A stretch of 64,000 nt of DNA. It comes from Leptothermofonsia sichuanensis E412 (lineage in GTDB: Bacteria > Cyanobacteriota > Cyanobacteriia > Leptolyngbyales > Leptolyngbyaceae). A model generated the notes under the pieces. That model saw only the letters and a list, made by a program, of their open reading frames with translations. It ran no database searches and was not told the origin of the DNA. Below, piece by piece: positions 1 to 64,000 of this stretch. Location of the stretch: positions 3,844,001 through 3,908,000 of the forward strand of contig NZ_CP072600.1 in assembly GCF_019891175.1 (NCBI RefSeq), written 5' to 3'. Position numbers and translations under genes: made by a program. Positions within the stretch are counted from its first letter, which is position 1; each line of letters opens with the position of its first letter.

Positions 1-906
1 GGGACGGTTAATGCCCGCAGGTTCGCCATTGGGGCCGCGATCGGTATGGGTGATGAACTTGAGGTTGCCGTTGTCTGCATAGCCTTCAAAGTGCAATCCG
101 GAGAAGCCGCCGAGGGGAATCGATTGACCTGCCGGGGTGGTGCCTAATGTCGGGACATTGGTGAACTCATAGGTTTCCAGTCCCAGCACCGTTGGCTGAT
201 TATGGTTTTTGAAACCCAGGGCTTTCAGATCGGTGATGGTGGCAGTGGGAATATCGAGGATGGCGATCGCGTTATTTTCCTGAAGCGTAATCCAGGCCGT
301 CCGGGAATCACTGGAAACCGTGATGTATTCCGGTTCTAAGTCCTGGGCAACGGTGGCATTGAGACCAAAAATTCGGATTCCCTGGGCAATCAACTCCTCT
401 TTCCGATTATTAAAGGCTCTGAAATCAGCCGTTCTGACCGTTGCCTGAAACACCCCATTGGACAGGTCAATAATACTGACAGAACCCTCCGGATCAACCG
501 AGTCGGGCCGGTTGTAACTGTTGGGTTCCCCCTCATTGGCAACCAGCACTTTAGTGCCATCCGGTGTAAAGGTCAGCATATCTGGCAGAGCACCGACCGT
601 TACCGTATTCAACAGGTTGCCATCCACATCGTAGAAGGCAACACTGCCGGGAGCCTGCTTGTTGGCATTTTCCAGCGCCACTGCCACAACGCCATTGTTG
701 ATGGCAACGCTATTGGCCGTACCAATGGCAGAGGTATCCAGCGATCGAAACAACCGGGGATTGGCTGGATTACTGGTATCCAAAATATCCAGAAACTGAG
801 TACCGGAGACAATAAACGTGCGTTGTGTCAGTGGGTCAAAAGCGGAAATCTCGGAACCTGTTGTTGGAGATGCATAGGTTCCAAGGGAAGTCAGGGTGAT
901 GGCCAT
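1..906 (-). CDS. Choice-of-anchor I / phytase-like esterase protein, 3' end cut by window
   Basis: An open frame of 302 codons starts at the ATG at 904-906 and runs off the left edge. It begins MAITLTSLGTYASP and shows propeller-like repeats, with phrases such as TFTPDGTKVLVANEGEP and ITVSSDSRTAWITLQENNA. This is the style of choice-of-anchor I proteins related to alkaline phosphatases. Near the window edge THTDRGPNGEP fits the esterase-like phytase domain, so the protein probably combines a propeller with a phytase-like module. No Sec signal peptide is visible. Such proteins are often exported and large, so export might rely on C-terminal repeats outside the window. The family call rests on recognised motifs, and the substrate is unknown. 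Confidence 0.7.
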   Translation of the reverse strand, partial: MAITLTSLGTYASPTTGSEISAFDPLTQRTFIVSGTQFLDILDTSNPANPRLFRSLDTSAIGTANSVAINNGVVAVALENANKQAPGSVAFYDVDGNLLNTVTVGALPDMLTFTPDGTKVLVANEGEPNSYNRPDSVDPEGSVSIIDLSNGVFQATVRTADFRAFNNRKEELIAQGIRIFGLNATVAQDLEPEYITVSSDSRTAWITLQENNAIAILDIPTATITDLKALGFKNHNQPTVLGLETYEFTNVPTLGTTPAGQSIPLGGFSGLHFEGYADNGNLKFITHTDRGPNGEPAGINRP

Positions 907-1126
907 CGGAGTCTCCTTGGGGAAGTGTCAATTTTTTCGCAGGGAAAAGTAGCGAACTGTCAGAAAGCCCGCGCTATAGCTGTGGAACCAATCCACGCAA
1001 AGTTGCAAGTGAAAATACCGATACTATTTATACTTGGGTATTGATCTCGACTGGTGAATCTTCACAAGATCTTGATATTTTTATTTAACTGTATATTAAT
1101 CGCGGCTTAATTCCCTGTTAAAGTCC

Positions 1127-2482
1127 TCAGTTCCCCGGGTTGATGATCTGGGTCTCCGAGAGTTTCCAGCGATCGCCAACCTTCTCCATGACATAGCGGA
1201 TCTGGCGTTTGCTGCCCTGCTCAGTTGGGCTTTGCCTGCCATTGAAATAGAGGGTCATGTCCTCAATTTCCTCTGCTTCGCAAACCATTTGATTACCGCT
1301 GACACGAACAATCTCAAAATCATCAATCTGAGATTTGTGGTACTTGTGGTAGCCATTGTTAAGCTTCAGCCATTCCACCAGCAGCCGCGATTGCTCCAGC
1401 CGAATCCCGGTAGTCAGTTCCTCCAATCGTTGAAGATTAAAAGGCGGCGCAAAAATCTCCGGCTTTGCCTGCATCCACTCTTCCATCAGATTTCTGGCGA
1501 TTTTTTCCAGAGCCGCCCGTTGGGGGGCTGATATCGCCTCAGACTGCTTAATCTCTACCAGCAACGACTTTGCCGATCTGCCCGCCCATGCCGCCTGATT
1601 AATGCGTGTCCTCAAAAAGCTGACCTGTTCTTCCAAAATACCCTGGTACTGACTGGGCAGGTTTGCCAGCCGACTATTTTTTTCAACCAATGCCCGATTC
1701 TGGCGGGAAAGCCTGTCTGCCAGTTGCCATTGGGTAAAAGCCGTGGCTGCGGCTGCCATCGCCAGCAGGGCAAACACACCAATGCCGGTTGTAAACAGTC
1801 GTTGCCGCCTCATTTCGGCTTTCTGATGAGCCGTTTCAAACTTGCGACTGGCTGCAATGTATTGTTGCTGAAGTGAGGTAGGCTGTGGGTCTTTGCCAGA
1901 ACTCTGTCCCAGCCAGTCTTCCGCCTCTTCCAGATCCGTGCCCCGCAATAAGAAACTCTCGTTGCAGGCTTTCCTCTCCCATTCGATCGCCCGAACCAGC
2001 AGGCGGGTATGGGCACGCACATGGTTCAGGTCGGTGTCCAGGGTCTTGACCAGCCGTTGAAATGCCTGGCTAAAGTCCTCCTCCTGCCGGAAGAATAACC
2101 AGTTGTGGCGGCTGAGGGCAGGGTGAACCTGCTGGGGAGAAAACCCTTCTCGCCAGACGAGGGGTAACAGGCGTTTGTTGTGTCTGACGGCATGTTCTAT
2201 CTCCTGCTGGCAGACCTGGGATGCGATCGAGTCCGGACTGAGGACAAATAGAAAGGTATCTGCCCCTTCAATGCCAGTTTCAATTGCCTGCCACCAATCT
2301 TCGGAGGGTTGAATGTCATCCCAATCAATCCAGGGGTCACGCCCCAGACTGCGAAAGGCGGCATCCAGTTGTTGAACAAACTCCTTATCCTTACGAGAAT
2401 AGGAGATGAAAACATCATTAGGAGAGGTCTCTGGAATTTGACTGGCAGGTGAGGTGTTGCTGGAAACAGTCCCTCTGTTCAT
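1127..2482 (-). CDS. TIR-domain membrane protein with ARC6-like IMS C-terminal domain
   Basis: The product is 451 aa from the ATG at 2482, chosen because GGAGAA lies just upstream; a GTG at 2539 would add 19 residues. Residues about 22-146 form a TIR domain (DVFISYSRKDKEF, then the WWQAIETGIEGADTFLFVLS segment). The following linker (RAIEWERKACNESFLLRG) is typical of cyanobacterial TIR-WD40 proteins. One transmembrane helix lies at about 230-253. Instead of WD40 repeats, the C-terminus (about 340-445) resembles the IMS/DUF4101 domain of ARC6-like division proteins: LEELTTG, then a tyrosine-rich stretch, and RYVMEKVGDRWKL near the end. Many bacterial TIR domains consume NAD or signal in defence, but activity here is inferred only. 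It stands alone, with no partner gene next to it. Confidence 0.8.
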   Translation of the reverse strand: MNRGTVSSNTSPASQIPETSPNDVFISYSRKDKEFVQQLDAAFRSLGRDPWIDWDDIQPSEDWWQAIETGIEGADTFLFVLSPDSIASQVCQQEIEHAVRHNKRLLPLVWREGFSPQQVHPALSRHNWLFFRQEEDFSQAFQRLVKTLDTDLNHVRAHTRLLVRAIEWERKACNESFLLRGTDLEEAEDWLGQSSGKDPQPTSLQQQYIAASRKFETAHQKAEMRRQRLFTTGIGVFALLAMAAAATAFTQWQLADRLSRQNRALVEKNSRLANLPSQYQGILEEQVSFLRTRINQAAWAGRSAKSLLVEIKQSEAISAPQRAALEKIARNLMEEWMQAKPEIFAPPFNLQRLEELTTGIRLEQSRLLVEWLKLNNGYHKYHKSQIDDFEIVRVSGNQMVCEAEEIEDMTLYFNGRQSPTEQGSKRQIRYVMEKVGDRWKLSETQIINPGN

Positions 2483-2598
2483 CCTTGCTTCTCCAGCGAG
2501 CGATGTATTTTTCCCACGGTAAAAGATTCTCTGGCTCACGTCAAAGAAAGGGTTTCAAACCGTTAGATTGGAGATTGAGATCGATAGAGCAATAGATC

Positions 2599-3939
2599 AT
2601 GAGTGAAGCGTCCATTCGGCCTGCGCTGATTACGGCAGTAATGCCCGACTCCATCGCAGCAGAGATTGGGTTTGAGGTGGGCGATCGCCTGGTTTCGATC
2701 AACGGTCAGCGCCCCCGCGACTTGATTGACTACCAGTTCCTCTGTGCCGATGAAGTGCTGGAACTGGAGGTGCTGGACAGCCAGGGCAGGCCTCACCAGA
2801 TCGAAATTGAAAAGGACTATGACGAAGACCTGGGACTGGAGTTTGACACCGCTTTGTTTGATGGGTTAATCCAGTGCAACAACCGCTGCCCCTTCTGTTT
2901 CATTGACCAGCAACCCCTTGGCAAACGGGAAACCCTGTATCTGAAAGATGACGACTACCGCCTCAGCTTTCTCTACGGCAGTTATCTGACCCTGACCAAC
3001 CTCAGTCCAAAGGAGTGGGAGCGGATTGAACAGATGCGCCTATCGCCTCTCTACGTCTCGGTTCACGCTACGGAACCAGACGTTCGCATCCGTCTGCTCA
3101 AAAATCCCCGTGCCGGGAAGATTCTGGAACAGTTGGGCTGGTTTCAGGAGCGGCGGTTACAGGTCCATGCCCAGGTGGTTCTCTGCCCTGGAATAAATGA
3201 TGGTGAACACCTGACCCAAACTTTGCTCGATCTGGCACAGTTCCATCAGGAAAACGTGCCAGCGGTGGCATCGGTTGCCGTTGTGCCTGTGGGACTGACC
3301 CGCTTTCGTCCGCCTGAGGATGAACTGGTACCCGTAAGTCGGGAAAAGGCGCAGGAAGTGATTGCCCAGGTCCAGGCATTACAGGTTAAGTTTCGGCAGC
3401 AGTACGGCTCCACGGTGGTCTGGTTAGCCGACGAGTGGTTTCTGCTGGCAGGACAGGAGTTGCCCCCAGAGTCCCACTATGAGGATTACCCCCAGATTGG
3501 GAATGGGGTGGGGTCAATTCGGCTGTTTCTGAAGCAGTTTCAGAAGGCTGCCCGCAAGTTACCAAAGCGTTTGAAAACCCCGCACCAGTTTACCTGGGTG
3601 CTTGGGAATGCTGTAGAGCTTGCCTTTCAACCAATCTTGCAGCGGTTGAACCAGGTGCAGGGGTTAGAGGTCAGGATGGTGGCGATCGCCAGTGACTACT
3701 GGGGACAAACCATGACCGTAACAGGTTTATTGACCGGGCAGGACATTCTTCATGCCCTGAAGGGCAAGAACCTGGGGGATGGCATTCTGCTTCCTTCTCT
3801 GATGCTGAAACAGGGGGATACCCGTTTTTTGGATGACATGACCGTTGAGGAACTTTCCTGCCAGTTAGGCACACCCCTTATTCCCATCAGTGGGGTGGAG
3901 GAGTTAATCAAGCGGATCAACGCAGTGGCATCCTGCTGA
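2599..3939 (+). CDS. Cyanobacterial PDZ / radical SAM / DUF512 protein (TIGR03279-type)
   Basis: The product is 446 aa from an ATG start. The N-terminus is PDZ-like (residues about 8-60: ITAVMPDSIAAEIGFEVGDR). It is followed by a three-cysteine cluster, CNNRCPFC, at residues 93-100, spaced as in radical SAM enzymes, and a long C-terminal region matching DUF512. This is the architecture of the putative FeS oxidoreductase family specific to cyanobacteria and plastids. A 4Fe-4S cluster bound by Cys93, Cys97 and Cys100 is expected, but the reaction is not known to me. The gene is monocistronic: the TIR gene diverges on its left and the SSB-like gene converges on its right. Confidence 0.88.
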   Translation: MSEASIRPALITAVMPDSIAAEIGFEVGDRLVSINGQRPRDLIDYQFLCADEVLELEVLDSQGRPHQIEIEKDYDEDLGLEFDTALFDGLIQCNNRCPFCFIDQQPLGKRETLYLKDDDYRLSFLYGSYLTLTNLSPKEWERIEQMRLSPLYVSVHATEPDVRIRLLKNPRAGKILEQLGWFQERRLQVHAQVVLCPGINDGEHLTQTLLDLAQFHQENVPAVASVAVVPVGLTRFRPPEDELVPVSREKAQEVIAQVQALQVKFRQQYGSTVVWLADEWFLLAGQELPPESHYEDYPQIGNGVGSIRLFLKQFQKAARKLPKRLKTPHQFTWVLGNAVELAFQPILQRLNQVQGLEVRMVAIASDYWGQTMTVTGLLTGQDILHALKGKNLGDGILLPSLMLKQGDTRFLDDMTVEELSCQLGTPLIPISGVEELIKRINAVASC

Positions 3940-3965
3940 AAAAGGATGAGGATTTTATAACCTGA

Positions 3966-4030
3966 ACCACAGAGGCACAGAGAACCCAGAGAACATAGAG
4001 CAATGCCTCTATGTCCTCTGGGTTTTTGTG
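3966..4030. repeat. Palindromic dispersed repeat, family E (copy E1)
   Basis: This is an imperfect inverted repeat of about 65 bp with arms accacagaggcacagag and cctctgggttttt. It lies just after the DUF512 gene. Related palindromes recur at 16206, 28203, 45398 (partial), 46899, 48594 and 56293. It could act as a bidirectional transcription end, but no long T-run follows. Confidence 0.75.
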
Positions 4031-4033
4031 ATA

Positions 4034-4081
4034 TTTAATTGAACATTTCTGTCACTGTTTAATTGAACATTTCTGTCACTG
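4034..4081. repeat. Two perfect tandem copies of a 24-bp unit
   Basis: The unit tttaattgaacatttctgtcactg occurs at 4034-4057 and again, without a mismatch, at 4058-4081. The repeat sits in the convergent gap between the DUF512 gene and the SSB-like gene. Its function is unknown; see the matching finding. Confidence 0.85.
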
Positions 4082-4143
4082 GCTACAGACCATGGGCAAT
4101 TGGCGATCGGGTAGCCAGAGTCCCAATGCTCGTTAACAGACCG

Positions 4144-4743
4144 TCACGCTTTTGTGGGTTCTTTAGTTCCAGATGACTGAGATTCTGTAGTAGCGCTTCT
4201 GGCTTTGGTGGTTTTGCCATTGGTGGGGTTTGATGTTTGCCCGCCATTGGTCCCACTGGTTGCTGGTGTTCCGCTCCCAGAACTGATGCCCTGTCCAGCG
4301 TTCGGTGCACTGTTAGTGGAACCCGACGCCGGAACCGCTGGTGCTGCCTTCTCAGCAGATCCATTCGCTGGCTCATTCTGGGCAGCCTCTTCCTCTTCCT
4401 CTGCTGTCCGAACATTGTCGAGATCAATGTCTACGACATTCATTCTCAAACCAGCCTTTGGCTTGTTGTCGCTGGTAGAAATGAAAGGACTGGGTTCCAC
4501 ACTGCCCGTGCAGATAATCAGGGAACCCTTAGTCAGGTAAGGTAATTTGCGCCATGCCGTAGAGGTTTCCCAGATGCTTAACTGAACGGTAAACGACTCA
4601 TCCCGGCTGCGTGGCTTACGGACATACATAGTCGCTTTCGCCACCTTTGCCTTTTCTCCAGTTTTCAGATCAACGGTCTTGATCTCCGCATCTGCTGCCA
4701 GATTACCGCTGACAATCCATTTATTTAATCCAACGCTTGACAT
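4144..4743 (-). CDS. SSB-like single-stranded DNA-binding protein
   Basis: The product is 199 aa. The N-terminal 115 residues look like an OB fold of the SSB family: LNKWIVSGNLAADAEIK, an aromatic IWETSTAWRKLPYLTKG strand, then GSLIICTGSV. The tail from about residue 118 is low complexity (Glu run, then Gly/Ser/Ala/Pro/Thr). It ends KEPTKA and lacks the acidic DDDIPF-like tip that normally recruits partner proteins. The gene is probably a paralog rather than the main replication SSB. A specific gene symbol is not justified. Confidence 0.75.
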   Translation of the reverse strand: MSSVGLNKWIVSGNLAADAEIKTVDLKTGEKAKVAKATMYVRKPRSRDESFTVQLSIWETSTAWRKLPYLTKGSLIICTGSVEPSPFISTSDNKPKAGLRMNVVDIDLDNVRTAEEEEEAAQNEPANGSAEKAAPAVPASGSTNSAPNAGQGISSGSGTPATSGTNGGQTSNPTNGKTTKARSATTESQSSGTKEPTKA

Positions 4744-4830
4744 GAATGCACCCTCGTGTAGTTTGTTCCTACCAGGATTCCCTGAATGATCAGCAGGTTT
4801 AACAGAGGGTGCAATATTGCAAAGAATGGC

Positions 4831-5115
4831 TCAAACTGAAGTGCGACTGCCCGCCGGATCAACAGAGGTTGTGGCCGATTCAACGGTCTGGCGCTGTTCC
4901 TTAATCGCTTTCAACTGTTGAAGCAGGGACTCGGTTTCTGCCTGGAGATTGAGAAACTTCATTTGCTGATCCAGGCGATATTGAGTTTTCATGGCTTCCA
5001 GTAGTCGCGATTGGCGAGAATCCAGGGGAGATGCTTCTTCAGAAGAGGAAACCAGCACTGCTGTACCGGACATATTGTTAAGTGACCGTTCGGTTGTTAA
5101 TGTCTGACTAGTCAT
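4831..5115 (-). CDS. Small coiled-coil hypothetical protein
   Basis: The product is 94 aa and I do not recognise it. Residues about 30-75 are rich in Glu, Gln, Leu and Arg with heptad-like spacing (LLEAMKTQYRLDQQMKFLNL), which suggests a coiled coil. The flanks are polar and Ser/Thr rich. It lies 87 bp upstream of the SSB-like gene on the same strand and may be co-transcribed with it. There is no signal peptide or membrane segment. Confidence 0.55.
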   Translation of the reverse strand: MTSQTLTTERSLNNMSGTAVLVSSSEEASPLDSRQSRLLEAMKTQYRLDQQMKFLNLQAETESLLQQLKAIKEQRQTVESATTSVDPAGSRTSV

Positions 5116-5532
5116 TTTTACTCACTTACACCACTTTCAATATCTTAACCTAAGCTTCACAAAAAATTGTAATCCACTGTTACAAAAGAAAGGGAAGAAC
5201 TGGCTCAGTTTTTGAACTGGTTGACATGATTCCTGCTCATTCTTGAGCTGCTCATCCTTAGAGCTGAAACCGTTGGTGGTCTGTTAAGACTGGTTTAGGG
5301 GCAAAGCCTCCTCAAAACACCCTGAAATTGGTCTTTATAGATTTGAGCTATCCCTCAAATCTATCCTGACGGACTGCTAGGGTATGAATCAGGGATCGGG
5401 GTACACTGAACGTAACCTCTTTCGCCAGATGCAAAGCTCAGGTAAGTTTGAACATCTGTTCCCAGGTCTGGAATTTCCAATCCCAGGGTACCTGTTCAAC
5501 ACAGCATTGTAGATGGCAAATGGCGAAATGGA
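5116..5532. other. Intergenic region upstream of thrC
   Basis: This is a 417-bp gap between divergent genes. It carries the family D repeat copy at 5273-5380. I see no tRNA, small gene or clear promoter in the rest. Confidence 0.6.
5273..5380. repeat. Dispersed inverted-repeat element, family D (copy D1)
   Basis: The element is about 108 bp. It starts ggtggtctgttaagac and ends ctgacggactgctag, so its ends are imperfect inverted repeats. An internal stem is formed by tagatttgag and ctcaaatcta. The same sequence, interrupted by an insertion, occurs at 54834-55082. Confidence 0.75.
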
Positions 5533-6690
5533 ATGGTTTGTTTTATGCGATCGCTGGAAATCCCTGTGGCTGTAACTTTATCTGCTTCCCATACCTTTCC
5601 CACCGACCCCCATCTGCCTTCAACCTCTACTTCCCAAGGCTGGTGTGGATTAATTGAAGCTTACCGGCAATATTTGCCCGTAAGTGAGCAAACTCCGGTC
5701 ATTACGCTAAAGGAGGGGAATACTCCTCTGATCCCGGTTCCTGCGATCGCTGAGCAAATTGGCAAACAAGTGCAGGTATTTGTCAAATTCGATGGCCTGA
5801 ACCCCACGGGCAGTTTCAAGGACCGGGGGATGACAATGGCAATTTCAAAGGCAAAGGAAGCCGGAGCACAAGCCGTCATTTGTGCCAGTACAGGGAATAC
5901 TTCTGCATCTGCCGCTGCCTATGCTGGGCGGGCCGGGATGCGTGCCTTTGTGCTGATCCCGGATGGCTACGTTGCACTGGGTAAGCTGGCGCAGGCGTTG
6001 CTCTATGGGGCGGAAGTGCTGGCAATCAAGGGCAACTTCGACCAGGCCCTGGATATTGTGCGGGAAATGTCTGCCAGCTATCCCGTGACCTTAGTGAATT
6101 CCGTTAATCCTTATCGCCTTCAGGGGCAGAAGACGGCAGCTTTTGAAGTAGTCGATGTGCTGGGCGATGCACCTGATTGGCTCTGCATTCCTGTTGGCAA
6201 TGCGGGCAACATTACTGCTTACTGGATGGGCTTTTGCGAGTATCACCAGGAACAACGATGCAGCAAGTTACCGCGCATGATGGGGTTTCAAGCCGCCGGA
6301 GCTGCCCCCCTGCTATTGGGTAAGGCCGTCGAGCATCCCGAAACCCTGGCAACTGCCATCCGAATTGGGAATCCGGCAAACTGGGAGCGGGCGATCGCCG
6401 TTCAGGAAGCCAGTCAGGGTAAATTCACCGCGGTCACTGACGAAGAAATTCTGGATGCCTACCGCCTCCTGGCATCCCGTGAAGGAATTTTCTGTGAACC
6501 CGCCAGTGCCGCCTCGGTCGCCGGGCTGTTGAAAGTTAGAGATCAGGTTCCCGATCAGGCAACCATCGTCTGTGTCCTGACTGGTAACGGACTGAAAGAC
6601 CCGGACTGCGCCATCAAACACAGTCAGAGCCATTTCAAGCAGGGAATTGCACCCGATTTGAAGTCCGTTGCCCAGGCAATGGGGTTTTGA
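5533..6690 (+). CDS. thrC: Threonine synthase
   Basis: The product is 385 aa. It converts O-phosphohomoserine to threonine using pyridoxal phosphate in the cytoplasm. The PLP lysine is Lys96 in [11 protein letters not shown]. The substrate and phosphate loop [12 protein letters not shown] and the C-terminal [11 protein letters not shown] are both present, as expected of the fold-type II family. A second ATG lies at 5545, and the N-terminal 35 residues are poorly conserved in style, so the exact start is uncertain. It appears monocistronic. Confidence 0.93.
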
Positions 6691-6784
6691 GGCAGGGGTG
6701 GTGCCTGAACTCAAAATCAGCACCACCAGGAAGGGGAAGGGTACCAAGGGCAACGGGTGCCATTCCCTGTCCCCTGCTGTACTC

Positions 6785-7585
6785 TCAACGCTCAGTTTCT
6801 CCCTTACTCTCACTCATGCCCATAATTTCATAGCCTGCATCGACATAGATGACCTGTCCCGTGATCCCACTGGACAGATCGCTACACAAAAACGCCGCCG
6901 TGTTGCCAACTTCAATTTGGGTCACTGTGCGACGCAGGGGAGCAACTTGCTCAACATGGTGGATCATGTCAAGGATCCCGCCGACGGCTGAGGATGCCAG
7001 GGTGCGGATGGGACCGGCAGAAATGGCATTGACTCGGATATTTTGGGGACCCAGTTCTGATGCCAGGTAACGTACATTCATCTCCAGGGCAGCCTTTGCA
7101 ATGCCCATCACGTTGTAATTCGGGATAACCTTTACCCCCCCCAGGTAAGTCAGCGTAACCACACTGCCGCCTTCCGTCATCAGCGGTTGGGCTACCGAAC
7201 ATAGTTTGATCAATGAATAGGCGCTGATGTCCAGAGCGGCAGCAAATCCGGCACGGGAGGTATTGGCAAAGCTACCAACCAGATCTTCTTTGTTAGCAAA
7301 TGCGAGGCAATGAATCAGGATGTCGAGCCTGCCCCATTTATCTCTGACAGCATCGAAGGTTGATTGAATCTGGGCATCATCCTGAACATTACAGGGAAGA
7401 AACAGGGATGGCTGTACTGGCTCTACCAGATCTGCGATCTTTTTGACGCGACGTTCTTCATCGGGCAGATAAGTAATTCCAATATTTGCCCCAGCTTTGT
7501 GGAGTTGTTGGGCAATGCCCCAGGCGATCGAACGATTGTTGGCAATACCAGTCACCAGGGCGTTTTTTCCAGTCAAATTCAACAT
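6785..7585 (-). CDS. fabI: Enoyl-ACP reductase (NADH)
   Basis: The product is 266 aa from the ATG at 7585 (MLNLTGKNALVTGIANNRSI). The frame stays open upstream to 7738, but that stretch is heptamer-repeat sequence and is unlikely to be translated. FabI performs the last step of each fatty-acid elongation cycle. The nucleotide-binding GIANNRSIAWGIA and the Tyr-X6-Lys catalytic pair (YNVMGIAK) are present. The length is slightly above the usual 258-262 aa because of a charged C-terminal tail. Confidence 0.93.
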   Translation of the reverse strand: MLNLTGKNALVTGIANNRSIAWGIAQQLHKAGANIGITYLPDEERRVKKIADLVEPVQPSLFLPCNVQDDAQIQSTFDAVRDKWGRLDILIHCLAFANKEDLVGSFANTSRAGFAAALDISAYSLIKLCSVAQPLMTEGGSVVTLTYLGGVKVIPNYNVMGIAKAALEMNVRYLASELGPQNIRVNAISAGPIRTLASSAVGGILDMIHHVEQVAPLRRTVTQIEVGNTAAFLCSDLSSGITGQVIYVDAGYEIMGMSESKGETER

Positions 7586-7597
7586 AACGGTCTGTGG

Positions 7598-7690
7598 GTG
7601 AGGGGTGAGAAGAGAGAAGTGAGAAGTGTTCGCCTTTGGCGTTCCCGCAGGGTGGAGTGAGGAGAGAGAAGTGAGAAGTGAGGAGTCAGG
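7598..7690. repeat. Heptamer repeat array (STRR type)
   Basis: The tract holds degenerate repeats of gagaagt and gaggagt, broken by the segment cgcctttggcgttcccgcag. The same heptamers in the opposite sense form arrays at 19192-19300, 49574-49679 and 50829-50961. Such short tandemly repeated sequences are known from filamentous cyanobacteria. Confidence 0.8.
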
Positions 7691-7979
7691 GTTTTCATCC
7701 TTCATCCTTTCAAGCACTGCTCTAATGAGAATACTCAAAGATGGGGTACAACGGATAGCAATATTTAGAGCACAATGAAACTATAGCGATCCTATCTGGA
7801 TTGTGAGGAAGGATTCCCTTTCTCACACTGCTATATCTGGTTCCTATCCGGGTCAAGCTGGCAGAAAGTGGTTCCTGGGTTCGTTGCTTCTGATCCTGGT
7901 TACCGTTCATTAAGCGAAGCCAGAACCATCAGACAGTTAAAGGCTGTCACACAAAAGTTATCCGTTATCAAATCAATTA

Positions 7980-8009
7980 ACTGTGGTTAAGATGTTCTTA
8001 AACCACAGT
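7980..8009. promoter_or_regulatory. 30-bp near-perfect palindrome upstream of ntcA
   Basis: The arms are actgtggttaaga and tcttaaaccacagt, separated by tgt. The palindrome ends 215 bp before the ntcA ATG. No T-run follows, so it is more like an operator or RNA hairpin than an intrinsic terminator. The binding factor is unknown. Confidence 0.5.
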
Positions 8010-8224
8010 CATCAGGTCATTCAAGTGGTAAGAATCAGCGTTATATTCAAGCCTGTTTGAAAATAAAGGAATAGAGCAGTCGTTGAATATGTAACAACAG
8101 GCACAAAAACCTGGGATGTAGTGAGTTTAAGTGTTCTAAGTTACAGATCTTTCATTAGGTTCACTTAACTTAGGGCTGTACCTATTCGTTAACCGGGTAA
8201 TCTTTTGGGTAGCAGGTAGGGTAT

Positions 8225-8896
8225 ATGGTAGTGATGCAAGATAAACCGCTGGCATCGGTATTCCGCCAGATGGGAAGCGGGGCTTTCCCACCCGTTGTTG
8301 AAACGTTTGAACGGGGTAAGACGATTTTTTTTCCCGGAGACCCGGCAGAGCGCGTCTACTTTCTTCTTAAAGGGGCCGTCAAGCTATCCAGGGTTTATGA
8401 GGCTGGAGAAGAGATTACCGTAGCGTTACTGAGAGAGAATAGCGTTTTTGGTGTCCTTTCTTTAATTACCGGGCACAAGTCCGATCGCTTTTATCATGCT
8501 GTGGCGTTTACTCCAGTTGAACTGCTCTCTGTTCCGATTGAGCAAGTTGAAAAGGCGCTGAAGGACAATCCTGATTTATCGATGGTGTTTTTGCGCGGGT
8601 TATCATCACGGATTTTGCAGACTGAGATGATGATTGAAACCCTGGCTCACCGGGATATGGGTTCCCGGCTGGTCAGTTTTCTGTTGATTCTGTGCCGTGA
8701 TTTTGGTGTTCCCAGCAGTGATGGGATCACCATTGATCTGAAGTTGTCCCACCAGGCGATCGCAGAGGCGATCGGCTCTACCCGTGTGACCGTCACCCGC
8801 CTGCTTGGGGATTTGCGCCAGGACAGGATGATCTCTATCCACAAGAAGAAAATTACCGTTCACAATCCGGTGACGTTGAGTCAGCAGTTTACGTGA
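8225..8896 (+). CDS. ntcA: Global nitrogen regulator NtcA
   Basis: The product is 223 aa, the usual length. It is a CRP/FNR-family dimer that senses 2-oxoglutarate and controls nitrogen assimilation genes. The cyclic-nucleotide-binding-like fold covers residues about 20-130 ([20 protein letters not shown]). The C-terminal helix-turn-helix is at about 170-200 ([20 protein letters not shown]). The sequence is near identical in style to known NtcA proteins from end to end, so the start at 8225 is secure. A long leader precedes it, consistent with the multiple promoters seen for ntcA elsewhere. Confidence 0.97.
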
Positions 8897-8932
8897 GAAG
8901 TAAGAAGTGAGAAGTGAGAAGTGAGGGTTGGT
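8893..8932. repeat. Short heptamer array after ntcA
   Basis: The tract is a run of gagaagt units directly after the ntcA stop codon. It separates ntcA from the convergent nagA gene. Confidence 0.7.
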
Positions 8933-8994
8933 TAGAGAGGAATCTAAAATCTAAAGTCTAAATCCAGGACGTTGCTGGTTGTCAGTTTTGTTCT

Positions 8995-10173
8995 CTACTC
9001 ATCATGGCTTCTCAACGCTATCCTTTGCCACTTTAATCCACCCTCTGGAGTTTGCCGCCAGCGGAGCAGGTGGGCGGGTTGACCGATGTAGCGAGTGGTG
9101 AGTCCAATTGCCTGCCGGGGAGAGTGGGTAGCCAGGGCGATCGCCTGCTCCACATCACAAAGTCCCCAATCAATCAAATTCTGTACGCCAGCCAGTAAGG
9201 GCAGGGTGGTTCCAGACAGGGTACCGTCGGGGAGTCGTGCTGTACCGTTGCGAACCTCAATCTGACGGGTATCCCAGGGGTAAATGCCATCGGCAAGTCC
9301 CAGGGGAGCCAGGGCATCGCTGACCAGAAAAATCCCCTGTTCGTAGTGGCTGGCTCTGAGCAGAATATCCATCATGATGGGGGAAACATGCACTCCATCT
9401 GCAATCAACCCACAGTAAACGTTGGGGTTGGTGATTGCGGCTCCTAACAATCCAGGTTCTCGATGATGCAGGGGGGGCATGGCATTAAAGGCATGGGTGA
9501 CCATTGTGGCTCCCTGCTGAAAGGCACGTTGAGCCAGTGTTGCTGTTGCCAGAGAATGCCCCAGGCTGATGGTTATTCCTGAAGATTTCAGGTAGGGAAT
9601 CACGGCTCCTGTTTCATCCAGTTCGGGTGCCAGTGTCATGATTTTGACCTGGCTGGCGTAGTCTCCCAAAACCCGGTTGACGTTTTCTAAGGTCAGCGGT
9701 AACAAATGCTCTTCGGGGTGCGCCCCTCGTTTCTGAGGATTGAGGAACGGACCTTCCAGGTGAACACCGAGGATTTGAGCATATTTTTGAGCATATTTTG
9801 AGGATTGATACTGACTGATGGTGGCCAGCGATCGCTGAATATTCTCAACCGAGGTGGTCACAATCGTTGGCAGAAATCCATCAATCCCCTGGTGCCAGAG
9901 GAATTTGCTGATTTCCTGGAGTTGCCAGTAATGGTCTGGATTCAACTCAGGAAATGCCAGCCCCAGTGCTCCATTGATTTGGAGATCAATTCCCCCCAGG
10001 GAAACCCAGTCACCCTCAGCATCCAAAACAGACCCATTTTCCGGATGGGATGGCAGAACCGGGGCGATCGCAGCAATCACTCCTGCCTGAATCAGAACCT
10101 GTTGCAAGCCTTCCTGTCCAACAATCCGGGCATTTTTCAATACCAGACTTTCAACCATGACATTTATTTCCAT
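8995..10173 (-). CDS. nagA: N-acetylglucosamine-6-phosphate deacetylase
   Basis: The product is about 392 aa if translation starts at the ATG at 10173 (MEINVMVESLVLKNARIVG); 10158 is an alternative. The upstream open frame to 10251 has no family resemblance. NagA removes acetate from GlcNAc-6-P during amino-sugar recycling. The amidohydrolase motifs are clear: HLEGPFLNPQKRGAH, SLGHS, THAFNAMPPLHHREPG and LVSDALAPLG. Glu and His in these motifs bind the metal. It diverges from purE, with about 95 bp between starts. Confidence 0.9.
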   Translation of the reverse strand: MEINVMVESLVLKNARIVGQEGLQQVLIQAGVIAAIAPVLPSHPENGSVLDAEGDWVSLGGIDLQINGALGLAFPELNPDHYWQLQEISKFLWHQGIDGFLPTIVTTSVENIQRSLATISQYQSSKYAQKYAQILGVHLEGPFLNPQKRGAHPEEHLLPLTLENVNRVLGDYASQVKIMTLAPELDETGAVIPYLKSSGITISLGHSLATATLAQRAFQQGATMVTHAFNAMPPLHHREPGLLGAAITNPNVYCGLIADGVHVSPIMMDILLRASHYEQGIFLVSDALAPLGLADGIYPWDTRQIEVRNGTARLPDGTLSGTTLPLLAGVQNLIDWGLCDVEQAIALATHSPRQAIGLTTRYIGQPAHLLRWRQTPEGGLKWQRIALRSHDE

Positions 10174-10268
10174 CGGGATGACATCATTGATTTTCCCAGC
10201 CTGTGTTCTAATCTTGAAACTGAAGCATATTGGACGTTCTTCTCTAACCACTCACCACTCACCACTTC

Positions 10269-10784
10269 ATGTCCCACCCCCTGATTGGCATCATTATGGG
10301 CAGCGACTCAGATTTGCCGACGATGAAGGAAGCGATCGCTGCCTGTGAAGAATTTGGCATCTCCTGTGAAGTTGGGATTGTCTCAGCCCACCGGACTCCT
10401 GAACGCATGGTGACATACGCTAAAGACGCTCACCAACGCGGACTGAAGGTCATTATTGCTGGAGCTGGAGGAGCTGCCCACCTGCCCGGTATGGTGGCAG
10501 CGTTGACCCCCCTGCCCGTCATTGGGGTTCCCGTTCCCAGTCGTCACCTGCAAGGGGTGGACTCGCTTTACTCCATTGTGCAGATGCCTGCGGGAATTCC
10601 AGTAGCGACTGTGGCAATCGGCAATGCCCGGAATGCAGGGTTGTTAGCCGTGCAAATTCTGGCCAGCCATGATCCACCATTGTTGGAAAAGGTTCAGCAA
10701 TACCGCCACAGCCTGAATCAACTGGTTATGGAGAAGCAGGCAAGGCTGGATGCCATTGGTTATCAAAAGTATTTGGAAACGTGA
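10269..10784 (+). CDS. purE: 5-(carboxyamino)imidazole ribonucleotide mutase
   Basis: The product is 171 aa. It shifts the carboxyl group of N5-CAIR to give CAIR in purine synthesis and works as an octamer. The N-terminal [13 protein letters not shown] and SAHRTPERM motifs, [14 protein letters not shown], and [14 protein letters not shown] are all present. The active-site His is in SAHRT. The length is typical of class I PurE, and the gene is divergent from nagA. Confidence 0.96.
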
Positions 10785-10817
10785 ACTTAGATATACCGTG
10801 TCAGCCAACAATCTTTA

Positions 10818-10865
10818 GTTTGTAGTGCCAACTTCAGTTGGCTCGCTGAAGCAAGCACTACAAAC
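10818..10865. repeat. 48-bp palindromic repeat
   Basis: The arms gtttgtagtgc and gcactacaaac enclose a second pair, caacttcagttg and cgctgaagc. It lies just after purE. No T-run follows, so it is not a typical intrinsic terminator. Confidence 0.7.
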
Positions 10866-11074
10866 AATTCCCTGACAAAGTATATGTGAGCACCCGGAGA
10901 GATGTTTGAAGGTCTACATCTCGTCTTGCGGTATTGAGAGTTCCTTTACATGGTGTTAAATGCGTTTGGGGTACTGGATGCCAGGCACAAAGGGGCACAA
11001 ACCCCTGAACATCTCCTGAAAAGCCGGTATGATAAAGCCCGCAAGCTAAAAATTTTGGGTATGTTTTTTTGGGT

Positions 11075-12445
11075 ATGTTTTCTTTGATTCCACTCCCTGT
11101 TCTGGCTCAAGTATCTCCTGCCCCCACGCCTGCGCCGCAAGAATTGCTTGTGCCCCAGACAGTGCGCCCCCTGCCGGGACAGTTAGACTCTGTTCTGGTG
11201 TTTAACAGCAACAGTCCAGAACTGGTGCAGGAAGAAGGCATCCTGCTTTCAACGTTTCCGCCTCAGGGGATGAAGACGCCTTCAGCCCATCTGAATCTGG
11301 CATTTCGCGATCGCTTTGATGTCTTTGCCCACCACATTGCCCGAGCAAAAACACCAGAGGATCTGCGGACTCTCTACCTGGGCGTTCTGCTGCACAACCC
11401 GGGCAGCCAGCCTGTTACAGTTAACATTCTGCACGCAGCCAGTTACCTGAGCCAACCCGACGCCCCGTTCATCGAGTTACCACCCTATGTGGATAATCCC
11501 CTGGGTACGGTTTATGCCGGACCCGGCAGCCGTGCCACGGATGATGTGCTGCGGGGCAGGCGTCAACCAGACTTTCCGGCACAAATTGTAATTCCCCCCA
11601 GGAAGAGTACGCTGCTACTGAACCTGCCGATTCCTGTCAAGACCCTGGACCCCCCACTTAATGGACGTTCTACCGTGATGCGGCTGTGGAGCAGTGGTCC
11701 AGTTTATGCGGCCAGTCTGGCAAAGTTTGCCACCCAGAATGCTGACGGCAGTGAACAGGCTCCCACCCTGGAAGCATGGCAGACCTTACTGGAAACCGGA
11801 GCACTGGCGGGACCCCGCGATAAACCCCCCACTCCGCCAGAGCAGACTACTGGAAAGGTTATTTATGGTCGGGTTGCCGGGGTTTCCAGAGGTTCCCAGT
11901 GGCAGGCCCAACTTGTGGATGATCCGAAAGCACCGATCGCAGACTGGTACCTCAGCATTCCCCAGGCTGGTCAGGCGTTCTCCTATGGACTTAGTACGCT
12001 GATCGCTGGCCGTTTGGGGACCGAGCAGGTGCAGACCGCGCCAATGATTGCCCGTTACCCGGATACGGCCTATCAGGCACACGGAAACTATGCCATCGAA
12101 TACAGCCTGACCCTGCCGCTACGGAATACAACCGATCAGACACAGACGGTTGCGATCGCCCTCGAAACCCCTATCAAGGAAGACCAGCTTTCTAAAAATG
12201 GGCTGCGGTTCTTTGACCCCTTACCCAGGCAGGTGTTTTTCCGGGGGACTGTGCGAGTCCGCTACACCGATGACCAGGGTTTACCCCGGACCCGCTATGT
12301 TCATCTGGTACAGCGTCGGGGGCAGCAGGGAGAACCCCTGGCATTGATGACCATGAAACCCGGCGATCGCCGCCTCGTCCAGTTTAATTTTCTCTACCCA
12401 CCCGATTCAACGCCGCCCCAGGTTTTGACCGTCAGGACAAATTAG
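11075..12445 (+). CDS. DUF3370 domain-containing secreted protein
   Basis: The product is 456 aa from the ATG at 11075; a TTG at 11069 is in frame. The body matches the DUF3370 family of cyanobacterial proteins (VRPLPGQLDSVLVFNSNSP, then LYLGVLLHNPGSQPVTV). Its role is unknown. The N-terminus MFSLIPLPVLAQVSP resembles the end of a signal peptide but lacks the basic start, and a stop codon at 11033 limits extension. An out-of-frame ATG at 11061 and an adjoining T7 run suggest that the first codons may have been shifted. Confidence 0.8.
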   Translation: MFSLIPLPVLAQVSPAPTPAPQELLVPQTVRPLPGQLDSVLVFNSNSPELVQEEGILLSTFPPQGMKTPSAHLNLAFRDRFDVFAHHIARAKTPEDLRTLYLGVLLHNPGSQPVTVNILHAASYLSQPDAPFIELPPYVDNPLGTVYAGPGSRATDDVLRGRRQPDFPAQIVIPPRKSTLLLNLPIPVKTLDPPLNGRSTVMRLWSSGPVYAASLAKFATQNADGSEQAPTLEAWQTLLETGALAGPRDKPPTPPEQTTGKVIYGRVAGVSRGSQWQAQLVDDPKAPIADWYLSIPQAGQAFSYGLSTLIAGRLGTEQVQTAPMIARYPDTAYQAHGNYAIEYSLTLPLRNTTDQTQTVAIALETPIKEDQLSKNGLRFFDPLPRQVFFRGTVRVRYTDDQGLPRTRYVHLVQRRGQQGEPLALMTMKPGDRRLVQFNFLYPPDSTPPQVLTVRTN

Positions 12446-12448
12446 AAG

Positions 12449-12523
12449 GCGTGGCTGATTCCGGGCATGAATTAAAGGTCATATGGATTGAAAACCTTCA
12501 TTCATACTGCCATGTAGCACCCT
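12449..12523. repeat. Dispersed inverted-repeat element, family B (copy B1)
   Basis: The copy is about 75 bp. It starts ggcgtggctgattccgggca and ends ttcatactgccatgtagcac. It begins directly after the DUF3370 stop codon. Related copies are at 16391, 34165, 62108 and 63400. Confidence 0.65.
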
Positions 12524-12550
12524 CCCTATCCCCTCCGCTCCTTTTTCCTG

Positions 12551-13759
12551 CTATCTCTCTGGGTTGGGAGTCAGTGTCGGCTGGCTGGGGGGGATGGTGT
12601 AGAAGTCTCCGCGCCTGGATTCAGCACTGGCTGGCAGTGGATATCTGATCCGATAGAGGCGATCCATCCACTGATCAACACGAGTGCGGGCTTCTTCATA
12701 CAGTTTACCTGTGGGGGAAACCATGAACGCCTCGTCAATAGCCGCTTGCAGCGAATCCTCATTCCCGCGACTGGCAAGACGGATTGCCCGATCCAGATGG
12801 TAGCGGTCCTGAATCGTTTCAGCCTGTTGTTGCCAGGTTTGGATCTGTTTTTGGGCTTCTTCGTAGACGGGGGTGCCATAGTAGATCTGTTGGGCTTCGG
12901 CGATCGCCGCTTTCAGTCCCTGCAAATTTCCTGACCTGGCCAGATTTTTGGCTCGATTGAATCGGACTGCGGCTTCTGCTTCAAACTCGCGCTCCCACCG
13001 GTTAAACCGCTGCACAACTCTGGAGGCCCGCACTTTTTCAGCCGCTGCTTTTTCAGCCTTCTGCTGCTCTTTGCCTGACTGCACTTCGTCTAACAGGTCC
13101 TGATAGCGACTCGTTTCCCAATAGCGATTTCCCAGCCTGACCAGTTCCCTGGCTGTATTCAGGGCAGTCGTCCATTCCTGGCGAGTAATGGAGGCTTTAG
13201 TTTCCCGAACAATATCTTCTGCCTTTTCCCAGGTTTTTTTCCATTGGTTGATGCGATCGCTGCCGGTGGGATATACGGGGCTGCTCATGGGGATAGTCCG
13301 GACGATGGCGATCGCCCGATCCAGGTCACCTTCCTGAAAGGCCGTTTCACCCAAATCCAACAGATCCCTTGACCACTGCTCAATGCGGCGATCGCCCATC
13401 GCCCGCAGGGGAGCCTCTGCCGGAATTGAGCTGGCCAGTTTAATGGCATCCCGCAGGCCCTCTACCGTCCGGTTCCGGGCAAGCTCATCCGCACAATAGA
13501 TCCGCGCTGACAGGGTCTCCTCAGCAGATAAATTAGCTCGACAGTCCGGGGAGGCAGCCACCTGTAACAAATTTTGGACGGCCATCATCCCCGCTACAAC
13601 AGATACCCCAACAGCCACCACAATTCCTGCCCCGGATAGAACCAGGCACTGCCAGGAAACAAGCTCTCTGCCTTTCAGAAACGACTTCGGAGGTGCCCCC
13701 TCTGAAGGTTGAGCAAGTTTAGACGAATGGGAGAAGGGATCGATGGGAGGAATAACCAT
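12551..13759 (-). CDS. Membrane-anchored protein with repeated helical units
   Basis: The product is 402 aa from the ATG at 13759. The frame is open to 13900, but the extra codons lie over a family E-like repeat (ctttgtgcctttggggtg), so the internal start is preferred. A single transmembrane helix is at residues about 40-62. The rest is probably extracytoplasmic or soluble helix. At least four related units have the pattern A-I-x-A-x-x-I, then P-x-Y-x-x-A-x-x-x-I-x-x-W. A charged stretch (KEQQKAEKAAAEKVRA) separates the two pairs. It looks like a conserved cyanobacterial hypothetical protein, and no enzyme motif is visible. Confidence 0.7.
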   Translation of the reverse strand: MVIPPIDPFSHSSKLAQPSEGAPPKSFLKGRELVSWQCLVLSGAGIVVAVGVSVVAGMMAVQNLLQVAASPDCRANLSAEETLSARIYCADELARNRTVEGLRDAIKLASSIPAEAPLRAMGDRRIEQWSRDLLDLGETAFQEGDLDRAIAIVRTIPMSSPVYPTGSDRINQWKKTWEKAEDIVRETKASITRQEWTTALNTARELVRLGNRYWETSRYQDLLDEVQSGKEQQKAEKAAAEKVRASRVVQRFNRWEREFEAEAAVRFNRAKNLARSGNLQGLKAAIAEAQQIYYGTPVYEEAQKQIQTWQQQAETIQDRYHLDRAIRLASRGNEDSLQAAIDEAFMVSPTGKLYEEARTRVDQWMDRLYRIRYPLPASAESRRGDFYTIPPSQPTLTPNPER

Positions 13760-13989
13760 AGACGCTGGCTCTGTGCCCTTTGTGCCTTTGGGGTGAAGTT
13801 TACAGAGATTACACCCCTGATCCTTAAAATCGAGATCCGTAATGGAATGGATCCAGCATCGGAGCATGGCTACAGCAACTTTAACAGAATTCTCAAGCAA
13901 TCGGTTTAACCTCCCAGGCGAACAGTCCTCACCCCTGCCCCCGCACGCGGTAACATGAGGTTTGCAAAATTAGAAAGGTTTGCTCGGCC

Positions 13990-15366
13990 ATGCCCAATGC
14001 TTTTGTCATCGGACTCGGAAAATCAGGCGTCGCCGCCGCGCGATTACTCAAGCGGCAGGGCTGGCAGGTCGTTGTCAAAGACCGGGGAGTAACTGAAGGA
14101 TTACGTCAACAGCAACAGGAACTTGAGGCAGAGGGCATTACCGTTCACCTGGGAGATGGCTACAGTCCCGATCAGGTTTCAGCATCCGATGCTCAGTTGA
14201 TTGTGGTCAGTCCAGGGGTTCCGTGGGATGCGCCAGGATTGTTGCGTGCCAGGGAACTGGGAATTGAAACCATCGGTGAAATGGAACTGGCATGGCGGCA
14301 TTTGCAACCCTGCCCCTGGGTTGGGATCACTGGAACCAACGGTAAAACCACGACAACGGCTTTGATCGCCGCCATTTTTCAGGCCGCCGGGTTCCATGCA
14401 CCCGCCTTTGGAAATATTGGCTATGCGGCCTGTGAGGTGGCTCTGGCAGAAAAAAACCCAGACTGGGCGATCGCTGAAATTAGCAGCTACCAGATTGAAG
14501 CTTCCCCCACCATTTCACCTCAAATCGCTGTCTGGACAACCTTTACCCCCGACCACCTGAACCGCCATCGGACCCTGGAAAACTATTACGCCATCAAAGC
14601 CCATCTGCTGAGTCAGGCAAAACATCAGGTATTCAATGGGGACGACCCTTATCTGCGCCGGGTGGGGCAGCAGCAGGGACACCCGGTTCGTGCCGATGCC
14701 TGCTGGACCAGTGTGAGCGGTCGGGCTGACCTGTTGGGTGAATCGGCCCTGGGCGTTTTTATTGAAGATGCCTGGGTGAGAACGGAGAAAGAATTGATTC
14801 TACCAGTCAACCTGTTGCGGATGCCCGGAAACCATAACCAGCAAAACCTGCTGATGGCAGTTGCTGCCGCCAGATTAGCGGGCATTGACAAAGGGGCGAT
14901 CGCCCATGCCATTGCCACCTTCCCTGGAGTGCCCCATCGGTTAGAACCCATTTGCACCTGGCAGGGAATTGACTTTATCAATGACAGCAAAGCGACGAAT
15001 TACGATGCTGCCCAGGTTGGACTGGCCGCCGTCAACAGCCCGGCCATTCTGATCGCTGGAGGGGAGCCAAAAATCGGAGATGATACTGCCTGGATCGCCA
15101 CCATCCGCGATAGAGCCGCCTTTGTGCTGCTGATTGGGGATGCCGCCCCTACCTTCGCCCAGCGGTTGCAACAGGCAGGCTATACCAGTCTGGAAATTGT
15201 GGAAACCATGGAACGGGCAGTACCGCGATCGGCAGAACTGGCAAAACAATACAATGCCCCGATCGTTCTGCTTTCCCCCGCCTGTGCCAGCTTTGACCAG
15301 TACCAGAACTTTGAACAGCGGGGGGACCATTTCCGGCAAATTTGCCTGGAGCAGTTGGGGCAGTAG
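13990..15366 (+). CDS. murD: UDP-N-acetylmuramoylalanine--D-glutamate ligase
   Basis: The product is 458 aa, the usual Mur ligase length. MurD adds D-glutamate to UDP-MurNAc-L-Ala in the cytoplasm, using ATP. The ATP loop [12 protein letters not shown] is at residues 112-123. The Mur signature is seen in [19 protein letters not shown] and NDSKATN. The N-terminal Rossmann-like segment [16 protein letters not shown] binds the UDP substrate. The start ATG follows a short gap from the divergent membrane-protein gene. Confidence 0.96.
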
Positions 15367-15667
15367 GAACGGGGAGAGGAAAAGGTGGAAAACGCGAACG
15401 GTGAAGCGGTGAAGCAGATGAGATCCCCTGCCTGTCCCCTCATTGCTCTCCCTTCCCCACCTCCGCTTTCCCTAATTTTCGGACAGGTCTGGTAATGGGC
15501 TTGGGAAAGGGTACGCTCAGTGGCATGATATTGATATTGAAAAGACTCAATCCTATTGGATGGATCTCATTGCAGGTCTGATAGACCCACCTATTAATTA
15601 GGTTCAGCCAATTGAGTCCGCCATCATATTGATAACCCAGATACCCTGAGCCACACTAAGGAGAACC
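15367..15667. other. Intergenic region between murD and psbV
   Basis: This is a 301-bp gap. It should hold the psbV promoter. No repeat family, RNA gene or small gene was recognised in it. Confidence 0.5.
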
Positions 15668-16159
15668 ATGCTTAAAAGATACATTTGGCTGGCTCTAGCC
15701 ACTGTATTTTTCACCTTTCAAGTCTTTGTCGGAACCGTCTCGGCGGCTGAACTGGACGTCAATACTCGGACAGTTCCCCTGAATGATAAAGGTGACACGA
15801 TTGTATTGAGCTTGAAGCAAGTTAAGGAAGGGAAGCGTCTGTTCCAATATGCCTGCGCCCAATGTCATGTTGGAGGCATCACCAAGACCGATCCGAATGT
15901 CACCCTCGACCCGGAATCGCTGTCCCTGGCAACGCCGCCCCGCAACAATATCAACGCCCTGGTTGATTACATGGAAAATCCAACCAGCTATGACGGGGTT
16001 GACTCTATTGCTGAAGTTCACCCCAGCCTGAAGAGCAAGGATACCTTTCCAGAAATGCGTAACCTGACTAAGGATGATCTGGTGGCGATCGCCGGGCATA
16101 TCCTGCTTCAACCTAAAGTGGTAGGCGAAAAATGGGGAGGCGGTAAGATCTATTACTAG
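15668..16159 (+). CDS. psbV: Photosystem II cytochrome c550
   Basis: The product is 163 aa: a 26-residue Sec signal ending VSA, then a mature 137-residue protein starting AELDV, exactly the family size. PsbV stabilises the oxygen-evolving complex on the lumenal face of photosystem II. Haem attaches at Cys63 and Cys66 with His67 (CAQCH), and the sixth ligand is His118 in AEVHPSL, equal to mature His92. The C-terminus GGKIYY is the usual one. The ribosome site is AAGGAGA, just before the ATG. Confidence 0.97.
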   Translation: MLKRYIWLALATVFFTFQVFVGTVSAAELDVNTRTVPLNDKGDTIVLSLKQVKEGKRLFQYACAQCHVGGITKTDPNVTLDPESLSLATPPRNNINALVDYMENPTSYDGVDSIAEVHPSLKSKDTFPEMRNLTKDDLVAIAGHILLQPKVVGEKWGGGKIYY

Positions 16160-16205
16160 TACTAGTAGTGGAGGTTGGCGAAAATAACCCGCCAGTTTTA
16201 GGTTG

Positions 16206-16263
16206 AACCACAAAGACACAAAGTGCACGAAGAAACTTTGTGTCCCTTGGTGCCTTTGTGGTG
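16206..16263. repeat. Family E palindrome (copy E2)
   Basis: The arms aaccacaaagacacaaag and ctttgtgtcccttggtgcc form an imperfect palindrome downstream of psbV. It is the same family as the copy at 3966. Confidence 0.7.
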
Positions 16264-16284
16264 AAAAACTTCTACCACAATGCG

Positions 16285-16380
16285 CTAGTGGTCTGTCAAG
16301 AATTATTTTGTCGGTTGAAAACCTCAAAATAATAATCCTTTCTTGATCCCAGACTTACAATTTCAAGGTTAACCACTAGT
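16285..16380. repeat. Family D-related element (copy D3)
   Basis: It starts ctagtggtctgtcaag, as in the copy at 54834, and ends ggttaaccactag, giving short inverted ends (ctagtggt). The interior differs from D1 and D2, so this is a divergent or rearranged member. Confidence 0.55.
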
Positions 16381-16390
16381 CAGTTGCACA

Positions 16391-16470
16391 GGTGTTGCTG
16401 ATTCTGGGTATGAATTAAACGTTGTATGAATTGACAATCTTCAATTCATAGGGCTACTCAGACACACCCG
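16391..16470. repeat. Family B element (copy B2)
   Basis: It starts ggtgttgctgattctgggta and ends ctactcagacacaccc, giving imperfect inverted ends over about 80 bp. It lies 10 bp after D3. Confidence 0.7.
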
Positions 16471-16520
16471 GTTGCGCATCCTGCCTGTTACAGGTTGTAA
16501 TACTCCAAACGGTTGACATT

Positions 16521-16575
16521 GACTTTAGACCCTGGATTCCTCAATTCAGGTTTCCAGGTCTAAAGTCTTCTTTTG
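16521..16575 (+). terminator. Intrinsic-terminator-like hairpin before psbV2
   Basis: An 11-bp perfect stem gactttagacc / ggtctaaagtc encloses a loop of about 25 nt and is followed by ttcttttgc. It could end psbV transcription. The long loop makes it weaker than the hairpin at 17221. Confidence 0.5.
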
Positions 16576-16717
16576 CACACAATTTTCACCGTTGTCAGAA
16601 CTGTCGATTTGAGGTTACAGGTTGAAGTTACAGGTTTTCCAACCTTAAAGGTCTTCAGACTTTAAGGTTACAAGCGATTTGTATCCGTTACGCCTCCTTA
16701 TTCCAGGATTCAGTTCA

Positions 16718-17218
16718 ATGCGCCAACGATTCTTGGGGATTCTCTTGCTGGTGTTAACCGGCATTATCTGCTGGCAGATGGTGTTCAGTCAGCCCGTCTG
16801 GGCCGCGATCGATTCCTATGTCGCCCGCTATCTGAAGGCAACTGAACCAGTTCCGCTGGAAGTGGACTTCCAGGGACGAACGCAACTGTTTTCAGCGGAA
16901 GACTTATCAGAAGGTAAGCAACTATTCGAGCGCAACTGTCTCAGTTGCCATGTGGGTGGTACCACCCTGCCTGATCCGACGGTGCCCCTTTCCCTGGCGG
17001 CCTTAAAGGGGGCAACCCCCCGACGGGACACCATTGGCAGCTTAGTGGCTTACCTGCGTCAGCCCATGACATACGATGGCAGCGAGGAAACTCCCTGGTG
17101 TCGTCGGGTACCAGAAACCTGGCTATCCCAGAAACAGATAGAAAATTTAGCCGGGTTTGTCCTGCGAGCTGCCCAGGTTGCCCCAGGATGGGGAACAGAA
17201 AACTTTCAGGGGGATTAA
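16718..17218 (+). CDS. psbV2: PsbV2-type cytochrome c550-like protein
   Basis: The product is 166 aa from the ATG at 16718; a TTG 39 bp upstream is a less likely start. A signal peptide of about 29 residues ends at VWA. One haem site is at residues 74-78 (CLSCH). The protein aligns with PsbV, but the region of the PsbV sixth-ligand His reads TPWCRRVPE, placing Cys128 there. A His/Cys haem ligation has been described for PsbV2 of a thermophilic cyanobacterium. The role is unclear; PsbV2 partly substitutes for PsbV in some strains. The gene follows psbV, the common arrangement. Confidence 0.88.
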   Translation: MRQRFLGILLLVLTGIICWQMVFSQPVWAAIDSYVARYLKATEPVPLEVDFQGRTQLFSAEDLSEGKQLFERNCLSCHVGGTTLPDPTVPLSLAALKGATPRRDTIGSLVAYLRQPMTYDGSEETPWCRRVPETWLSQKQIENLAGFVLRAAQVAPGWGTENFQGD

Positions 17219-17220
17219 TG

Positions 17221-17253
17221 CAGATCTACGACGAGCTGTCGTAGATCTGTTTT
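17221..17253 (+). terminator. Strong intrinsic terminator after psbV2
   Basis: A perfect 12-bp stem cagatctacgac / gtcgtagatctg with a 5-nt loop is followed by TTTT. It lies 3 bp after the psbV2 stop codon and insulates petE, which starts 43 bp downstream. Confidence 0.85.
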
Positions 17254-17295
17254 AGAATCTTAGGGTGTACGCAAGTATTAACCCTGAAGGAAACC

Positions 17296-17712
17296 ATGAA
17301 ATTGTTTACTGCGGCTGCAAGAAACATTTGCCTGACCCTGTCGGTTGCTCTGCTGTTCGTGAGTAGCCTCTTCCTGTCCCCCTCTCCCGCGGCGGCGGCA
17401 ACCCACACAGTCAAAATGGGTGGCGATACTGGAATGCTGGTATTTCAACCCGATAAGCTGAACGTTAAACCGGGTGACACTGTTCAGTTTGTCGTTAACA
17501 AAGTCCCTCCCCACAATGTCGTTTTTGATGACAAAGCCATCCCTGGTAATGACAAGGCTCTGGCTAAATCTCTGTCCCATCAGAACATGGAAATGACCCC
17601 CGGCTCAAACTTTGAAATCACTATTCCCAAAGATGCACCTGCCGGTGAGTACACCTACTTCTGTGCACCTCACCGTAGCGCCGGTATGGTGGGTAAGCTG
17701 ATTGTTGGCTAG
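17296..17712 (+). CDS. petE: Plastocyanin
   Basis: The product is 138 aa with a signal peptide to about residue 35 (PAAAA then THTVKMGG) and a mature protein of about 104 aa. It carries electrons from cytochrome f to photosystem I in the lumen. The copper ligands are His73 (PPHNVVFD), Cys123, His126 and Met131 (YFCAPHRSAGM). AAGGAAA precedes the ATG. Copper usually decides whether plastocyanin or cytochrome c6 is made, and both genes are adjacent here. Confidence 0.97.
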   Translation: MKLFTAAARNICLTLSVALLFVSSLFLSPSPAAAATHTVKMGGDTGMLVFQPDKLNVKPGDTVQFVVNKVPPHNVVFDDKAIPGNDKALAKSLSHQNMEMTPGSNFEITIPKDAPAGEYTYFCAPHRSAGMVGKLIVG

Positions 17713-17843
17713 TGCCTTAACCCGCACTGGTTGCAAATCGGATTTCTCCATGATTCGCCTCTTGATCTTATGGGATGATCATTAATGCTGGGGAAAGTTC
17801 GACAATTCTCCGCAGCATGTTCCCATACCTGTACTTCGATTTG

Positions 17844-17938
17844 TATAGCCCTTTTCAAGGGTATTAAGGTAGAGTGAGGGTGCGGAGCATCTCACTCTAC
17901 TTTACATTCCTTTGCCGCACTCAATTGGAAAACGCTAT
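17844..17938. repeat. Dispersed element, family A (copy A1)
   Basis: The copy is 95 bp. It starts tatagcccttttcaagggt and ends caattggaaaacgctat. It is the inverted orientation of the copies at 24307-24402 and 51111-51205. It lies in the petE-petJ gap and supplies an ATG (17874) in frame with petJ. Confidence 0.8.
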
Positions 17939-17978
17939 CTCAAAGGGGAGACCTTATTTGAAACAAGGGAGAACTTAT

Positions 17979-18311
17979 TTGAAAACGTTCTATAGACTGG
18001 TTGGACTGGCGATCGCACTGGTTCTGGTAGGGTTTACTCAGCCTGCCTGGGCAGCTAATCTGAGCAATGGTGAAAAAATCTTTAACGCCAACTGTTCTGC
18101 CTGTCATGTAGGTGGCAACAATGTGATTATCGCCAACAAGACCCTCAAAAAGGAAGCTCTGGAAAAGTATGGAATGTTCTCTCTGGAAGCAATAAAAACT
18201 CAGGTTGCGAAGGGAAAAAATGCGATGCCCGCCTTTGGTGCCCGCCTGCACACAGACCAGATTGAGGATGTAGCAACTTACGTTTTGGAGCAGTCTAAGA
18301 AAGGCTGGTAA
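17979..18311 (+). CDS. petJ: Cytochrome c6 (copy 1)
   Basis: The product is 110 aa if it starts at the TTG at 17979, which has gggaga 8 bp upstream and gives a normal signal peptide ([18 protein letters not shown], cut after PAWA). An ATG at 17874 lies within a family A repeat and would add 35 unlikely residues. Haem binds at CSACH, and the Met ligand is in [11 protein letters not shown]. It replaces plastocyanin as electron donor to photosystem I. It differs from the second copy at 19678 in about a third of positions. Confidence 0.92.
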
Positions 18312-18342
18312 CTCTCTTCAGACCCCTTTTAGGAAAAACTCA

Positions 18343-19047
18343 GTGGTTCCTATTCGCGATAATAACCCAACTCAGATTACTCCATTTGTCACCTATGGGC
18401 TAATCATTGCTAATATTGCGGTCTTTCTGTACCAGCTCACGATGACCCCCAATGAACTGAAGGAATTTTTCTTTACCTGGGCAGTTGTGCCCGCGGAGTT
18501 AACCCAAAGCTTTACGGGGGAAACCGTCTCCGCCATTCCAGAATGGATTACCCTGTTCACCTCCCAATTCCTGCATGGAGGCTTCCTGCACATTGCCGGA
18601 AACATGCTATTTCTCTGGATCTTTGGCAATAATGTGGAGGAGCAGTTGGGGCATTTGCGTTACCTGATTTTTTATCTTCTGTGTGGAGCGCTGGCTGCCC
18701 TTACCCAATGGTTTTTCTCTGCCTATTCAATGATTCCATCTCTGGGGGCAAGTGGGGCGATCGCAGGCGTAATGGGTGCCTATATCATCCGCTTCCCCAA
18801 AGCACGAGTCCTGACCCTGATCCCATTGGGTTTTATTCTAGTTCCAATTAATATTCCCGCCTTTGTCTTTCTGGGCATCTGGTTTGTACAGCAGGCGCTG
18901 TACGGGGTTGCCAGTCTCGACGCGCAGATGAACATTGGCACCGAAGGCGGTGGCATTGCCTACTGGGCTCACGCCGGCGGTTTTGTTTTTGGGGTAATTT
19001 TGGGACCGCTGCTGGGGTTATTCTCTGGACCGCAACCGCGACGATAA
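18343..19047 (+). CDS. Rhomboid-family intramembrane serine protease
   Basis: The product is 234 aa from a GTG start at 18343 with AGGAAAAA upstream. It has six hydrophobic segments. The catalytic Ser138 is in GASGAIAG and the partner His210 is in YWAHAGG. HIAGN at residues 83-87 gives the conserved rhomboid His and Asn. It cleaves membrane-bound substrates, which are not known here. It lies 31 bp after petJ on the same strand and may be read from the same message. Confidence 0.92.
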   Translation: MVPIRDNNPTQITPFVTYGLIIANIAVFLYQLTMTPNELKEFFFTWAVVPAELTQSFTGETVSAIPEWITLFTSQFLHGGFLHIAGNMLFLWIFGNNVEEQLGHLRYLIFYLLCGALAALTQWFFSAYSMIPSLGASGAIAGVMGAYIIRFPKARVLTLIPLGFILVPINIPAFVFLGIWFVQQALYGVASLDAQMNIGTEGGGIAYWAHAGGFVFGVILGPLLGLFSGPQPRR

Positions 19048-19191
19048 GCAGGTCCAGCCAGGCAAAAGAGATTACTTATTATAAAGAAAATACTATTGGT
19101 CTGCACAACTGGCGTAGAACCTCTACCATGCCGCACCAATACCCAAAACCAACAACTAACACTCCTCCCTCCTCCCCCCTCCTCTCTTTCT

Positions 19192-19300
19192 AAGAACTAA
19201 CAACCACCAACTTCCTGGATTTTAGATTTTAGATGCCTCTCTAACCGCCCCTCACTCCTCACTTCTCTTTTATCACTCCTCTCTTCTCCCTCCTCACCAA
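19192..19300. repeat. Heptamer-type array
   Basis: The tract is degenerate units of cactcct, cacttct and related pyrimidine-rich heptamers between the rhomboid gene and the small gene at 19319. It has the same composition as the arrays around the IS630 element. Confidence 0.7.
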
Positions 19301-19318
19301 GATCAAGGAGACACCACC

Positions 19319-19579
19319 ATGCCTCGCTTTAATCCCTACACCCTGCAAATGCAAATCACACGCATGTTTGAGCAGGGGCAGTCACTGTTTGCGACGATGA
19401 AAGTGCACGACTGGTTGAAGGAACGCAACGAGGATCCGGCTGCCTATGAGGTCTTATTCCATCAAAAACCTGCCCCGCCAGGCTCTGGGGAAGTCATGGT
19501 TGTTGAAATTGAGCTGCGTCGTAAGGATGGTCAACCTGTTGATCCCTGGTTGCAGGAGCAGGTTAACCAGCACGCCTGA
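19319..19579 (+). CDS. Conserved small cyanobacterial hypothetical protein
   Basis: The product is 86 aa with a strong ribosome site (AAGGAGA, 7 bp before the ATG), so it is probably translated. I do not recognise a named domain. The N-terminal half is amphipathic (FNPYTLQMQITRMFEQGQ). The rest is mixed and charged (MVVEIELRRKDGQPV). It is soluble in appearance, with no Cys. It stands between the rhomboid gene and the convergent second petJ. Confidence 0.65.
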   Translation: MPRFNPYTLQMQITRMFEQGQSLFATMKVHDWLKERNEDPAAYEVLFHQKPAPPGSGEVMVVEIELRRKDGQPVDPWLQEQVNQHA

Positions 19580-19677
19580 AATCAACTGTTGTCTGACAGG
19601 TTGGCGCTCCCCGATTTCTGAAGAAAAATCCTGGGTAAATCAGCCCGGTTCACCCAGAAACCAGGGAGCCTGCTGAA

Positions 19678-20013
19678 CTACTTCCAGCCTTTAGCAGACT
19701 GATCCAGCACATAGGCAGCTACAGCCTCAATTTGCTCATCATTCAAGCGCCCCTTAAAGGCAGGCATGGCATTTTTGCCATTGGTGACCTGGTTGATGAT
19801 GGCACTGGCTGAGTCCATGCCAAACTGCTTCAGGGTTTCAGCTTTCAGGTTTTTGTTGGCAGCCACAACGTTCCCACCAGCCATGTGGCAGGCGGCACAG
19901 TTAGCACTGAACACTTTAGCCCCCAGAGCAATATCTGCGGCCAGGGCAGGGCGGGCCAGGGTGAAGGACAGGAGGGCGATCGCAACGGCAATCAATGACC
20001 AAATTTTTCTCAT
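19678..20013 (-). CDS. petJ: Cytochrome c6 (copy 2)
   Basis: The product is 111 aa with a signal peptide ending RPALA and a mature start [10 protein letters not shown], which is classical for cytochrome c6. The haem site is CAACH and the Met ligand is in [11 protein letters not shown]. It ends DQSAKGWK. This copy looks more canonical than the petJ next to petE. The 90-bp gap to dnaB upstream suggests a separate promoter. The two copies may be expressed under different copper or iron conditions, which is an inference. Confidence 0.94.
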
Positions 20014-20107
20014 GGGAATACTTCTTATCCAAACAGAATCGGCAGAACACTATATATTCATTCTTGGGAAGAGAGCATCCTCAAGTCAAACGACAGGCTG
20101 TCGAAGA

Positions 20108-22948
20108 TCAGGAATAATTTCGATTGGGCGTTGCTAGGTTGCGGAACTGGGTGAACTGGGATTCAAACAATAGTTTCACGGTTCCAGTGGGTCCATTCCG
20201 GTGTTTGGACAGGATCACTTCCGCAATGCCGCGATCGGGTGTGTCGGGATTGTAGTACTCATCCCGGTACAGCATCATAATCAGGTCTGCATCCTGCTCG
20301 ATCGCGCCTGATTCCCTCAAGTCACTCATCATTGGTCGCTTATTGGTACGCGATTCCACACTCCGGCTCAACTGGGACAGAGCAATCACCGGGACATTCA
20401 GTTCCCGCGCCAAGCTCTTAAGTGCCCGCGTTACCTTCGATAGCTCCTGCACCCGGTTATCGCTACCCCCTTCCATTAGCTGCAAATAGTCCAGCATCAC
20501 CAACCCCAAGGCACCGCCCTGTTCTGCCTGGAGGCGGCGGGCTTTGGAGCGCATCTCGGTAATGCTGATGCTGGGGGTGTCATCAATGAAAATGGGTAAC
20601 TGGGACAAGGTACTGATGGCGTGTCCCAGCGGCTCCCACTCGTTCTGGCTGATCCGCCCTGCCCGCAACCGACCACTCTCAATCCGGACTTCACTTGCGA
20701 GCAAGCGCTGAACTAGCTGTTCCTTCGACATTTCCAGGCTGAACACAGCTACGGGCAACTTGTGAAAAGCCGCAATGTTACGAGCAATATTGAGGACAAA
20801 ACTGGTGTTATGAACACAGATATCATTGGCAACAAAGTTGTGGGTGTCTGGGATGGTCAGGTCGTAGACCTGGTTTTCACCCATTGGCTCAATTGAGACA
20901 ATCTCATCCCAGTAAAGGTCACTCGTCGCCAGGTTTTGTAGGTTTTCATCACCAATGGCGCTAGGTATGCAGAACAATCGTTCTCGTGTGGGTGCCCGTT
21001 TACCGACATGGATATTGGTAGAGCCTAAAATTCCAGCCCGACGCGCCAGGGCTGCCCAAGGCTCACCATTCCTAGCAACTTCAAGCTGTTTCCATACCCT
21101 GATTGGAATTAGATCGCGATTCGTTTGATAGTTTCTGTGACATAAGGTTTCCTGTACGTTCAAGAGCGCTTCTTCTTTGCCAAAAATGCCAATTTCTGAA
21201 CTAAAGGTCTTGATGGATTGGGCATCGGTGATATCCAGTTGCCATGCCACTCGGCGGGCACCCTGGTATTTCACAAACCGCTGCTTCAAGGTAGCCAGAA
21301 TGCCAAACCGCAGTAGCAGGTGCTGTATCTGTCTTGCCAGACGCTCACTAACGGTGGCATAGCCAAGCTGAACCTGACCACTGGTAAGGGTGGTTGCCCA
21401 TCCATCCGTCGCAAATAGTCGATTCAGGAACAGGGCAAGCTGCGATCGCGGTAACCTGAAGACCAGGGATGGAACCGTCTTTTCATGGGCACTCTTGCCC
21501 CACAAACCAATTTCCCATAACCAGGCAGTCAGCGTATTACGACTCCTGGCGGTAGGAATTTCGCCGGGAAAGAGATTACACGGCTCAATATTAAGTAGTT
21601 GGCAGAGTTGACGCATTGCTTCTACGCCAGGAACACAGATTCCCTTTTGCCACTGGCAAACCAGACTGGGGCTAACGTCGAGTAATTCTGCCAGTTTTCT
21701 TCCAGTTAAGTGCTTCTCTACCAGTAAGCTTTGCAGGCGCTCACCAAACTGTTTTCGGCTTTCGGCAGCGACTTCCAGATTGGCTGATACGTAGAAGGAA
21801 GGAGTCCGGGCACCGCCAGCGGTTTCTTTGCGTATACTTAAATTGCCAAACTCATTCACCGCCTGAATAAAATCGTTTTGGATCTGAGGATTTGCACTGG
21901 TCAATCCAGGGTTGACTCCGGTCAGGGAACCATCACCAATTACATAACCCAGGAGCTTCACAGCACATTCCCGAATCGCCTCTGTGCCAAAAACTTCGAT
22001 TTTACGGGGTACGGCAATCCTGTCTCCAGGCTCTAGCTCTGCCAACGGCTGCCATCCCTGAACGGTTAAGTAGGGATGGGTCAAGGTGGTTTCGATTGAT
22101 CGCCCCAATCGGGTTGTTACTCGAAAGATAGGCTTGATGCCATCATCAACAAAGCGGGAGGGTTGGGTCAGTTTGAACCTCCAGTCCTCACCCAGGGTCA
22201 GCAGGGTTGCTTGCTTGCGGTGATAAATCTCTTCAATCGTGGCAATGCTGCCATCGGATAAGACAATCTCTGAGGATGCACTCAAGCATTTCCCCATGGA
22301 CGGGCGACCCGCCACGATGATCAGGTCTGATCGCTGGAAACCCTGAGTCATGGCATCCAGGTCATAGAAGCCACAGGAAAGACCGGGTAACACCATGCCC
22401 AGCGATCGGCTCTCAATGTCAGTAAAGGTGTGGGTGAGTATGTCAGCGGTTGCCATCAAGCCCTGCTGCGGGCGTTCCTGGGTGACGCTGAAAATTTTCT
22501 GTTCCGCTTCATCCAGTAACTGCTCCAGTTCCACAGAGGCATCGTGCCCCAGGTGGGAAATCTCATTGCCCGCCCGAATTAACTGGCGGCGCATGTATTT
22601 TTCCATCACCAGGAGAGCATACTGGTCAATGTTGACAGCGCTGACGGTGCGATCGATCAGTTGCACGAGCTTGCTCTGCCCGCCCACCTTCTCCAGTAAG
22701 CCCCGATCGCGCAACCAGGACGTGATGCTCATCAAATCCGTGGGACTTCCCTGGCTCTGTAATACCAGGGCTGCCCGGTAAATTTCCTGGTGGGCACTCA
22801 GATAAAATGCCTCCGGGCGTAACAGATCCACAATCCGGTTAATTGCCTCCGGATCCAGCAAAATACCACCCAGGATCGACTCCTCCGCATCAATATTCTG
22901 GGGCGGCAGGCGATCGCTGTAAGCCTGGAAATTGAGTTCCTGAACCAT
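20108..22948 (-). CDS. dnaB: Replicative DNA helicase DnaB with in-frame intein
   Basis: The precursor is 946 aa. Residues 1-220 and 715-946 are the helicase exteins, giving 452 aa after splicing, a normal DnaB length. The N-terminal domain ([18 protein letters not shown]) binds primase. The ATP loop is GRPSMGK joined to TSF across the intein. Later motifs [21 protein letters not shown] and [11 protein letters not shown] are intact. DnaB unwinds DNA at the replication fork as a hexamer. Function requires intein removal, because the intein splits the Walker A loop. Confidence 0.96.
20807..22288 (-). other. DnaB intein with LAGLIDADG endonuclease and HTH
   Basis: The intein covers precursor residues 221-714 (494 aa), directly after Lys220 of the Walker A loop. 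It begins [13 protein letters not shown] (block A) and has TLTHPYLT (block B His). It ends [11 protein letters not shown], followed by Thr715, so the Cys1, His-Asn and +1 Thr needed for splicing are all present. Two LAGLIDADG-type motifs retain their aspartates: [10 protein letters not shown] and [10 protein letters not shown]. Between them, residues about 405-455 form an XRE-like helix-turn-helix ([20 protein letters not shown]). The intein appears active for both splicing and homing. Confidence 0.92.
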
Positions 22949-23284
22949 AGTGAAACCAATTGGGATTGGGACGGGACGACGGGTTAATACAGCCTTAAAC
23001 TGAACAGGCCCCCAGGGAGATGACTCCAGTGAACCATCCCCTTGAGACTTCTAATCCTACGCTATATTTAGCGTTTTCATTGCGAAATTTAAGAATCCAG
23101 CACTAGATTCAGCGCCAGATTCTTTACAGGTACCACTTCGCCGCCCAATCCGCCATTTTAGTATATCGGTACTAGTTTAACAAAAAATCCTGTGCAAAAG
23201 ATCCCCGGTGTCTGATTCAATTGCATTGATCTGACCGAATCCGCTTTCCAGACACCAGGGATCTGGGAAGTGGCGACTCCCACG
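22949..23284. other. Intergenic region upstream of dnaB
   Basis: This 336-bp gap lies between the dnaB start and the end of rsmH, both on the minus strand. It should hold the dnaB promoter. No repeat family or RNA gene was recognised. Confidence 0.5.
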
Positions 23285-24175
23285 CTACTTCCGCTCCGCA
23301 ATACGGAGTTTTGCCGATCGTGCTCTTGGATTCTGTTCAACTTCTGACTCCGTGGGCAAAATTGGCTTTTTAGTCAGCACAGTGAGCCACTCCGATTCTC
23401 TGAAACAATGCTTCACAATTCGGTCTTCCAGGCTGTGAAAGCTGATGATAGCAAGTCTGCCCCCCGGTTTGAGCCATTGGGGAGCCTGGTCAAGGAACCT
23501 TTCCAGCACTTCCAGTTCCCGGTTGACAGCAATTCGGAGTGCCTGAAACACACGGGTTGCCGGGTGAATTCGCCCGTAACGGTAAGCCCTGGGAACACAG
23601 TGGGCGATCGCCTCTGCCAGCTCCGTGGTGATTTGAAACGGGCGCCGCTCCACAATCCGGCGGGCGATACGGCGAGATAGCCGCTCTTCCCCATAGGTGT
23701 AAAAGATATTCGCCAGTTTTGTTTCGTCCCAGTGGTTAATGATATCCGCTGCGGTTAACTCCTGGCTTTGATCCATGCGCATATCGAGAGGGGCTTCCAG
23801 TCGAAAGCTGAAGCCGCGATCAGGAATATCAAACTGCGCCGAACTGACCCCCAAATCGGCAAGAATCCCGTTAAATTGTTGCTGACCGGGATCATAGTTG
23901 GCAAAATTTGTGTGCCAAAACTGGACTCGATCGCCGTATGGGGCAAGGGTGTGTTGAGCTGCCGCGATCGCCTGGACGTCCTGGTCTAACGCCGTTACCC
24001 GCACATCCGGTGCCACCTCCAGAATCAAGCGACTGTGGCCACCGCCACCAACCGTTGCATCCAGATAATGCCCCTCTGGGCAGACTGCCAGCCCTGCCAC
24101 CACCTCGGTGCCCAATACAGGGATATGGCTAAACTCGAAAGGGGTATGGTCGGCTTCCGGGGTGGTCTCAGGCAT
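23285..24175 (-). CDS. rsmH: 16S rRNA (cytosine(1402)-N4)-methyltransferase
   Basis: The product is 296 aa. It methylates C1402 of 16S rRNA, using S-adenosylmethionine. SAM-binding motifs are [12 protein letters not shown] and [14 protein letters not shown]. The conserved [29 protein letters not shown] and [13 protein letters not shown] segments follow in family order. It lies outside any mur/fts cluster, as is usual in cyanobacteria. Confidence 0.95.
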
Positions 24176-24306
24176 GTATGGCAGGGGACAGAAGAGTGGT
24201 TAGTGGTTAGTCAGTTTCCTCGTTCCAGGTTTCCAGCCTGGAATGGAAGTTTAGAGGCTCTGCCTCCAGTGCCCCCGAAAAGCAGCTCTGCCTCGAACAG
24301 GAAGTG

Positions 24307-24402
24307 TATAGCGTTTCTCAATTGAATGAGGTACGGGGACGTGAGGCACAGTGGGGTGCTCCGCACCCTCACTGTACCTCACACCCTTGAAAAGGGCTAT
24401 AG
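24307..24402. repeat. Family A element (copy A2)
   Basis: The copy is 96 bp. It starts tatagcgtttctcaattg and ends cccttgaaaagggctata, with an internal palindrome around gtgctccgcaccctc. It lies upstream of rsmH and is about 90% identical to the copy at 51111. Confidence 0.85.
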
Positions 24403-24475
24403 TTGTGAGGGCGTTCTGATTTATTCTGACTCTGACGGCTACCCTTACAGGAAAAACCGAAAGCAATGATCCATG

Positions 24476-25375
24476 CTACTCCTCTGCCTCCTGGGGTGTT
24501 TCCTGGATTTCCCTGCCGTCCTCCTGGTCTGTCTCCTGATCCGCCCCTTGGTCAGGCACTTCGTCTGCCTCTGCCTCCACTTCATCTCCAAATTCGTCTC
24601 GAATGGCTTGAACCATTTCAGAAATCAGATCAAACTGAGTGAATTTTGTATTTCCTGCCCAGTGCTGCCTTGCCTCCACAGTTCTCATCGTTAACGCCAT
24701 TTCTAGGGACTCAATGCCATCTTCATAGAAATGAGCCGGAATTTCCTCAATCTCAGGCAGAGGCTGCTTCGACCTTTCTTCCAGAAAACTACTAAATGCC
24801 CGGATGCGATCGCCCTCATCCGTTTGCTCTTGAATCGTTTCTTCCAACTCTCTGGCAAAAGCCACCGGATCAGGGAGGTCAAGGTCTTCCCGGTCAAAGA
24901 AATAGTCAAAGGGAGGGTGAAGTTGTTCATCCCCCAACTGGTCATTCATATCGAAAAATTTATTCACGACCCGCAGTTTGGTAACTCTGGCTGCCCGTCG
25001 GTTGATGTGTTTGTCAAAAAACTGAATTGCGTGGATTACTCGTTGAAATGAGCGCACATCCAGCACCATCTCTGTACTGCCGCGAAAATAGAAATCTCCT
25101 AACACAATTGGACGGTATTCCTTAGGCACCTGATTCCAACTGACATCAAACCGGATTTTTCTAGCCTCCTGGTCATACAACCAGCGCCATGCATTCAAGC
25201 GAGGCTCCCACTGCATACAGCGGAGTTTTTTAAATGCACCAATCACCGTCTTCTGATTGAAGACTTGATAGTAAACCCGCGAGGGCTGATAGGGTTCTCC
25301 GGTGCGGGTTGTGATCAGAGTTTTCTTGACAGGTTCACCAAACATCAACGTGTCAACGAGATCGCTGTCCCCCAT
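24476..25375 (-). CDS. Conserved hypothetical protein with acidic tail
   Basis: The product is 299 aa and I do not recognise it. The N-terminal 165 residues appear globular (VYYQVFNQKTVIGAFKKL, FDVSWNQVPKEYRPIVLGDF). They are followed by an Asp/Glu-rich segment and a strongly acidic, Gln-rich C-terminal tail with repeated Asp-Gln-Glu units. There is no membrane segment, signal or catalytic motif. It looks like a cyanobacteria-specific cytoplasmic protein. It is followed at a distance by rsmH on the same strand. Confidence 0.65.
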   Translation of the reverse strand: MGDSDLVDTLMFGEPVKKTLITTRTGEPYQPSRVYYQVFNQKTVIGAFKKLRCMQWEPRLNAWRWLYDQEARKIRFDVSWNQVPKEYRPIVLGDFYFRGSTEMVLDVRSFQRVIHAIQFFDKHINRRAARVTKLRVVNKFFDMNDQLGDEQLHPPFDYFFDREDLDLPDPVAFARELEETIQEQTDEGDRIRAFSSFLEERSKQPLPEIEEIPAHFYEDGIESLEMALTMRTVEARQHWAGNTKFTQFDLISEMVQAIRDEFGDEVEAEADEVPDQGADQETDQEDGREIQETPQEAEE

Positions 25376-25430
25376 TACAGCAGGTTTTGACCAGAATTAT
25401 CAGACATGGCTGCCGCAGGGATAGCCCCTT

Positions 25431-25525
25431 TATAGCAGAGGACAGGGGGCAGCGTTCAGGGAAAGAAGGATGACGGGGTCAGGTATTGAACTTTCTAATC
25501 TGCCGTGATGTGAATAGCTGGTACA
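25431..25525. repeat. Dispersed element, family C (copy C1)
   Basis: It starts tatagcagaggacaggggg and runs through gatgacggggtcaggtattg to tgtgaatagctgg. It is related to copies at 40144, 48458, 49345 and 63299. Confidence 0.65.
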
Positions 25526-25638
25526 TCTTGACAGGAATAACTCGCCAGTTCATTGAAGCTTAAAAGCAAAATTCATAGGGGTTTTGACTTCATACTTCTG
25601 ATTTCATACTTCTGACTTCTTGCACTGGTGCAATAACA

Positions 25639-25664
25639 AAGGGATAGGCATACACCTATCCCTT
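25639..25664 (-). terminator. Hairpin after petA
   Basis: A perfect 10-bp stem aagggatagg / cctatccctt with a 6-nt loop lies about 95 bp after the petA stop codon. On the minus strand it is followed by tgttattg, a weak T-rich tract. It probably ends the petC-petA transcript. Confidence 0.55.
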
Positions 25665-25757
25665 GCAGGAAACCAATCACTGGACAAACCTGGTGATAGA
25701 TGATGATCAGCAAGTCACCGTTAACAGGCAAAGCAATGATATGACCAGTGACTCAAC

Positions 25758-26738
25758 CTAAAATTGCATCTCGGCTGCCTGGACACGCTCAACCTGTTTC
25801 TTCTTAAGAACCAGCAGAATCTGAGACAGGGTAACAATCGCCAGAAATGCCAGTAGACCCAGGATACGATTGGGATTTTGGAGCACGATTTCCGTATCAG
25901 CCTGACCAAAGCCACCCACATTGGGATTTTCCGTCAGCGCTTCGCCCGCCTTCACCGTTTGCCCCTCGGCAACAATCAAAGCAGGACCCGCAGGAATCGT
26001 ATCTGTCACCATACTGCCATCCTCCGCCTGGATCGTCACCAGATAACCGCCATCTTCTGGTTTTTCAATCCTGGTGATCTGACCGGCAGCAGACGCATTG
26101 TAGACAGCATTATTGCTCTTTTCACCATTGGGGTAGACCTGACCCCGACCACGGTTACCGCCTACGTGAACTGCATATTTGCCAAAGTGGATGGACTTGT
26201 CTGTGTTCGGATCGGGAGAAAGAACCGGGAAGACAATTTCCTGATATTGCTCACCAGGCAACGGGCCAATCACAACGATGTTCTCTTTGTCTTCGCTATA
26301 AGGCTGGAAGTAAAGGTCTTGAACCTTCTCTTTCATTTCCTCTGGAATCCGATCTTCCGGCGCAATCTTAAATCCCTCTGGCAACATTAACACCGCACCA
26401 ACATTCAGGGGTCCCTTTTCACCATTGCCAACCACCTGTTGCGCCTTGGTGTCATAGGGAATTTTGACAACGGCTTCAAACACGGTATCTGGCAGAACTG
26501 ATTGGGGCACTTCCACCTGGGTTGGTTTTGCTGCCAGGTGACAGTTTGCACAAACAATTCGCCCGGTTGCCTCACGGGGATTGCTATATGCCTGTTGAGC
26601 AAAAATTGGATAGGCTGCCGCCGCCTGGGGCTGGATAAAGCTGCCGGTCAGAAAAACAGCGATCGCAATCATCACCAACGCTGCCTGCCTGAGCACACCA
26701 GGGCGGGGTATCAATCTCTCTGAAGGAAAGGTTTTCAT
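25758..26738 (-). CDS. petA: Cytochrome f
   Basis: The product is 326 aa from the ATG at 26738; an in-frame TTG 12 bp upstream is unlikely. The signal peptide ends QAAAA and the mature chain starts at Tyr43 (YPIFAQQAY), whose amino group ligates the haem. CANCH at 63-67 binds the haem. The long lumenal domain is followed by one membrane helix ([17 protein letters not shown]) and a short stromal tail. It is the terminal electron carrier of cytochrome b6f, passing electrons to petE and petJ products. petC lies just upstream on the same strand. Confidence 0.97.
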
Positions 26739-26889
26739 CTGTAGTGTCAAGTCGCAAAAGAATAATTACAACGCGCAATACTTGCTAAATAAGCTAAATA
26801 AACTGTGGTTTGTAATCGGTAACCCATCGCCGTCAGTCGTCACCTGCAACTGACCGTGGACCACAAACCACCACTTCCTGGAAAGGAAT

Positions 26890-27429
26890 CTATGCCCACC
26901 AGGGTTCTTCCCCGGTACGAAAGTCCGTTTCAGTCCAGGGAGTAAACGAAACCTTATTTTCTTCAACCGTGGCGTGGGCCAGTGCCAGGGATAGGGGAGC
27001 CGGTCCCCGCACAACTTTGCCATTGCTGTCATACTGGGAGCCGTGGCAGGGGCAGATAAATTTGTTCTCGTTCGCGTTCCAGGGGACAACACAGCCCAGG
27101 TGGGTACAGACGGCATTAATCCCAAAGTCTGCGAGCGACCTGTCTTCCTTGACCACAATGTAGGTTGGGTCACCCTTCAGCCCCTGCACGAGCACATGGT
27201 CGCCGGGAGCATGGCTTGCCAGAAAGTCACTCACCAGAACATCATTGCCGAGGGCATCTTTCGCCGTCGTTCCACCACTGCCGCCACCGCTGGAGGGAGG
27301 AATAAAATACTGAACAACAGGATAAAGCGCACCCAATACAGTGGTTGCCCCTGCACTGACCATCAGCAGGTTTAAGAATTGGCGACGCCCCATATCAGGT
27401 ACGTCCGAAGATCCAGAAATTTGTGCCAT
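26890..27429 (-). CDS. petC: Rieske iron-sulfur protein of cytochrome b6f
   Basis: The product is 179 aa. The N-terminal membrane anchor has [22 protein letters not shown] Gly-rich hinge ([10 protein letters not shown]) follows. The 2Fe-2S ligands lie in CTHLGC and CPCHGS, two Cys and two His. It takes electrons from plastoquinol and passes them to cytochrome f. petC and petA form the usual cyanobacterial petCA operon, here with a 150-bp spacer. Confidence 0.97.
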
Positions 27430-27783
27430 GATTACGCTTAACTTATCGAGAGAAGGAGTTCGGCAGTGGCCGCAGATGAGTTACCTGCAAACCGGAATTC
27501 AAATTCGTTTACTGAACAAACTGCAACCCGTAGTGCTTAAGTGAGCAGTCCGGTAAACAGTATTCGCCTCAAGAAGCTACTGAGGAAGATTTTGAGGCAA
27601 CATTAAGATTATTACATTTCTTGACGCCTGCATCATATCGAAGGAAGGGAACCCCAGTTCTATACGAAATGTTAAGCAGGCTGGCAGATTCTGACCTGCG
27701 GTAGTCTGGAAGATGAAGCTCTATGTAGTTGCCATCCGTGGTGTTTAGATGTAAAGCAGCGCTTTAGGAGACACAATCACACG
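27430..27783. other. Divergent promoter region petC / DUF3067
   Basis: This 354-bp gap lies between divergent genes and must hold both promoters. No repeat, RNA gene or clear operator was recognised. Confidence 0.5.
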
Positions 27784-28101
27784 ATGACAGGGGAGGATCT
27801 GCGCCAGATTTTGCTGAATAAATGGGGGCGCTCCTACGATATTCAATTGAGGCGTACCCAGGGAAAGATCCTTGTTTTAATCATGTGGAAGTATCTGGAG
27901 CAGGTATCTTTTCCATTGACAGAGGAAGAATATCTGGCCCATCTGGATGCGATCGCCAGCTACCTGCAAGCCTGGGGCAGTGTCCAGCAGGTCAGGGCTT
28001 TCATTGAAAGAACCCAGGAACGCCCACGTCTGGGAAAGGCCGTCAGCATTGCCCTGGAGTTGGGCGATCGGGCATCGGAATGGATTTTGGAAGATTTTTG
28101 A
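27784..28101 (+). CDS. DUF3067 family protein
   Basis: The product is 105 aa, starting MTGEDLRQILLNKWGRSYDI. The sequence, with VLIMWKYLEQVSFPLTEEEY in the middle, matches the DUF3067 family of cyanobacteria and plastids. It is soluble, with no signal or cofactor motif. Its position next to petC, transcribed away from it, is a frequent arrangement and hints at a role in cytochrome b6f or iron-sulfur assembly. That link is inference only. Confidence 0.8.
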   Translation: MTGEDLRQILLNKWGRSYDIQLRRTQGKILVLIMWKYLEQVSFPLTEEEYLAHLDAIASYLQAWGSVQQVRAFIERTQERPRLGKAVSIALELGDRASEWILEDF

Positions 28102-28202
28102 GGCCGGGGTTGAGGCGGCAGGCGGCAGAAACCAGCATGTCGAGTTCAAACCTCGCAGATCTAAGGAATGGGGATTCAATAAACCGAAAGACTTGGCGTT
28201 CT

Positions 28203-28262
28203 ACCACAGAAACACACAGAACACAGAGCCATTCCTCTGCGCCCTCTGTGTCTCTGTGGTGA
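28203..28262. repeat. Family E palindrome (copy E3)
   Basis: The arms accacagaaacacacagaac and ctctgtgtctctgtggt form a palindrome that separates the DUF3067 gene from the convergent rdgB. Confidence 0.75.
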
Positions 28263-28288
28263 AATTAAATGTCTCCAACTCTCAACGT

Positions 28289-28885
28289 TTACTCCCCTTG
28301 CCCCCAGGTTTCTGCGGAGAGGGACTGGAACTGAGGCAGCAGGGCTTGAAAAGCTCTACCCCGATGGCTGATCCGATGTTTCACTGCGGCGGGCATTTCC
28401 GCAAAGGTCTGGCTCTGTTCCGGCACGTAAAAAATAGGGTCATAGCCAAACCCACCTGTGCCTCGTGGTGCGTGGAGAATTCTACCAGGACAAATTCCCT
28501 CCGCTTGCAGAGCAATGGTGCCATCTGGTCGGGCGATCGCAATGGCACACACAAACCGGGCTTCCCGGTTTAGCTCATTTCCCAGGGCATTCAGTAAGCG
28601 TTCAATCCGCTCACTATCCGTCTTCCCGTAACGGGCGGAAAAAACACCAGGAGCACCATCCAGGGCATCGACTTCTAAACCAGAGTCATCGGCGATCGCC
28701 CATTCTCCCGTGGCTTCTGCAACCTGGGAGGCCTTCAGACAGGCATTTTCCGCAAAGCTATCTCCTGTTTCTTCAATTTCTAACTGCTCAGGCTTCAGGG
28801 TCAACTCCCAACCCAATTCCACCAGGTATGCCTCCATCTCTTTCAGCTTGCCTGGATTCCCTGTTGCAACCACCAGTCTTGCCAT
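28289..28885 (-). CDS. rdgB: Non-canonical purine NTP pyrophosphatase
   Basis: The product is 198 aa. It hydrolyses ITP, dITP and XTP to monophosphates and so cleans the nucleotide pool. The Ham1 family signature is clear: VVATGNPGKLKEM at the N-terminus, SFAENACLKA, ADDSGLEVDALDGAPGVFSARY, and GFGYDPIFYVPE. The C-terminal SHRGRAFQ is also typical. The GDSL hydrolase gene lies 48 bp upstream on the same strand, so the two may be co-transcribed. Confidence 0.95.
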   Translation of the reverse strand: MARLVVATGNPGKLKEMEAYLVELGWELTLKPEQLEIEETGDSFAENACLKASQVAEATGEWAIADDSGLEVDALDGAPGVFSARYGKTDSERIERLLNALGNELNREARFVCAIAIARPDGTIALQAEGICPGRILHAPRGTGGFGYDPIFYVPEQSQTFAEMPAAVKHRISHRGRAFQALLPQFQSLSAETWGQGE

Positions 28886-28890
28886 AGCCT

Positions 28891-28926
28891 GCTGCGAACT
28901 TTTGCTGCGAACTTTTGCTGCGAACT
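28891..28926. repeat. 13-bp tandem repeat before rdgB
   Basis: The unit gctgcgaactttt is present twice in full and once in part. It fills most of the 48-bp gap between the GDSL hydrolase stop and the rdgB start, so copy-number change would alter their spacing. Confidence 0.75.
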
Positions 28927-28933
28927 ATTCTTG

Positions 28934-29638
28934 TCAGCTAATTCCACGCCTGCCCACTAATTCCACAAACGGTCGCCACTGAATCACATCTTCCAGCAAT
29001 GCCTGGTAGCCAGATACATTGGGATGTAAACCATCCGGGCTGAGTTGCTGCCTGCACCACTCCTCTCCCCGCGCCAGCCAGGCATCAAAAATATCCAGAT
29101 AGGGGATATGAAGCTCTTTACATGCCAGACGAGTGGCTTCTTTATACCGGTGCTGGTCATTGTGATTGTAGTAGAGGCAATCCAGAAAGGGCATCCTGGA
29201 CTCATCCACAGGCACCATGCCCACGAACAAAACCGGACAAAGCCGTCTTGCTCGACCCAGTAAACCCCTCATTTCGGCCCAGAATACATCGAAATCTGTA
29301 AAGTTACGGCCATCGGGGCGGGACAGACGAGCGGAATCATTCACTCCCACCGACAGAATGATGAGATCGGGAACCCGGTTGCGCAGTTCACCCCGCAGGC
29401 GATATTCATGCTCCAGGCGGCTGGAAACCTGCTTGACGCCATCTCCCCGAATGCCCAGATTGTAGAGCGCATGGTTGGGGCTGTTCGGATGCATCCAGTT
29501 TCGCCGCAGTCGCTCCACCCATCCTCCCCCTACAGGATCACCAAATCCGTAGATCAGGCTATCTCCCAGCGCAACGACCTTCAACGGCTGGGGGACTGAC
29601 TCCAGGTGAGGATAGGAAGGAACAGCAACTGCGTGCAT
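28934..29638 (-). CDS. SGNH/GDSL-family hydrolase
   Basis: The product is 234 aa. The block I nucleophile Ser lies in VVALGDSLIYGFG. Gly lies in NLGIRGDGV, Asn in LSVGVNDSARLS, and the Asp-His pair in SPDGLHPNVSGY. All four SGNH blocks are thus present. There is no signal peptide, so it is probably a cytoplasmic esterase or lipase-like enzyme. The substrate is unknown. It lies upstream of rdgB. Confidence 0.9.
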   Translation of the reverse strand: MHAVAVPSYPHLESVPQPLKVVALGDSLIYGFGDPVGGGWVERLRRNWMHPNSPNHALYNLGIRGDGVKQVSSRLEHEYRLRGELRNRVPDLIILSVGVNDSARLSRPDGRNFTDFDVFWAEMRGLLGRARRLCPVLFVGMVPVDESRMPFLDCLYYNHNDQHRYKEATRLACKELHIPYLDIFDAWLARGEEWCRQQLSPDGLHPNVSGYQALLEDVIQWRPFVELVGRRGIS

Positions 29639-29802
29639 GAAATTTGAAATCGCTCTACAAAATTAAATCCAATCAGGACTGTAGCACCCTAACCAGAGCC
29701 ATTGCAAATTTTCATTAAGGAATGATGAAGTAAGCAATCAGGGGAAATCCAGAGGGTGGAAACTGTCCCCTGTTCCCTGTCCCCTGTTATACTTCACAGG
29801 CA

Positions 29803-30864
29803 TTACACTGGAGCGATCGCAGGTTCTTCTGCCCAGCGACCGACGGCCCTGCCAATCACCGCCATTTCCCGCATCAGAGAATCAAACCGCTCTGGAGTCA
29901 GGGATTGGGGTCCATCAGACAGGGCTTTTTGAGGATTGGGATGGACTTCAATCATCAGGGAATCGGCTCCAGCCGCGATCGCGGCCATGGCCATGGCCGG
30001 GACATACTCCCACTTGCCTGTACCGTGGCTAGGGTCAATCATAATGGGCAGATGAGTGAGCGATCGCAGGATTGGAATTGCCGCCAGATCTAAAGTGTTG
30101 CGGGCATACTTACTGTCAAAAGTCCGGATACCCCGCTCACACAAAATCACATTTGGGTTTCCTGCTGCCAGCACATACTCCGCCGCCATCAACCATTCCT
30201 CAATGGTTGCCGACATCCCCCGCTTCAGCAGAATGGGTTTATCCTGGGCACCCACCTTCTTCAGCAGCGAAAAGTTCTGCATATTGCGGGCACCAATCTG
30301 GATGATGTCAGCCACTTCCGCCAGTGGTTCCAGGTCTGCTGCATCCATCAGTTCGGTAATGATGCCCAGTCCGGTGACTTCCCTGGCTTTTGCCAGCAAA
30401 CCCAGCGCACTTTCACCGTGTCCCTGAAACGCATAGGGCGAAGTGCGGGGCTTGAATGCGCCCCCTCGCAAAAAACTGGCTCCAGCAGCTTTAACCCGCC
30501 GTGCCGTTTCCACAATCATCTGCTCATTCTCAACCGAACAGGGACCGGCAACCACTACCAGGGGATGGTGCTCCCCAAAACTCACCGAACCATTCGGGGT
30601 AAAAACTGTGACTTCGCTGGCTTCCCCATGGCGGTACTCGCGGCTGGCACGCTTATAGGATTTTTCAACCCGCAACACCATCTCAATCCAGGGACTCAGT
30701 TCCTGAATCTGCAACGGATCCATCTCAGCCGTTTCGCCCACCAGCCCAATGACAACCTTGTGCCTGCCAACAATTTTCTCAGGTACCAGCCCCCAGGTCG
30801 TAAATTCCCCTGTCAGGCGGCTGATTTCATCCTCTGGAGAACCAACCTTCATAACTACGATCAT
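29803..30864 (-). CDS. aroF: 3-deoxy-7-phosphoheptulonate synthase (DAHP synthase)
   Basis: The product is 353 aa. It joins phosphoenolpyruvate and erythrose-4-phosphate in the first step of the shikimate pathway. The N-terminal 85 residues form the ferredoxin-like regulatory domain of the I-beta type. The barrel follows with [49 protein letters not shown] and [14 protein letters not shown]. The metal ligands Cys and His lie in these motifs. The symbol aroF is used loosely; aroG is also in use for this type. Confidence 0.92.
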
Positions 30865-31009
30865 GGTGGATTGTCCTGCTGACTACTTGGGAGAGTGGGT
30901 TCAATCAGTCTGCCAGCGGCATGGGCCGGCTTAAAGGATGGGATTATCAGCCGTCAAAGCCTGCGAATTCAAATCCGCGAATCAAATCTGCAAATTCAAA
31001 TCTGCAAAT

Positions 31010-31555
31010 TCAGGAGTCGGTCTTTTGCTTACTGGAGCGCCAGGATTCCGTCAAACGAGCAAAGTTCACTTTGAACTCACTCCAACCAAACCAGGACCCC
31101 AAGCGATCTTCATCCCAGGAAGCAGATAATGCTCCATAGCTCAACCCCAGGACGCCCAGACCAAAAAATGCCAGGTTGACCAGTAATACCGCTACATTGG
31201 GAAGCTTATACCAGTGCTGGGTGATAACCACGTAGCTGACAATCAGCGTCAGCATACCCATAGAAGTTGGGATGCCACAGAAAAAGGCCATTCGCCGTGC
31301 CATCCGACGACTGATCACCTCTGGAATGGCTGCCGCCTGATTCCGAGTCGATCGCCCAGAGGATGTACCTGTGCGCTTAACACTGGCTTTGGCATCAGCA
31401 CTGGCATCGGCTTTGATAACAGTTGCTGGAGTTGACTTTCTAGCAGGCTTTTTCCGGCTTTGAGCTGGCTCAAAGGGTAGCCGGTTTTCAGGCAAATTGT
31501 CGCTGGCAGCGGCTTTACCGTTGCCCTTTGATGGCTTGGGGGACTTTGCTGCCAT
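31010..31555 (-). CDS. PAM68-family photosystem II assembly protein
   Basis: The product is 181 aa. The first 85 residues are basic and low complexity (Lys, Ala, Ser, Pro). They are followed by two transmembrane helices (FFCGIPTSMGMLTLIVSYVV and VAVLLVNLAFFGLGVLGLSY). It ends in the family segment ALSASWDEDRLGSWFGWSEF. PAM68 helps insert CP47 and assemble photosystem II in thylakoids. The gene starts 15 bp after rpsO stops, so the two are almost certainly one transcript. Confidence 0.88.
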   Translation of the reverse strand: MAAKSPKPSKGNGKAAASDNLPENRLPFEPAQSRKKPARKSTPATVIKADASADAKASVKRTGTSSGRSTRNQAAAIPEVISRRMARRMAFFCGIPTSMGMLTLIVSYVVITQHWYKLPNVAVLLVNLAFFGLGVLGLSYGALSASWDEDRLGSWFGWSEFKVNFARLTESWRSSKQKTDS

Positions 31556-31570
31556 AGGACTGAGTGCTCC

Positions 31571-31840
31571 TTAACCGCGAATGCCGAGCCTGGTAATCAA
31601 TGCCCGATAGCGATCCTGATCCTGTTTTTGAATATACGCCAGGAGGCGCTTCCGCATCCCAATCATTTTTAGCAGACCGTGACGGGAGGCATGATCTTTC
31701 TTATTAGAGCGGAGGTGTTCACTCAGACGCTGAATCCGCTCGGTGAGCATTGCCACCTGAACGTCAGCCGATCCGGTATCGGTTTCGTGAATCTGGTATT
31801 CAGAGATAATTTCTTGTTTGCGCTGTTGCAGCAGAGCCAT
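31571..31840 (-). CDS. rpsO: 30S ribosomal protein S15
   Basis: The product is 89 aa, the standard length. It has the S15 hallmarks: [40 protein letters not shown] and the C-terminal [11 protein letters not shown]. It binds the central domain of 16S rRNA and forms a bridge to the large subunit. It heads a two-gene unit with the PAM68 gene. Confidence 0.97.
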
Positions 31841-31941
31841 GAGTTGTTTGGTGTGTCTGTAATTTTGTTAGCAGTCTATAATCTTACCACAGGGAAAAGG
31901 GAGATGAAAACGTCAGGCCTCACGGGCGATCGCCCCCTCTC

Positions 31942-32604
31942 CTAAAGCAAACCCCGATAGCGAATAAATACCAGAATGACAGCCCAGGATCCTAATGCCA
32001 CTTTAATGGCGACCAGAATATTGAGCAGGGGAACAACGCCCCCACTGAGCAGAGCACCCAGCTCACCGTGGGGCAACTCAAGCCCAATCAGCGTGAAGGC
32101 TGCCAGAATCGTAAAAACCAGCACTGAAATTTTTTCCCAGGTCGCCGCCCGCCAGCGCTGGTAAATCGCCTCCATCCGCTCCAGGGATGAGGTGATTGCT
32201 ACCAGCCCAATGGCTGTCCCACCGGCGACCCCAGCGGCAAACCCGCCCCCCGGACTGAGATGCCCCCGAATGGCCAGTTCAACTCCAACCAGCGCGGCAA
32301 TAGTGGCACCCAATTGTGCCAGTACAATCGAAGGTTGGTCAGTAAACCGATGGATTGTGTGAGATGGACGTTCATTTGCCAGGAGGAAGTGGGCACCCAT
32401 AATAGCGATGGTAAATACGATGACTTCAAAAATGGTGTCATACAACCGATTTCTGAAAATAACCCCCGAAACCGCATTGGGCACTCCACTATCCTGAACA
32501 ATGGTTTCGACAATTGAAAGGTCCGGTAGATCCGCAATCGGGTTTGGCATTAGTAGAAATTTGACATAAATCAAAATTCCTGCCGCAATGTAGAGCCATT
32601 TCAT
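31942..32604 (-). CDS. mrpB: Mrp antiporter subunit B (MnhB domain)
   Basis: The product is 220 aa with about six hydrophobic helices. The MnhB domain is recognised by GVELAIRGHLSPGGGFAAGV and the following GLVAIT. The N-terminal 90 residues carry extra helices. Mrp complexes exchange Na+ for H+ across the membrane and need several subunits. It starts 13 bp after the upstream DUF4040 gene stops and is the last gene of the cluster. Confidence 0.88.
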   Translation of the reverse strand: MKWLYIAAGILIYVKFLLMPNPIADLPDLSIVETIVQDSGVPNAVSGVIFRNRLYDTIFEVIVFTIAIMGAHFLLANERPSHTIHRFTDQPSIVLAQLGATIAALVGVELAIRGHLSPGGGFAAGVAGGTAIGLVAITSSLERMEAIYQRWRAATWEKISVLVFTILAAFTLIGLELPHGELGALLSGGVVPLLNILVAIKVALGSWAVILVFIRYRGLL

Positions 32605-32617
32605 TCAACGCTTCTCC

Positions 32618-33304
32618 CTATGAATGCTTTTCCCCAGGACTGGACGCCGTCCCATCAGACACGGTCACATAAATCAGATTGGTTGCGGGTGACGCCAGTT
32701 CAGCCAGGAGGATCTCGTAAAGGCGACGGATTCGAATTGTAGTGTAGTAAGGCTTCGACTCCATCTTATGTGTGGTCAGCTCTTGCGTGGTCAGCATCTG
32801 GTAAGCTGACAGCCCAGCCTGTTTCGGCTCTGTCTTTGACAGAACCATCTCCTGAGCATCCGGGTGCGATCGCTGAATGCAGGTGGCATGAACTTCTTTT
32901 TCCACCAATGCCTGATGTAAAGACGGTAGATCAGGATAGGGAACCAATTCAAGCCGCAGATGGTATCGGTTTGCAATGGTTCGCAGATCCGCAATCAGTT
33001 GAGCAAAAAGGCAGATACCTGTAGATTTCTCGTCTGCATCCAGCAAGCTATCGTTCAGCACCCCCAGTCTCATCACCATGGATGACCGGACCGCCACAGC
33101 ATAGAGCGTAATCGCCAGCATGGTTCCCACCAGGGCTTCCGTCAACGCCACATCCGCCGCTCCCAAGACTGCGTAAACCAGTGCTGCTACTCCTCCCAGA
33201 ATCCCCCGAACCACCAGGGCATTGTAAGGGTTGACCTGGATCGTCAGCATGAATGCTGACAGGGGCAGCAGGGCAACAATGATATACAGGTAGCTATCGT
33301 TCAT
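32618..33304 (-). CDS. Mrp/MbhD-type DUF4040 subunit with soluble tail
   Basis: The product is 228 aa from the ATG at 33304, which has GAGGAAGGG upstream and overlaps the end of mrpG by 11 bp. Upstream codons to 33403 lie within mrpG and are not expected to be used. Residues 1-75 form three membrane helices of the DUF4040/MbhD type (AADVALTEALVGTMLAITLY), equal to the C-terminal part of MrpA. Residues about 90-228 are soluble, with no domain that I recognise. A hydrophilic extension like this is unusual for an ion-pump subunit. Confidence 0.8.
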   Translation of the reverse strand: MNDSYLYIIVALLPLSAFMLTIQVNPYNALVVRGILGGVAALVYAVLGAADVALTEALVGTMLAITLYAVAVRSSMVMRLGVLNDSLLDADEKSTGICLFAQLIADLRTIANRYHLRLELVPYPDLPSLHQALVEKEVHATCIQRSHPDAQEMVLSKTEPKQAGLSAYQMLTTQELTTHKMESKPYYTTIRIRRLYEILLAELASPATNLIYVTVSDGTASSPGEKHS

Positions 33305-33575
33305 CCCTTCCTCCGCTACTGGAGCAGTACGCCAGCACATACCCCAGGACTGTATTCCAGATTGCCAGAGAAATGAGGGCAAGTACAAGCAACGACCATT
33401 CACTGGGGATCTTCAGAAGGAGTCCGCAAATAATGCTCATGGAGCCGAGGGTATCCGCAACGGAAAGGCTATGTAGTTTGAACAGCACCGATCGTTTCCC
33501 CAATAGAGGAAACGTACCCCAAAACCAGAAAACAATTCCTACACCAATGCAAAGATAGCCAAGGATGTCAACCAT
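33294..33575 (-). CDS. mrpG: Mrp antiporter subunit G
   Basis: The product is 93 aa with three membrane helices. The family motif is FKLHSLSVADTLGSMSIICG, matching the MnhG/PhaG pattern. It supports Na+/H+ exchange as part of the Mrp complex. It overlaps the next gene by 11 bp, indicating translational coupling. Confidence 0.9.
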   Translation of the reverse strand: MVDILGYLCIGVGIVFWFWGTFPLLGKRSVLFKLHSLSVADTLGSMSIICGLLLKIPSEWSLLVLALISLAIWNTVLGYVLAYCSSSGGRDER

Positions 33576-33701
33576 TATTGTGGTTATGTATATTCGTTTA
33601 CCTGAACTATTCGTTTACCTGAAGTGATTTATTTGTGTTTATTATTTGTATTGAATTATTCACACTTATTTTATACATCTATGTATCTATCCGTCTATTC
33701 A
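33576..33701. other. AT-rich spacer within the mrp cluster
   Basis: This 126-bp spacer is much more AT-rich than its surroundings. It contains two near copies of attcgtttacctgaa and a run of tatctat/attatt words. It may be a degraded remnant or carry an internal promoter. Confidence 0.5.
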
Positions 33702-33953
33702 TTATTCATTGATCCGTTTGATCGTCTGTGCCAGTAGCATTAGCCCGGCATTGCCTACACTCAGGATAATCACCCCCACCACCCCAATCATCCAGTCATC
33801 CCGCAGGACAGAAATAACCAGGATCATTACGGATGTTTTCGTGGCAATACTGGCAAATGCCAGCATCTTCTGCCAGATATCCTCATCCTGCCATGCTTCA
33901 TACATAGGAATCAGCAACGCCAAAATCATTGCAATTAGCATCAGGTTCATCAT
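33702..33953 (-). CDS. mrpF: MrpF-like small membrane protein
   Basis: The product is 83 aa with three hydrophobic segments (MMNLMLIAMILALLIPMY, VMILVISVL, MIGVVGVIILSVGNAGLML). Size, helix pattern and position before mrpG fit MrpF, but the sequence signature is weak. It would be the first gene of the cluster. Confidence 0.6.
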   Translation of the reverse strand: MMNLMLIAMILALLIPMYEAWQDEDIWQKMLAFASIATKTSVMILVISVLRDDWMIGVVGVIILSVGNAGLMLLAQTIKRINE

Positions 33954-34164
33954 TTCTTGAGTCGTGGTAAGAGGGAGACGGGAGAGGATGAGGGGAATTA
34001 TCAGTTGTTAGAGTTAGTTGTTAGACAGGCATGTTCGCCTTTGACGGTTGATGCTGCCAGTTTCCCAACTCAAAGCGGGCTTCATACCCCTTTCCTGTAT
34101 GATCAACGGCAACCGCAATTGCGTCAATGGGTGGGACCCAAAGACTGACGTCATCCACAAGATT

Positions 34165-34244
34165 AGCGTTGCTGATTTCAGGTATGAACTGAGCGTTGTA
34201 TGAGTTGAAACTTTGTTCCAATTCATACTGCTATTCAGCACCAC
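34165..34244. repeat. Family B element (copy B3)
   Basis: It starts agcgttgctgatttcaggta and ends catactgctattcagcacca. Its ends are inverted repeats over about 80 bp. It supplies the start region of the spurious frame at 34021-34221. Confidence 0.7.
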
Positions 34245-34598
34245 CACAAGATTTAACAGCGTTCACGGTCTACCAGAGGCAGTTTATCCTGATCGGCAGC
34301 CTCAGGGAATGATCCGTTCTTCTGATGAGGGGTAGGAAATCAGGTCACGGAAAGTGCGGAAAGTTCACCATAAACTCTGTCTTTATGAACGGGCAAAGAG
34401 AGAGCCAGAGTGATTAACTGGAAAGAGTAGTTAGATTTGGTTGCCAATTTTTCTGTGTTTGTAGGAATGAATCATCCTCTGGTTAGGAAAGCGGATCCCA
34501 TGCCCTGAAACTTGATCACAGAGGCGCAGGACAGAAGTTCTCTATGCCCAGGGAACTATAAGATGAACGGCCCTGAATTCAGCCAAAGGCGATCGCTC

Positions 34599-34631
34599 AG
34601 ATCTCCAACTTCTCGAAGAAGTTGGAGATCT
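34599..34631. repeat. Perfect 15-bp-stem hairpin
   Basis: agatctccaacttct and agaagttggagatct pair perfectly around a cga loop. It is followed by ttcaacc. It is either a small dispersed hairpin repeat or an RNA structure, and no gene ends just upstream. Confidence 0.7.
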
Positions 34632-34852
34632 TTCAACCCCCTATATCAGTGCCATTCACCAGCACTATTCAACTACAGGTTGATTCCTCGATGCCCTCCG
34701 TGTCTCTGTGGTTCTGCGTCTCTGTGGTATAGTTCCAGGCTTTTCGGTTCATTCAACCCACAATCCCAGGAAACTATCCCCGTATAGACAGTCAAACCAG
34801 AGGTCTATTGTTACAATACTTTACATACCCGTCCCGTCCTGACTGCAAGCCC

Positions 34853-36955
34853 ATGAATGCAAAGACTGCCCATCTTGAATCGGTTCCACTCAGCTCAGGC
34901 AGAATTGCTGTCGAGACTCCTGAGCAGTTTCTTTCTGAACCCCTCCACCGGGAAATGGTTGAACAGCCCAGAGAATCAACCCTGCTGATTGAAAGAGATG
35001 CGGCACTGGGGTTTGATGCGCCCTTAAATTCGCCCCATTCATTTCCGGTTGACCCTGATACTGCGGGACTACGATACGACCCGGAGGTCATTGCTGCTTA
35101 TTACAGGAAGCGTCCTTTTGCAGTCATGGGAAGAGTTTTGCAGATCTTTTTCCCTTTTCTGACCTTTGGTCTGGGCTGGTGGTTGAGACGGGACAAGGTC
35201 ATCAGTGAACAGAAACGTCGGCAGCAGGCAGCTCGTTTGCGTGAGATTTTGACCCGGTTGGGACCTGCTTTTATTAAGGTGGGGCAGGCCCTTTCTACTC
35301 GCCCCGATCTGGTCCATCCGACCTATATGGAAGAGCTGGCCAAGTTGCAGGATCAGTTGCCTCCTTTTGACAATGCCGTCGCATATCGATTCATTGAAGA
35401 AGAACTGGGAAAACCACCGGAAGCCATCTATGCTGAGCTGACTCCAGAACCGATCGCGGCAGCCTCCCTGGGACAGGTTTATAAGGGCAGATTAAAAACT
35501 GGGGAAGTGGTTGCGGTCAAAGTTCAGCGTCCCGGACTTGCCCAGGGGATTGCACTTGACATGTATATCCTTCGGACCCTGGCCCATCTGGTGAAAAAGC
35601 ATGTGAAATGGGTGCGCAGTGACCTGGTGGGCATCATGGATGAATTTGCTGCCCGCATCTTTGAGGAAATGGACTATATCCAGGAAGGGCGGAATGCTGA
35701 GCGGTTTGCCCAACTGTACGGAAGTATTCCAGACATCTATGTGCCTCGCATTTACTGGCAGTACACTGGGCGGCGAGTGCTGACGATGGAATGGATTACT
35801 GGCACCAAGCTGACTCAGCCAGAAGCAGTTCGTGCTCAGGGCGTAGACGCCAGTTATCTAATTGAGGTAGGTGTGCAGTGCTCACTGCGTCAGCTCCTGG
35901 AGAATGGATTTTTCCATGCGGATCCCCACCCTGGAAACCTGTTAGCCACCCCTGATGGCAAGCTGGCTTATCTGGACTTTGGCATGATGAGCGAGGTGAA
36001 GCCACCCCAGCGCTATGGGTTGATCGAGGCGATTGTCCATCTGGTCAACCGTGACTTTGAAGGACTGGCAAATGACTATGTGAAGCTGGAGTTTCTCAGC
36101 CCTGACACCGATCTGACACCGATTATTCCGGCATTTGCAACGGTATTTAGCGATGCCCTGGGAGCCAGTGTGGCTGAAATCAACATCAAAAGTATTACCG
36201 ACCAGCTCTCAGCGTTGATGTACGAGTATCCATTCCAGGTGCCTGCCTACTACGCGCTGATCATTCGATCGCTCGTCACCTTAGAAGGGATTGCCATCAA
36301 TGTGGATCCTGAGTTCAAGGTATTGAGCAAGGCTTATCCCTACGTGGCAAAGCGGTTGCTGACAGATCCGGCTCCTGAACTGCGGGCGTCCCTGCGAGAT
36401 TTGTTGTTCAAAGATGACAGTTTCCGGTGGAACCGTCTGGAAAATTTACTCCGAAATGCCCGCCACAGCAGTGATTATGACCTGGGACAGGTGGTGGATC
36501 AGACCCTGGACTATCTGTTCTCGGAACGGGGTGAACTCATCCGGCAGAACCTGGTGAATGAAGTTGTCAAAAGTATAGATACTCTGGCAGTGAACACATT
36601 CAACCAGTTTAGCCTGACGCTGAACGACCGCCTGGGCTTGACGGTTCACCGTTCCGCTGTTTCCTCAGACAGTCAAAAAACGCTGGAGCATATCAAACGG
36701 ATCTGGAATATTTTGCAAGAAACCCGTGGATTTGATCCAGCCAGGATTCTGCCGGTCATTCCGCGCCTGTTGTTCAATCCAAACGTCCATCAGATGGGAC
36801 AGCAAATTGCAGGCGGTCTGGCGCAACGGGCGATCGCCCGCTTCATCCGTGAATTTCTCCTGGCTGAAGAACTACAACCTGCCCCTGAACCATTGACCAA
36901 TCCTCCTCTGCCAGCCAATCAGCCACGCCTTTCTCCGGTCGGCTACAGTGAATGA
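34853..36955 (+). CDS. AarF/UbiB (ABC1) family atypical kinase
   Basis: The product is 700 aa from the ATG at 34853; a TTG at 34808 is less likely. The ABC1 core carries the Ala-rich loop AAASLGQVYKG, the Lys in VVAVKVQRPG, the KxGQ motif FIKVGQALSTRPD, NGFFHADPHPGNLL and YLDFGMMSE. Hydrophobic segments near residue 100 and the C-terminus suggest membrane contact. ABC1 kinases support quinone or prenyl-lipid metabolism in thylakoids and mitochondria. The exact substrate here is unknown. Confidence 0.92.
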   Translation: MNAKTAHLESVPLSSGRIAVETPEQFLSEPLHREMVEQPRESTLLIERDAALGFDAPLNSPHSFPVDPDTAGLRYDPEVIAAYYRKRPFAVMGRVLQIFFPFLTFGLGWWLRRDKVISEQKRRQQAARLREILTRLGPAFIKVGQALSTRPDLVHPTYMEELAKLQDQLPPFDNAVAYRFIEEELGKPPEAIYAELTPEPIAAASLGQVYKGRLKTGEVVAVKVQRPGLAQGIALDMYILRTLAHLVKKHVKWVRSDLVGIMDEFAARIFEEMDYIQEGRNAERFAQLYGSIPDIYVPRIYWQYTGRRVLTMEWITGTKLTQPEAVRAQGVDASYLIEVGVQCSLRQLLENGFFHADPHPGNLLATPDGKLAYLDFGMMSEVKPPQRYGLIEAIVHLVNRDFEGLANDYVKLEFLSPDTDLTPIIPAFATVFSDALGASVAEINIKSITDQLSALMYEYPFQVPAYYALIIRSLVTLEGIAINVDPEFKVLSKAYPYVAKRLLTDPAPELRASLRDLLFKDDSFRWNRLENLLRNARHSSDYDLGQVVDQTLDYLFSERGELIRQNLVNEVVKSIDTLAVNTFNQFSLTLNDRLGLTVHRSAVSSDSQKTLEHIKRIWNILQETRGFDPARILPVIPRLLFNPNVHQMGQQIAGGLAQRAIARFIREFLLAEELQPAPEPLTNPPLPANQPRLSPVGYSE

Positions 36956-37224
36956 GGGGGGGCAGAATCCAATAAAGGCAAAAAAGTGAGCGCTGTGGGA
37001 GCAAATTGGTCGGTCCGGCGTCTCTGATGATTGGGTGAGCGGGTGGAGAGGCTGAATGGCAGGCAGAAATTATTTTCATCTCGTCGTGATTTGACTGTTA
37101 TGCCAGCGTCATACATGCCATTTAGCATCCTGGTTAGTAGGATAGTTGTATGGTTGATCTCTGCGTCACTCTGATTGTGTAGTTGCCCTTCGAGATACTG
37201 CAATACAGCCGGTACGACATCCAT
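36943..37224 (-). CDS. Possible small hypothetical protein
   Basis: The ORF is 93 aa with a good ribosome site (AAGGTGA, 6 bp before the ATG at 37224). The first 55 residues (MDVVPAVLQYLEGQLHNQSD) look protein-like, but the C-terminal 35 residues are Pro/Arg-rich and overlap the 3' end of the kinase gene by 13 bp. It diverges from the HtrA gene. I do not recognise it, and it may be spurious or carry a frameshifted end. Confidence 0.33.
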   Translation of the reverse strand: MDVVPAVLQYLEGQLHNQSDAEINHTTILLTRMLNGMYDAGITVKSRRDENNFCLPFSLSTRSPNHQRRRTDQFAPTALTFLPLLDSAPPHSL

Positions 37225-37271
37225 TCACCTTTTTGCACAATCACTCAAACTTAGCGGACAGCTTAGACAGT

Positions 37272-38528
37272 ATGACAATGAATAATCCAACCAATCATCT
37301 AAACAACCCTCGCCAGTTTTCCTGGAAAAAACCAGCGATTTTCCTGATGTTGCCTCTAGTTGGAGCCGGAATGGCTGTAGCAGGCGATCGCCTGCTGTCA
37401 TCCGGTTTTCCGCCCAGTCAACCGGCAATTGCCCAGACCCTGGACAGGGGGGCTGTAGCTCAGGCACCCAGCAGAGGCAGCGGGCTGCTCTCAACCACTG
37501 ACCCGAACTTCATCGTCAATGTGGTCGAGCAGGTGGGTCCTGCCGTCGTCCGAATTGACTCCTCCCGCACAGTGCAGACGCGAGTTCCTCCCATCTTCAA
37601 TGATCCATTCTTTCGACAATTCTTTGGCTCCGATATCCCAACGCCGCCGTCCAGCCGCGTGCAGCAGGGAACAGGTTCAGGTTTTATTATCAAATCCGAT
37701 GGTCTGGTGCTGACCAATGCCCATGTGGTCAGTGGTGCAGACACGGTGACTGTGAAACTCAGAGATGGACGAGAATTTCGCGGTAAGGTACTGGGCACAG
37801 ATACCCTGACTGATGTTGCCGTCATTAAGATTGATGCCAACAATCTGCCCACGGTTACGCTGGGTAATTCAGATTCTCTGCGACCAGGGGAATGGGCGAT
37901 TGCGATCGGGAACCCCCTGGGGCTGGACAATACCGTGACGGTTGGCATTATCAGTGCCACAGGTCGCCGCAGTTCTCAGGTGGGGGTTCCTGATAAACGG
38001 GTCGGGTTCATCCAAACCGACGCTGCCATTAACCCCGGTAACTCTGGAGGCCCCCTGTTGAACCAGCGTGGACAGGTGATTGGAATGAACACTGCCATCA
38101 TTGGCGGTGCTCAGGGCCTGGGCTTTGCCATTCCCGTGAATACGGCTCAGAAGATTGCAAATCAGCTCATTGCCAAAGGGAGGGTAGACCATCCCTATCT
38201 GGGCATTCAGATGACAACACTGACTCCTGAACTGAAGGATCAGGTCAACCGCTCGAATGAGATTGGCGTCACTGTCCAGGATCAGGAGGGCGTTCTGATC
38301 GTGCGTGTAATGCGGGACTCTCCAGCCGCCAGAGCCGGGTTCAGGATTGGTGATGTGATCAAAAAAATCAATGGTCAGCCTGTAAAATCGGCTGATGAAG
38401 TGCAACAGGCAGTAGAGCGTGCTTCCATTGGTGGTACCTTACAGGTAGAGTTGAGTCGTAACGGACGATCCGTTGCACTCTCCGTTCAGCCGGGTGCGTT
38501 TCCCACCAGAACGGCTCAGAATGAGTAG
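37272..38528 (+). CDS. HtrA/Deg-family serine protease
   Basis: The product is 418 aa from the ATG at 37272; a TTG at 37233 gives 13 extra codons. A signal anchor at about 20-40 is followed by a Gln/Ala-rich linker. The catalytic triad is His151 (TNAHVV), Asp181 (LTDVAVIKID) and Ser258 (NPGNSGGPLL). A single PDZ domain fills the C-terminus (about 310-410). It degrades or refolds damaged proteins in the periplasm or lumen. It is one of the HhoA/HhoB/HtrA paralogs, but which one is not clear. Confidence 0.93.
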   Translation: MTMNNPTNHLNNPRQFSWKKPAIFLMLPLVGAGMAVAGDRLLSSGFPPSQPAIAQTLDRGAVAQAPSRGSGLLSTTDPNFIVNVVEQVGPAVVRIDSSRTVQTRVPPIFNDPFFRQFFGSDIPTPPSSRVQQGTGSGFIIKSDGLVLTNAHVVSGADTVTVKLRDGREFRGKVLGTDTLTDVAVIKIDANNLPTVTLGNSDSLRPGEWAIAIGNPLGLDNTVTVGIISATGRRSSQVGVPDKRVGFIQTDAAINPGNSGGPLLNQRGQVIGMNTAIIGGAQGLGFAIPVNTAQKIANQLIAKGRVDHPYLGIQMTTLTPELKDQVNRSNEIGVTVQDQEGVLIVRVMRDSPAARAGFRIGDVIKKINGQPVKSADEVQQAVERASIGGTLQVELSRNGRSVALSVQPGAFPTRTAQNE

Positions 38529-38556
38529 ATGATTGGTTGTTAGCGGGTCCACGCCT

Positions 38557-39093
38557 ATGGCTGAAATTCTATCGGTGATTGAGTTGGGGAATTCGATCCT
38601 GCGTCAGCGATCGCGTCCTGTCGGGGATCTTCATCATCGACGGATTCAGACCCTGGTTGACAATTTGATGGCGACGCTAAGCAATACCAATGGGGTTGGA
38701 ATTGCAGCCCCACAGGTTGCTCAATCTGAGCGGTTGTTTATCGTCGCCTCTCGCCCCAATCCCCGCTACCCCAACGCGCCGGAGATGGAACCCACAGTCA
38801 TGATCAACCCTCGCATCCTGGCCCATTCTGAGCAGGTGGTGAAAGGATGGGAGGGTTGCCTCAGCGTTCCAGGAATCCGGGGTCTGGTTCCCAGGTATCA
38901 GGCCATTGAAGTTGAATATATTGGGCGCGACGGCAGCCAGCACCGGCAGGAGTTGACCGACTTTGTTGCCCGCATCTTTCAGCATGAGCTGGATCATTTG
39001 AATGGGATTGTCTTTCTGGATCGGGTGGAAAGCACCCTGGATCTGATTTCTGAGAAGGAGTTCCAGGCGCAGATGGCTCAAACAAATTCCTGA
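38557..39093 (+). CDS. def: Peptide deformylase
   Basis: The product is 178 aa from the ATG at 38557. It removes the formyl group from the first Met of new proteins. The three motifs are NGVGIAAPQVAQ, EGCLSVPG and FQHELDHLNG, with the metal bound by the Cys and two His. It lies 28 bp after the HtrA gene on the same strand and is probably co-transcribed. Confidence 0.95.
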   Translation: MAEILSVIELGNSILRQRSRPVGDLHHRRIQTLVDNLMATLSNTNGVGIAAPQVAQSERLFIVASRPNPRYPNAPEMEPTVMINPRILAHSEQVVKGWEGCLSVPGIRGLVPRYQAIEVEYIGRDGSQHRQELTDFVARIFQHELDHLNGIVFLDRVESTLDLISEKEFQAQMAQTNS

Positions 39094-39207
39094 ACAAAGA
39101 CATCAGGAATACCCGCTTGCTTTGTGTCCTTTGTGCCTTTGTAGTTATTTCCACAGGGGATTAAATCCTCGATTCCAGGATTGCTGTATTCTGTGATGCC
39201 GCAATGG

Positions 39208-39579
39208 CTATTGAAAAAAGAGATAACGGAACCCGATCGCAAACAGGAAAATACCATACAACTTCTTCATGGTTTCACTGGTGATAAAAGGCTGATTGGC
39301 AAATAAGGCCCCAAAAAAGTTACCAATTACCAGCCCCAGCGCAATCACCAGGGCATGTTTAAAGTTGAGGTTGCCGCTACGGTAGTAGACAAGGGCCGCT
39401 AACAGCCCTATGGGCAGAATCTGGGCAGCGATCGAGGTTCCAGTGGCAAACTTTTGATCCATTCCCATCAGCAGCACCATTGCCGGGACCATAATTGCCC
39501 CACCACCAATGCCAAACATTCCACCTGCGACACCCGCTGTCAGACCAATGACTAAAAGTTGAATCAGTAAAACAGACAT
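39208..39579 (-). CDS. TauE/SafE-family permease (half-length)
   Basis: The product is 123 aa with four hydrophobic helices. The motif GVAGGMFGIGGGAIMVPAMV identifies the TauE/SafE anion exporter family. At about half the size of full-length members it would need to dimerise, as known for short members. It follows cupS on the same strand after a 135-bp gap. Substrate candidates are sulfite or organosulfonates; no specific one is supported. Confidence 0.85.
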   Translation of the reverse strand: MSVLLIQLLVIGLTAGVAGGMFGIGGGAIMVPAMVLLMGMDQKFATGTSIAAQILPIGLLAALVYYRSGNLNFKHALVIALGLVIGNFFGALFANQPFITSETMKKLYGIFLFAIGFRYLFFQ

Positions 39580-39714
39580 ATCTCTTCCTTACTTACTTCT
39601 ACCGAAGTTAAAACTTCAGTCCGAAATTAGAACCCCAGTATTGTAAGGCGAGGTTTGTGCCATTGTCGTACTCATCAACACGGTTGGAGGGGGTGAATGA
39701 TGGATAGAAGCCAG

Positions 39715-40116
39715 TCACCCCATTAAGATGACTCGCTCCAGAACATGAATGATACCGTTATCAGCCTCGATATCTGCTGCAAGAACAGTTGCATTTTTAA
39801 CTTCAAACTGGTTAGAGGCATGAATGGGGATTGGGGATCCTTCAACCGAAATAACCTCACCAAGTTGTGCCAGATCTGCCCGGGTCAGCTTACCGGGAAC
39901 AACGTGATAGGTCAGAATCCGGGTGAGTTGAGGAATATTCTGCACCAGCGTTTGAATGGTTCCGGGGGGAAGTTTGGCGAATGCATCGTCGTTGGGAGCA
40001 AACACCGTAAAAGGACCGGGACCTTTGAGGGTTTCAACCAGGCCAGCAGCCTGTACAGCGGTTACCAGCGTTTGAAAAGTGCCTGCACTGACGGCAATAT
40101 CAACAATATCTGCCAT
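39715..40116 (-). CDS. cupS: CupS, fasciclin-domain protein of the NDH-1MS complex
   Basis: The product is 133 aa, a single fasciclin (FAS1) domain with no signal peptide. The H1 box is [19 protein letters not shown], and the H2 region is [14 protein letters not shown]. In cyanobacteria the fourth gene of the ndhF3-ndhD3-cupA operon encodes such a protein, and the order matches exactly. CupS is a small subunit of the high-affinity CO2-uptake complex. A family C repeat separates it from cupA. Confidence 0.88.
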
Positions 40117-40143
40117 TGAACTAACGTTGTGAGTAAAGAATGA

Positions 40144-40243
40144 GTACAGCAGGGACAGGAGGACAGGAGACAGGGAATAAAGGATGATGGAATCAGGTTT
40201 TAAGCTTTCTAGCCTGCACTGACTTGAATGGCGACTGGTATAG
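40144..40243. repeat. Family C element (copy C2) between cupA and cupS
   Basis: It starts acagcagggacaggaggaca and continues through atgatggaatcaggttttaa to gcgactggtatag. It lies inside the CO2-uptake operon and lengthens the cupA-cupS spacer. Confidence 0.7.
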
Positions 40244-40299
40244 AAATGGATTGGAGTGAGGTAGGTCGATTGTTTTTGGGGAGTCCTGGTCTGCCCGGG

Positions 40300-41610
40300 T
40301 TAACGGTAATCCTGACGTTGAATGTCGCGTAAGCGGGCTTCTGGACGTTTGAAGCGATCCAGTTGGTGCTCAAAAAACTGGCGATTTGCCATGAGATGAT
40401 CTGGATTTGGGTCGTCCAGTGGATATAGCAGGGCAGTGCGCAATGCTTGAATCACAGCGGATGTGACATTGTACATCGATCGCTGGAAGCTGATTCCCAA
40501 CTGAATCAACATATCGTCCTCTCCGCGACAGTGCTGCTTGTAGTAATCCACCAGATAAGGGGGAAGGAAGTGCAGCATATCCTGCATGAGCAGTGTGGGG
40601 GGAATGCCAGCCGTACCAACCGGGAACACATCGGCGTAGAGGATGCCGTAGTGAAAGTCTTTCTGGTCCGTGGGCACCTGTTTTGCCTGAGCGTTGTAGG
40701 ACTTAGTGCCCCGGAATGGGGATGTGCGGTAGAAAACCGCTTCAACATACGGTAAGGCGGCTTCATAGAGCCACATAAACCCCTTAGACTTGGGAATAAT
40801 TTCGTAGCATTCATTCCCAATGTAAAGATGGTGGTAAATGGGACGACCAGCGATCGCAAAAATGCCATTGACTAAAAAGTTCATGGCATCGGGGACGCTG
40901 GTGAACTTGCCTTCATCATAAAGGTCAGACATTTCAAAGAAGACCGGTGCCATGACTTCCCAGAACAACCCCAGATTAGCGTAGTAGGAAAGTTCCCGGA
41001 CTTGCTCGATGAACATATCTGGGAAAAGCCTGTAAAGCCCCAACATGAAGGGATTTCCCTTAAAATAGGCCCGAATTGCCCGGTCGGCATTGGCTTTATA
41101 TTCATCAGTGTCAAGATAGGCATCAAATTGATTGACTGGCGCATACATATGTCGATGCCAGAGCATTGCCCGCATACAGGCTTCTGCAAACTCCATATTG
41201 ATGCGATCATGCCACAGATGGTGGAACAACTTGGGTAACTTCCGATTGACTTCCCCCTTTTCCATAAATTCCAGCAATTCTGGATGAGCCGTCGCTTCTC
41301 CCCGCCAGATGCGTAAATCAGCATCGTCTCCAGCATAGTGATTGTGCAACTCCAGATACTCCCTGGGTAAGAAGTATTTGAAAGCAGGCAGGGGGTTTAA
41401 GAAGACGCGCTCGGCAATATAGAGCAAATCTCGCCAGTAAAAATCCATTGGCACGGCATAGGCTTTATAAATGCCAATAATTTGCATGAGATTTTCGGGG
41501 GTGTCCGGTAACATTGACCCACCGGCTTCCAGGCGGTGAACAATATCTGCGAACTCATGGGTGGACGGTGGAAGCTTTGTCGGAGAGGGTGAAACGAGGG
41601 TGGTTGTCAT
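40300..41610 (-). CDS. cupA: CO2 hydration protein CupA (ChpY)
   Basis: The product is 436 aa. It is soluble and belongs to the CO2 hydration protein family. With NDH-1 it converts CO2 to bicarbonate in the cytoplasm at alkaline pockets of the thylakoid membrane. The His-rich segment KLFHHLWHDRINME at residues 127-140 is where structural work placed the Zn site. cupA rather than cupB is chosen because cupS follows and ndhD3/ndhF3 precede. It starts 71 bp after ndhD3 stops. Confidence 0.92.
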   Translation of the reverse strand: MTTTLVSPSPTKLPPSTHEFADIVHRLEAGGSMLPDTPENLMQIIGIYKAYAVPMDFYWRDLLYIAERVFLNPLPAFKYFLPREYLELHNHYAGDDADLRIWRGEATAHPELLEFMEKGEVNRKLPKLFHHLWHDRINMEFAEACMRAMLWHRHMYAPVNQFDAYLDTDEYKANADRAIRAYFKGNPFMLGLYRLFPDMFIEQVRELSYYANLGLFWEVMAPVFFEMSDLYDEGKFTSVPDAMNFLVNGIFAIAGRPIYHHLYIGNECYEIIPKSKGFMWLYEAALPYVEAVFYRTSPFRGTKSYNAQAKQVPTDQKDFHYGILYADVFPVGTAGIPPTLLMQDMLHFLPPYLVDYYKQHCRGEDDMLIQLGISFQRSMYNVTSAVIQALRTALLYPLDDPNPDHLMANRQFFEHQLDRFKRPEARLRDIQRQDYR

Positions 41611-41681
41611 ATGGGCAGAGGGTATCGCAAGGGACAGAAGACTGAAAATTCGCCGCTACAGCACTGGCAGTCTGACAGAAG

Positions 41682-43184
41682 TTAGGGTGACAGTTCATTA
41701 CCAATGATTGCCACCTGTTCCATAGGATCTGGTGGAACGGCTGCAACCATTGCAGTGGTCGTAGATTCGCTCCACCGTACTAACCAGGTAGGTTGAATGC
41801 CTAAAAACAGAATGGTAATTGCCAGAATCAGGGCTGGAACCCGCTCTCGCCATTCGACCTTGGGGAAATAGGCGATCGCATTGTCCAGCTTACCGAAGCA
41901 GGTGCGGTTGAGCAAAATCACGAAATAAACCGCCGTCAATCCGCTAGCAACCACACACAGTAGGGTCTGCCAGGGAAAGACACTGTAGCTGCCCTGGAAT
42001 ACCAGAAACTCTGCAACAAAGCCAACCAGTCCAGGAATTCCAGCACTTGCCATGCCACTCAAAACCAGCAAGGCGCTTACCAGAGGGAGTCCTCGAATGG
42101 GATTCATTAGCCCGTTCAACACATCCAATTCACGGGTTCCCACTTTGACTTCAATGACACCCACCAGGTGAAAGAGGATTGCCAGAATCAAACCATGGGC
42201 AACCATCTGAGCTACAGCTCCTACCAGACTAAGCTCTGTCAGAGCGGCTCCTCCCAGGAGGATGTAACCCATATGCCCAATGGAACTGTAAGCCACCATC
42301 CGCTTAATATCTTTTTGTGCGATTGCAACCATCGCTCCATACAGCACACTGATCGTTGCCCAGGTTGCCAGTCCTGGTGCCAGGGTTGCCCAGGCTTCAG
42401 GAAACAGCCCTAATCCAAATCGGAAAATTCCATAAGTTCCCAATTTTGCCAGAACCCCGCCCAACAAAATGACGACGGGGGAAGAGGCCGCCACATAGGT
42501 ATCTGGCAACCAGGTATGCAGGGGAACCAGAGGAATTTTGATCCCAAATCCAATCAGCAGTACAGTCAGGAGCAGAATTTGCAATCCTAACGGGAGTGCT
42601 TGACCGGCTAGAGACTCATAGGCGAAGTTGGAAGCGCCTGTCAACCAGATTAATCCTAAAAATGCAGCCAGGATCAGTGCCCCAGAAAGGGCTGTATAGA
42701 GGAGGAACTTGGTGGCCGCATAGACGCGATTTCCGCCCCCCCAGATCGAAATCAGCAGGTAAAACGGTATCAGTTCCACCTCATAGAACAGGAAAAACAA
42801 CAGCAAATTTTGTGCCAGAAATGCGCCTGCACCCCCCCCACTGACCAGCAGGATGAGCGCATAAAACAGGCGGGGGCGCTGGGTCTGTTCGCTGCTGCTG
42901 TAGATCGCAATCCAGGTTAAAAAACTATTTAAAGCTAACAGGGGTAATGACAGCCCATCGACGCCCAGGTTGTAATTTAACCCCAACGGCGTAAGCCAGA
43001 GAATATCTTCTCGTAACTGAACCAACGGGCTGCTAAAGTCAAACTGGTTCACTAACCAGAGCGTCCAGAGGAGCACCATACCGCTGACTATCAACGTAAT
43101 CAGCTTCAACCGGGAAACCGGTAGGGGTAAGAACCCAATTGCGATCGCGCCTAAAACTGGAAACCAGATCAGTGTACTGAGCAT
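41682..43184 (-). CDS. ndhD3: NADH dehydrogenase-like subunit NdhD3
   Basis: The product is 500 aa with about 14 transmembrane helices of the antiporter-like family. Conserved motifs include FFLFYEVELIPFYLLI, LVPLHTWLPDTYVAASSPVV and DIKRMVAYSSIGHMGYILLG. Lys and Glu in these helices form the proton path. The number 3 comes from the operon context (ndhF3 before, cupA and cupS after), not from sequence comparison. Confidence 0.93.
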   Translation of the reverse strand: MLSTLIWFPVLGAIAIGFLPLPVSRLKLITLIVSGMVLLWTLWLVNQFDFSSPLVQLREDILWLTPLGLNYNLGVDGLSLPLLALNSFLTWIAIYSSSEQTQRPRLFYALILLVSGGGAGAFLAQNLLLFFLFYEVELIPFYLLISIWGGGNRVYAATKFLLYTALSGALILAAFLGLIWLTGASNFAYESLAGQALPLGLQILLLTVLLIGFGIKIPLVPLHTWLPDTYVAASSPVVILLGGVLAKLGTYGIFRFGLGLFPEAWATLAPGLATWATISVLYGAMVAIAQKDIKRMVAYSSIGHMGYILLGGAALTELSLVGAVAQMVAHGLILAILFHLVGVIEVKVGTRELDVLNGLMNPIRGLPLVSALLVLSGMASAGIPGLVGFVAEFLVFQGSYSVFPWQTLLCVVASGLTAVYFVILLNRTCFGKLDNAIAYFPKVEWRERVPALILAITILFLGIQPTWLVRWSESTTTAMVAAVPPDPMEQVAIIGNELSP

Positions 43185-43259
43185 AGAATAGGAGATTTAT
43201 AGCAGGGACAAGGGGAAAGGGAATATAAGACAGAGAAGGACAGAATGCCTGACCTGTAA

Positions 43260-45125
43260 CTAATGACCTGTGAAGGTGAGAAAAAGGGATGAAATGAAGG
43301 ACCAGCTCATGGCAATAGCGATCGCCACACTACCTAAGGCGATGGTCAAAATGTAAAACTGGCTTTGTCCAGTGTTGCCATATTTGAGAGCCTCACCACT
43401 AAAAAGGGAAGCCAATCCTACTAAATTCACAACGCCATCAATAATGAAGCGATCAAACCAATCTGTAATTCGAGACGCCCAATCCACACTGAAGACAATA
43501 CTGGAACGATACAAGGTTGGCGTATAGAGATCATAGGCAAAGAAGTTTTGCAATTGACGCCAGGGAAGTTGAATTGGCTTGGGTATCATTTGACCTACAT
43601 AAACGATTGCACCGATACCGCAACCAGCAAGGCTGGACCATAGCAGCAGTAAGGCAACATCTTTGTTTAAGGTTGCCCAACTGGGTAAAAGCGAGAGGCT
43701 CTGAAGAATCAATGGTAAATGCAGAGCGAACCCCATCAGGACCATCATGGGCAGGGTAACGAGCCAGAAGTTTTCTGGCGATCGCTCAGTCATTTGTTTG
43801 GGTTGCCCGGCAAAGATGAGTCCAAACTCGCGCATCATGCTGAATGCTGTCAGCCCATTGACAAGCAGCAAAACGCTAAGCAGCCAGGGATGGCTCGTCC
43901 AAAGCCCGTCCGCTAACTTGAGCAATGCCCAGAACCCCCCTAATGGAGGCAACCCAATCAAGCCAGCCATCCCAACCAGATAGCAAATTCCCGAAATCGG
44001 GCGACGACTCCACAGCCCACCCAGTTGAGTTAAATCCTGGGTTATCGAGTTGAGGACAATCGAACCCGTACTCATGATCAGGAGTCCCTGGGCCAGAGCA
44101 TGGCTCAGAATCAATAAGAGTGCCGCTCCTGTGTGGCCCGTTCCAACAGCAATGAAGATCAGACCCATGTAAGTGCTCACCGTATAGGAGAGCGATCGCT
44201 TGATATCAATCTGGGCCATGGAAATGAGCGCACCCCCGATCGCAGTAACGGACCCAATCGCAATCATGGTGATTAATACAACCGGAGATAGTGCCAGCAC
44301 TGGCTCCAGCCTAATTAATACCCAGGCTCCGGTTGCCACCACCACTGAATTCCGCAGAATGGTGCTGGGTATTGGCCCTTCCATGGCCTCATCAAGCCAT
44401 AAATGCAATGGGAACTGAGCGCATTTGCCCATAGGACCAGCAATAAGTGCCAGTCCCAAAAGGGTGGCTGTCACTGGTTGCAATTCAGCCGTCTCCGCCC
44501 ACTGAGCCAATTCATTAAAATCCCAGGTGCCTGCCAGGGGATAAAGCGCCAGCACTCCCATCAGCAGAAACAGGTCGCCCACTCGCTTGGTCAGAAACGC
44601 ATCTCGCGCTCCTGTAACCACCAGGGATTGGTTTAGCCAGAACCCAACCAGCAGATAGGTGCCCAGGGTCAAAATTTCCAGCAGCATATAGCTGAAGAAC
44701 AGCGAGTTGCAAAGTATCAGGCTACACATTCCAGCTTCAAACAGCGCCAGAAGAGCGAAGAACCGCGCCCAGCCCCAATCCATTTCGAGATAGCCAACCG
44801 CATAAATCTGTGCCAGGAAATTCATTCCGGTCACCAATGTGGTTGCACCAATTGTCAGTGCAGAAACTTCTAGAGGAATGGTGAGATGCAGCCCGGCAAC
44901 TTGAAGCCAGGAAATCTCTAAATAGTGGGGTGGCTGCTGCCAGACTGCTGGAAAGGCAAATGTTCCATGCAGCAGAGCAAGGAACGTGGTCAACAGATTC
45001 ACGTAGCCTGCGGGGCGAGGTCCTGTGCGACGAATAATTCCAGGTGACCAGGGCAACGTGAGCAGCATTCCCACTAAGGGGTAGCAGGGTATCAACCAGA
45101 ATGTTTCTGCAAAAAACGAGGTCAT
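43260..45125 (-). CDS. ndhF3: NADH dehydrogenase-like subunit NdhF3
   Basis: The product is 621 aa with many membrane helices and the NuoL/NdhF hallmark segments LLLEILTLGTYLLVGFWL, FPLHLWLDEAMEGPIPST and MAQIDIKRSLSYTVSTYMGL. It carries the CO2-uptake proton channel with NdhD3 and holds CupA. It is the first gene of the operon. A 6-4-6 dyad at 45213-45228 in its upstream region could bind the LysR-type regulator of this operon. Confidence 0.93.
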   Translation of the reverse strand: MTSFFAETFWLIPCYPLVGMLLTLPWSPGIIRRTGPRPAGYVNLLTTFLALLHGTFAFPAVWQQPPHYLEISWLQVAGLHLTIPLEVSALTIGATTLVTGMNFLAQIYAVGYLEMDWGWARFFALLALFEAGMCSLILCNSLFFSYMLLEILTLGTYLLVGFWLNQSLVVTGARDAFLTKRVGDLFLLMGVLALYPLAGTWDFNELAQWAETAELQPVTATLLGLALIAGPMGKCAQFPLHLWLDEAMEGPIPSTILRNSVVVATGAWVLIRLEPVLALSPVVLITMIAIGSVTAIGGALISMAQIDIKRSLSYTVSTYMGLIFIAVGTGHTGAALLLILSHALAQGLLIMSTGSIVLNSITQDLTQLGGLWSRRPISGICYLVGMAGLIGLPPLGGFWALLKLADGLWTSHPWLLSVLLLVNGLTAFSMMREFGLIFAGQPKQMTERSPENFWLVTLPMMVLMGFALHLPLILQSLSLLPSWATLNKDVALLLLWSSLAGCGIGAIVYVGQMIPKPIQLPWRQLQNFFAYDLYTPTLYRSSIVFSVDWASRITDWFDRFIIDGVVNLVGLASLFSGEALKYGNTGQSQFYILTIALGSVAIAIAMSWSFISSLFLTFTGH

Positions 45126-45541
45126 GTCAGGCTCAAATCAAGGGGAATATGGAAAATGTGAGAATAGCAAGGGATTGCAACCCCTCCCTTGCCCAAGTTT
45201 TCAATCGAATTTATAGATAAAAATCTATGGTTTTTGATTTTCAATTTAATTCAATCAATACACGAATTATGAGATGACGCCTGTCAAAAAGTAAAGAACT
45301 ATTACATAGAGAAATCTAATCAGATAGTCTAATCTGCCCTTATATAGCAGGGGACAGGGAACAGGGGACGGGAAACAGGGGAGGAAGGATTAGGGGAAAA
45401 CACAGCGCTATTCCTTTGTGCCCTCTGTGTCTCTGTGGTGAAGATTCAGGTAATGCAATCCTCAATCTCCAGGCGAGAAATCAGTATCTGCGCGAAGACT
45501 ATCTGAAGTAGACCCAAAGCTCGTTCTCACGTTTCCCACTG
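45126..45541. other. Regulatory region upstream of ndhF3
   Basis: This 416-bp gap is AT-rich near ndhF3 and contains the dyad at 45213-45228. It also holds a partial family C repeat at about 45343-45398 and a partial family E palindrome at 45398-45440. Confidence 0.6.
45213..45228. promoter_or_regulatory. Candidate LysR-type operator before ndhF3
   Basis: atagat-aaaa-atctat is a perfect 6-4-6 dyad fitting the T-N11-A pattern of LysR regulators. It lies 88-103 bp upstream of the ndhF3 ATG. The homologous operon is controlled by NdhR (CcmR) in other cyanobacteria. The regulator gene is not in the window. Confidence 0.4.
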
Positions 45542-45857
45542 CTAATCTTCAATTACCTGACCTATTCGCTTCAAAATTTGTGAGGCCTGGTAGAGTTCTC
45601 GACTGGAGCCAAGTGGCGGTCTTCTTCGATTCCAACATCACCACCCAAAACTGATCCAATAACACCAGTACATCGATGCGCCCTTGCAATACTTCTTCTC
45701 CATCATCCAGGGTCAACTGGACTAAAACTTCTGCCCGCACTCGAAAGGGAGGATCATAAAAGCCTGCAATAGCCAGCAATGGGGATGCCAGCAATAAGGT
45801 GACGGTTCCTTCTGCCTCAGCCAGGGTGACAATCGCTTCAGGGATGGCAATTGACAT
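45542..45857 (-). pseudogene. Remnant of a PD-(D/E)XK nuclease-like gene
   Basis: An ORF of 102 codons from 45857 has the core FYDPPFRVRAEVLVQ, GRIDVLVLLDQFWVVMLESK, with the Asp and Glu-X-Lys of a PD-(D/E)XK fold. It resembles proteins often labelled restriction endonuclease subunit R in cyanobacteria, which run to about 200 aa. After ESKK the frame ends in unrelated residues. The +1 frame reads LYQASQILKRIGQVIED up to 45542, like the usual C-terminus. The centre seems deleted with a frameshift. Confidence 0.6.
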
Positions 45858-45990
45858 TGGGTATAGTACACGCTCTGCATCGGTTACGTTAATGGGGAGG
45901 GAGGATTGGCTCCTGGAATAAAAACCCGTTCAATTTAGAAAGCCGTTTCTAGAATAGTGTCAAATGTAAATTGACGGTTGGAGATCGGGC

Positions 45991-46842
45991 ATGGAAGCTC
46001 TCTATGCAATTCTAGGCTTTTTATTTGTAACGTTGGGATTTGCCACGGGATACGGAGTTTGGGAAAGACGAACCCGGCAAAAATCAGATGGGAGATCTCC
46101 CTTACCTGCGATCGAACGGCAGGTCGAACCTTCCTCAGTCTCTAGGGCACCCGGAATTGTGGCAGATGGGGAGCGCGCAGAAAAGACTGTCCATCTTCTT
46201 GAAACGGATGGGGTCGAAGAGGCTTCAATTGCAGCAATTGCTGCCGAGGGACCAGCGCCTACTCAGCCTCCAATCCCTCCTGAGCCAGAACCTTCTTCGG
46301 AGAAAGCGTTTATCCCCCAACCCATCATCCCCGATCCCTGGCTATCCCATCAGGAGCCTGTGGTCACTGAATCCGTCATTGCTCCTCCGGTTCTCGGTTC
46401 AACCCCACCAACGGTTGCGGACTCCGGTCTTGCCGTAACGGATGCCTTTGCCTTGCAAGAAAGAATTACCAGCCTGGGACATTCTGGACAGTTGCACCAT
46501 GCTGCCGCCCTGGTGCGGTATACCAACCATGCCAGTAGCGGTGTGCGGGCAGCCGTGGCAACCGCGCTTGGGAACCTGGCAATCAGACGTTCAGGAGCCA
46601 GTGTGGAATCCCTGATTCCGGTTTTAGGCAGATTAAGCCGGGACACCAAATCAGAGGTGCGTGTGGCTGCCGTGGCGGCTCTGGGTAAGATCCGATCGCC
46701 CAAAGTCCTCCCCTGGCTCCAGCGATCGCAACAGCAATCTGACCCACAAGTGAGAAAAGCGGCTACCACAGCCCTTCAGAATCTCAAACTGGTTTACCAG
46801 CCTAAAGCAAAATTGAAACCAGAAGTGAGAAAAAAAGGGTAA
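45991..46842 (+). CDS. Membrane-anchored HEAT-repeat protein
   Basis: The product is 283 aa. One N-terminal membrane helix (residues 5-24) is followed by a Pro/Glu-rich linker to about residue 145. The C-terminus then carries three to four HEAT-like repeats (SSGVRAAVATALGNLA, KSEVRVAAVAALGKI, DPQVRKAATTALQNL). Such solenoids bind partner proteins; here the partner is unknown. There are no catalytic motifs. It stands alone on the plus strand. Confidence 0.8.
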   Translation: MEALYAILGFLFVTLGFATGYGVWERRTRQKSDGRSPLPAIERQVEPSSVSRAPGIVADGERAEKTVHLLETDGVEEASIAAIAAEGPAPTQPPIPPEPEPSSEKAFIPQPIIPDPWLSHQEPVVTESVIAPPVLGSTPPTVADSGLAVTDAFALQERITSLGHSGQLHHAAALVRYTNHASSGVRAAVATALGNLAIRRSGASVESLIPVLGRLSRDTKSEVRVAAVAALGKIRSPKVLPWLQRSQQQSDPQVRKAATTALQNLKLVYQPKAKLKPEVRKKG

Positions 46843-46898
46843 GGCGTGAGGAATTCTAAGGATCGTGGATTGAATGAACTGGAAAAACTCAGGCACTT

Positions 46899-46958
46899 AC
46901 CACAGAGACACAGAGGGCACAGAGGAATAGCTTTGTGGTCTCCGTGCCTCTGTGGTGA
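46899..46958. repeat. Family E palindrome (copy E4)
   Basis: accacagagacacagagggc pairs with ggtctccgtgcctctgtggt. It is a complete copy lying between the convergent HEAT-repeat gene and the cobyrinate synthase gene. Confidence 0.8.
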
Positions 46959-46984
46959 CGTTTCAGGTGATAAAACCCTCATTC

Positions 46985-48406
46985 CTAGGTAAACCTGAGG
47001 CAGTTGTTCAAAAACCGTCTCGGAATCTCAGGAGTTGCTCCCCAGTGCAGATGAATGTAAGAGGCATGGAGATGGGGAAGGTGCCAGCCTTCAAAGATGG
47101 CAGGTACAGAATCTGATATCGGATAGGGGGGGTGAGGGGTTGTCATTTCACTTTCTGTACCCTGCACCCTGTATCCTGTACCCTGTGTACCCTGTACCTG
47201 ATAAAGCGGAACGTCCGGTTCCTGGGTTAGGTAGGAACGGTGGAATTCATGTCCATTGATCAGGGTTCCCCTGGGAAACAGGATACTATTCTGACAGGCG
47301 ATCGCCTGCCGGTAGCCTAAGGTAAGGCGTTTGCCCATCACAGCGGCAGTGGGTAATATGCCCACCATGGGGTGCGATCGTGCTTCAAAATCAATAATGT
47401 GCTGACAGAGGTACATCAGTCCACCGCATTCAGCATAGGTAGGCATTCCTGCTTGAATGGCTGCGTAAACGGATTGACGGGCAGATTCGTTCTGGGAAAG
47501 TTGGGCTGCAAACATTTCCGGAAACCCCCCCCCCAGGTAAAGTCCCTGGGCACCTTCCGGCACTTCCTTATCTGTTAAAGGACTCCAGGGAATCAGTTTG
47601 CCCCCCAGCCGCTCTAGCAGGTCTAAATTGTCCTGATAGTAGAAGCTAAAAGCAGCATCCTGGGCGATCGCGATGGAAACCTGGTTTGCGCCCTCACAGG
47701 TTTCCCATTCCCAGATCTCTGAAGTTGGGGTCGTCTCTAACAGCGGCAACAATTTGGACCAGTCAAAGCTGGTTTTGCCTGATTCCGCCAGTTGTTCAAT
47801 TAAAGGATTCAGATCGGTCAATTCAGCCGTTGGAACCAATCCCAGGTGGCGATCGGGAATGGTGATACCATCGTGGCGGTGCAGGATGCCCAGAATGGGA
47901 ATAGCCAGAGGTTCCAGGGCAGATTTCAACAATTCCAGGTGGCGATCGCTGCCGACTCGATTCAACACTACGCCAGCCAACTGCAAGCGGGGGTCAAAAG
48001 AGCGGTAGCCATGCACCAGTGCTGCGATGGAGTGGGACATGCGACTACAGTCTATAACCAGTAAAACTGGCAGGTTCAGCAGACGGGCGATATGGGCAGT
48101 ACTGGCATAATCTCCCCGACCTGCCGCGCCATCAAATAACCCCATAACACCTTCTACCAATCCATACTTCACCTTCTGCGTATTCAGGGCAAAACACTGG
48201 CGGACATAAGCTTCTGAGGTCAAAACTGGATCCAGGTTATAGCAGGGGCGTCCTGTCACATAGCGATGAAACATGGGGTCAATGTAATCAGGACCCACCT
48301 TAAAGGACTGAACCTGTAAACCAATCTTCTGCAAATAGGAAAGCATTGCCAGCGTGATGGTAGTTTTGCCCACACCACTCCGCTCGCCAGCGACCACAAT
48401 ACTCAT
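46985..48406 (-). CDS. cobB: Cobyrinate a,c-diamide synthase
   Basis: The product is 473 aa. It amidates the a and c carboxylates of cobyrinic acid using glutamine and ATP in B12-type corrinoid synthesis; cbiA is the anaerobic-route name. The P-loop is AGERSGVGKTTITLAM at the N-terminus, with KVGPDYIDPMFH. The glutaminase half has PTYAECGGLMYL with the nucleophilic Cys. An insertion at about residues 404-434 is made of heptamer-repeat codons (YQVQGTQGTGYRVQGTES). It replaces a short loop before the conserved C-terminal ASYIHLHWG. Confidence 0.93.
   Translation of the reverse strand: MSIVVAGERSGVGKTTITLAMLSYLQKIGLQVQSFKVGPDYIDPMFHRYVTGRPCYNLDPVLTSEAYVRQCFALNTQKVKYGLVEGVMGLFDGAAGRGDYASTAHIARLLNLPVLLVIDCSRMSHSIAALVHGYRSFDPRLQLAGVVLNRVGSDRHLELLKSALEPLAIPILGILHRHDGITIPDRHLGLVPTAELTDLNPLIEQLAESGKTSFDWSKLLPLLETTPTSEIWEWETCEGANQVSIAIAQDAAFSFYYQDNLDLLERLGGKLIPWSPLTDKEVPEGAQGLYLGGGFPEMFAAQLSQNESARQSVYAAIQAGMPTYAECGGLMYLCQHIIDFEARSHPMVGILPTAAVMGKRLTLGYRQAIACQNSILFPRGTLINGHEFHRSYLTQEPDVPLYQVQGTQGTGYRVQGTESEMTTPHPPYPISDSVPAIFEGWHLPHLHASYIHLHWGATPEIPRRFLNNCLRFT
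47146..47205. repeat. Heptamer array inside the cobB coding region
   Basis: Repeats of ccctgta and ccctgca words run in frame through cobB, giving the Gln-Gly-Thr-rich insertion. The same words occur in family C elements. Confidence 0.8.
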
Positions 48407-48457
48407 CGCGCAGGGAATTCTCTGAGTTTGTTCATATAGCTTAACTCCCTAAAGTTG

Positions 48458-48563
48458 ATACAGCAGGAGACAGGGAACAGAGGACAGGGTATAGGGGAGA
48501 AAGGATGACAGGATCAGGTTTTAAGCGTTCTAATTTGTCCTGATCTGAATGGCAACTGCTATA
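48458..48563. repeat. Family C element (copy C3)
   Basis: It starts atacagcaggagacaggg and ends atctgaatggcaactgctat. It is among the most complete copies, with ends pairing as tacagcag / ctgctata. Confidence 0.75.
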
Positions 48564-48593
48564 AATCAGAAGTGCATTGCAGCAGAAATTTTC

Positions 48594-48649
48594 ACCACAG
48601 AGGCACAAAGGGACCCAAAATTTCTTAGTGCGCTTTGTGTCTTTGGGGT
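48594..48649. repeat. Family E palindrome (copy E5)
   Basis: accacagaggcacaaaggga pairs loosely with gcgctttgtgtctttggggt. It lies directly after C3. Confidence 0.7.
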
Positions 48650-48749
48650 TCAAACCAAAACTGGCAGGTTATTTTTGGCAACCTGCACCAGTCTGGAATG
48701 GCGTTGCAAAAACTCTGCCTCAAACGCACCGAGAAAAAGGCAGAGCCTC

Positions 48750-49307
48750 TCATCTGATTTCCATTCCCAAGGGCGTTGGTAATCCATCAATACTGACCTG
48801 ATTCTTTTGTTGACGATAGGTTCGTAAACCCTGCTCTCCCTTGTTCTTTGCCCAATTCACCATCACCTGCCGTTGTTCCTGATACTGGTACAGAGGAACC
48901 CCGTTACCACAGGATGTCTGTACTCGCTCAATATCAGCAACAATGATCTGACGGGTACCGGGAATAGGGTCAAACAGGGTATAGAGTTCCTGCCACTGCT
49001 CGCTCCCAGGTAGAACAGTAAAGCCCCGTCCATACAGCCGCAAAATCAGTGGCGCACCCTGAAACGCACAGAACATAAATGTAATCCGCCCATTCTCCAG
49101 CAGATGAGCCGAGGTTTCATTACCACTTCCCGTCAGATCCAGATAAGCGACCCGCGTCGGGGACAGAATCCGAAAACTATCCAGTCCTTTAGGGGAAAGA
49201 TTGACATGTCCCGCAGGACTCAGCGGTGCAGTCCCCACAAAGAAGATTTGCTGTTCAGCGATAAAGCGTTGCAGTTCGTCGGTGATGCGATCGAATAGTT
49301 TTGCCAT
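48750..49307 (-). CDS. Pyridoxamine 5'-phosphate oxidase-like flavoprotein
   Basis: The product is 185 aa from the ATG at 49307 (MAKLFDRITDELQRFIAEQQ). The frame is open to 49460, but those codons lie in family C repeat. The split-barrel features are FFVGTAPLSPAGHVNLSPKG and VAYLDLTGSGNETSAHLLEN, typical of PPOX-class FMN or F420 binding proteins. The C-terminus (NWAKNKGEQGLRTYRQQKNQ) is family-typical. The substrate is not known. Confidence 0.82.
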   Translation of the reverse strand: MAKLFDRITDELQRFIAEQQIFFVGTAPLSPAGHVNLSPKGLDSFRILSPTRVAYLDLTGSGNETSAHLLENGRITFMFCAFQGAPLILRLYGRGFTVLPGSEQWQELYTLFDPIPGTRQIIVADIERVQTSCGNGVPLYQYQEQRQVMVNWAKNKGEQGLRTYRQQKNQVSIDGLPTPLGMEIR

Positions 49308-49344
49308 GAAAGATGAGGAATTTGTAGAAGAGTGAGGGGTAGAT

Positions 49345-49448
49345 ATGTCAGGAGACAGGGTACAGGGGACGGGGTACAGGGAAGAAAGGGTGACGGAATC
49401 AAGCTTTGAGCGTTCTAATTTGTCCAGACCTGGATGGCTACCGCTATA
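49345..49448. repeat. Family C element (copy C4)
   Basis: It includes ggagacagggtacaggggac and gagcgttctaatttgtccag, and ends ggatggctaccgctatata. It covers the upstream frame of the PPOX-like gene. Confidence 0.7.
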
Positions 49449-49573
49449 TAAAGCTACCACCTACTACCTGCTGAAATACCCCCTCCTCCCGCTCCCCCTC
49501 ACCAACAACTAACAACTAACAACCGGCAATCAACCATCCCTCACCCCATCCTGCGGGAACGCCAGAGGCGATC

Positions 49574-49679
49574 GCCCCTCACTTCTCACTCCTCACTTCT
49601 CACTCCTCACTTCTCACTCCTCACTTCTCACTTCTCACTCCTCACTTCTCACTCCTCACTTCTCACTCCTCACTTCTCA
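49574..49679. repeat. Heptamer array, left of IS630
   Basis: Alternating cactcct and cacttct heptamers run with hardly a break up to the TA dinucleotide at the left end of the IS. The array resumes at 50829 on the other side. Confidence 0.9.
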
Positions 49680-49745
49680 TACCGATTTAAATTGGATATA
49701 GGGCAAATAGAGTAGACTGAGAGGGTAGTTTAGATTCCCTCTGCA

Positions 49746-50258
49746 ATGGCTGGAGTCACCTCGGTTAAAGTCAAAGAAAGTCTCGATGAGCTAGTCCAAC
49801 AATTGCAACAAGTGGAAACACCAAAGGACAAGGAACGCCTGCAAGTGCTGTACTGGCTCAAACAGGAAAAGCCACCCAGCATTGGTGCGATTGCCAAGGC
49901 GATCGGGAAACATCGCAATACAGTAGGGAGATGGTTATTGCAGTATCGGGAAGGTGGGGTGAGTGCCATGCTGGAACGTAAAGTGTCGTCTGGCGGTGTC
50001 CGCAAGATTCCACAATGGGCGGAAGAGGCACTGGCTAAGCGATTAAAGAACTCGGAACATGGATTTGCCAGTTATGGAGCTGTGCAACAGTGGTTAGCGG
50101 AGGAGTTGGGTGTCGAAGCGGAGTATCATGCGGTATACCAAATGACGCGCTATCGCCTCCAAGCGAAGCTGAAAGTGGCTCGTCCGCAAAATATCAAGCA
50201 GGATTGTGAACGGCGCGAATCATTTAAAAAAACCTTGCAGATGACCTGGAGTTGTTGA
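49746..50258 (+). CDS. IS630 transposase, N-terminal frame
   Basis: The frame is 170 codons. Helix-turn-helix segments for binding the IS ends are visible (IGAIAKAIGKHRNTVGRWLL and EEALAKRLKNSEHGFASYGA). The frame ends just after a run of seven A (50226-50232) and overlaps the next frame by 7 bp. A -1 shift at the A run reads [19 protein letters not shown] into the second frame without loss, so the two parts probably form one protein by slippage. Confidence 0.88.
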   Translation: MAGVTSVKVKESLDELVQQLQQVETPKDKERLQVLYWLKQEKPPSIGAIAKAIGKHRNTVGRWLLQYREGGVSAMLERKVSSGGVRKIPQWAEEALAKRLKNSEHGFASYGAVQQWLAEELGVEAEYHAVYQMTRYRLQAKLKVARPQNIKQDCERRESFKKTLQMTWSC

Positions 50259-50821
50259 GCCAGTATGCTCGGCAAGTCATCCAGGAGGAGCGTCCTATCC
50301 GTTATTTTGCTCAGGATGAAAGTCGCTTTGGACTCAAAACCCTGATTGGGCGCTTGATTACTGCTTGTGGTATCAAACCGATTGGGCAATGGCTATGGTT
50401 GTTCAAAGCGTTTTGGCTCTATGGGGCCGTCGAACCAGCAACCGGAGAGTCGTTTTTCTTGCAATTCTCCCATGTGGATACTGCTTGCTATCAAGCGTTC
50501 CTCGAGGAGTTCTCCAAAGCCTACCCCGATAGTCTCAACATTCTACAAGTGGATAACGGGCGTTTTCACAGCAGTAAAGATTTAGTGGTGCCAGAGAATG
50601 TGATTTTATTGTTTCAACCTGCTTACTGCCCAGAGTTAAATCCGATTGAAAGGTTGTGGGAATACCTCAAGGCAGATTTGAAGTGGGCTTCGTTCAAAAC
50701 GCTAGAGCAACTCCAAGCGAAGGTCGATCAACTCCTGGCTCAATTGACTCCAGAAGTTATTGCTTCGATCACAGGATATTCCTTCATCCTGAATGCCCTA
50801 TCTGCCCTGAACCCCATTTAA
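50252..50821 (+). CDS. IS630 transposase, catalytic frame
   Basis: The frame is 189 codons in the -1 frame relative to the first part. The DDE catalytic triad is visible: Asp in [10 protein letters not shown], Asp in [14 protein letters not shown], and Glu in [15 protein letters not shown]. It lacks its own good ribosome site, in keeping with expression as a fusion after slippage at 50226-50232. It stops 5 bp before the right IS end. Confidence 0.9.
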
Positions 50822-50828
50822 ATTGGTA

Positions 50829-50961
50829 TCACTCCTCACTTCTCACTCCTCACTCCTCACTTCTCACTCCTCACTTCTCACTTCTCACTCCTCACTTCTC
50901 ACTCCTCACTCCTCACTTCTCACTTCTCACTCCTCACTTCTCACTCCTCACTCCTCACTCC
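50829..50961. repeat. Heptamer array, right of IS630
   Basis: This is a near-perfect run of cactcct/cacttct heptamers that continues the array left of the IS. It ends at the fba terminator. Confidence 0.9.
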
Positions 50962-50963
50962 CT

Positions 50964-50996
50964 AAAAAAAACCGGATAGCCCTTCGACTACCCGGT
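50964..50996 (-). terminator. Intrinsic terminator of fba
   Basis: On the minus strand the stem accgggtag / ctatccggt (one G-T pair) is followed by eight T. It lies about 235 bp beyond the fba stop codon because a family A element (51111-51205) sits between them. Confidence 0.85.
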
Positions 50997-51110
50997 CAAC
51001 TCAGAGATTCACGATGAAGGCAAAGACTAAAAATGCAGAAGTCATTTGCGATTGATCGTTAGTCATTAGAACGTTGTCACAAGGTTGCAAAATCGCAACC
51101 AAATCCCTGA

Positions 51111-51205
51111 TATAGCGTTTCTCAATTGAATGAGATACGGGGATGTGAGGCGCATTGGAGTGCTCCGCACCCTCACTGTGCCTCACACCCTTGAAAAGGG
51201 CTATA
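51111..51205. repeat. Family A element (copy A3) in the fba 3' region
   Basis: It starts tatagcgtttctcaattg and ends cccttgaaaagggctata. It is nearly identical to the copy at 24307. It lies between the fba stop codon and its terminator, so it should be part of the fba transcript. Confidence 0.85.
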
Positions 51206-51231
51206 ACTAACAACCAACAGCCAACAACTTC

Positions 51232-52311
51232 CTACACCCCAACAGCTTTCTTGGTCACTTGAGCCAGTTCGCCCTTGGCGTACTTGACTGCAAATTCTTC
51301 CAGAGAAAGTTGCTTGATCTTGCTGGCGTTTCCAGCCGTGCCAAACTGCTGATAGCGGTCAGCACAGACCTTTTGCATGTACTTAATGGAGGGCTTCAGG
51401 AAGTGGCGGGGGTCAAACTCCTTGGGATTGGCTGCCAGTGCTTCCCGCACCGCCGCCGTAATCGCCAGACGGTTATCAGTGTCGATGTTGACCTTACGCA
51501 CACCACTCTTAATGCCCTTCTGGATTTCCTCAACAGGTACACCGTAGGTTTCAGGAATCGCCCCCCCATACTGGTTGATCAGCGCAATCAGATCTTCAGG
51601 GACAGAAGAGGAACCATGCATCACCAGGTGGGTGTTGGGCAGACGGCGGTGGATTTCTTCAATCCGGCTGATAGCCAGAATTTCACCAGTTGGCTTGCGG
51701 GTGAATTTGTAAGCACCGTGGCTGGTACCAATTGCAACTGCCAGGGCATCTACCTGGGTCGCTTCAACAAATTGAACAGCTTCATCGGGGTCAGTCAGAA
51801 GCTGGTCGTGGGACAGGGTGCCCTCAAAGCCGTGACCATCTTCCTTGTCACCTTTGCCGGTTTCTAAGGAACCCAGACAACCGAGTTCACCTTCGACACT
51901 GGCACCGATCGCATGGGCAACTTTAACCACTTCGCTGGTCACACGAACGTTGTACTCAAAGCTGGCAGGAGTTTTGGCATCAGCTTCCAGGGAGCCATCC
52001 ATCATGACGCTGGTGAAACCATTCTTGATAGCGGAATAGCAGGTAGCAGGCTCATTACCATGATCCTGGTGCATCACAATGGGAATGTGGGGATAGGTTT
52101 CAACCGCAGCCAGAATCAGGTGCCGGAGGAAGTTCTCACCTGCATACTTGCGGGCACCACGGGAGGCTTGCAGAATCACCGGGCTATCGGTCTCATGGGC
52201 AGCCTGCATAATTGCCTGGATCTGCTCCATGTTGTTGACGTTGAATGCAGGGATGCCGTAGCCATTCTCTGCCGCATGATCCAGCAGCAGTCGCATAGGT
52301 ACGAGCGCCAT
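51232..52311 (-). CDS. fba: Class II fructose-bisphosphate aldolase
   Basis: The product is 359 aa. It is the Zn-dependent aldolase of the Calvin cycle and glycolysis, joining or splitting the C6 and C3 sugar phosphates; it is also named fda or cbbA. Metal and substrate motifs are [50 protein letters not shown] and [11 protein letters not shown]. Length and sequence are typical of the long class II cyanobacterial type. Confidence 0.96.
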
Positions 52312-52631
52312 AGACAGTCCTCCTGGTTAGGTTAAATGTGGTCAGCTAGTTATAGACGTGAATAATCCTTAGGATAATCTTAAGATACTTTGCCAATTAG
52401 GGGCATAGGTTTATCCAGGGTTACACGGGAGAATAAGCAAAAATAACTATTTAATTTGCTTATGGGTGAATGGGTTACTCTGTGAGGGTGCTGATTGGTA
52501 TGACAACCAACAACTCACAATCCCTTTACCCCCTTTCACCCCACCCTGCGGAAACACGAAAGGTGCAGATTCCGCTCTAACAACCAGTAACTAACTGCTA
52601 TCTACCCTGTACCTGTACCCTGACCTGACCA
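52312..52631. other. Gap upstream of fba
   Basis: This 320-bp gap lies between divergent genes and holds the fba promoter. A short heptamer-like tract and caccccaccctgcggaaaca occur at about 52500-52560. No gene or RNA was recognised. Confidence 0.5.
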
Positions 52632-53003
52632 ATGGCACTTAAGCGATTGATTATCGAAATGGGCATGGGGGTTGACCAGCATGGTCAGGAACCCACTGTG
52701 GCTGCTGCCAGGGCAGTCCGCAATGCGATCGCCCACAATGCTTTACCTGGAGTCTGGGAAGTGGCGGGCCTGAGCCACCCGGATGAAATGGTGGTGGAGG
52801 TCAGGGTAGCCGTTCCCTATCCAGAGCAGGTGCGCCAGGAGGAGGTGCTGGCAGTGTTGCCCTTTGGTCGTAAGACTCTACAGGTGGAGCAGGGTGGAAT
52901 GGTAGTGGCCGGGCGGGCAATCCCAGAATTGGGCGATCGCAACGATGACATGCTGATTGCCGTTGCGGCGGTGACAGTTCTGGTTGAGGTTGGGAAGGAA
53001 TGA
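52632..53003 (+). CDS. Lin0512 family protein
   Basis: The product is 123 aa starting MALKRLIIEMGMGVDQHGQE. The sequence, including TVAAARAVRNAIAHNALPG and VAVPYPEQV, matches the Lin0512 family of small conserved proteins. It is soluble with no cofactor motif. The function is unknown. It converges on the small membrane-protein gene at 53013. Confidence 0.85.
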   Translation: MALKRLIIEMGMGVDQHGQEPTVAAARAVRNAIAHNALPGVWEVAGLSHPDEMVVEVRVAVPYPEQVRQEEVLAVLPFGRKTLQVEQGGMVVAGRAIPELGDRNDDMLIAVAAVTVLVEVGKE

Positions 53004-53012
53004 AGAAGACCT

Positions 53013-53186
53013 TTACCGTTTTGCCTGTTCAGACTTGCGGCGATTGGGGCGATCGCCCCGTGTATCTTGCTCTCGGCGACGGCGATCGCGCCAGTCTGCA
53101 AGCGTCAGGTAAATAATGCCGCCTGTCAGGGCCACTAACAAACCAAATGCGGCTAAAGCAAGAACACTAAGAACCGTAGATTCCAC
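53013..53186 (-). CDS. Small single-helix membrane protein next to petN
   Basis: The ORF is 57 codons from a GTG at 53186; no ATG is available in frame. A 22-residue hydrophobic helix (SVLALAAFGLLVALTGGIIY) is followed by a highly basic, Arg-rich tail (DWRDRRRREQDTRGDR). Two HIP1-like sites lie in the tail. I do not recognise it. Position 150 bp downstream of petN on the same strand suggests a thylakoid link, but this is inference. Confidence 0.55.
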   Translation of the reverse strand: MESTVLSVLALAAFGLLVALTGGIIYLTLADWRDRRRREQDTRGDRPNRRKSEQAKR

Positions 53187-53337
53187 TGTCGTTATGTAAT
53201 ATGCAACAAACTCAAAATCCCCAATCCCTGGAAGAATGCTTCAGGTCATTGAATTAAGTGCAATGGGACATCGGGGATTCCAGTTCCCAGGTTGCCCACT
53301 GCACTGTCGTTAATTTGTACTGTCGTTAATTTGTCAT

Positions 53338-53427
53338 TTAGAACCCATTGCGTCCCCAGACGACGAGGGAAATGGAGAAGGTGAAAACAACCAGAAGCGC
53401 AACCCAACCCAGCGACAAAATATCCAT
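53338..53427 (-). CDS. petN: Cytochrome b6f subunit VIII (PetN)
   Basis: The product is 29 aa, the exact family size. It starts [14 protein letters not shown] and ends VVWGRNGF, with one membrane helix. This matches PetN, a small subunit needed for a stable cytochrome b6f complex. petA and petC elsewhere in the window encode its large partners. Confidence 0.93.
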
Positions 53428-53545
53428 GACTGTATGTAAAGCGAGTATTACAGAATAAATCCAAAATCCATCATAATTCAAAGTTGGCACGGGATGAAGG
53501 GAAGGGTTACCCGGTAACCGATACCCAAATTCAAACAGGAGGTCT

Positions 53546-54036
53546 ATGGCAGTTTCTATGGGGCCAGATGAGCAGGGGAGCCTGGTGGCAGAATTAGCAG
53601 GGACACCTCTGGCGGAGCGGATAGAGTCCCTTAAGGCAGGAGTGGTGGGTGCTGGGGCAGCGGGACTGGTATTTGGCATGGCTTCCCTGGGAAAAATCGG
53701 GTTGCTGGCTTTCCCTGTTGTTGCAGGCAGCACCAGACTGCGCCGTGGGACTGGCTGGTCAGGGGGGGAATCGTGATTTTGGCTGGGTTTCTGTTTGCTA
53801 TCACCTATCGCTATATTATTCGCCAGGATCGCAATCCCCACCTGAAGTCTGGTGCAGTGCTGGCCTTTGGGCTGATCAGGGGCCTGGCGCAGGTGGAAGG
53901 ACAGGCACTCACCCAGAGGGCACTGGTACCTGCCCTGTGGATGCTGGCGGAAAGTCTGCTGGTGTTTGCGATCGCCCGCCTTGTGTTGGACTGGGCACTG
54001 AGCCGGGGCTGGCTTCAACCCTTTAAGTCAAGCTAA
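53546..54036 (+). pseudogene. Frameshifted cyanobacterial membrane protein
   Basis: Two overlapping frames make up one gene. The first (53546-53776, after the strong site CAGGAGGT) reads [20 protein letters not shown] and runs to a stop. The second (53773-54036) reads [20 protein letters not shown] and [20 protein letters not shown]. The second frame is open upstream as [18 protein letters not shown]. Together they resemble one conserved cyanobacterial membrane protein of about 160 aa. A single shift near 53720-53745 would explain the break. It may be a true mutation or a sequencing error. Confidence 0.6.
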
Positions 54037-54054
54037 TCCAGGTCAAGCTACTAA

Positions 54055-54723
54055 TCAAGTCAGGCTAAAGATTTCAAACTCTGGTGTACCGAAAATAGTG
54101 GTCCGTCCTACGGCTGAGAGAATTTTGTTGTTGGCGCGATCGGACTTGAGACAATCGCAGACCAACTGCGCCACATCTGCCCGATGGATCGTCCCTGCAA
54201 TTAAAGGATTTTCGGTCAAGATCCCTTCTCCCACGGGCGGTTCAGATCTCAGTCCGCCCGGTCGAATGATGGTATAGGTCAACCCGCTGGCAATCAGATG
54301 GTTCTCTGCCTGTTCCTTTTCTGCCAGGACAGGACCCAACGTTTCCAGGGCTGGTAGGGGCAGAGCAGGGGCACTATCCCCAGAGCCAATCGACGTGACC
54401 AGAATAAATTTCTTCACCCCCGCTTTGACCGCCGCATCTACCAGATTTCGGTTGCCCTTAAAGTCTGCCCGCTCCCCATCTGTGGGTTTGCCGCCAATCG
54501 TGCTGATGACCACTTCAATGGGAGCCGCCAGCATGGCCTGTTCAACCGCTTCTGGCTGTAGAGCGTCCCCGATCGCCACTGTAACATTCATGGCTTCCAG
54601 GTGCTCGCGAGCACTCTCAGAGCGAAGCATGGCTCTCACAGGATAATTTTGGGCAACCAGTTGTCTGGCAATTTCCTGCCCGACACCGCGACTCGCTCCT
54701 GCCAGAAAAATAGATGATGTCAT
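54055..54723 (-). CDS. NAD(P)-binding atypical SDR protein
   Basis: The product is 222 aa from the ATG at 54723 (MTSSIFLAGASRGVGQEIAR). The frame is open to 54804, but those codons are unlikely to be used. The Gly-rich nucleotide loop GASRGVGQEIA and the later VISTIGGKPTDGERADFKGN, FILVTSIGSGDS and IIRPGGLRSEPP fit the SDR5/NmrA-like group. Members act as reductases or photosystem assembly helpers. No catalytic Tyr-X3-Lys is evident, so binding rather than classical catalysis is possible. Confidence 0.85.
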   Translation of the reverse strand: MTSSIFLAGASRGVGQEIARQLVAQNYPVRAMLRSESAREHLEAMNVTVAIGDALQPEAVEQAMLAAPIEVVISTIGGKPTDGERADFKGNRNLVDAAVKAGVKKFILVTSIGSGDSAPALPLPALETLGPVLAEKEQAENHLIASGLTYTIIRPGGLRSEPPVGEGILTENPLIAGTIHRADVAQLVCDCLKSDRANNKILSAVGRTTIFGTPEFEIFSLT

Positions 54724-54833
54724 ACAGTACCTTACTTGCAATAGGGCAACAGTTTGTCCTCTGGTGATGATGTTATACCAAGCTGACAAACTCAGAAAAT
54801 CCATGCCAGGTCTACACGCCTGGGGTATCCTTA

Positions 54834-55082
54834 ACTAGTGGTCTGTCAAGACTGTTTTGAGGGGCAAAGCCTCCTCAAACCATCCTGAGAAACTGTTTGT
54901 AAACTAGTGTTAAAACTGTCCAGGCGTTTGCAACTCAAAGGTTTCGAGGTTCAGATTATTTGTTCTGGAAAACCTCGAATTCCTCGCTTATCAGGGCGTT
55001 TATATTTATTTACAAACAGTTTCTGAAACTGGTTTGTGTAGATTTGAGTTATTCCTCAAATCTATGCTGACGGACTACTGGT
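54834..55082. repeat. Family D element (copy D2), interrupted
   Basis: It starts actagtggtctgtcaagact and ends atgctgacggactactgg. The flanks match the copy at 5273, but the centre is split at 54889-55023 by another element. Without that insert and one copy of the TGA it is about 111 bp, close to D1. Confidence 0.85.
54889..55023. mobile_element. 135-bp MITE-like element nested in family D2
   Basis: The ends gaaactgtttgtaaa and tttacaaacagtttc are perfect 15-bp inverted repeats. TGA flanks both sides (54886-54888 and 55024-55026), as a 3-bp target duplication. It carries no ORF, so a transposase elsewhere must have moved it. Confidence 0.85.
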
Positions 55083-55112
55083 GGCGAAGCAGCGATAGAA
55101 ATTGAGGTTGTA

Positions 55113-56279
55113 ATGAAACTGGCAGCACGGGTTGGACAGGTTACCCCTTCATTGACACTGGCAGTAGACACCAAAGCCAAGGCCATGAAAGCAGAGGGGT
55201 TGAGCGTCTGTAGTTTCAGTGTTGGCGAACCCGATTTTCCGACGCCTGCCCACATTGTGCAGGCCGCACAGAAAGCTCTGGCAGAGGGCAAGACAAAGTA
55301 TGGGCCAGCGGCTGGAGAACCCAAATTGCGTGAGGCGATCGCCCAGAAACTTCAGAAGGAAAATTCGCTCTGCTATGGTACTGAAAACGTCATCGTTACA
55401 AATGGGGGCAAGCACTCACTGTTCAACCTGTTTCTGGCAACGATTGAGCCAGGAGATGATGTGATTATCCCTGCTCCTTACTGGGTCAGCTATCCAGAGA
55501 TGGTGAAGTTAGCAGCAGGAAACCCTGTCATTGTCAAAACCACGGCTAAAAACGGATTTAAGATCACCCCTGAGCAGTTGCGGCAGGCAATTACGCCTCA
55601 AACCCGACTGTTTGTGCTGAATTCGCCTTCCAATCCCACGGGAATGGTCTACACCCCAGAGGAAATCAGGGCACTGGCAGACGTAATTGTTGAGAAAGAT
55701 ATTTATGTCGTTTCAGACGAGATTTATGAAAAGCTGCTCTATGACGGAGCCGAACACTTTAGCATTGGGGCAGCCAGTCCAGAGATTTATGATCGCACAA
55801 TTGTCAGCAGCGGGTTTGCCAAAGCCTATTCAATGACGGGTTGGCGGGTTGGGTTCCTGGCCGGTCCAGCCGATGTGATTCGGGCCTGCATCACAATTCA
55901 GGGACACAGCACGTCCAATGTCTGTACCTTTGCCCAGTACGGGGCGATCGCAGCTCTGGAAGGTTCTCAGGAGCCAGTTGAAGCCATGCGCCAGGCATTT
56001 GCCCAGCGTCGTCAGTACATGATGGATGCCGTTCAGGCGATTCCAGGACTGACCTTCCCCAGGCCAGATGGGGCATTCTATTTGTTTCCCAGTATTCAGC
56101 AGACTGGACTCACCTCCCTTGAGTTCAGTGAAGCGTTACTGACTGAGTACCAGGTTGCCGTTGTCCCTGGGATTGCGTTTGGTGCTGATGATTGCATCCG
56201 CCTTTCCTATGCCACAGATATGGACACAATTAAGAAAGGCATGGAGTTGCTGGATAAGTTTGTGCGATCCAGACTCTAA
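55113..56279 (+). CDS. aspC: Aspartate aminotransferase-type PLP enzyme
   Basis: The product is 388 aa of the fold-type I aminotransferase family, subgroup I-gamma. The PLP lysine is Lys237 in [55 protein letters not shown] and the C-terminal Arg in CIRLSYA complete the family pattern. It moves amino groups between aspartate or prephenate and 2-oxoglutarate. The D2/MITE composite ends 30 bp before the ATG. Confidence 0.92.
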
Positions 56280-56292
56280 AACTTAGCGGTTT

Positions 56293-56352
56293 CACCCCAG
56301 AGCCACAGAGGGCACAGAGGAATTGCTTTATGTTCTCCGTGCCTCCGGGGTG
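56293..56352. repeat. Family E palindrome (copy E6)
   Basis: accccagagccacagagggc pairs with gttctccgtgcctccggggt. It separates aspC from the convergent recF. Confidence 0.75.
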
Positions 56353-56370
56353 AAATTTCAGGTTCAGCTC

Positions 56371-57573
56371 TCAACGTCCTACAAACACCTGCCCTGCTTT
56401 GACTGAAAAAACCTGAGAAGAACGCAGCCATTGGGCATCGAAGGCTCCCAGATGTGTGGTAGTAATCAGGGTCTGGTAGCGGTCCTGGATGGCGTTGAGC
56501 AGTTGGTTTTGACGGTTGAGATCCAGTTCTGCCAGAACATCGTCCAGCAGCAACAGGGGAGCATCGCCAATCACATCTTCAATCAGTTTGAGTTCTGCCA
56601 GTTTGAGTGCCAGTACCAGGGTTCGCTGTTGTCCCTGGGAGCCATACTGGCGGGCAGAAGTCTGGTTGATTGTGAATTCGACTTCATCCCGATGGGGACC
56701 AACCAGAGTCGTGCCCTGGTACCTCTCGGCGATCGCTCGCGCCTGAATTTTTTCCAAAAATCCTTGTTTTATAATCTCCGGGTCATCTTCCTTCAGCGGC
56801 ACATTCGGTGCATAGCGAACGTCCAGATCCTCTGTACTGCCACTGATTTCCCGATGCCAGTGGGCTGCCAGGGGAACCAGACGCTGTACTACTCTGGCCC
56901 GTCGTCGAATGACGCGAGTCCCGGCGGCGATAAGTTGAGCATCCCAGAGGGCGAGTTCAGTGGAGGGGGATGGCGTTTGGGAAGAGGGCGAAGAAAGGGC
57001 ATCAGGGGAGGCAGCGACCAATTGAGCGATCGCCCCAGCTTCCTCCTGGTTTCTGGCGTCTGGTTCCTGGTTCCTTTTCAACAGAGCATTGCGCTGGCGT
57101 AAGACCTGGTTGTACTGCTGCAAGATATAGGCATAAACAGGTTCCAGTTGAATTAGTAAGGAGTCGAGCCAGTTGCGCCGCTGCTCCGGTCCACCGCGGA
57201 TCAGGTCCAGGTCTAAACTGGAGAACTCCACAACATTCAGAATGCCCAGAAAATCTAGCTGGCGGCGGAGGGATTCACCATTAATAGCAACGGTACGGCG
57301 GCTATTACTGCGGAGAGTCATGGCAAGTTCAACGGAGCCGAAGTTGCGCTCTACCTGTCCGGTAATTTGGGCGATCGCAGCACCATTAAGCACCAGGTCC
57401 CGATCGCGGGAAGTGCGGTGCGATCGCAGGGTTGATAGCAATTCAACCGCTTCCAGCAAATTCGATTTCCCCTGGGCATTGTCGCCAACCAGAATAGTTT
57501 TCGGTGCGTCAAACTTCACCTGCTGATCTAGGTAGTTACGAAACTGGCGCAGGTGGAGCGAGCGAAGATACAT
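56371..57573 (-). CDS. recF: DNA replication and repair protein RecF
   Basis: The product is 400 aa. RecF helps load RecA at gaps with RecO and RecR. The ATP loop is [18 protein letters not shown] near residue 30. The signature [12 protein letters not shown] (Walker B) and the C-terminal TTTHLGAFD are present. A low-complexity insert of about 45 residues, rich in Ser, Pro, Ala and Gln, lies mid-protein at about 165-210 and is absent from standard RecF. The P-type ATPase gene ends 51 bp upstream. Confidence 0.94.
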
Positions 57574-57624
57574 GGGAAGAGCAACTCATAACTCTTAATT
57601 CTAAACAGTGACCTCTCAACGGGT

Positions 57625-60456
57625 TCATTTCCGCCTGGAATACCAGCGAAATATCATTTTTTCCAGCTCAATCCAGACAAACATCAACAGGCTAAACCCC
57701 AGACAGACACTCAGTTCAGGCAGGCTGAGATAGTGCGTACCAAAGAAATTGCGCAGGAATGGTACGTAAATCAGCATCAATTGCAAGAGGGTTGTCAGGC
57801 TAACCGCTACCAGTACATAGGGGTTGGATAACGGATTCAACTCGAAGGTCAGTTGGGTATTGGAGCGAATTGCCAGGGCATGGCCCATCTGAGCAATGCA
57901 CAGTGTCGTGAAAACCATTGTTTTCCAGCGTTCCGGGTCACCGCCAGGTGAATACTGGACGTAATGATAAGCCCAGACCATCAGACTGGTTGCCAGAATA
58001 GATAGGATGATGCCGATACGGATGATATAGGCCCCCAGCCCCCGGGCAAAGATGCTTTCCCTAGGGTCATGGGGAGGGCGTTTCATGACGTTGGGTTCGG
58101 CAGGTTCTACCGCCAGTGCCAGTGCTGGCAAACCGTCTGTCACCAGATTCATCCAGAGAATTTGGAGCGGGGTCAGGGGCACTCCCCCCATGCCAATCAG
58201 TGGAGCAACCCCAATCGTAATCAATTCACCAATGTTGCTCCCCAGGATGTACTTGATAAAGCGGCGAATATTGGTATAAACAACCCGTCCTTCTTCAGCC
58301 GCCGCAACAATAGTGGCAAAGTTGTCATCCAGCAGCACCATGTCACTGGCATCTTTACTGACATCGGTACCGGTAATTCCCATCGCAACGCCAATGTCTG
58401 CCTGCTTCAAGGCAGGCGCATCGTTCACCCCATCACCTGTCATGGCAACAATCTGGTTTTTATGCTGGAGTGCCTGCACAATGCGGAGCTTGTGTTCTGG
58501 CGAAACGCGAGCATAGATGTTGACCTGACCAACTTCCTGTTCCAGTTGTTGCAGGTCCATTTTTTCCAGATCGCGCCCGGTCAGGATCCGATCGCCGGGT
58601 TGGGCAATTCCCAGATCTTCAGCGATCGCCCGGGCAGTCAACTGATGATCTCCTGTGATCATAACCGGGCGAATTCCAGCACTCCGACAGCGCTCAACGG
58701 CATCCCGAACTTCAGGACGGGGGGCATCCAGCATTCCTGTCAGCCCCAGCCAGACCAGTTCCTGTTCTGTCACCTCTTCCAGACCTTCGCCCGGAATCTC
58801 GGTCAATGGCTTGCAAGCAAAACCCAGGACGCGCAGTCCCCGTCCTGCCATCTGGTTATTTTGTTCTACGATCTGACGCCGGTGCGCGCCAGTTATCAAC
58901 TGAGCAACATCTCCAACCTGAATCTGGGTACAGCGCTCCAGAATCAATTCTGGAGAACCTTTGGTAAACATCATGTAGGGAGCTAAACAATTAGCCGTCG
59001 GTCGGCTGCGCGCAGCCTGTACCACCACCACACTCATCCGCTTGCGTTCTGAAGAGAAGGGAAACTCAGCAACGCGAGGGAATTTGTCTGCCCACAGATC
59101 TTTTTGAAAACCTGCCTTTCCTGAAAGCGTAAGCAGTGAACCTTCTGTAGGATCACCCACAATCACCCACTCACCCACTTCCTTTTGCAACACTGCATCG
59201 TTGCAAACGGTACAGGCAATCAGCAGGTTCAGTAATTCTGGGTGTTCCTGGGGATTGACCGGGCATAAAGAGGAAGGGTTCCGAACAAGATGAAATTCAC
59301 CGGTAGGGTCATAACCTTCGCCGGTCACATGCAGGGTGGCATTGCTGGTGTGAACATATTGCACAACCATTTTGTTTTGGGTGAGGGTCCCCGTCTTATC
59401 CGAACAAATGGTTGTGACCGAACCCAGGGTTTCTACCGCCGGTAATTTGCGAATCAGGGCATGGCGTCGCACCATGCGTTGAGTTCCCAGTGCCAGGGTC
59501 ACCGTAATCACCGCAGGAAGTCCTTCAGGAACGATCGCCACTGCCATACTGAGGGATACTTCCAGCAGCTCTTTCCAGCTTTGCAACCCCAGGTGAATCA
59601 TGCCGCCAATCACTACCAGGGCAACCAGAGTCATTGCCCCTGCGACCAGAGCCTTGCTGAGCTGATCCATGCGATTTTGCAGGGGAGTCGGCTCCGTTTC
59701 AACGGATTGGAGCATGGTTGCAATGCGCCCCAGTTCAGTTGCCATACCAGTGCTGGTGACGACCACAGTTCCACGACCCTGGACCACTTCGGTGCCCTGG
59801 AACACGAGGTTGACCCGATCGCCGACTGGCGTATCATCGGGTAGTTCGACATCGGCCTGCTTCCCAACGGCATGGGCTTCCCCCGTCAGTGCCGCTTCTC
59901 GAATGCGCAGATTCACTCCCTCAATCAACCGGCCATCGGCAGCGACCTGCACGCCTGCTTCCAGCAGCATGACATCCCCCGGAACCAGTTCCCTGGAATC
60001 AATTTCGACAATTCTGCCATCGCGAATAACGCGCACCCTGGAGGTGGCTAATTTCTTCAGGGCAGCCAGATCTTTTTCTGCTTTGCTTTCCTGTAAGTAA
60101 CCCAACAAGCCATTCAAAATCACGATCGCCAGAATCGCAATCGTGTCCTTAAACGGAATCTCTCCAGCAGCCAGTTTCCCTGCCCTCAGATCCACAAAAT
60201 CGAGCACACCGGAAATAATCGCCACCACAATCAGCAAAATCAGCATGATGTTGGTGAACTGTTCCAGGAGAATTTGCCAGGCGCTGCGTCCTCCCGTTTC
60301 AACCAACTCATTGTAACCGTAGCGCTCAAGCTGGATGGCAGCCTGCTCACTGGTCAGCCCTAACTGGCGATCGCTTTGCAGGTGTTCTAACGTCTGTTCA
60401 ACCTCAAAGGTATGCCAGAGCGGCGCTGAAGCCGTCACGGGAGAATTTAGGGTCAT
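57625..60456 (-). CDS. Cation-transporting P-type ATPase (Ca2+ type)
   Basis: The product is 943 aa with ten expected membrane helices. The phosphorylated Asp353 is in [11 protein letters not shown]. The hinge is [20 protein letters not shown]. Helix 4 has [12 protein letters not shown], the type IIA signature of SERCA/PMR1 pumps, so Ca2+ (or Mn2+) export is likely. The actuator loop reads TGEA at residues 191-194 rather than TGES. The N-terminal cation-ATPase domain lies at about 15-80. It may share a transcript with recF. Confidence 0.9.
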
Positions 60457-60575
60457 GGGAAGATTTTGTAAAGGATGCTATAACACCTACAGCACTTGAT
60501 CATAGTGCCTAAATTCGAGGTGTAGCACTATTAAATAGTATTAAGAAAGGGTACTGAATCTCTCGATGTTTCTCT

Positions 60576-61763
60576 ATGGTTGCCAACCCGTTTATTCCCC
60601 AAGACCTTGTAGGTAGGCGTGCAGAGCTGAATCAGATCCGTCATATCCTGGCATCGGATGGCGATTTGCTGCTGGCAGGAGTTCCGGGTAGTGGACGGCG
60701 GACCTTACTCCACCACGCAGCAACAATGGTTGGGGCTAAGGTCATTGAAATTGACTGTCTGCGGGCAACAGACAGTAACCGGTTCTTGCAATTGTTGGCT
60801 GAAGGGATTATTTCCAGATTCCAGTTGGATAGGGAACTGACACTGATTGAATCCTGGACGGCTGATCAACCCATCATTCTGGAACGAACCAGTCGTGGAC
60901 AGGCTCGATTAACCTGGCATCTGCCCGCCAGAGATGAGTGGCGACTGTTTCAAAGCCTTCTGGCATTACCTCAAGCTCTGGCAGAACAACTCAACTGCCG
61001 GGTTGTACTGGCGTTTATGAATTTTCCCCACATCCGCTCCTGGGATCGCTCTGAAAAGTGGCAGAGCTACCTGCGTCAGGAAATTCAGGCACAAACCCGC
61101 GTCAGCTATGCATTGATTTCAACCTTTGCTGAAAGCTGGGTACAACACAGTAATATGCAGGTGGTTGTACTGGGACCCCTGAAAAACGAAGATCTGCAAC
61201 CCTGGATTGAGTCCAGCATGGCAGCCGTTGGATTGCAGTTTGAGCCTGATGGTGGTGCCCTTCAGCTATTTTTTGACTATGTGCAGGGGCATATGGGGGA
61301 TGCGATCGCCCTTGCCCGGCGAATCTGGCTGGATCAGAGGGCTATGGGAACAGAAGAGAAGGGGGATAGCGTACAAGGGGACAGCGTACAGGCTAAAGCG
61401 CCCGATTCCTGGAGCCATCCCGCCTCTCTGCTCTCTCCTGCTGCCGTCCCCCTTTCCCCCATCCACCCCCACCACGTTTATCGCAGCGCCCTCACCCTGG
61501 TGGAAGATCTATCTTTCACCTTCGAGTCGCTGGTGTTGCTGCTGCCCCCCAGTCAGGTACGAGTACTGGAAAGTCTGGCACTGGATCCGACCGATAGCCC
61601 CCACTCCCGTGAGTATATTCAAAAACATCGGTTATCTCGTGGTGGCGGCTTGCAGGGAGCTTTAGCTAGCTTGCAGCAAAAGGGGTTAGTTTACGGACCA
61701 GAGTATCACTATCGGATCACCCTTCCCTGGCTGGGGTTCTGGCTGAAGCATCGTCTCACTTAA
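60576..61763 (+). CDS. AAA/STAND-like protein with degenerate Walker A
   Basis: The product is 395 aa. The N-terminus (NPFIPQDLVGRRAELNQI) resembles archaeal-type ATPase_2/STAND proteins. The nucleotide loop reads GVPGSGRRTLLHH at residues 35-47, where the key Lys and Thr/Ser are replaced by Arg41 and Arg42. No Asp-rich Walker B is visible. A repeat-like insertion (GDSVQGDSVQ) lies at about 268-278 before a Pro-rich spacer. The C-terminal 90 residues look like a winged helix (LSRGGGLQGALASLQQKGLV). It may bind but not hydrolyse nucleotides. The role is unknown. Confidence 0.65.
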   Translation: MVANPFIPQDLVGRRAELNQIRHILASDGDLLLAGVPGSGRRTLLHHAATMVGAKVIEIDCLRATDSNRFLQLLAEGIISRFQLDRELTLIESWTADQPIILERTSRGQARLTWHLPARDEWRLFQSLLALPQALAEQLNCRVVLAFMNFPHIRSWDRSEKWQSYLRQEIQAQTRVSYALISTFAESWVQHSNMQVVVLGPLKNEDLQPWIESSMAAVGLQFEPDGGALQLFFDYVQGHMGDAIALARRIWLDQRAMGTEEKGDSVQGDSVQAKAPDSWSHPASLLSPAAVPLSPIHPHHVYRSALTLVEDLSFTFESLVLLLPPSQVRVLESLALDPTDSPHSREYIQKHRLSRGGGLQGALASLQQKGLVYGPEYHYRITLPWLGFWLKHRLT

Positions 61764-62268
61764 ATGACCGACCCGCCACTCCGTAGATTCACGGTAATTT
61801 ATGTAACGAAAGTTTATAGTCTCTTCAATAAGCCCAGCAGCTAACGATCTCTCTGTAAAGGTTTTAAGAAGGTTCTCCATAGCACGGTTGTCATTCCTCT
61901 CAGGTTTGCGGTTTAGTCTACGTAATTGACCTGACTCACCCAACTGGGTGAAAGGGACTGTAAGCAACTGGGTTGGACCCGAACGCATCACTTATAACCA
62001 ATCGCACTGAGGTCAAAATCAGGCTACAAAGCCCTGTTTTCGCCCCAGGAATGATCTTCTGACAGGAAGGTTTCAGCCGTTGGTTTACCACCAAATGGAT
62101 TGAACCGGGTGTTGCTGAATGGCCTGGAACTTCGTTCCTTGTGATTCAATTCTGAATTCATCCCCGAATTAGCGACGCCCTGCACTGAAAATTATCAGGG
62201 TTTTAGGGTCTGGCGATTCAAACCTTCTTGCTGTTGTACAGAAAATTGTTCTCCCAGATTAGGTATCC
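61764..62268. other. Gap upstream of the FHA gene
   Basis: This 505-bp gap has no convincing gene. A minus-strand frame of 101 codons (61686-61991) overlaps the end of the previous gene and lacks coding character. A family B copy is at 62108-62179. No tRNA or terminator is evident. Confidence 0.5.
62108..62179. repeat. Family B element (copy B4)
   Basis: It starts ggtgttgctgaatggcctgg and ends ccgaattagcgacgcc. It is the most divergent copy, but the ends still pair. Confidence 0.55.
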
Positions 62269-62814
62269 ATGTTGAATCTCAAGCTCTCAAACTATTCTGA
62301 TGGACGTGCCATAAACTTCCTGAAGCAAAACCCATCGATATCCCAAACGCTAATCGCTGAGGCTGGGGAAGATTTCAGCCGGGTTACAACACTGATTGAA
62401 CCGATTCTAAATGCCCCCAGTCGATGTGAAATCAGTTCCTACTACATTCAGGCAGTCACCACGGGTCGAACAGCTTTTCTGACCACCAACTTACCCGATA
62501 TCAACAAAACCCATGTCACAGAAATTGGCTCAGGCTGGCTAATTGGGCGTAGCCCCAACTGTGCGATCGCCCTGGAAGAACTGTCCATCTCCCGCTGTCA
62601 TGCCGTCATTGGTCACCGTCCCAATCGAGGCTTCTATATCATTGATGTGGGCAGCAGCAATGGCACTTTTGTCAATGGTTGTCGCCTTGCCACGTTGAAA
62701 CAACGATTTCTGGAAGATGGAGATTTGATTGAATTAAGTCATACCCGCATTGAATTCTTTGTCGCAGGGGTAAGAGCGCAGGTTGGTGTACTGGAAGAAA
62801 CCCAGGCACACTGA
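62269..62814 (+). CDS. FHA-domain protein
   Basis: The product is 181 aa. The N-terminal 80 residues are unassigned. The FHA domain spans about 85-168, with the phosphothreonine-binding motifs GRSPNCAIALEELSISRCHA and VGSSNGTFVNGCRL. It reads phosphorylated partners of Ser/Thr kinases; no kinase gene is adjacent. The preceding AAA-like gene is 505 bp away, so a link is uncertain. Confidence 0.88.
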   Translation: MLNLKLSNYSDGRAINFLKQNPSISQTLIAEAGEDFSRVTTLIEPILNAPSRCEISSYYIQAVTTGRTAFLTTNLPDINKTHVTEIGSGWLIGRSPNCAIALEELSISRCHAVIGHRPNRGFYIIDVGSSNGTFVNGCRLATLKQRFLEDGDLIELSHTRIEFFVAGVRAQVGVLEETQAH

Positions 62815-62983
62815 TCGCTCTGAATGCGCATTAGTTCATACCCCTTAAACCCTGTGGGCGATGCTTGTGAGCAAATTCCCACAGGGTTTGGCGTAATGTG
62901 TAACCAGTGCAGGTAAAGTTCCAAGCTTTTCGGTTGCTTGAATCCATACTCCTGAGAAACGTTGTGTTTAGAAACTGTGTTAA

Positions 62984-63050
62984 AAGCCTATCCGAAAAGC
63001 CCCAACAGCCAAAGCTCGAGCCCAGACTGAGGAAGTTTTCGGATAGGCTT
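62984..63050. mobile_element. 67-bp inverted-repeat element with TAA duplication
   Basis: aagcctatccgaaaa and ttttcggataggctt are perfect 15-bp inverted repeats. The flanks are TAA on both sides (62981-62983, 63051-63053). It is non-coding and far too short to be autonomous. Confidence 0.7.
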
Positions 63051-63298
63051 TAAGAAATTTTGTGTGCTTTTGTAGTGAGAAACCTCTGCCACACTGCACT
63101 GGCAATTCGGGTTTCTCAATTGATTTGGGACTGATACATTACGGACATATTTGTTTTTTTGAAAAACCAGGTGCATTTCCGTAATCGAATCATTCCTCAC
63201 TGTAGTCCCACCTGTAAATATAGTCCCCATAGTCCCCCAATACAGCCCCAGCTTCAAAACAACTAACTCACACCATTTTGGATTTGCGATTTTAGATC

Positions 63299-63398
63299 GT
63301 ATAGCGGTAGCCATCCAGGTCAGGGCAAATAGAGTGCTCAACCCCGGATTCCATCATCCTTCCTTCCCCGCATCCCATCCCCTTGTCCCCTGCCATAG
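63299..63398. repeat. Family C element, inverted (copy C6)
   Basis: It reads tatagcggtagccatccagg through attccatcatcctt to gtcccctgccatag, the reverse complement of copies C3 and C4. It confirms that the family has defined ends on both sides. Confidence 0.75.
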
Positions 63399-63399
63399 A

Positions 63400-63481
63400 G
63401 GCATTGCTAAATCTAGGGATGAAAAAGGTGCTGGATGCTTGAAACTTCGTTTCAATTCATCCCGCTTTTCAGCAACGCTAC
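63400..63481. repeat. Family B element (copy B5)
   Basis: It starts ggcattgctaaatctaggga and ends cttttcagcaacgctac, directly abutting C6. The inner halves (tagggatgaa / ttcatccc) also pair. Confidence 0.65.
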
Positions 63482-63590
63482 CATAGAAGCCTCACATCGC
63501 AAATCATTCAACCAGGTATCGGCCTCATCCTCTTAAATCAATATCAAAAGCCTGGAGTAAAAATTTTTGAACTAGATAGTAGACAAACAA

Positions 63591-63608
63591 ATACTACATA
63601 TGTAGTAT
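63591..63608. promoter_or_regulatory. Perfect 18-bp palindrome before a small ORF
   Basis: atactacatatgtagtat reads the same on both strands. It lies 33 bp upstream of the ATG at 63642, a normal place for an operator or promoter-overlapping site. Confidence 0.55.
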
Positions 63609-63641
63609 GTAAACAGTAGACTTTTCAGACTTAAGTTCTCC

Positions 63642-63878
63642 ATGACACGTACCACTCTACCGACCTTACATTGCGCAGCGGATTGCCGACCGACCATTCA
63701 CGGATGGGCTGCACCGATTGTGCTGTCTGGGTTCGAGGGAATGGTACAGCTCATTGATGGAAAATCCATTGGTGGCAAATCCATTAGCAGCAGAATTTCA
63801 GGTGCCATTCCAGCAGGACTCAATTTGAATCTACTTAAACAGAGCGGGAGGTGCAGGTGCAGGACTGCATCTGCATAG
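63642..63878 (+). CDS. Small hypothetical protein
   Basis: The product is 78 aa and I do not recognise it. It contains a short direct repeat (GKSIGGKSIS, from two copies of aaatccatt followed by ggtggc or agcagc) and four Cys, two of them near the C-terminus in GRCRCRTASA. There is no clear signal peptide or membrane helix, and no good ribosome site. A palindrome upstream and an intrinsic terminator downstream suggest a transcribed unit, either coding or a small RNA. Confidence 0.4.
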   Translation: MTRTTLPTLHCAADCRPTIHGWAAPIVLSGFEGMVQLIDGKSIGGKSISSRISGAIPAGLNLNLLKQSGRCRCRTASA

Positions 63879-63903
63879 ATCAGCCGTAAGCATCTAAGCG
63901 TTA

Positions 63904-63941
63904 CCCCCGCTTCTGAGAACCAGGAGCGGGGGTGCTTTTTG
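63904..63941 (+). terminator. Intrinsic terminator
   Basis: A perfect 9-bp stem acccccgct / agcgggggt with a 13-nt loop is followed by gcttttt. It lies 26 bp after the small ORF at 63642-63878. Confidence 0.8.
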
Positions 63942-64000
63942 GGAAAAGTTTCCGGCGATCCCAGTACAACCATCAGATAAACCACTCCAGATATTACAAA

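What the first reader, a model, noticed from the sequence alone, without database searches (positions are those of the whole stretch)
54834..55082. MITE nested inside another dispersed element, with visible target duplication
The 135-bp insert has perfect 15-bp inverted ends and a TGA duplication. The surrounding family D copy can be reconstructed by comparison with the intact copy at 5273. This gives a clear order of insertion events and defines the ends and duplication size of a mobile element that has no ORF.
Basis: seen in the sequence. Interest (0 to 1): 0.6.

Follow-up and report, generated by a model that had tools for sequence, protein, structure and literature searches.

The report
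IS5-type MITE nested in IS630-type MITE
A 135-base piece of non-coding jumping DNA, apparently a stripped-down relative of a known kind of bacterial insertion sequence, has landed inside another kind of jumping DNA in a cyanobacterial genome: real and clearly ordered in time, but an ordinary sort of event.

Summary
Window 54889-55023 is a 135-bp insert with perfect 15-bp inverted ends and a TGA duplication. It sits inside a family D repeat; the 4 other D copies compared lack it. The complete 6.43-Mb cyanobacterial genome holds 20 near-complete places of the 135-bp element; in 12 of 20 the flanking triplets are identical, all 12 TNA. A search of 143 relatives found none (at most 6 candidates scored per genome). 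A likely partner was found: IS5-family elements of 923-963 bp in other cyanobacteria with the same or similar ends and TNA on both sides, whose left-end consensus matches the MITE for 22 bp. No IS with these exact ends was found in the window's own genome, so here it looks like an orphan MITE. The outer element resembles an IS630-type MITE with a TA target; IS630 elements with similar ends are resident. Two relatives show the outer site empty. Elsewhere an IS630-type element of another subfamily lies inside a 135-bp copy. New member of a known kind.

The parts
54889..55023 (-). 135-bp IS5-type MITE (strand set by its IS-left-like end lying at 55023)
54889..54903 (+). terminal inverted repeat; with the next base matches the IS right-end consensus for 16 bp, then GTTAA at positions 21-25
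55009..55023 (-). terminal inverted repeat; read inward matches the IS left-end consensus for 22 bp
54886..54888 (.). TGA target duplication, left
55024..55026 (.). TGA target duplication, right
54838..54888 (+). left part of the outer family D element (IS630-type MITE), begins GTGGTCTGTCAAG
55027..55078 (+). right part of the outer family D element, ends GACGGACTAC
54836..54837 (.). TA target site of the outer element, left copy
55079..55080 (.). right copy of the outer target site, now TG
   Evidence: by eye
5276..5377 (+). second family D copy in the window, without the insert (flanks TG and TA)
54058..54723 (-). flanking gene, NAD(P)-binding protein (stop codon not included)
55113..56276 (+). 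flanking gene, class I/II aminotransferase (stop codon not included); 34 bases lie between the outer element and its ATG

Best explanation
The 135-bp segment is a non-autonomous miniature derivative (MITE) of a TNA-targeting IS5-family insertion sequence. An IS5-type transposase acting in trans recognised its 15-bp ends and joined it at a TGA inside an already resident IS630-type MITE (family D), duplicating the TGA. Shown: both elements, their ends, the duplication, the order of insertion, the outer site empty in two relatives, and IS5 elements elsewhere with the same ends and TNA flanks. Inferred: that such a transposase moved it, and that the autonomous copy was lost from, or only visited, this genome.
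For: 20 distinct places in the own genome, 12 with identical flanking triplets, all 12 TNA; the 9 uninterrupted copies at 84% identity or more (L001-L007, L009, L010) are all among the 12. IS5-family loci: of 29 examined, 17 carry the ends within 3 mismatches on both sides, 3 of them exactly on both. Of 16 distinct elements tabulated, 16 have TNA on both sides; two more, shortened ones that I left out of that table (L113, L131), also do. The IS left-end consensus equals the MITE end for 22 bp, the right-end consensus for 16 bp and then GTTAA. Transposase: ORF A hits NF033580 IS5 family at 116 bits (cut-off 110), ORF B at 91 (below it); Pfam PF13340, PF01609, PF13586. D copies without insert: 4 of 5. 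Empty outer site in G001 and G006.
Against: No IS with these exact ends in the own genome: the 941-bp IS finds one 93-bp stretch at 76%; ORF A finds 12 relatives at 32-52% identity (ORF B was not searched there); no two ends within 2 mismatches lie 400 to 4000 bp apart. Similarity inside the ends is modest: positions 16-27 of the consensus match 9 of 12 on the left (shuffle p 0.006) and 6 of 12 on the right (p 0.08); per copy the means over positions 16-30 are 7.4 of 15 (own end) against 4.3 (other end) on the left and 6.6 against 5.4 on the right. 8 of 20 MITE places have unequal triplets. 9 of the 16 tabulated IS elements have unequal triplets, and one of the 7 equal ones (L123) had been located by a search that demanded equality; L113 and L131 are unequal too. 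12 of the 29 loci lack one or both ends at this threshold, some because the contig stops.
Confidence: 0.92

Rival explanations
1. The MITE is moved by a diverged IS5 transposase still resident in this genome, not by the exact-end IS.
For: An own-genome IS5 relative (L094 = L236, 40% identical over 268 aa) ends in GAAGCTGTTTGAAAA followed by TTA; two short remnants lie beside GAACCTGTTTGAAAA. Another, L095, has a stop-free stretch of 275 codons and ends GAGGATGTTTGAAAA / GAGGGTGTTTGAAAA with flanks TAA and TTA, so it may be complete.
Against: Those ends differ from the MITE's at 2 of 15 positions (L094, remnants) or 4 of 15 (L095, left end). No left end was found for L094 within 4 mismatches at the expected place. 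The MITE's left subterminal sequence fits the exact-end IS group; it was not compared with the resident ones.
Confidence: 0.25
2. The 135 bp is an original part of family D, lost from the other copies.
For: None found.
Against: The segment occurs at 19 other places, 11 of them with identical TNA triplets; the 4 other D copies compared run through the site with a single TGA.
Confidence: 0.01
3. The element is kept by selection as an RNA hairpin or a coding insert, beyond being a MITE.
For: It folds end to end, -48.1 kcal/mol, z -7.2. One frame is open through all 45 codons in the five youngest copies.
Against: Across 16 aligned copies 3 of 37 pairs show a two-sided change and the covariation term is 0.01; the frame has a stop in 10 of 18 copies read.
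Confidence: 0.04

Closest known systems
IS5 family, two-ORF elements (NCBIfam NF033580; compare the IS427 group as described in PMC3281130, passages seen)
   Same: Transposase family; of 12 loci read, 9 have two ORFs of 90 codons or more in different frames and 9 a run of A5G4 to A5G7; 923-963 bp; 15-bp ends
   Different: The window element carries no ORF of it. The IS427-group rows seen in PMC3281130 list 2-bp, once 4-bp, duplications; here 3 bp TNA. L127 has one ORF, and L114, L123, L129 no such run by my pattern
Nezha, a cyanobacterial MITE (Zhou 2008, not held)
   Same: Cyanobacterial MITE proposed to be moved by an IS (ISNpu3-like) in trans, as told in a passage of PMC3049150; listed as a cyanobacterial MITE in a passage of PMC3733652
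   Different: Its sequence was not held, so identity could not be tested
IS630-type MITEs (outer element)
   Same: TA target site; left end GTGGTCTGTCAA agrees with the resident IS630 end GTAGTCTGTCAA at 11 of 12 bases (by eye)
   Different: Right ends agree less well; interiors were not compared
136-bp element in G347 (L073)
   Same: Same ends but for one base, TAA on both sides, similar size, 67-68% identical to three own-genome copies
   Different: One full copy found in G347; of the 5 other genomes searched only the own genome gave full-length relatives

Membership tests
MITE | short, with terminal inverted repeats | tested here: met
   135 bp, 15-bp perfect ends
MITE | target site duplication | tested here: met
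   12 of 20 places identical, all 12 TNA
MITE | no transposase gene, several dispersed copies | tested here: met
   translations; 20 places
MITE | moved in trans by a transposase | not testable with these tools
   needs an assay
Derivative of a TNA-targeting IS5-family element | same ends and 3-bp TNA flanks as the IS | tested here: met
   17 of 29 loci with both ends within 3 mismatches; 16 of 16 tabulated with TNA on both sides, 7 of 16 equal
Derivative of a TNA-targeting IS5-family element | shared sequence inside the ends | tested here: inconclusive
   left 9 of 12 (p 0.006), right 6 of 12 (p 0.08) against the consensus
Derivative of a TNA-targeting IS5-family element | autonomous partner in the same genome | tested here: not met
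   not a strict requirement, since a partner can be lost
IS630-type MITE (outer element) | TA target site | tested here: met
   TA/TG here and TG/TA at 5276, one side changed in each; L063 TA/TA by eye; empty site reads AACTAGTG
IS630-type MITE (outer element) | IS630 with similar ends in the same genome | tested here: met
   10 of 14 loci read begin TAGTAGTCTGTCAACTTTG, 9 with the same ORF; L210 closes with TTGACAAGCTACTA by eye; NF033545 IS630 at 105 bits for the C part (cut-off 100) and 70 for the N part
Nezha | sequence identity to Nezha | not tested
   paper not held

The most novel reading that the evidence does not exclude
An orphan MITE: its autonomous IS5 partner is gone from the genome, and the near-identical young copies were mobilised either by a visiting IS since lost or by a diverged resident IS5 transposase whose ends differ at 2 to 4 of 15 positions, i.e. 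cross-mobilisation.
Probability: 0.3. Interest if true: 0.35.

Novelty: new member of a known kind. Interest (0 to 1): 0.22.

Why it matters
It defines ends, target and a likely partner IS group for a MITE family that five searches of an open-access library did not turn up (listings only, and a sequence is rarely printed as searchable text). It gives an ordered nest with both empty states available, and a small, testable system for trans-mobilisation across diverged IS5 transposases.

Tried and rejected
DDE_Tnp_4 (PF13359) transposases as partners: 5 matches in the own genome, none with these ends within 4 mismatches in its locus. IS-sized pairs of the 15-mer in the own genome, from all 80 matches: none between 400 and 4000 bp. 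Plasmid collection: no match. RNA function: no covariation worth the name. Coding role: the frame open in the five youngest copies has a stop in 10 of 18 copies read. A donor-derived middle base as the cause of unequal TNA flanks: the 9 uninterrupted MITE copies at 84% identity or more are all equal, so recombination between the long IS copies is the simpler reading; not tested further.

Limits and rows dropped. One search scored at most 6 candidates in each genome. One search drew 386 genomes from a larger phylum; of its 8 genomes with a hit one is the own, and the loci L074, L075, L076, L078 and L080 show no convincing second end. The 16 elements leave out L113 and L131, which have both ends but are shortened; both have unequal TNA flanks. 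One search's consensus used 17 rows, of which L082rc is identical to L114. One search lists 22 rows for 20 distinct places; L008, 88% identical over its matched part, is not among the 9 good copies because each of its ends has 3 mismatches and the pair is 255 bp apart. In one search the MAFFT panel used a wrong G001 segment (a second match overwrote the first), so the G001 empty site rests on the raw sequence and BLAST rows printed there; the G006 row is right. ORF B was not searched in the own genome.

Full report
What is there. Window 54889-55023 is a 135-bp segment bounded by GAAACTGTTTGTAAA and its exact complement, flanked on both sides by TGA. It interrupts a second dispersed repeat, family D, which runs from 54838 to 55078. 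Five D copies were compared. The one at 5276-5377 and three elsewhere in the genome (L062, L063, L064) read through the insertion point with a single TGA; only the nest has the 135 bp. The nest lies between two divergent genes, for an NAD(P)-binding protein and a class I/II aminotransferase.

How common it is. The window lies in a complete 6.43-Mb chromosome. I count 20 distinct near-complete places: four at 99-100% identity to the query (the window copy and L002-L004), the rest down to about 74%, plus fragments. One of the 20 (L058) was missed by the DNA search and found by its ends. In 12 of the 20 the triplets on the two sides are identical, always TNA (TGA, TAA, TTA or TCA); in 8 they differ, by one base in seven cases and by two in L012. 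The nine uninterrupted copies at 84% identity or more (L001-L007, L009, L010) are all identical on their two sides. A search of 143 relatives gave no match at E 0.001, with at most 6 candidates scored in each. Plasmid records gave none.

The partner. An exact scan for TNA plus the 15-mer in 386 genomes of the phylum hit 8, the own genome included. In G003, of the same family, two ends lie 941 bp apart around a transposase, in two different copies, one of which has one base changed in one end. ORF A and ORF B belong to the IS5 family: NF033580 at 116 and 91 bits (cut-off 110), PF13340, PF01609, PF13586. A scan of named genomes gave 502 relatives, 80 kept. Of 29 examined, 17 have the ends within 3 mismatches on both sides, three of them (L114, L127, L129) exactly on both. 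Sixteen distinct elements of 923-963 bp have TNA on both sides in 16 of 16; the triplets are equal in 7 and unequal in 9. Two shortened ones outside that table (L113, L131) are also TNA on both sides and unequal. Of 12 loci read, 9 have two ORFs of 90 codons or more in different frames and 9 carry a run such as AAAAAGGGGGG; L127 has the run but one ORF, and L114, L123 and L129 have no such run by my pattern. PMC3281130 (passages seen) describes two overlapping ORFs with a frameshift motif for the IS427 group of IS5. The left-end consensus GAAACTGTTTGTAAATAAATAT equals the window element's 3' end, read inward, for 22 bp; the right end shares GAAACTGTTTGTAAAC and, after four differing bases, GTTAA. 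These are matches to a consensus, not to one copy. The inner similarity alone is suggestive on the left (9 of 12, p 0.006) and weak on the right (6 of 12, p 0.08); same-end matches exceed cross-end ones (5 and 3). The element is best read as a derivative of this kind of IS that kept both ends.

An orphan here. In the own genome the whole IS finds one 93-bp stretch at 76%, and ORF A finds 12 relatives at 32-52% identity. No two ends within 2 mismatches lie 400 to 4000 bp apart. One relative (L094) ends in GAAGCTGTTTGAAAA followed by TTA, without a recognisable left end; another (L095) may be a complete IS5 with ends GAGGATGTTTGAAAA / GAGGGTGTTTGAAAA and flanks TAA and TTA. So the exact partner is absent at this sensitivity: either it visited and was lost, or a diverged cousin does the work.

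The outer element. Family D begins GTGGTCTGTC and ends GACGGACTAC, in what was a TA site: the relatives G001 and G006 show CTGGGGTATCCTGAACTAGTG running straight on without it. TAGTNGTCNGTCAA occurs 119 times in the own genome against 4 for the control. Of 14 loci with the TAGTAG form read, 10 begin TAGTAGTCTGTCAACTTTG and 9 of these carry the same ORF, which in L210 matches the IS630 model in both parts, the C part above the cut-off; the one read to its end, L210, closes with TTGACAAGCTACTA (by eye). D is thus most likely an IS630-type MITE. At G000:C1:4761317-4761686 an element with the same ends but a different interior lies inside a copy of the 135-bp element, next to a third repeat (by eye). 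So IS630-type MITEs as a group and the 135-bp family were active over overlapping times.

Structure. The element folds end to end as an RNA hairpin, z -7.2, and the whole nest z -10.7, as expected for a foldback MITE. Across 16 copies the covariation term is 0.01, so there is no sign of selection on the fold.

Verdict. Real, correctly read, now with a likely partner; an ordinary kind of event and a new member of a known kind. Five literature searches of an open-access library did not show this family; ISfinder and the Nezha paper were not available, so it may already have a name. Confidence in the best explanation was lowered by 0.01 on checking, because one equal-triplet IS had been chosen by a search that demanded equality and two unequal ones had been left out.

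Noticed in passing
G000:C1 4761317-4761686 (L025): An IS630-type element (same ends as family D, different interior) lies at a TA inside a copy of the 135-bp MITE, followed by a third palindromic repeat.
   Followed up: partly
G000:C1 448398/448503, 1025324/1025429, 1476435/1476540/1476645, 2402517/2402622 and others: IS630-type ends repeat at exactly 105-bp spacing, in pairs and one triplet, as if a 103-bp element and its neighbour share one TA; seen directly at L209.
   Followed up: partly
L107, L108, L116-L119, L122, L124, L129; L113, L131; L141, L142: In 9 of 16 tabulated IS5 elements, and in two left out, both flanking triplets are TNA but differ in the middle base; two copies on one Desmonostoc contig have TAA/TTA and TTA/TAA. 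Recombination between copies is the likely cause.
   Followed up: partly
window 16200-16378: A third dispersed palindrome (ACCACAAAGACACAAAG...CTTTGTGGTGAAAAA) directly precedes another element with the D-type left end at 16288; the same repeat lies beside IS630-type elements in L025 and L210.
   Followed up: no
L073 / G347:C119:19335-19470: A 136-bp MITE with nearly the same ends and TAA on both sides in another cyanobacterial family, 67-68% identical to three own-genome copies.
   Followed up: partly
window 55025-55040: The target just right of the insert reads GAAACTGGTTTGTGTA, close to the MITE's own end GAAACTGTTTGTAAA; three of the four other D copies read GAAATTG there, so it may be chance.
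   Followed up: no
L002, L006, L013: Some copies of the 135-bp element overlap one end of a long open frame (540, 284 and 487 codons); whether they change a gene was not examined.
   Followed up: no
G000:C1 3161061-3161144: Two inverted ends only 84 bp apart, possibly a still shorter derivative.
   Followed up: no
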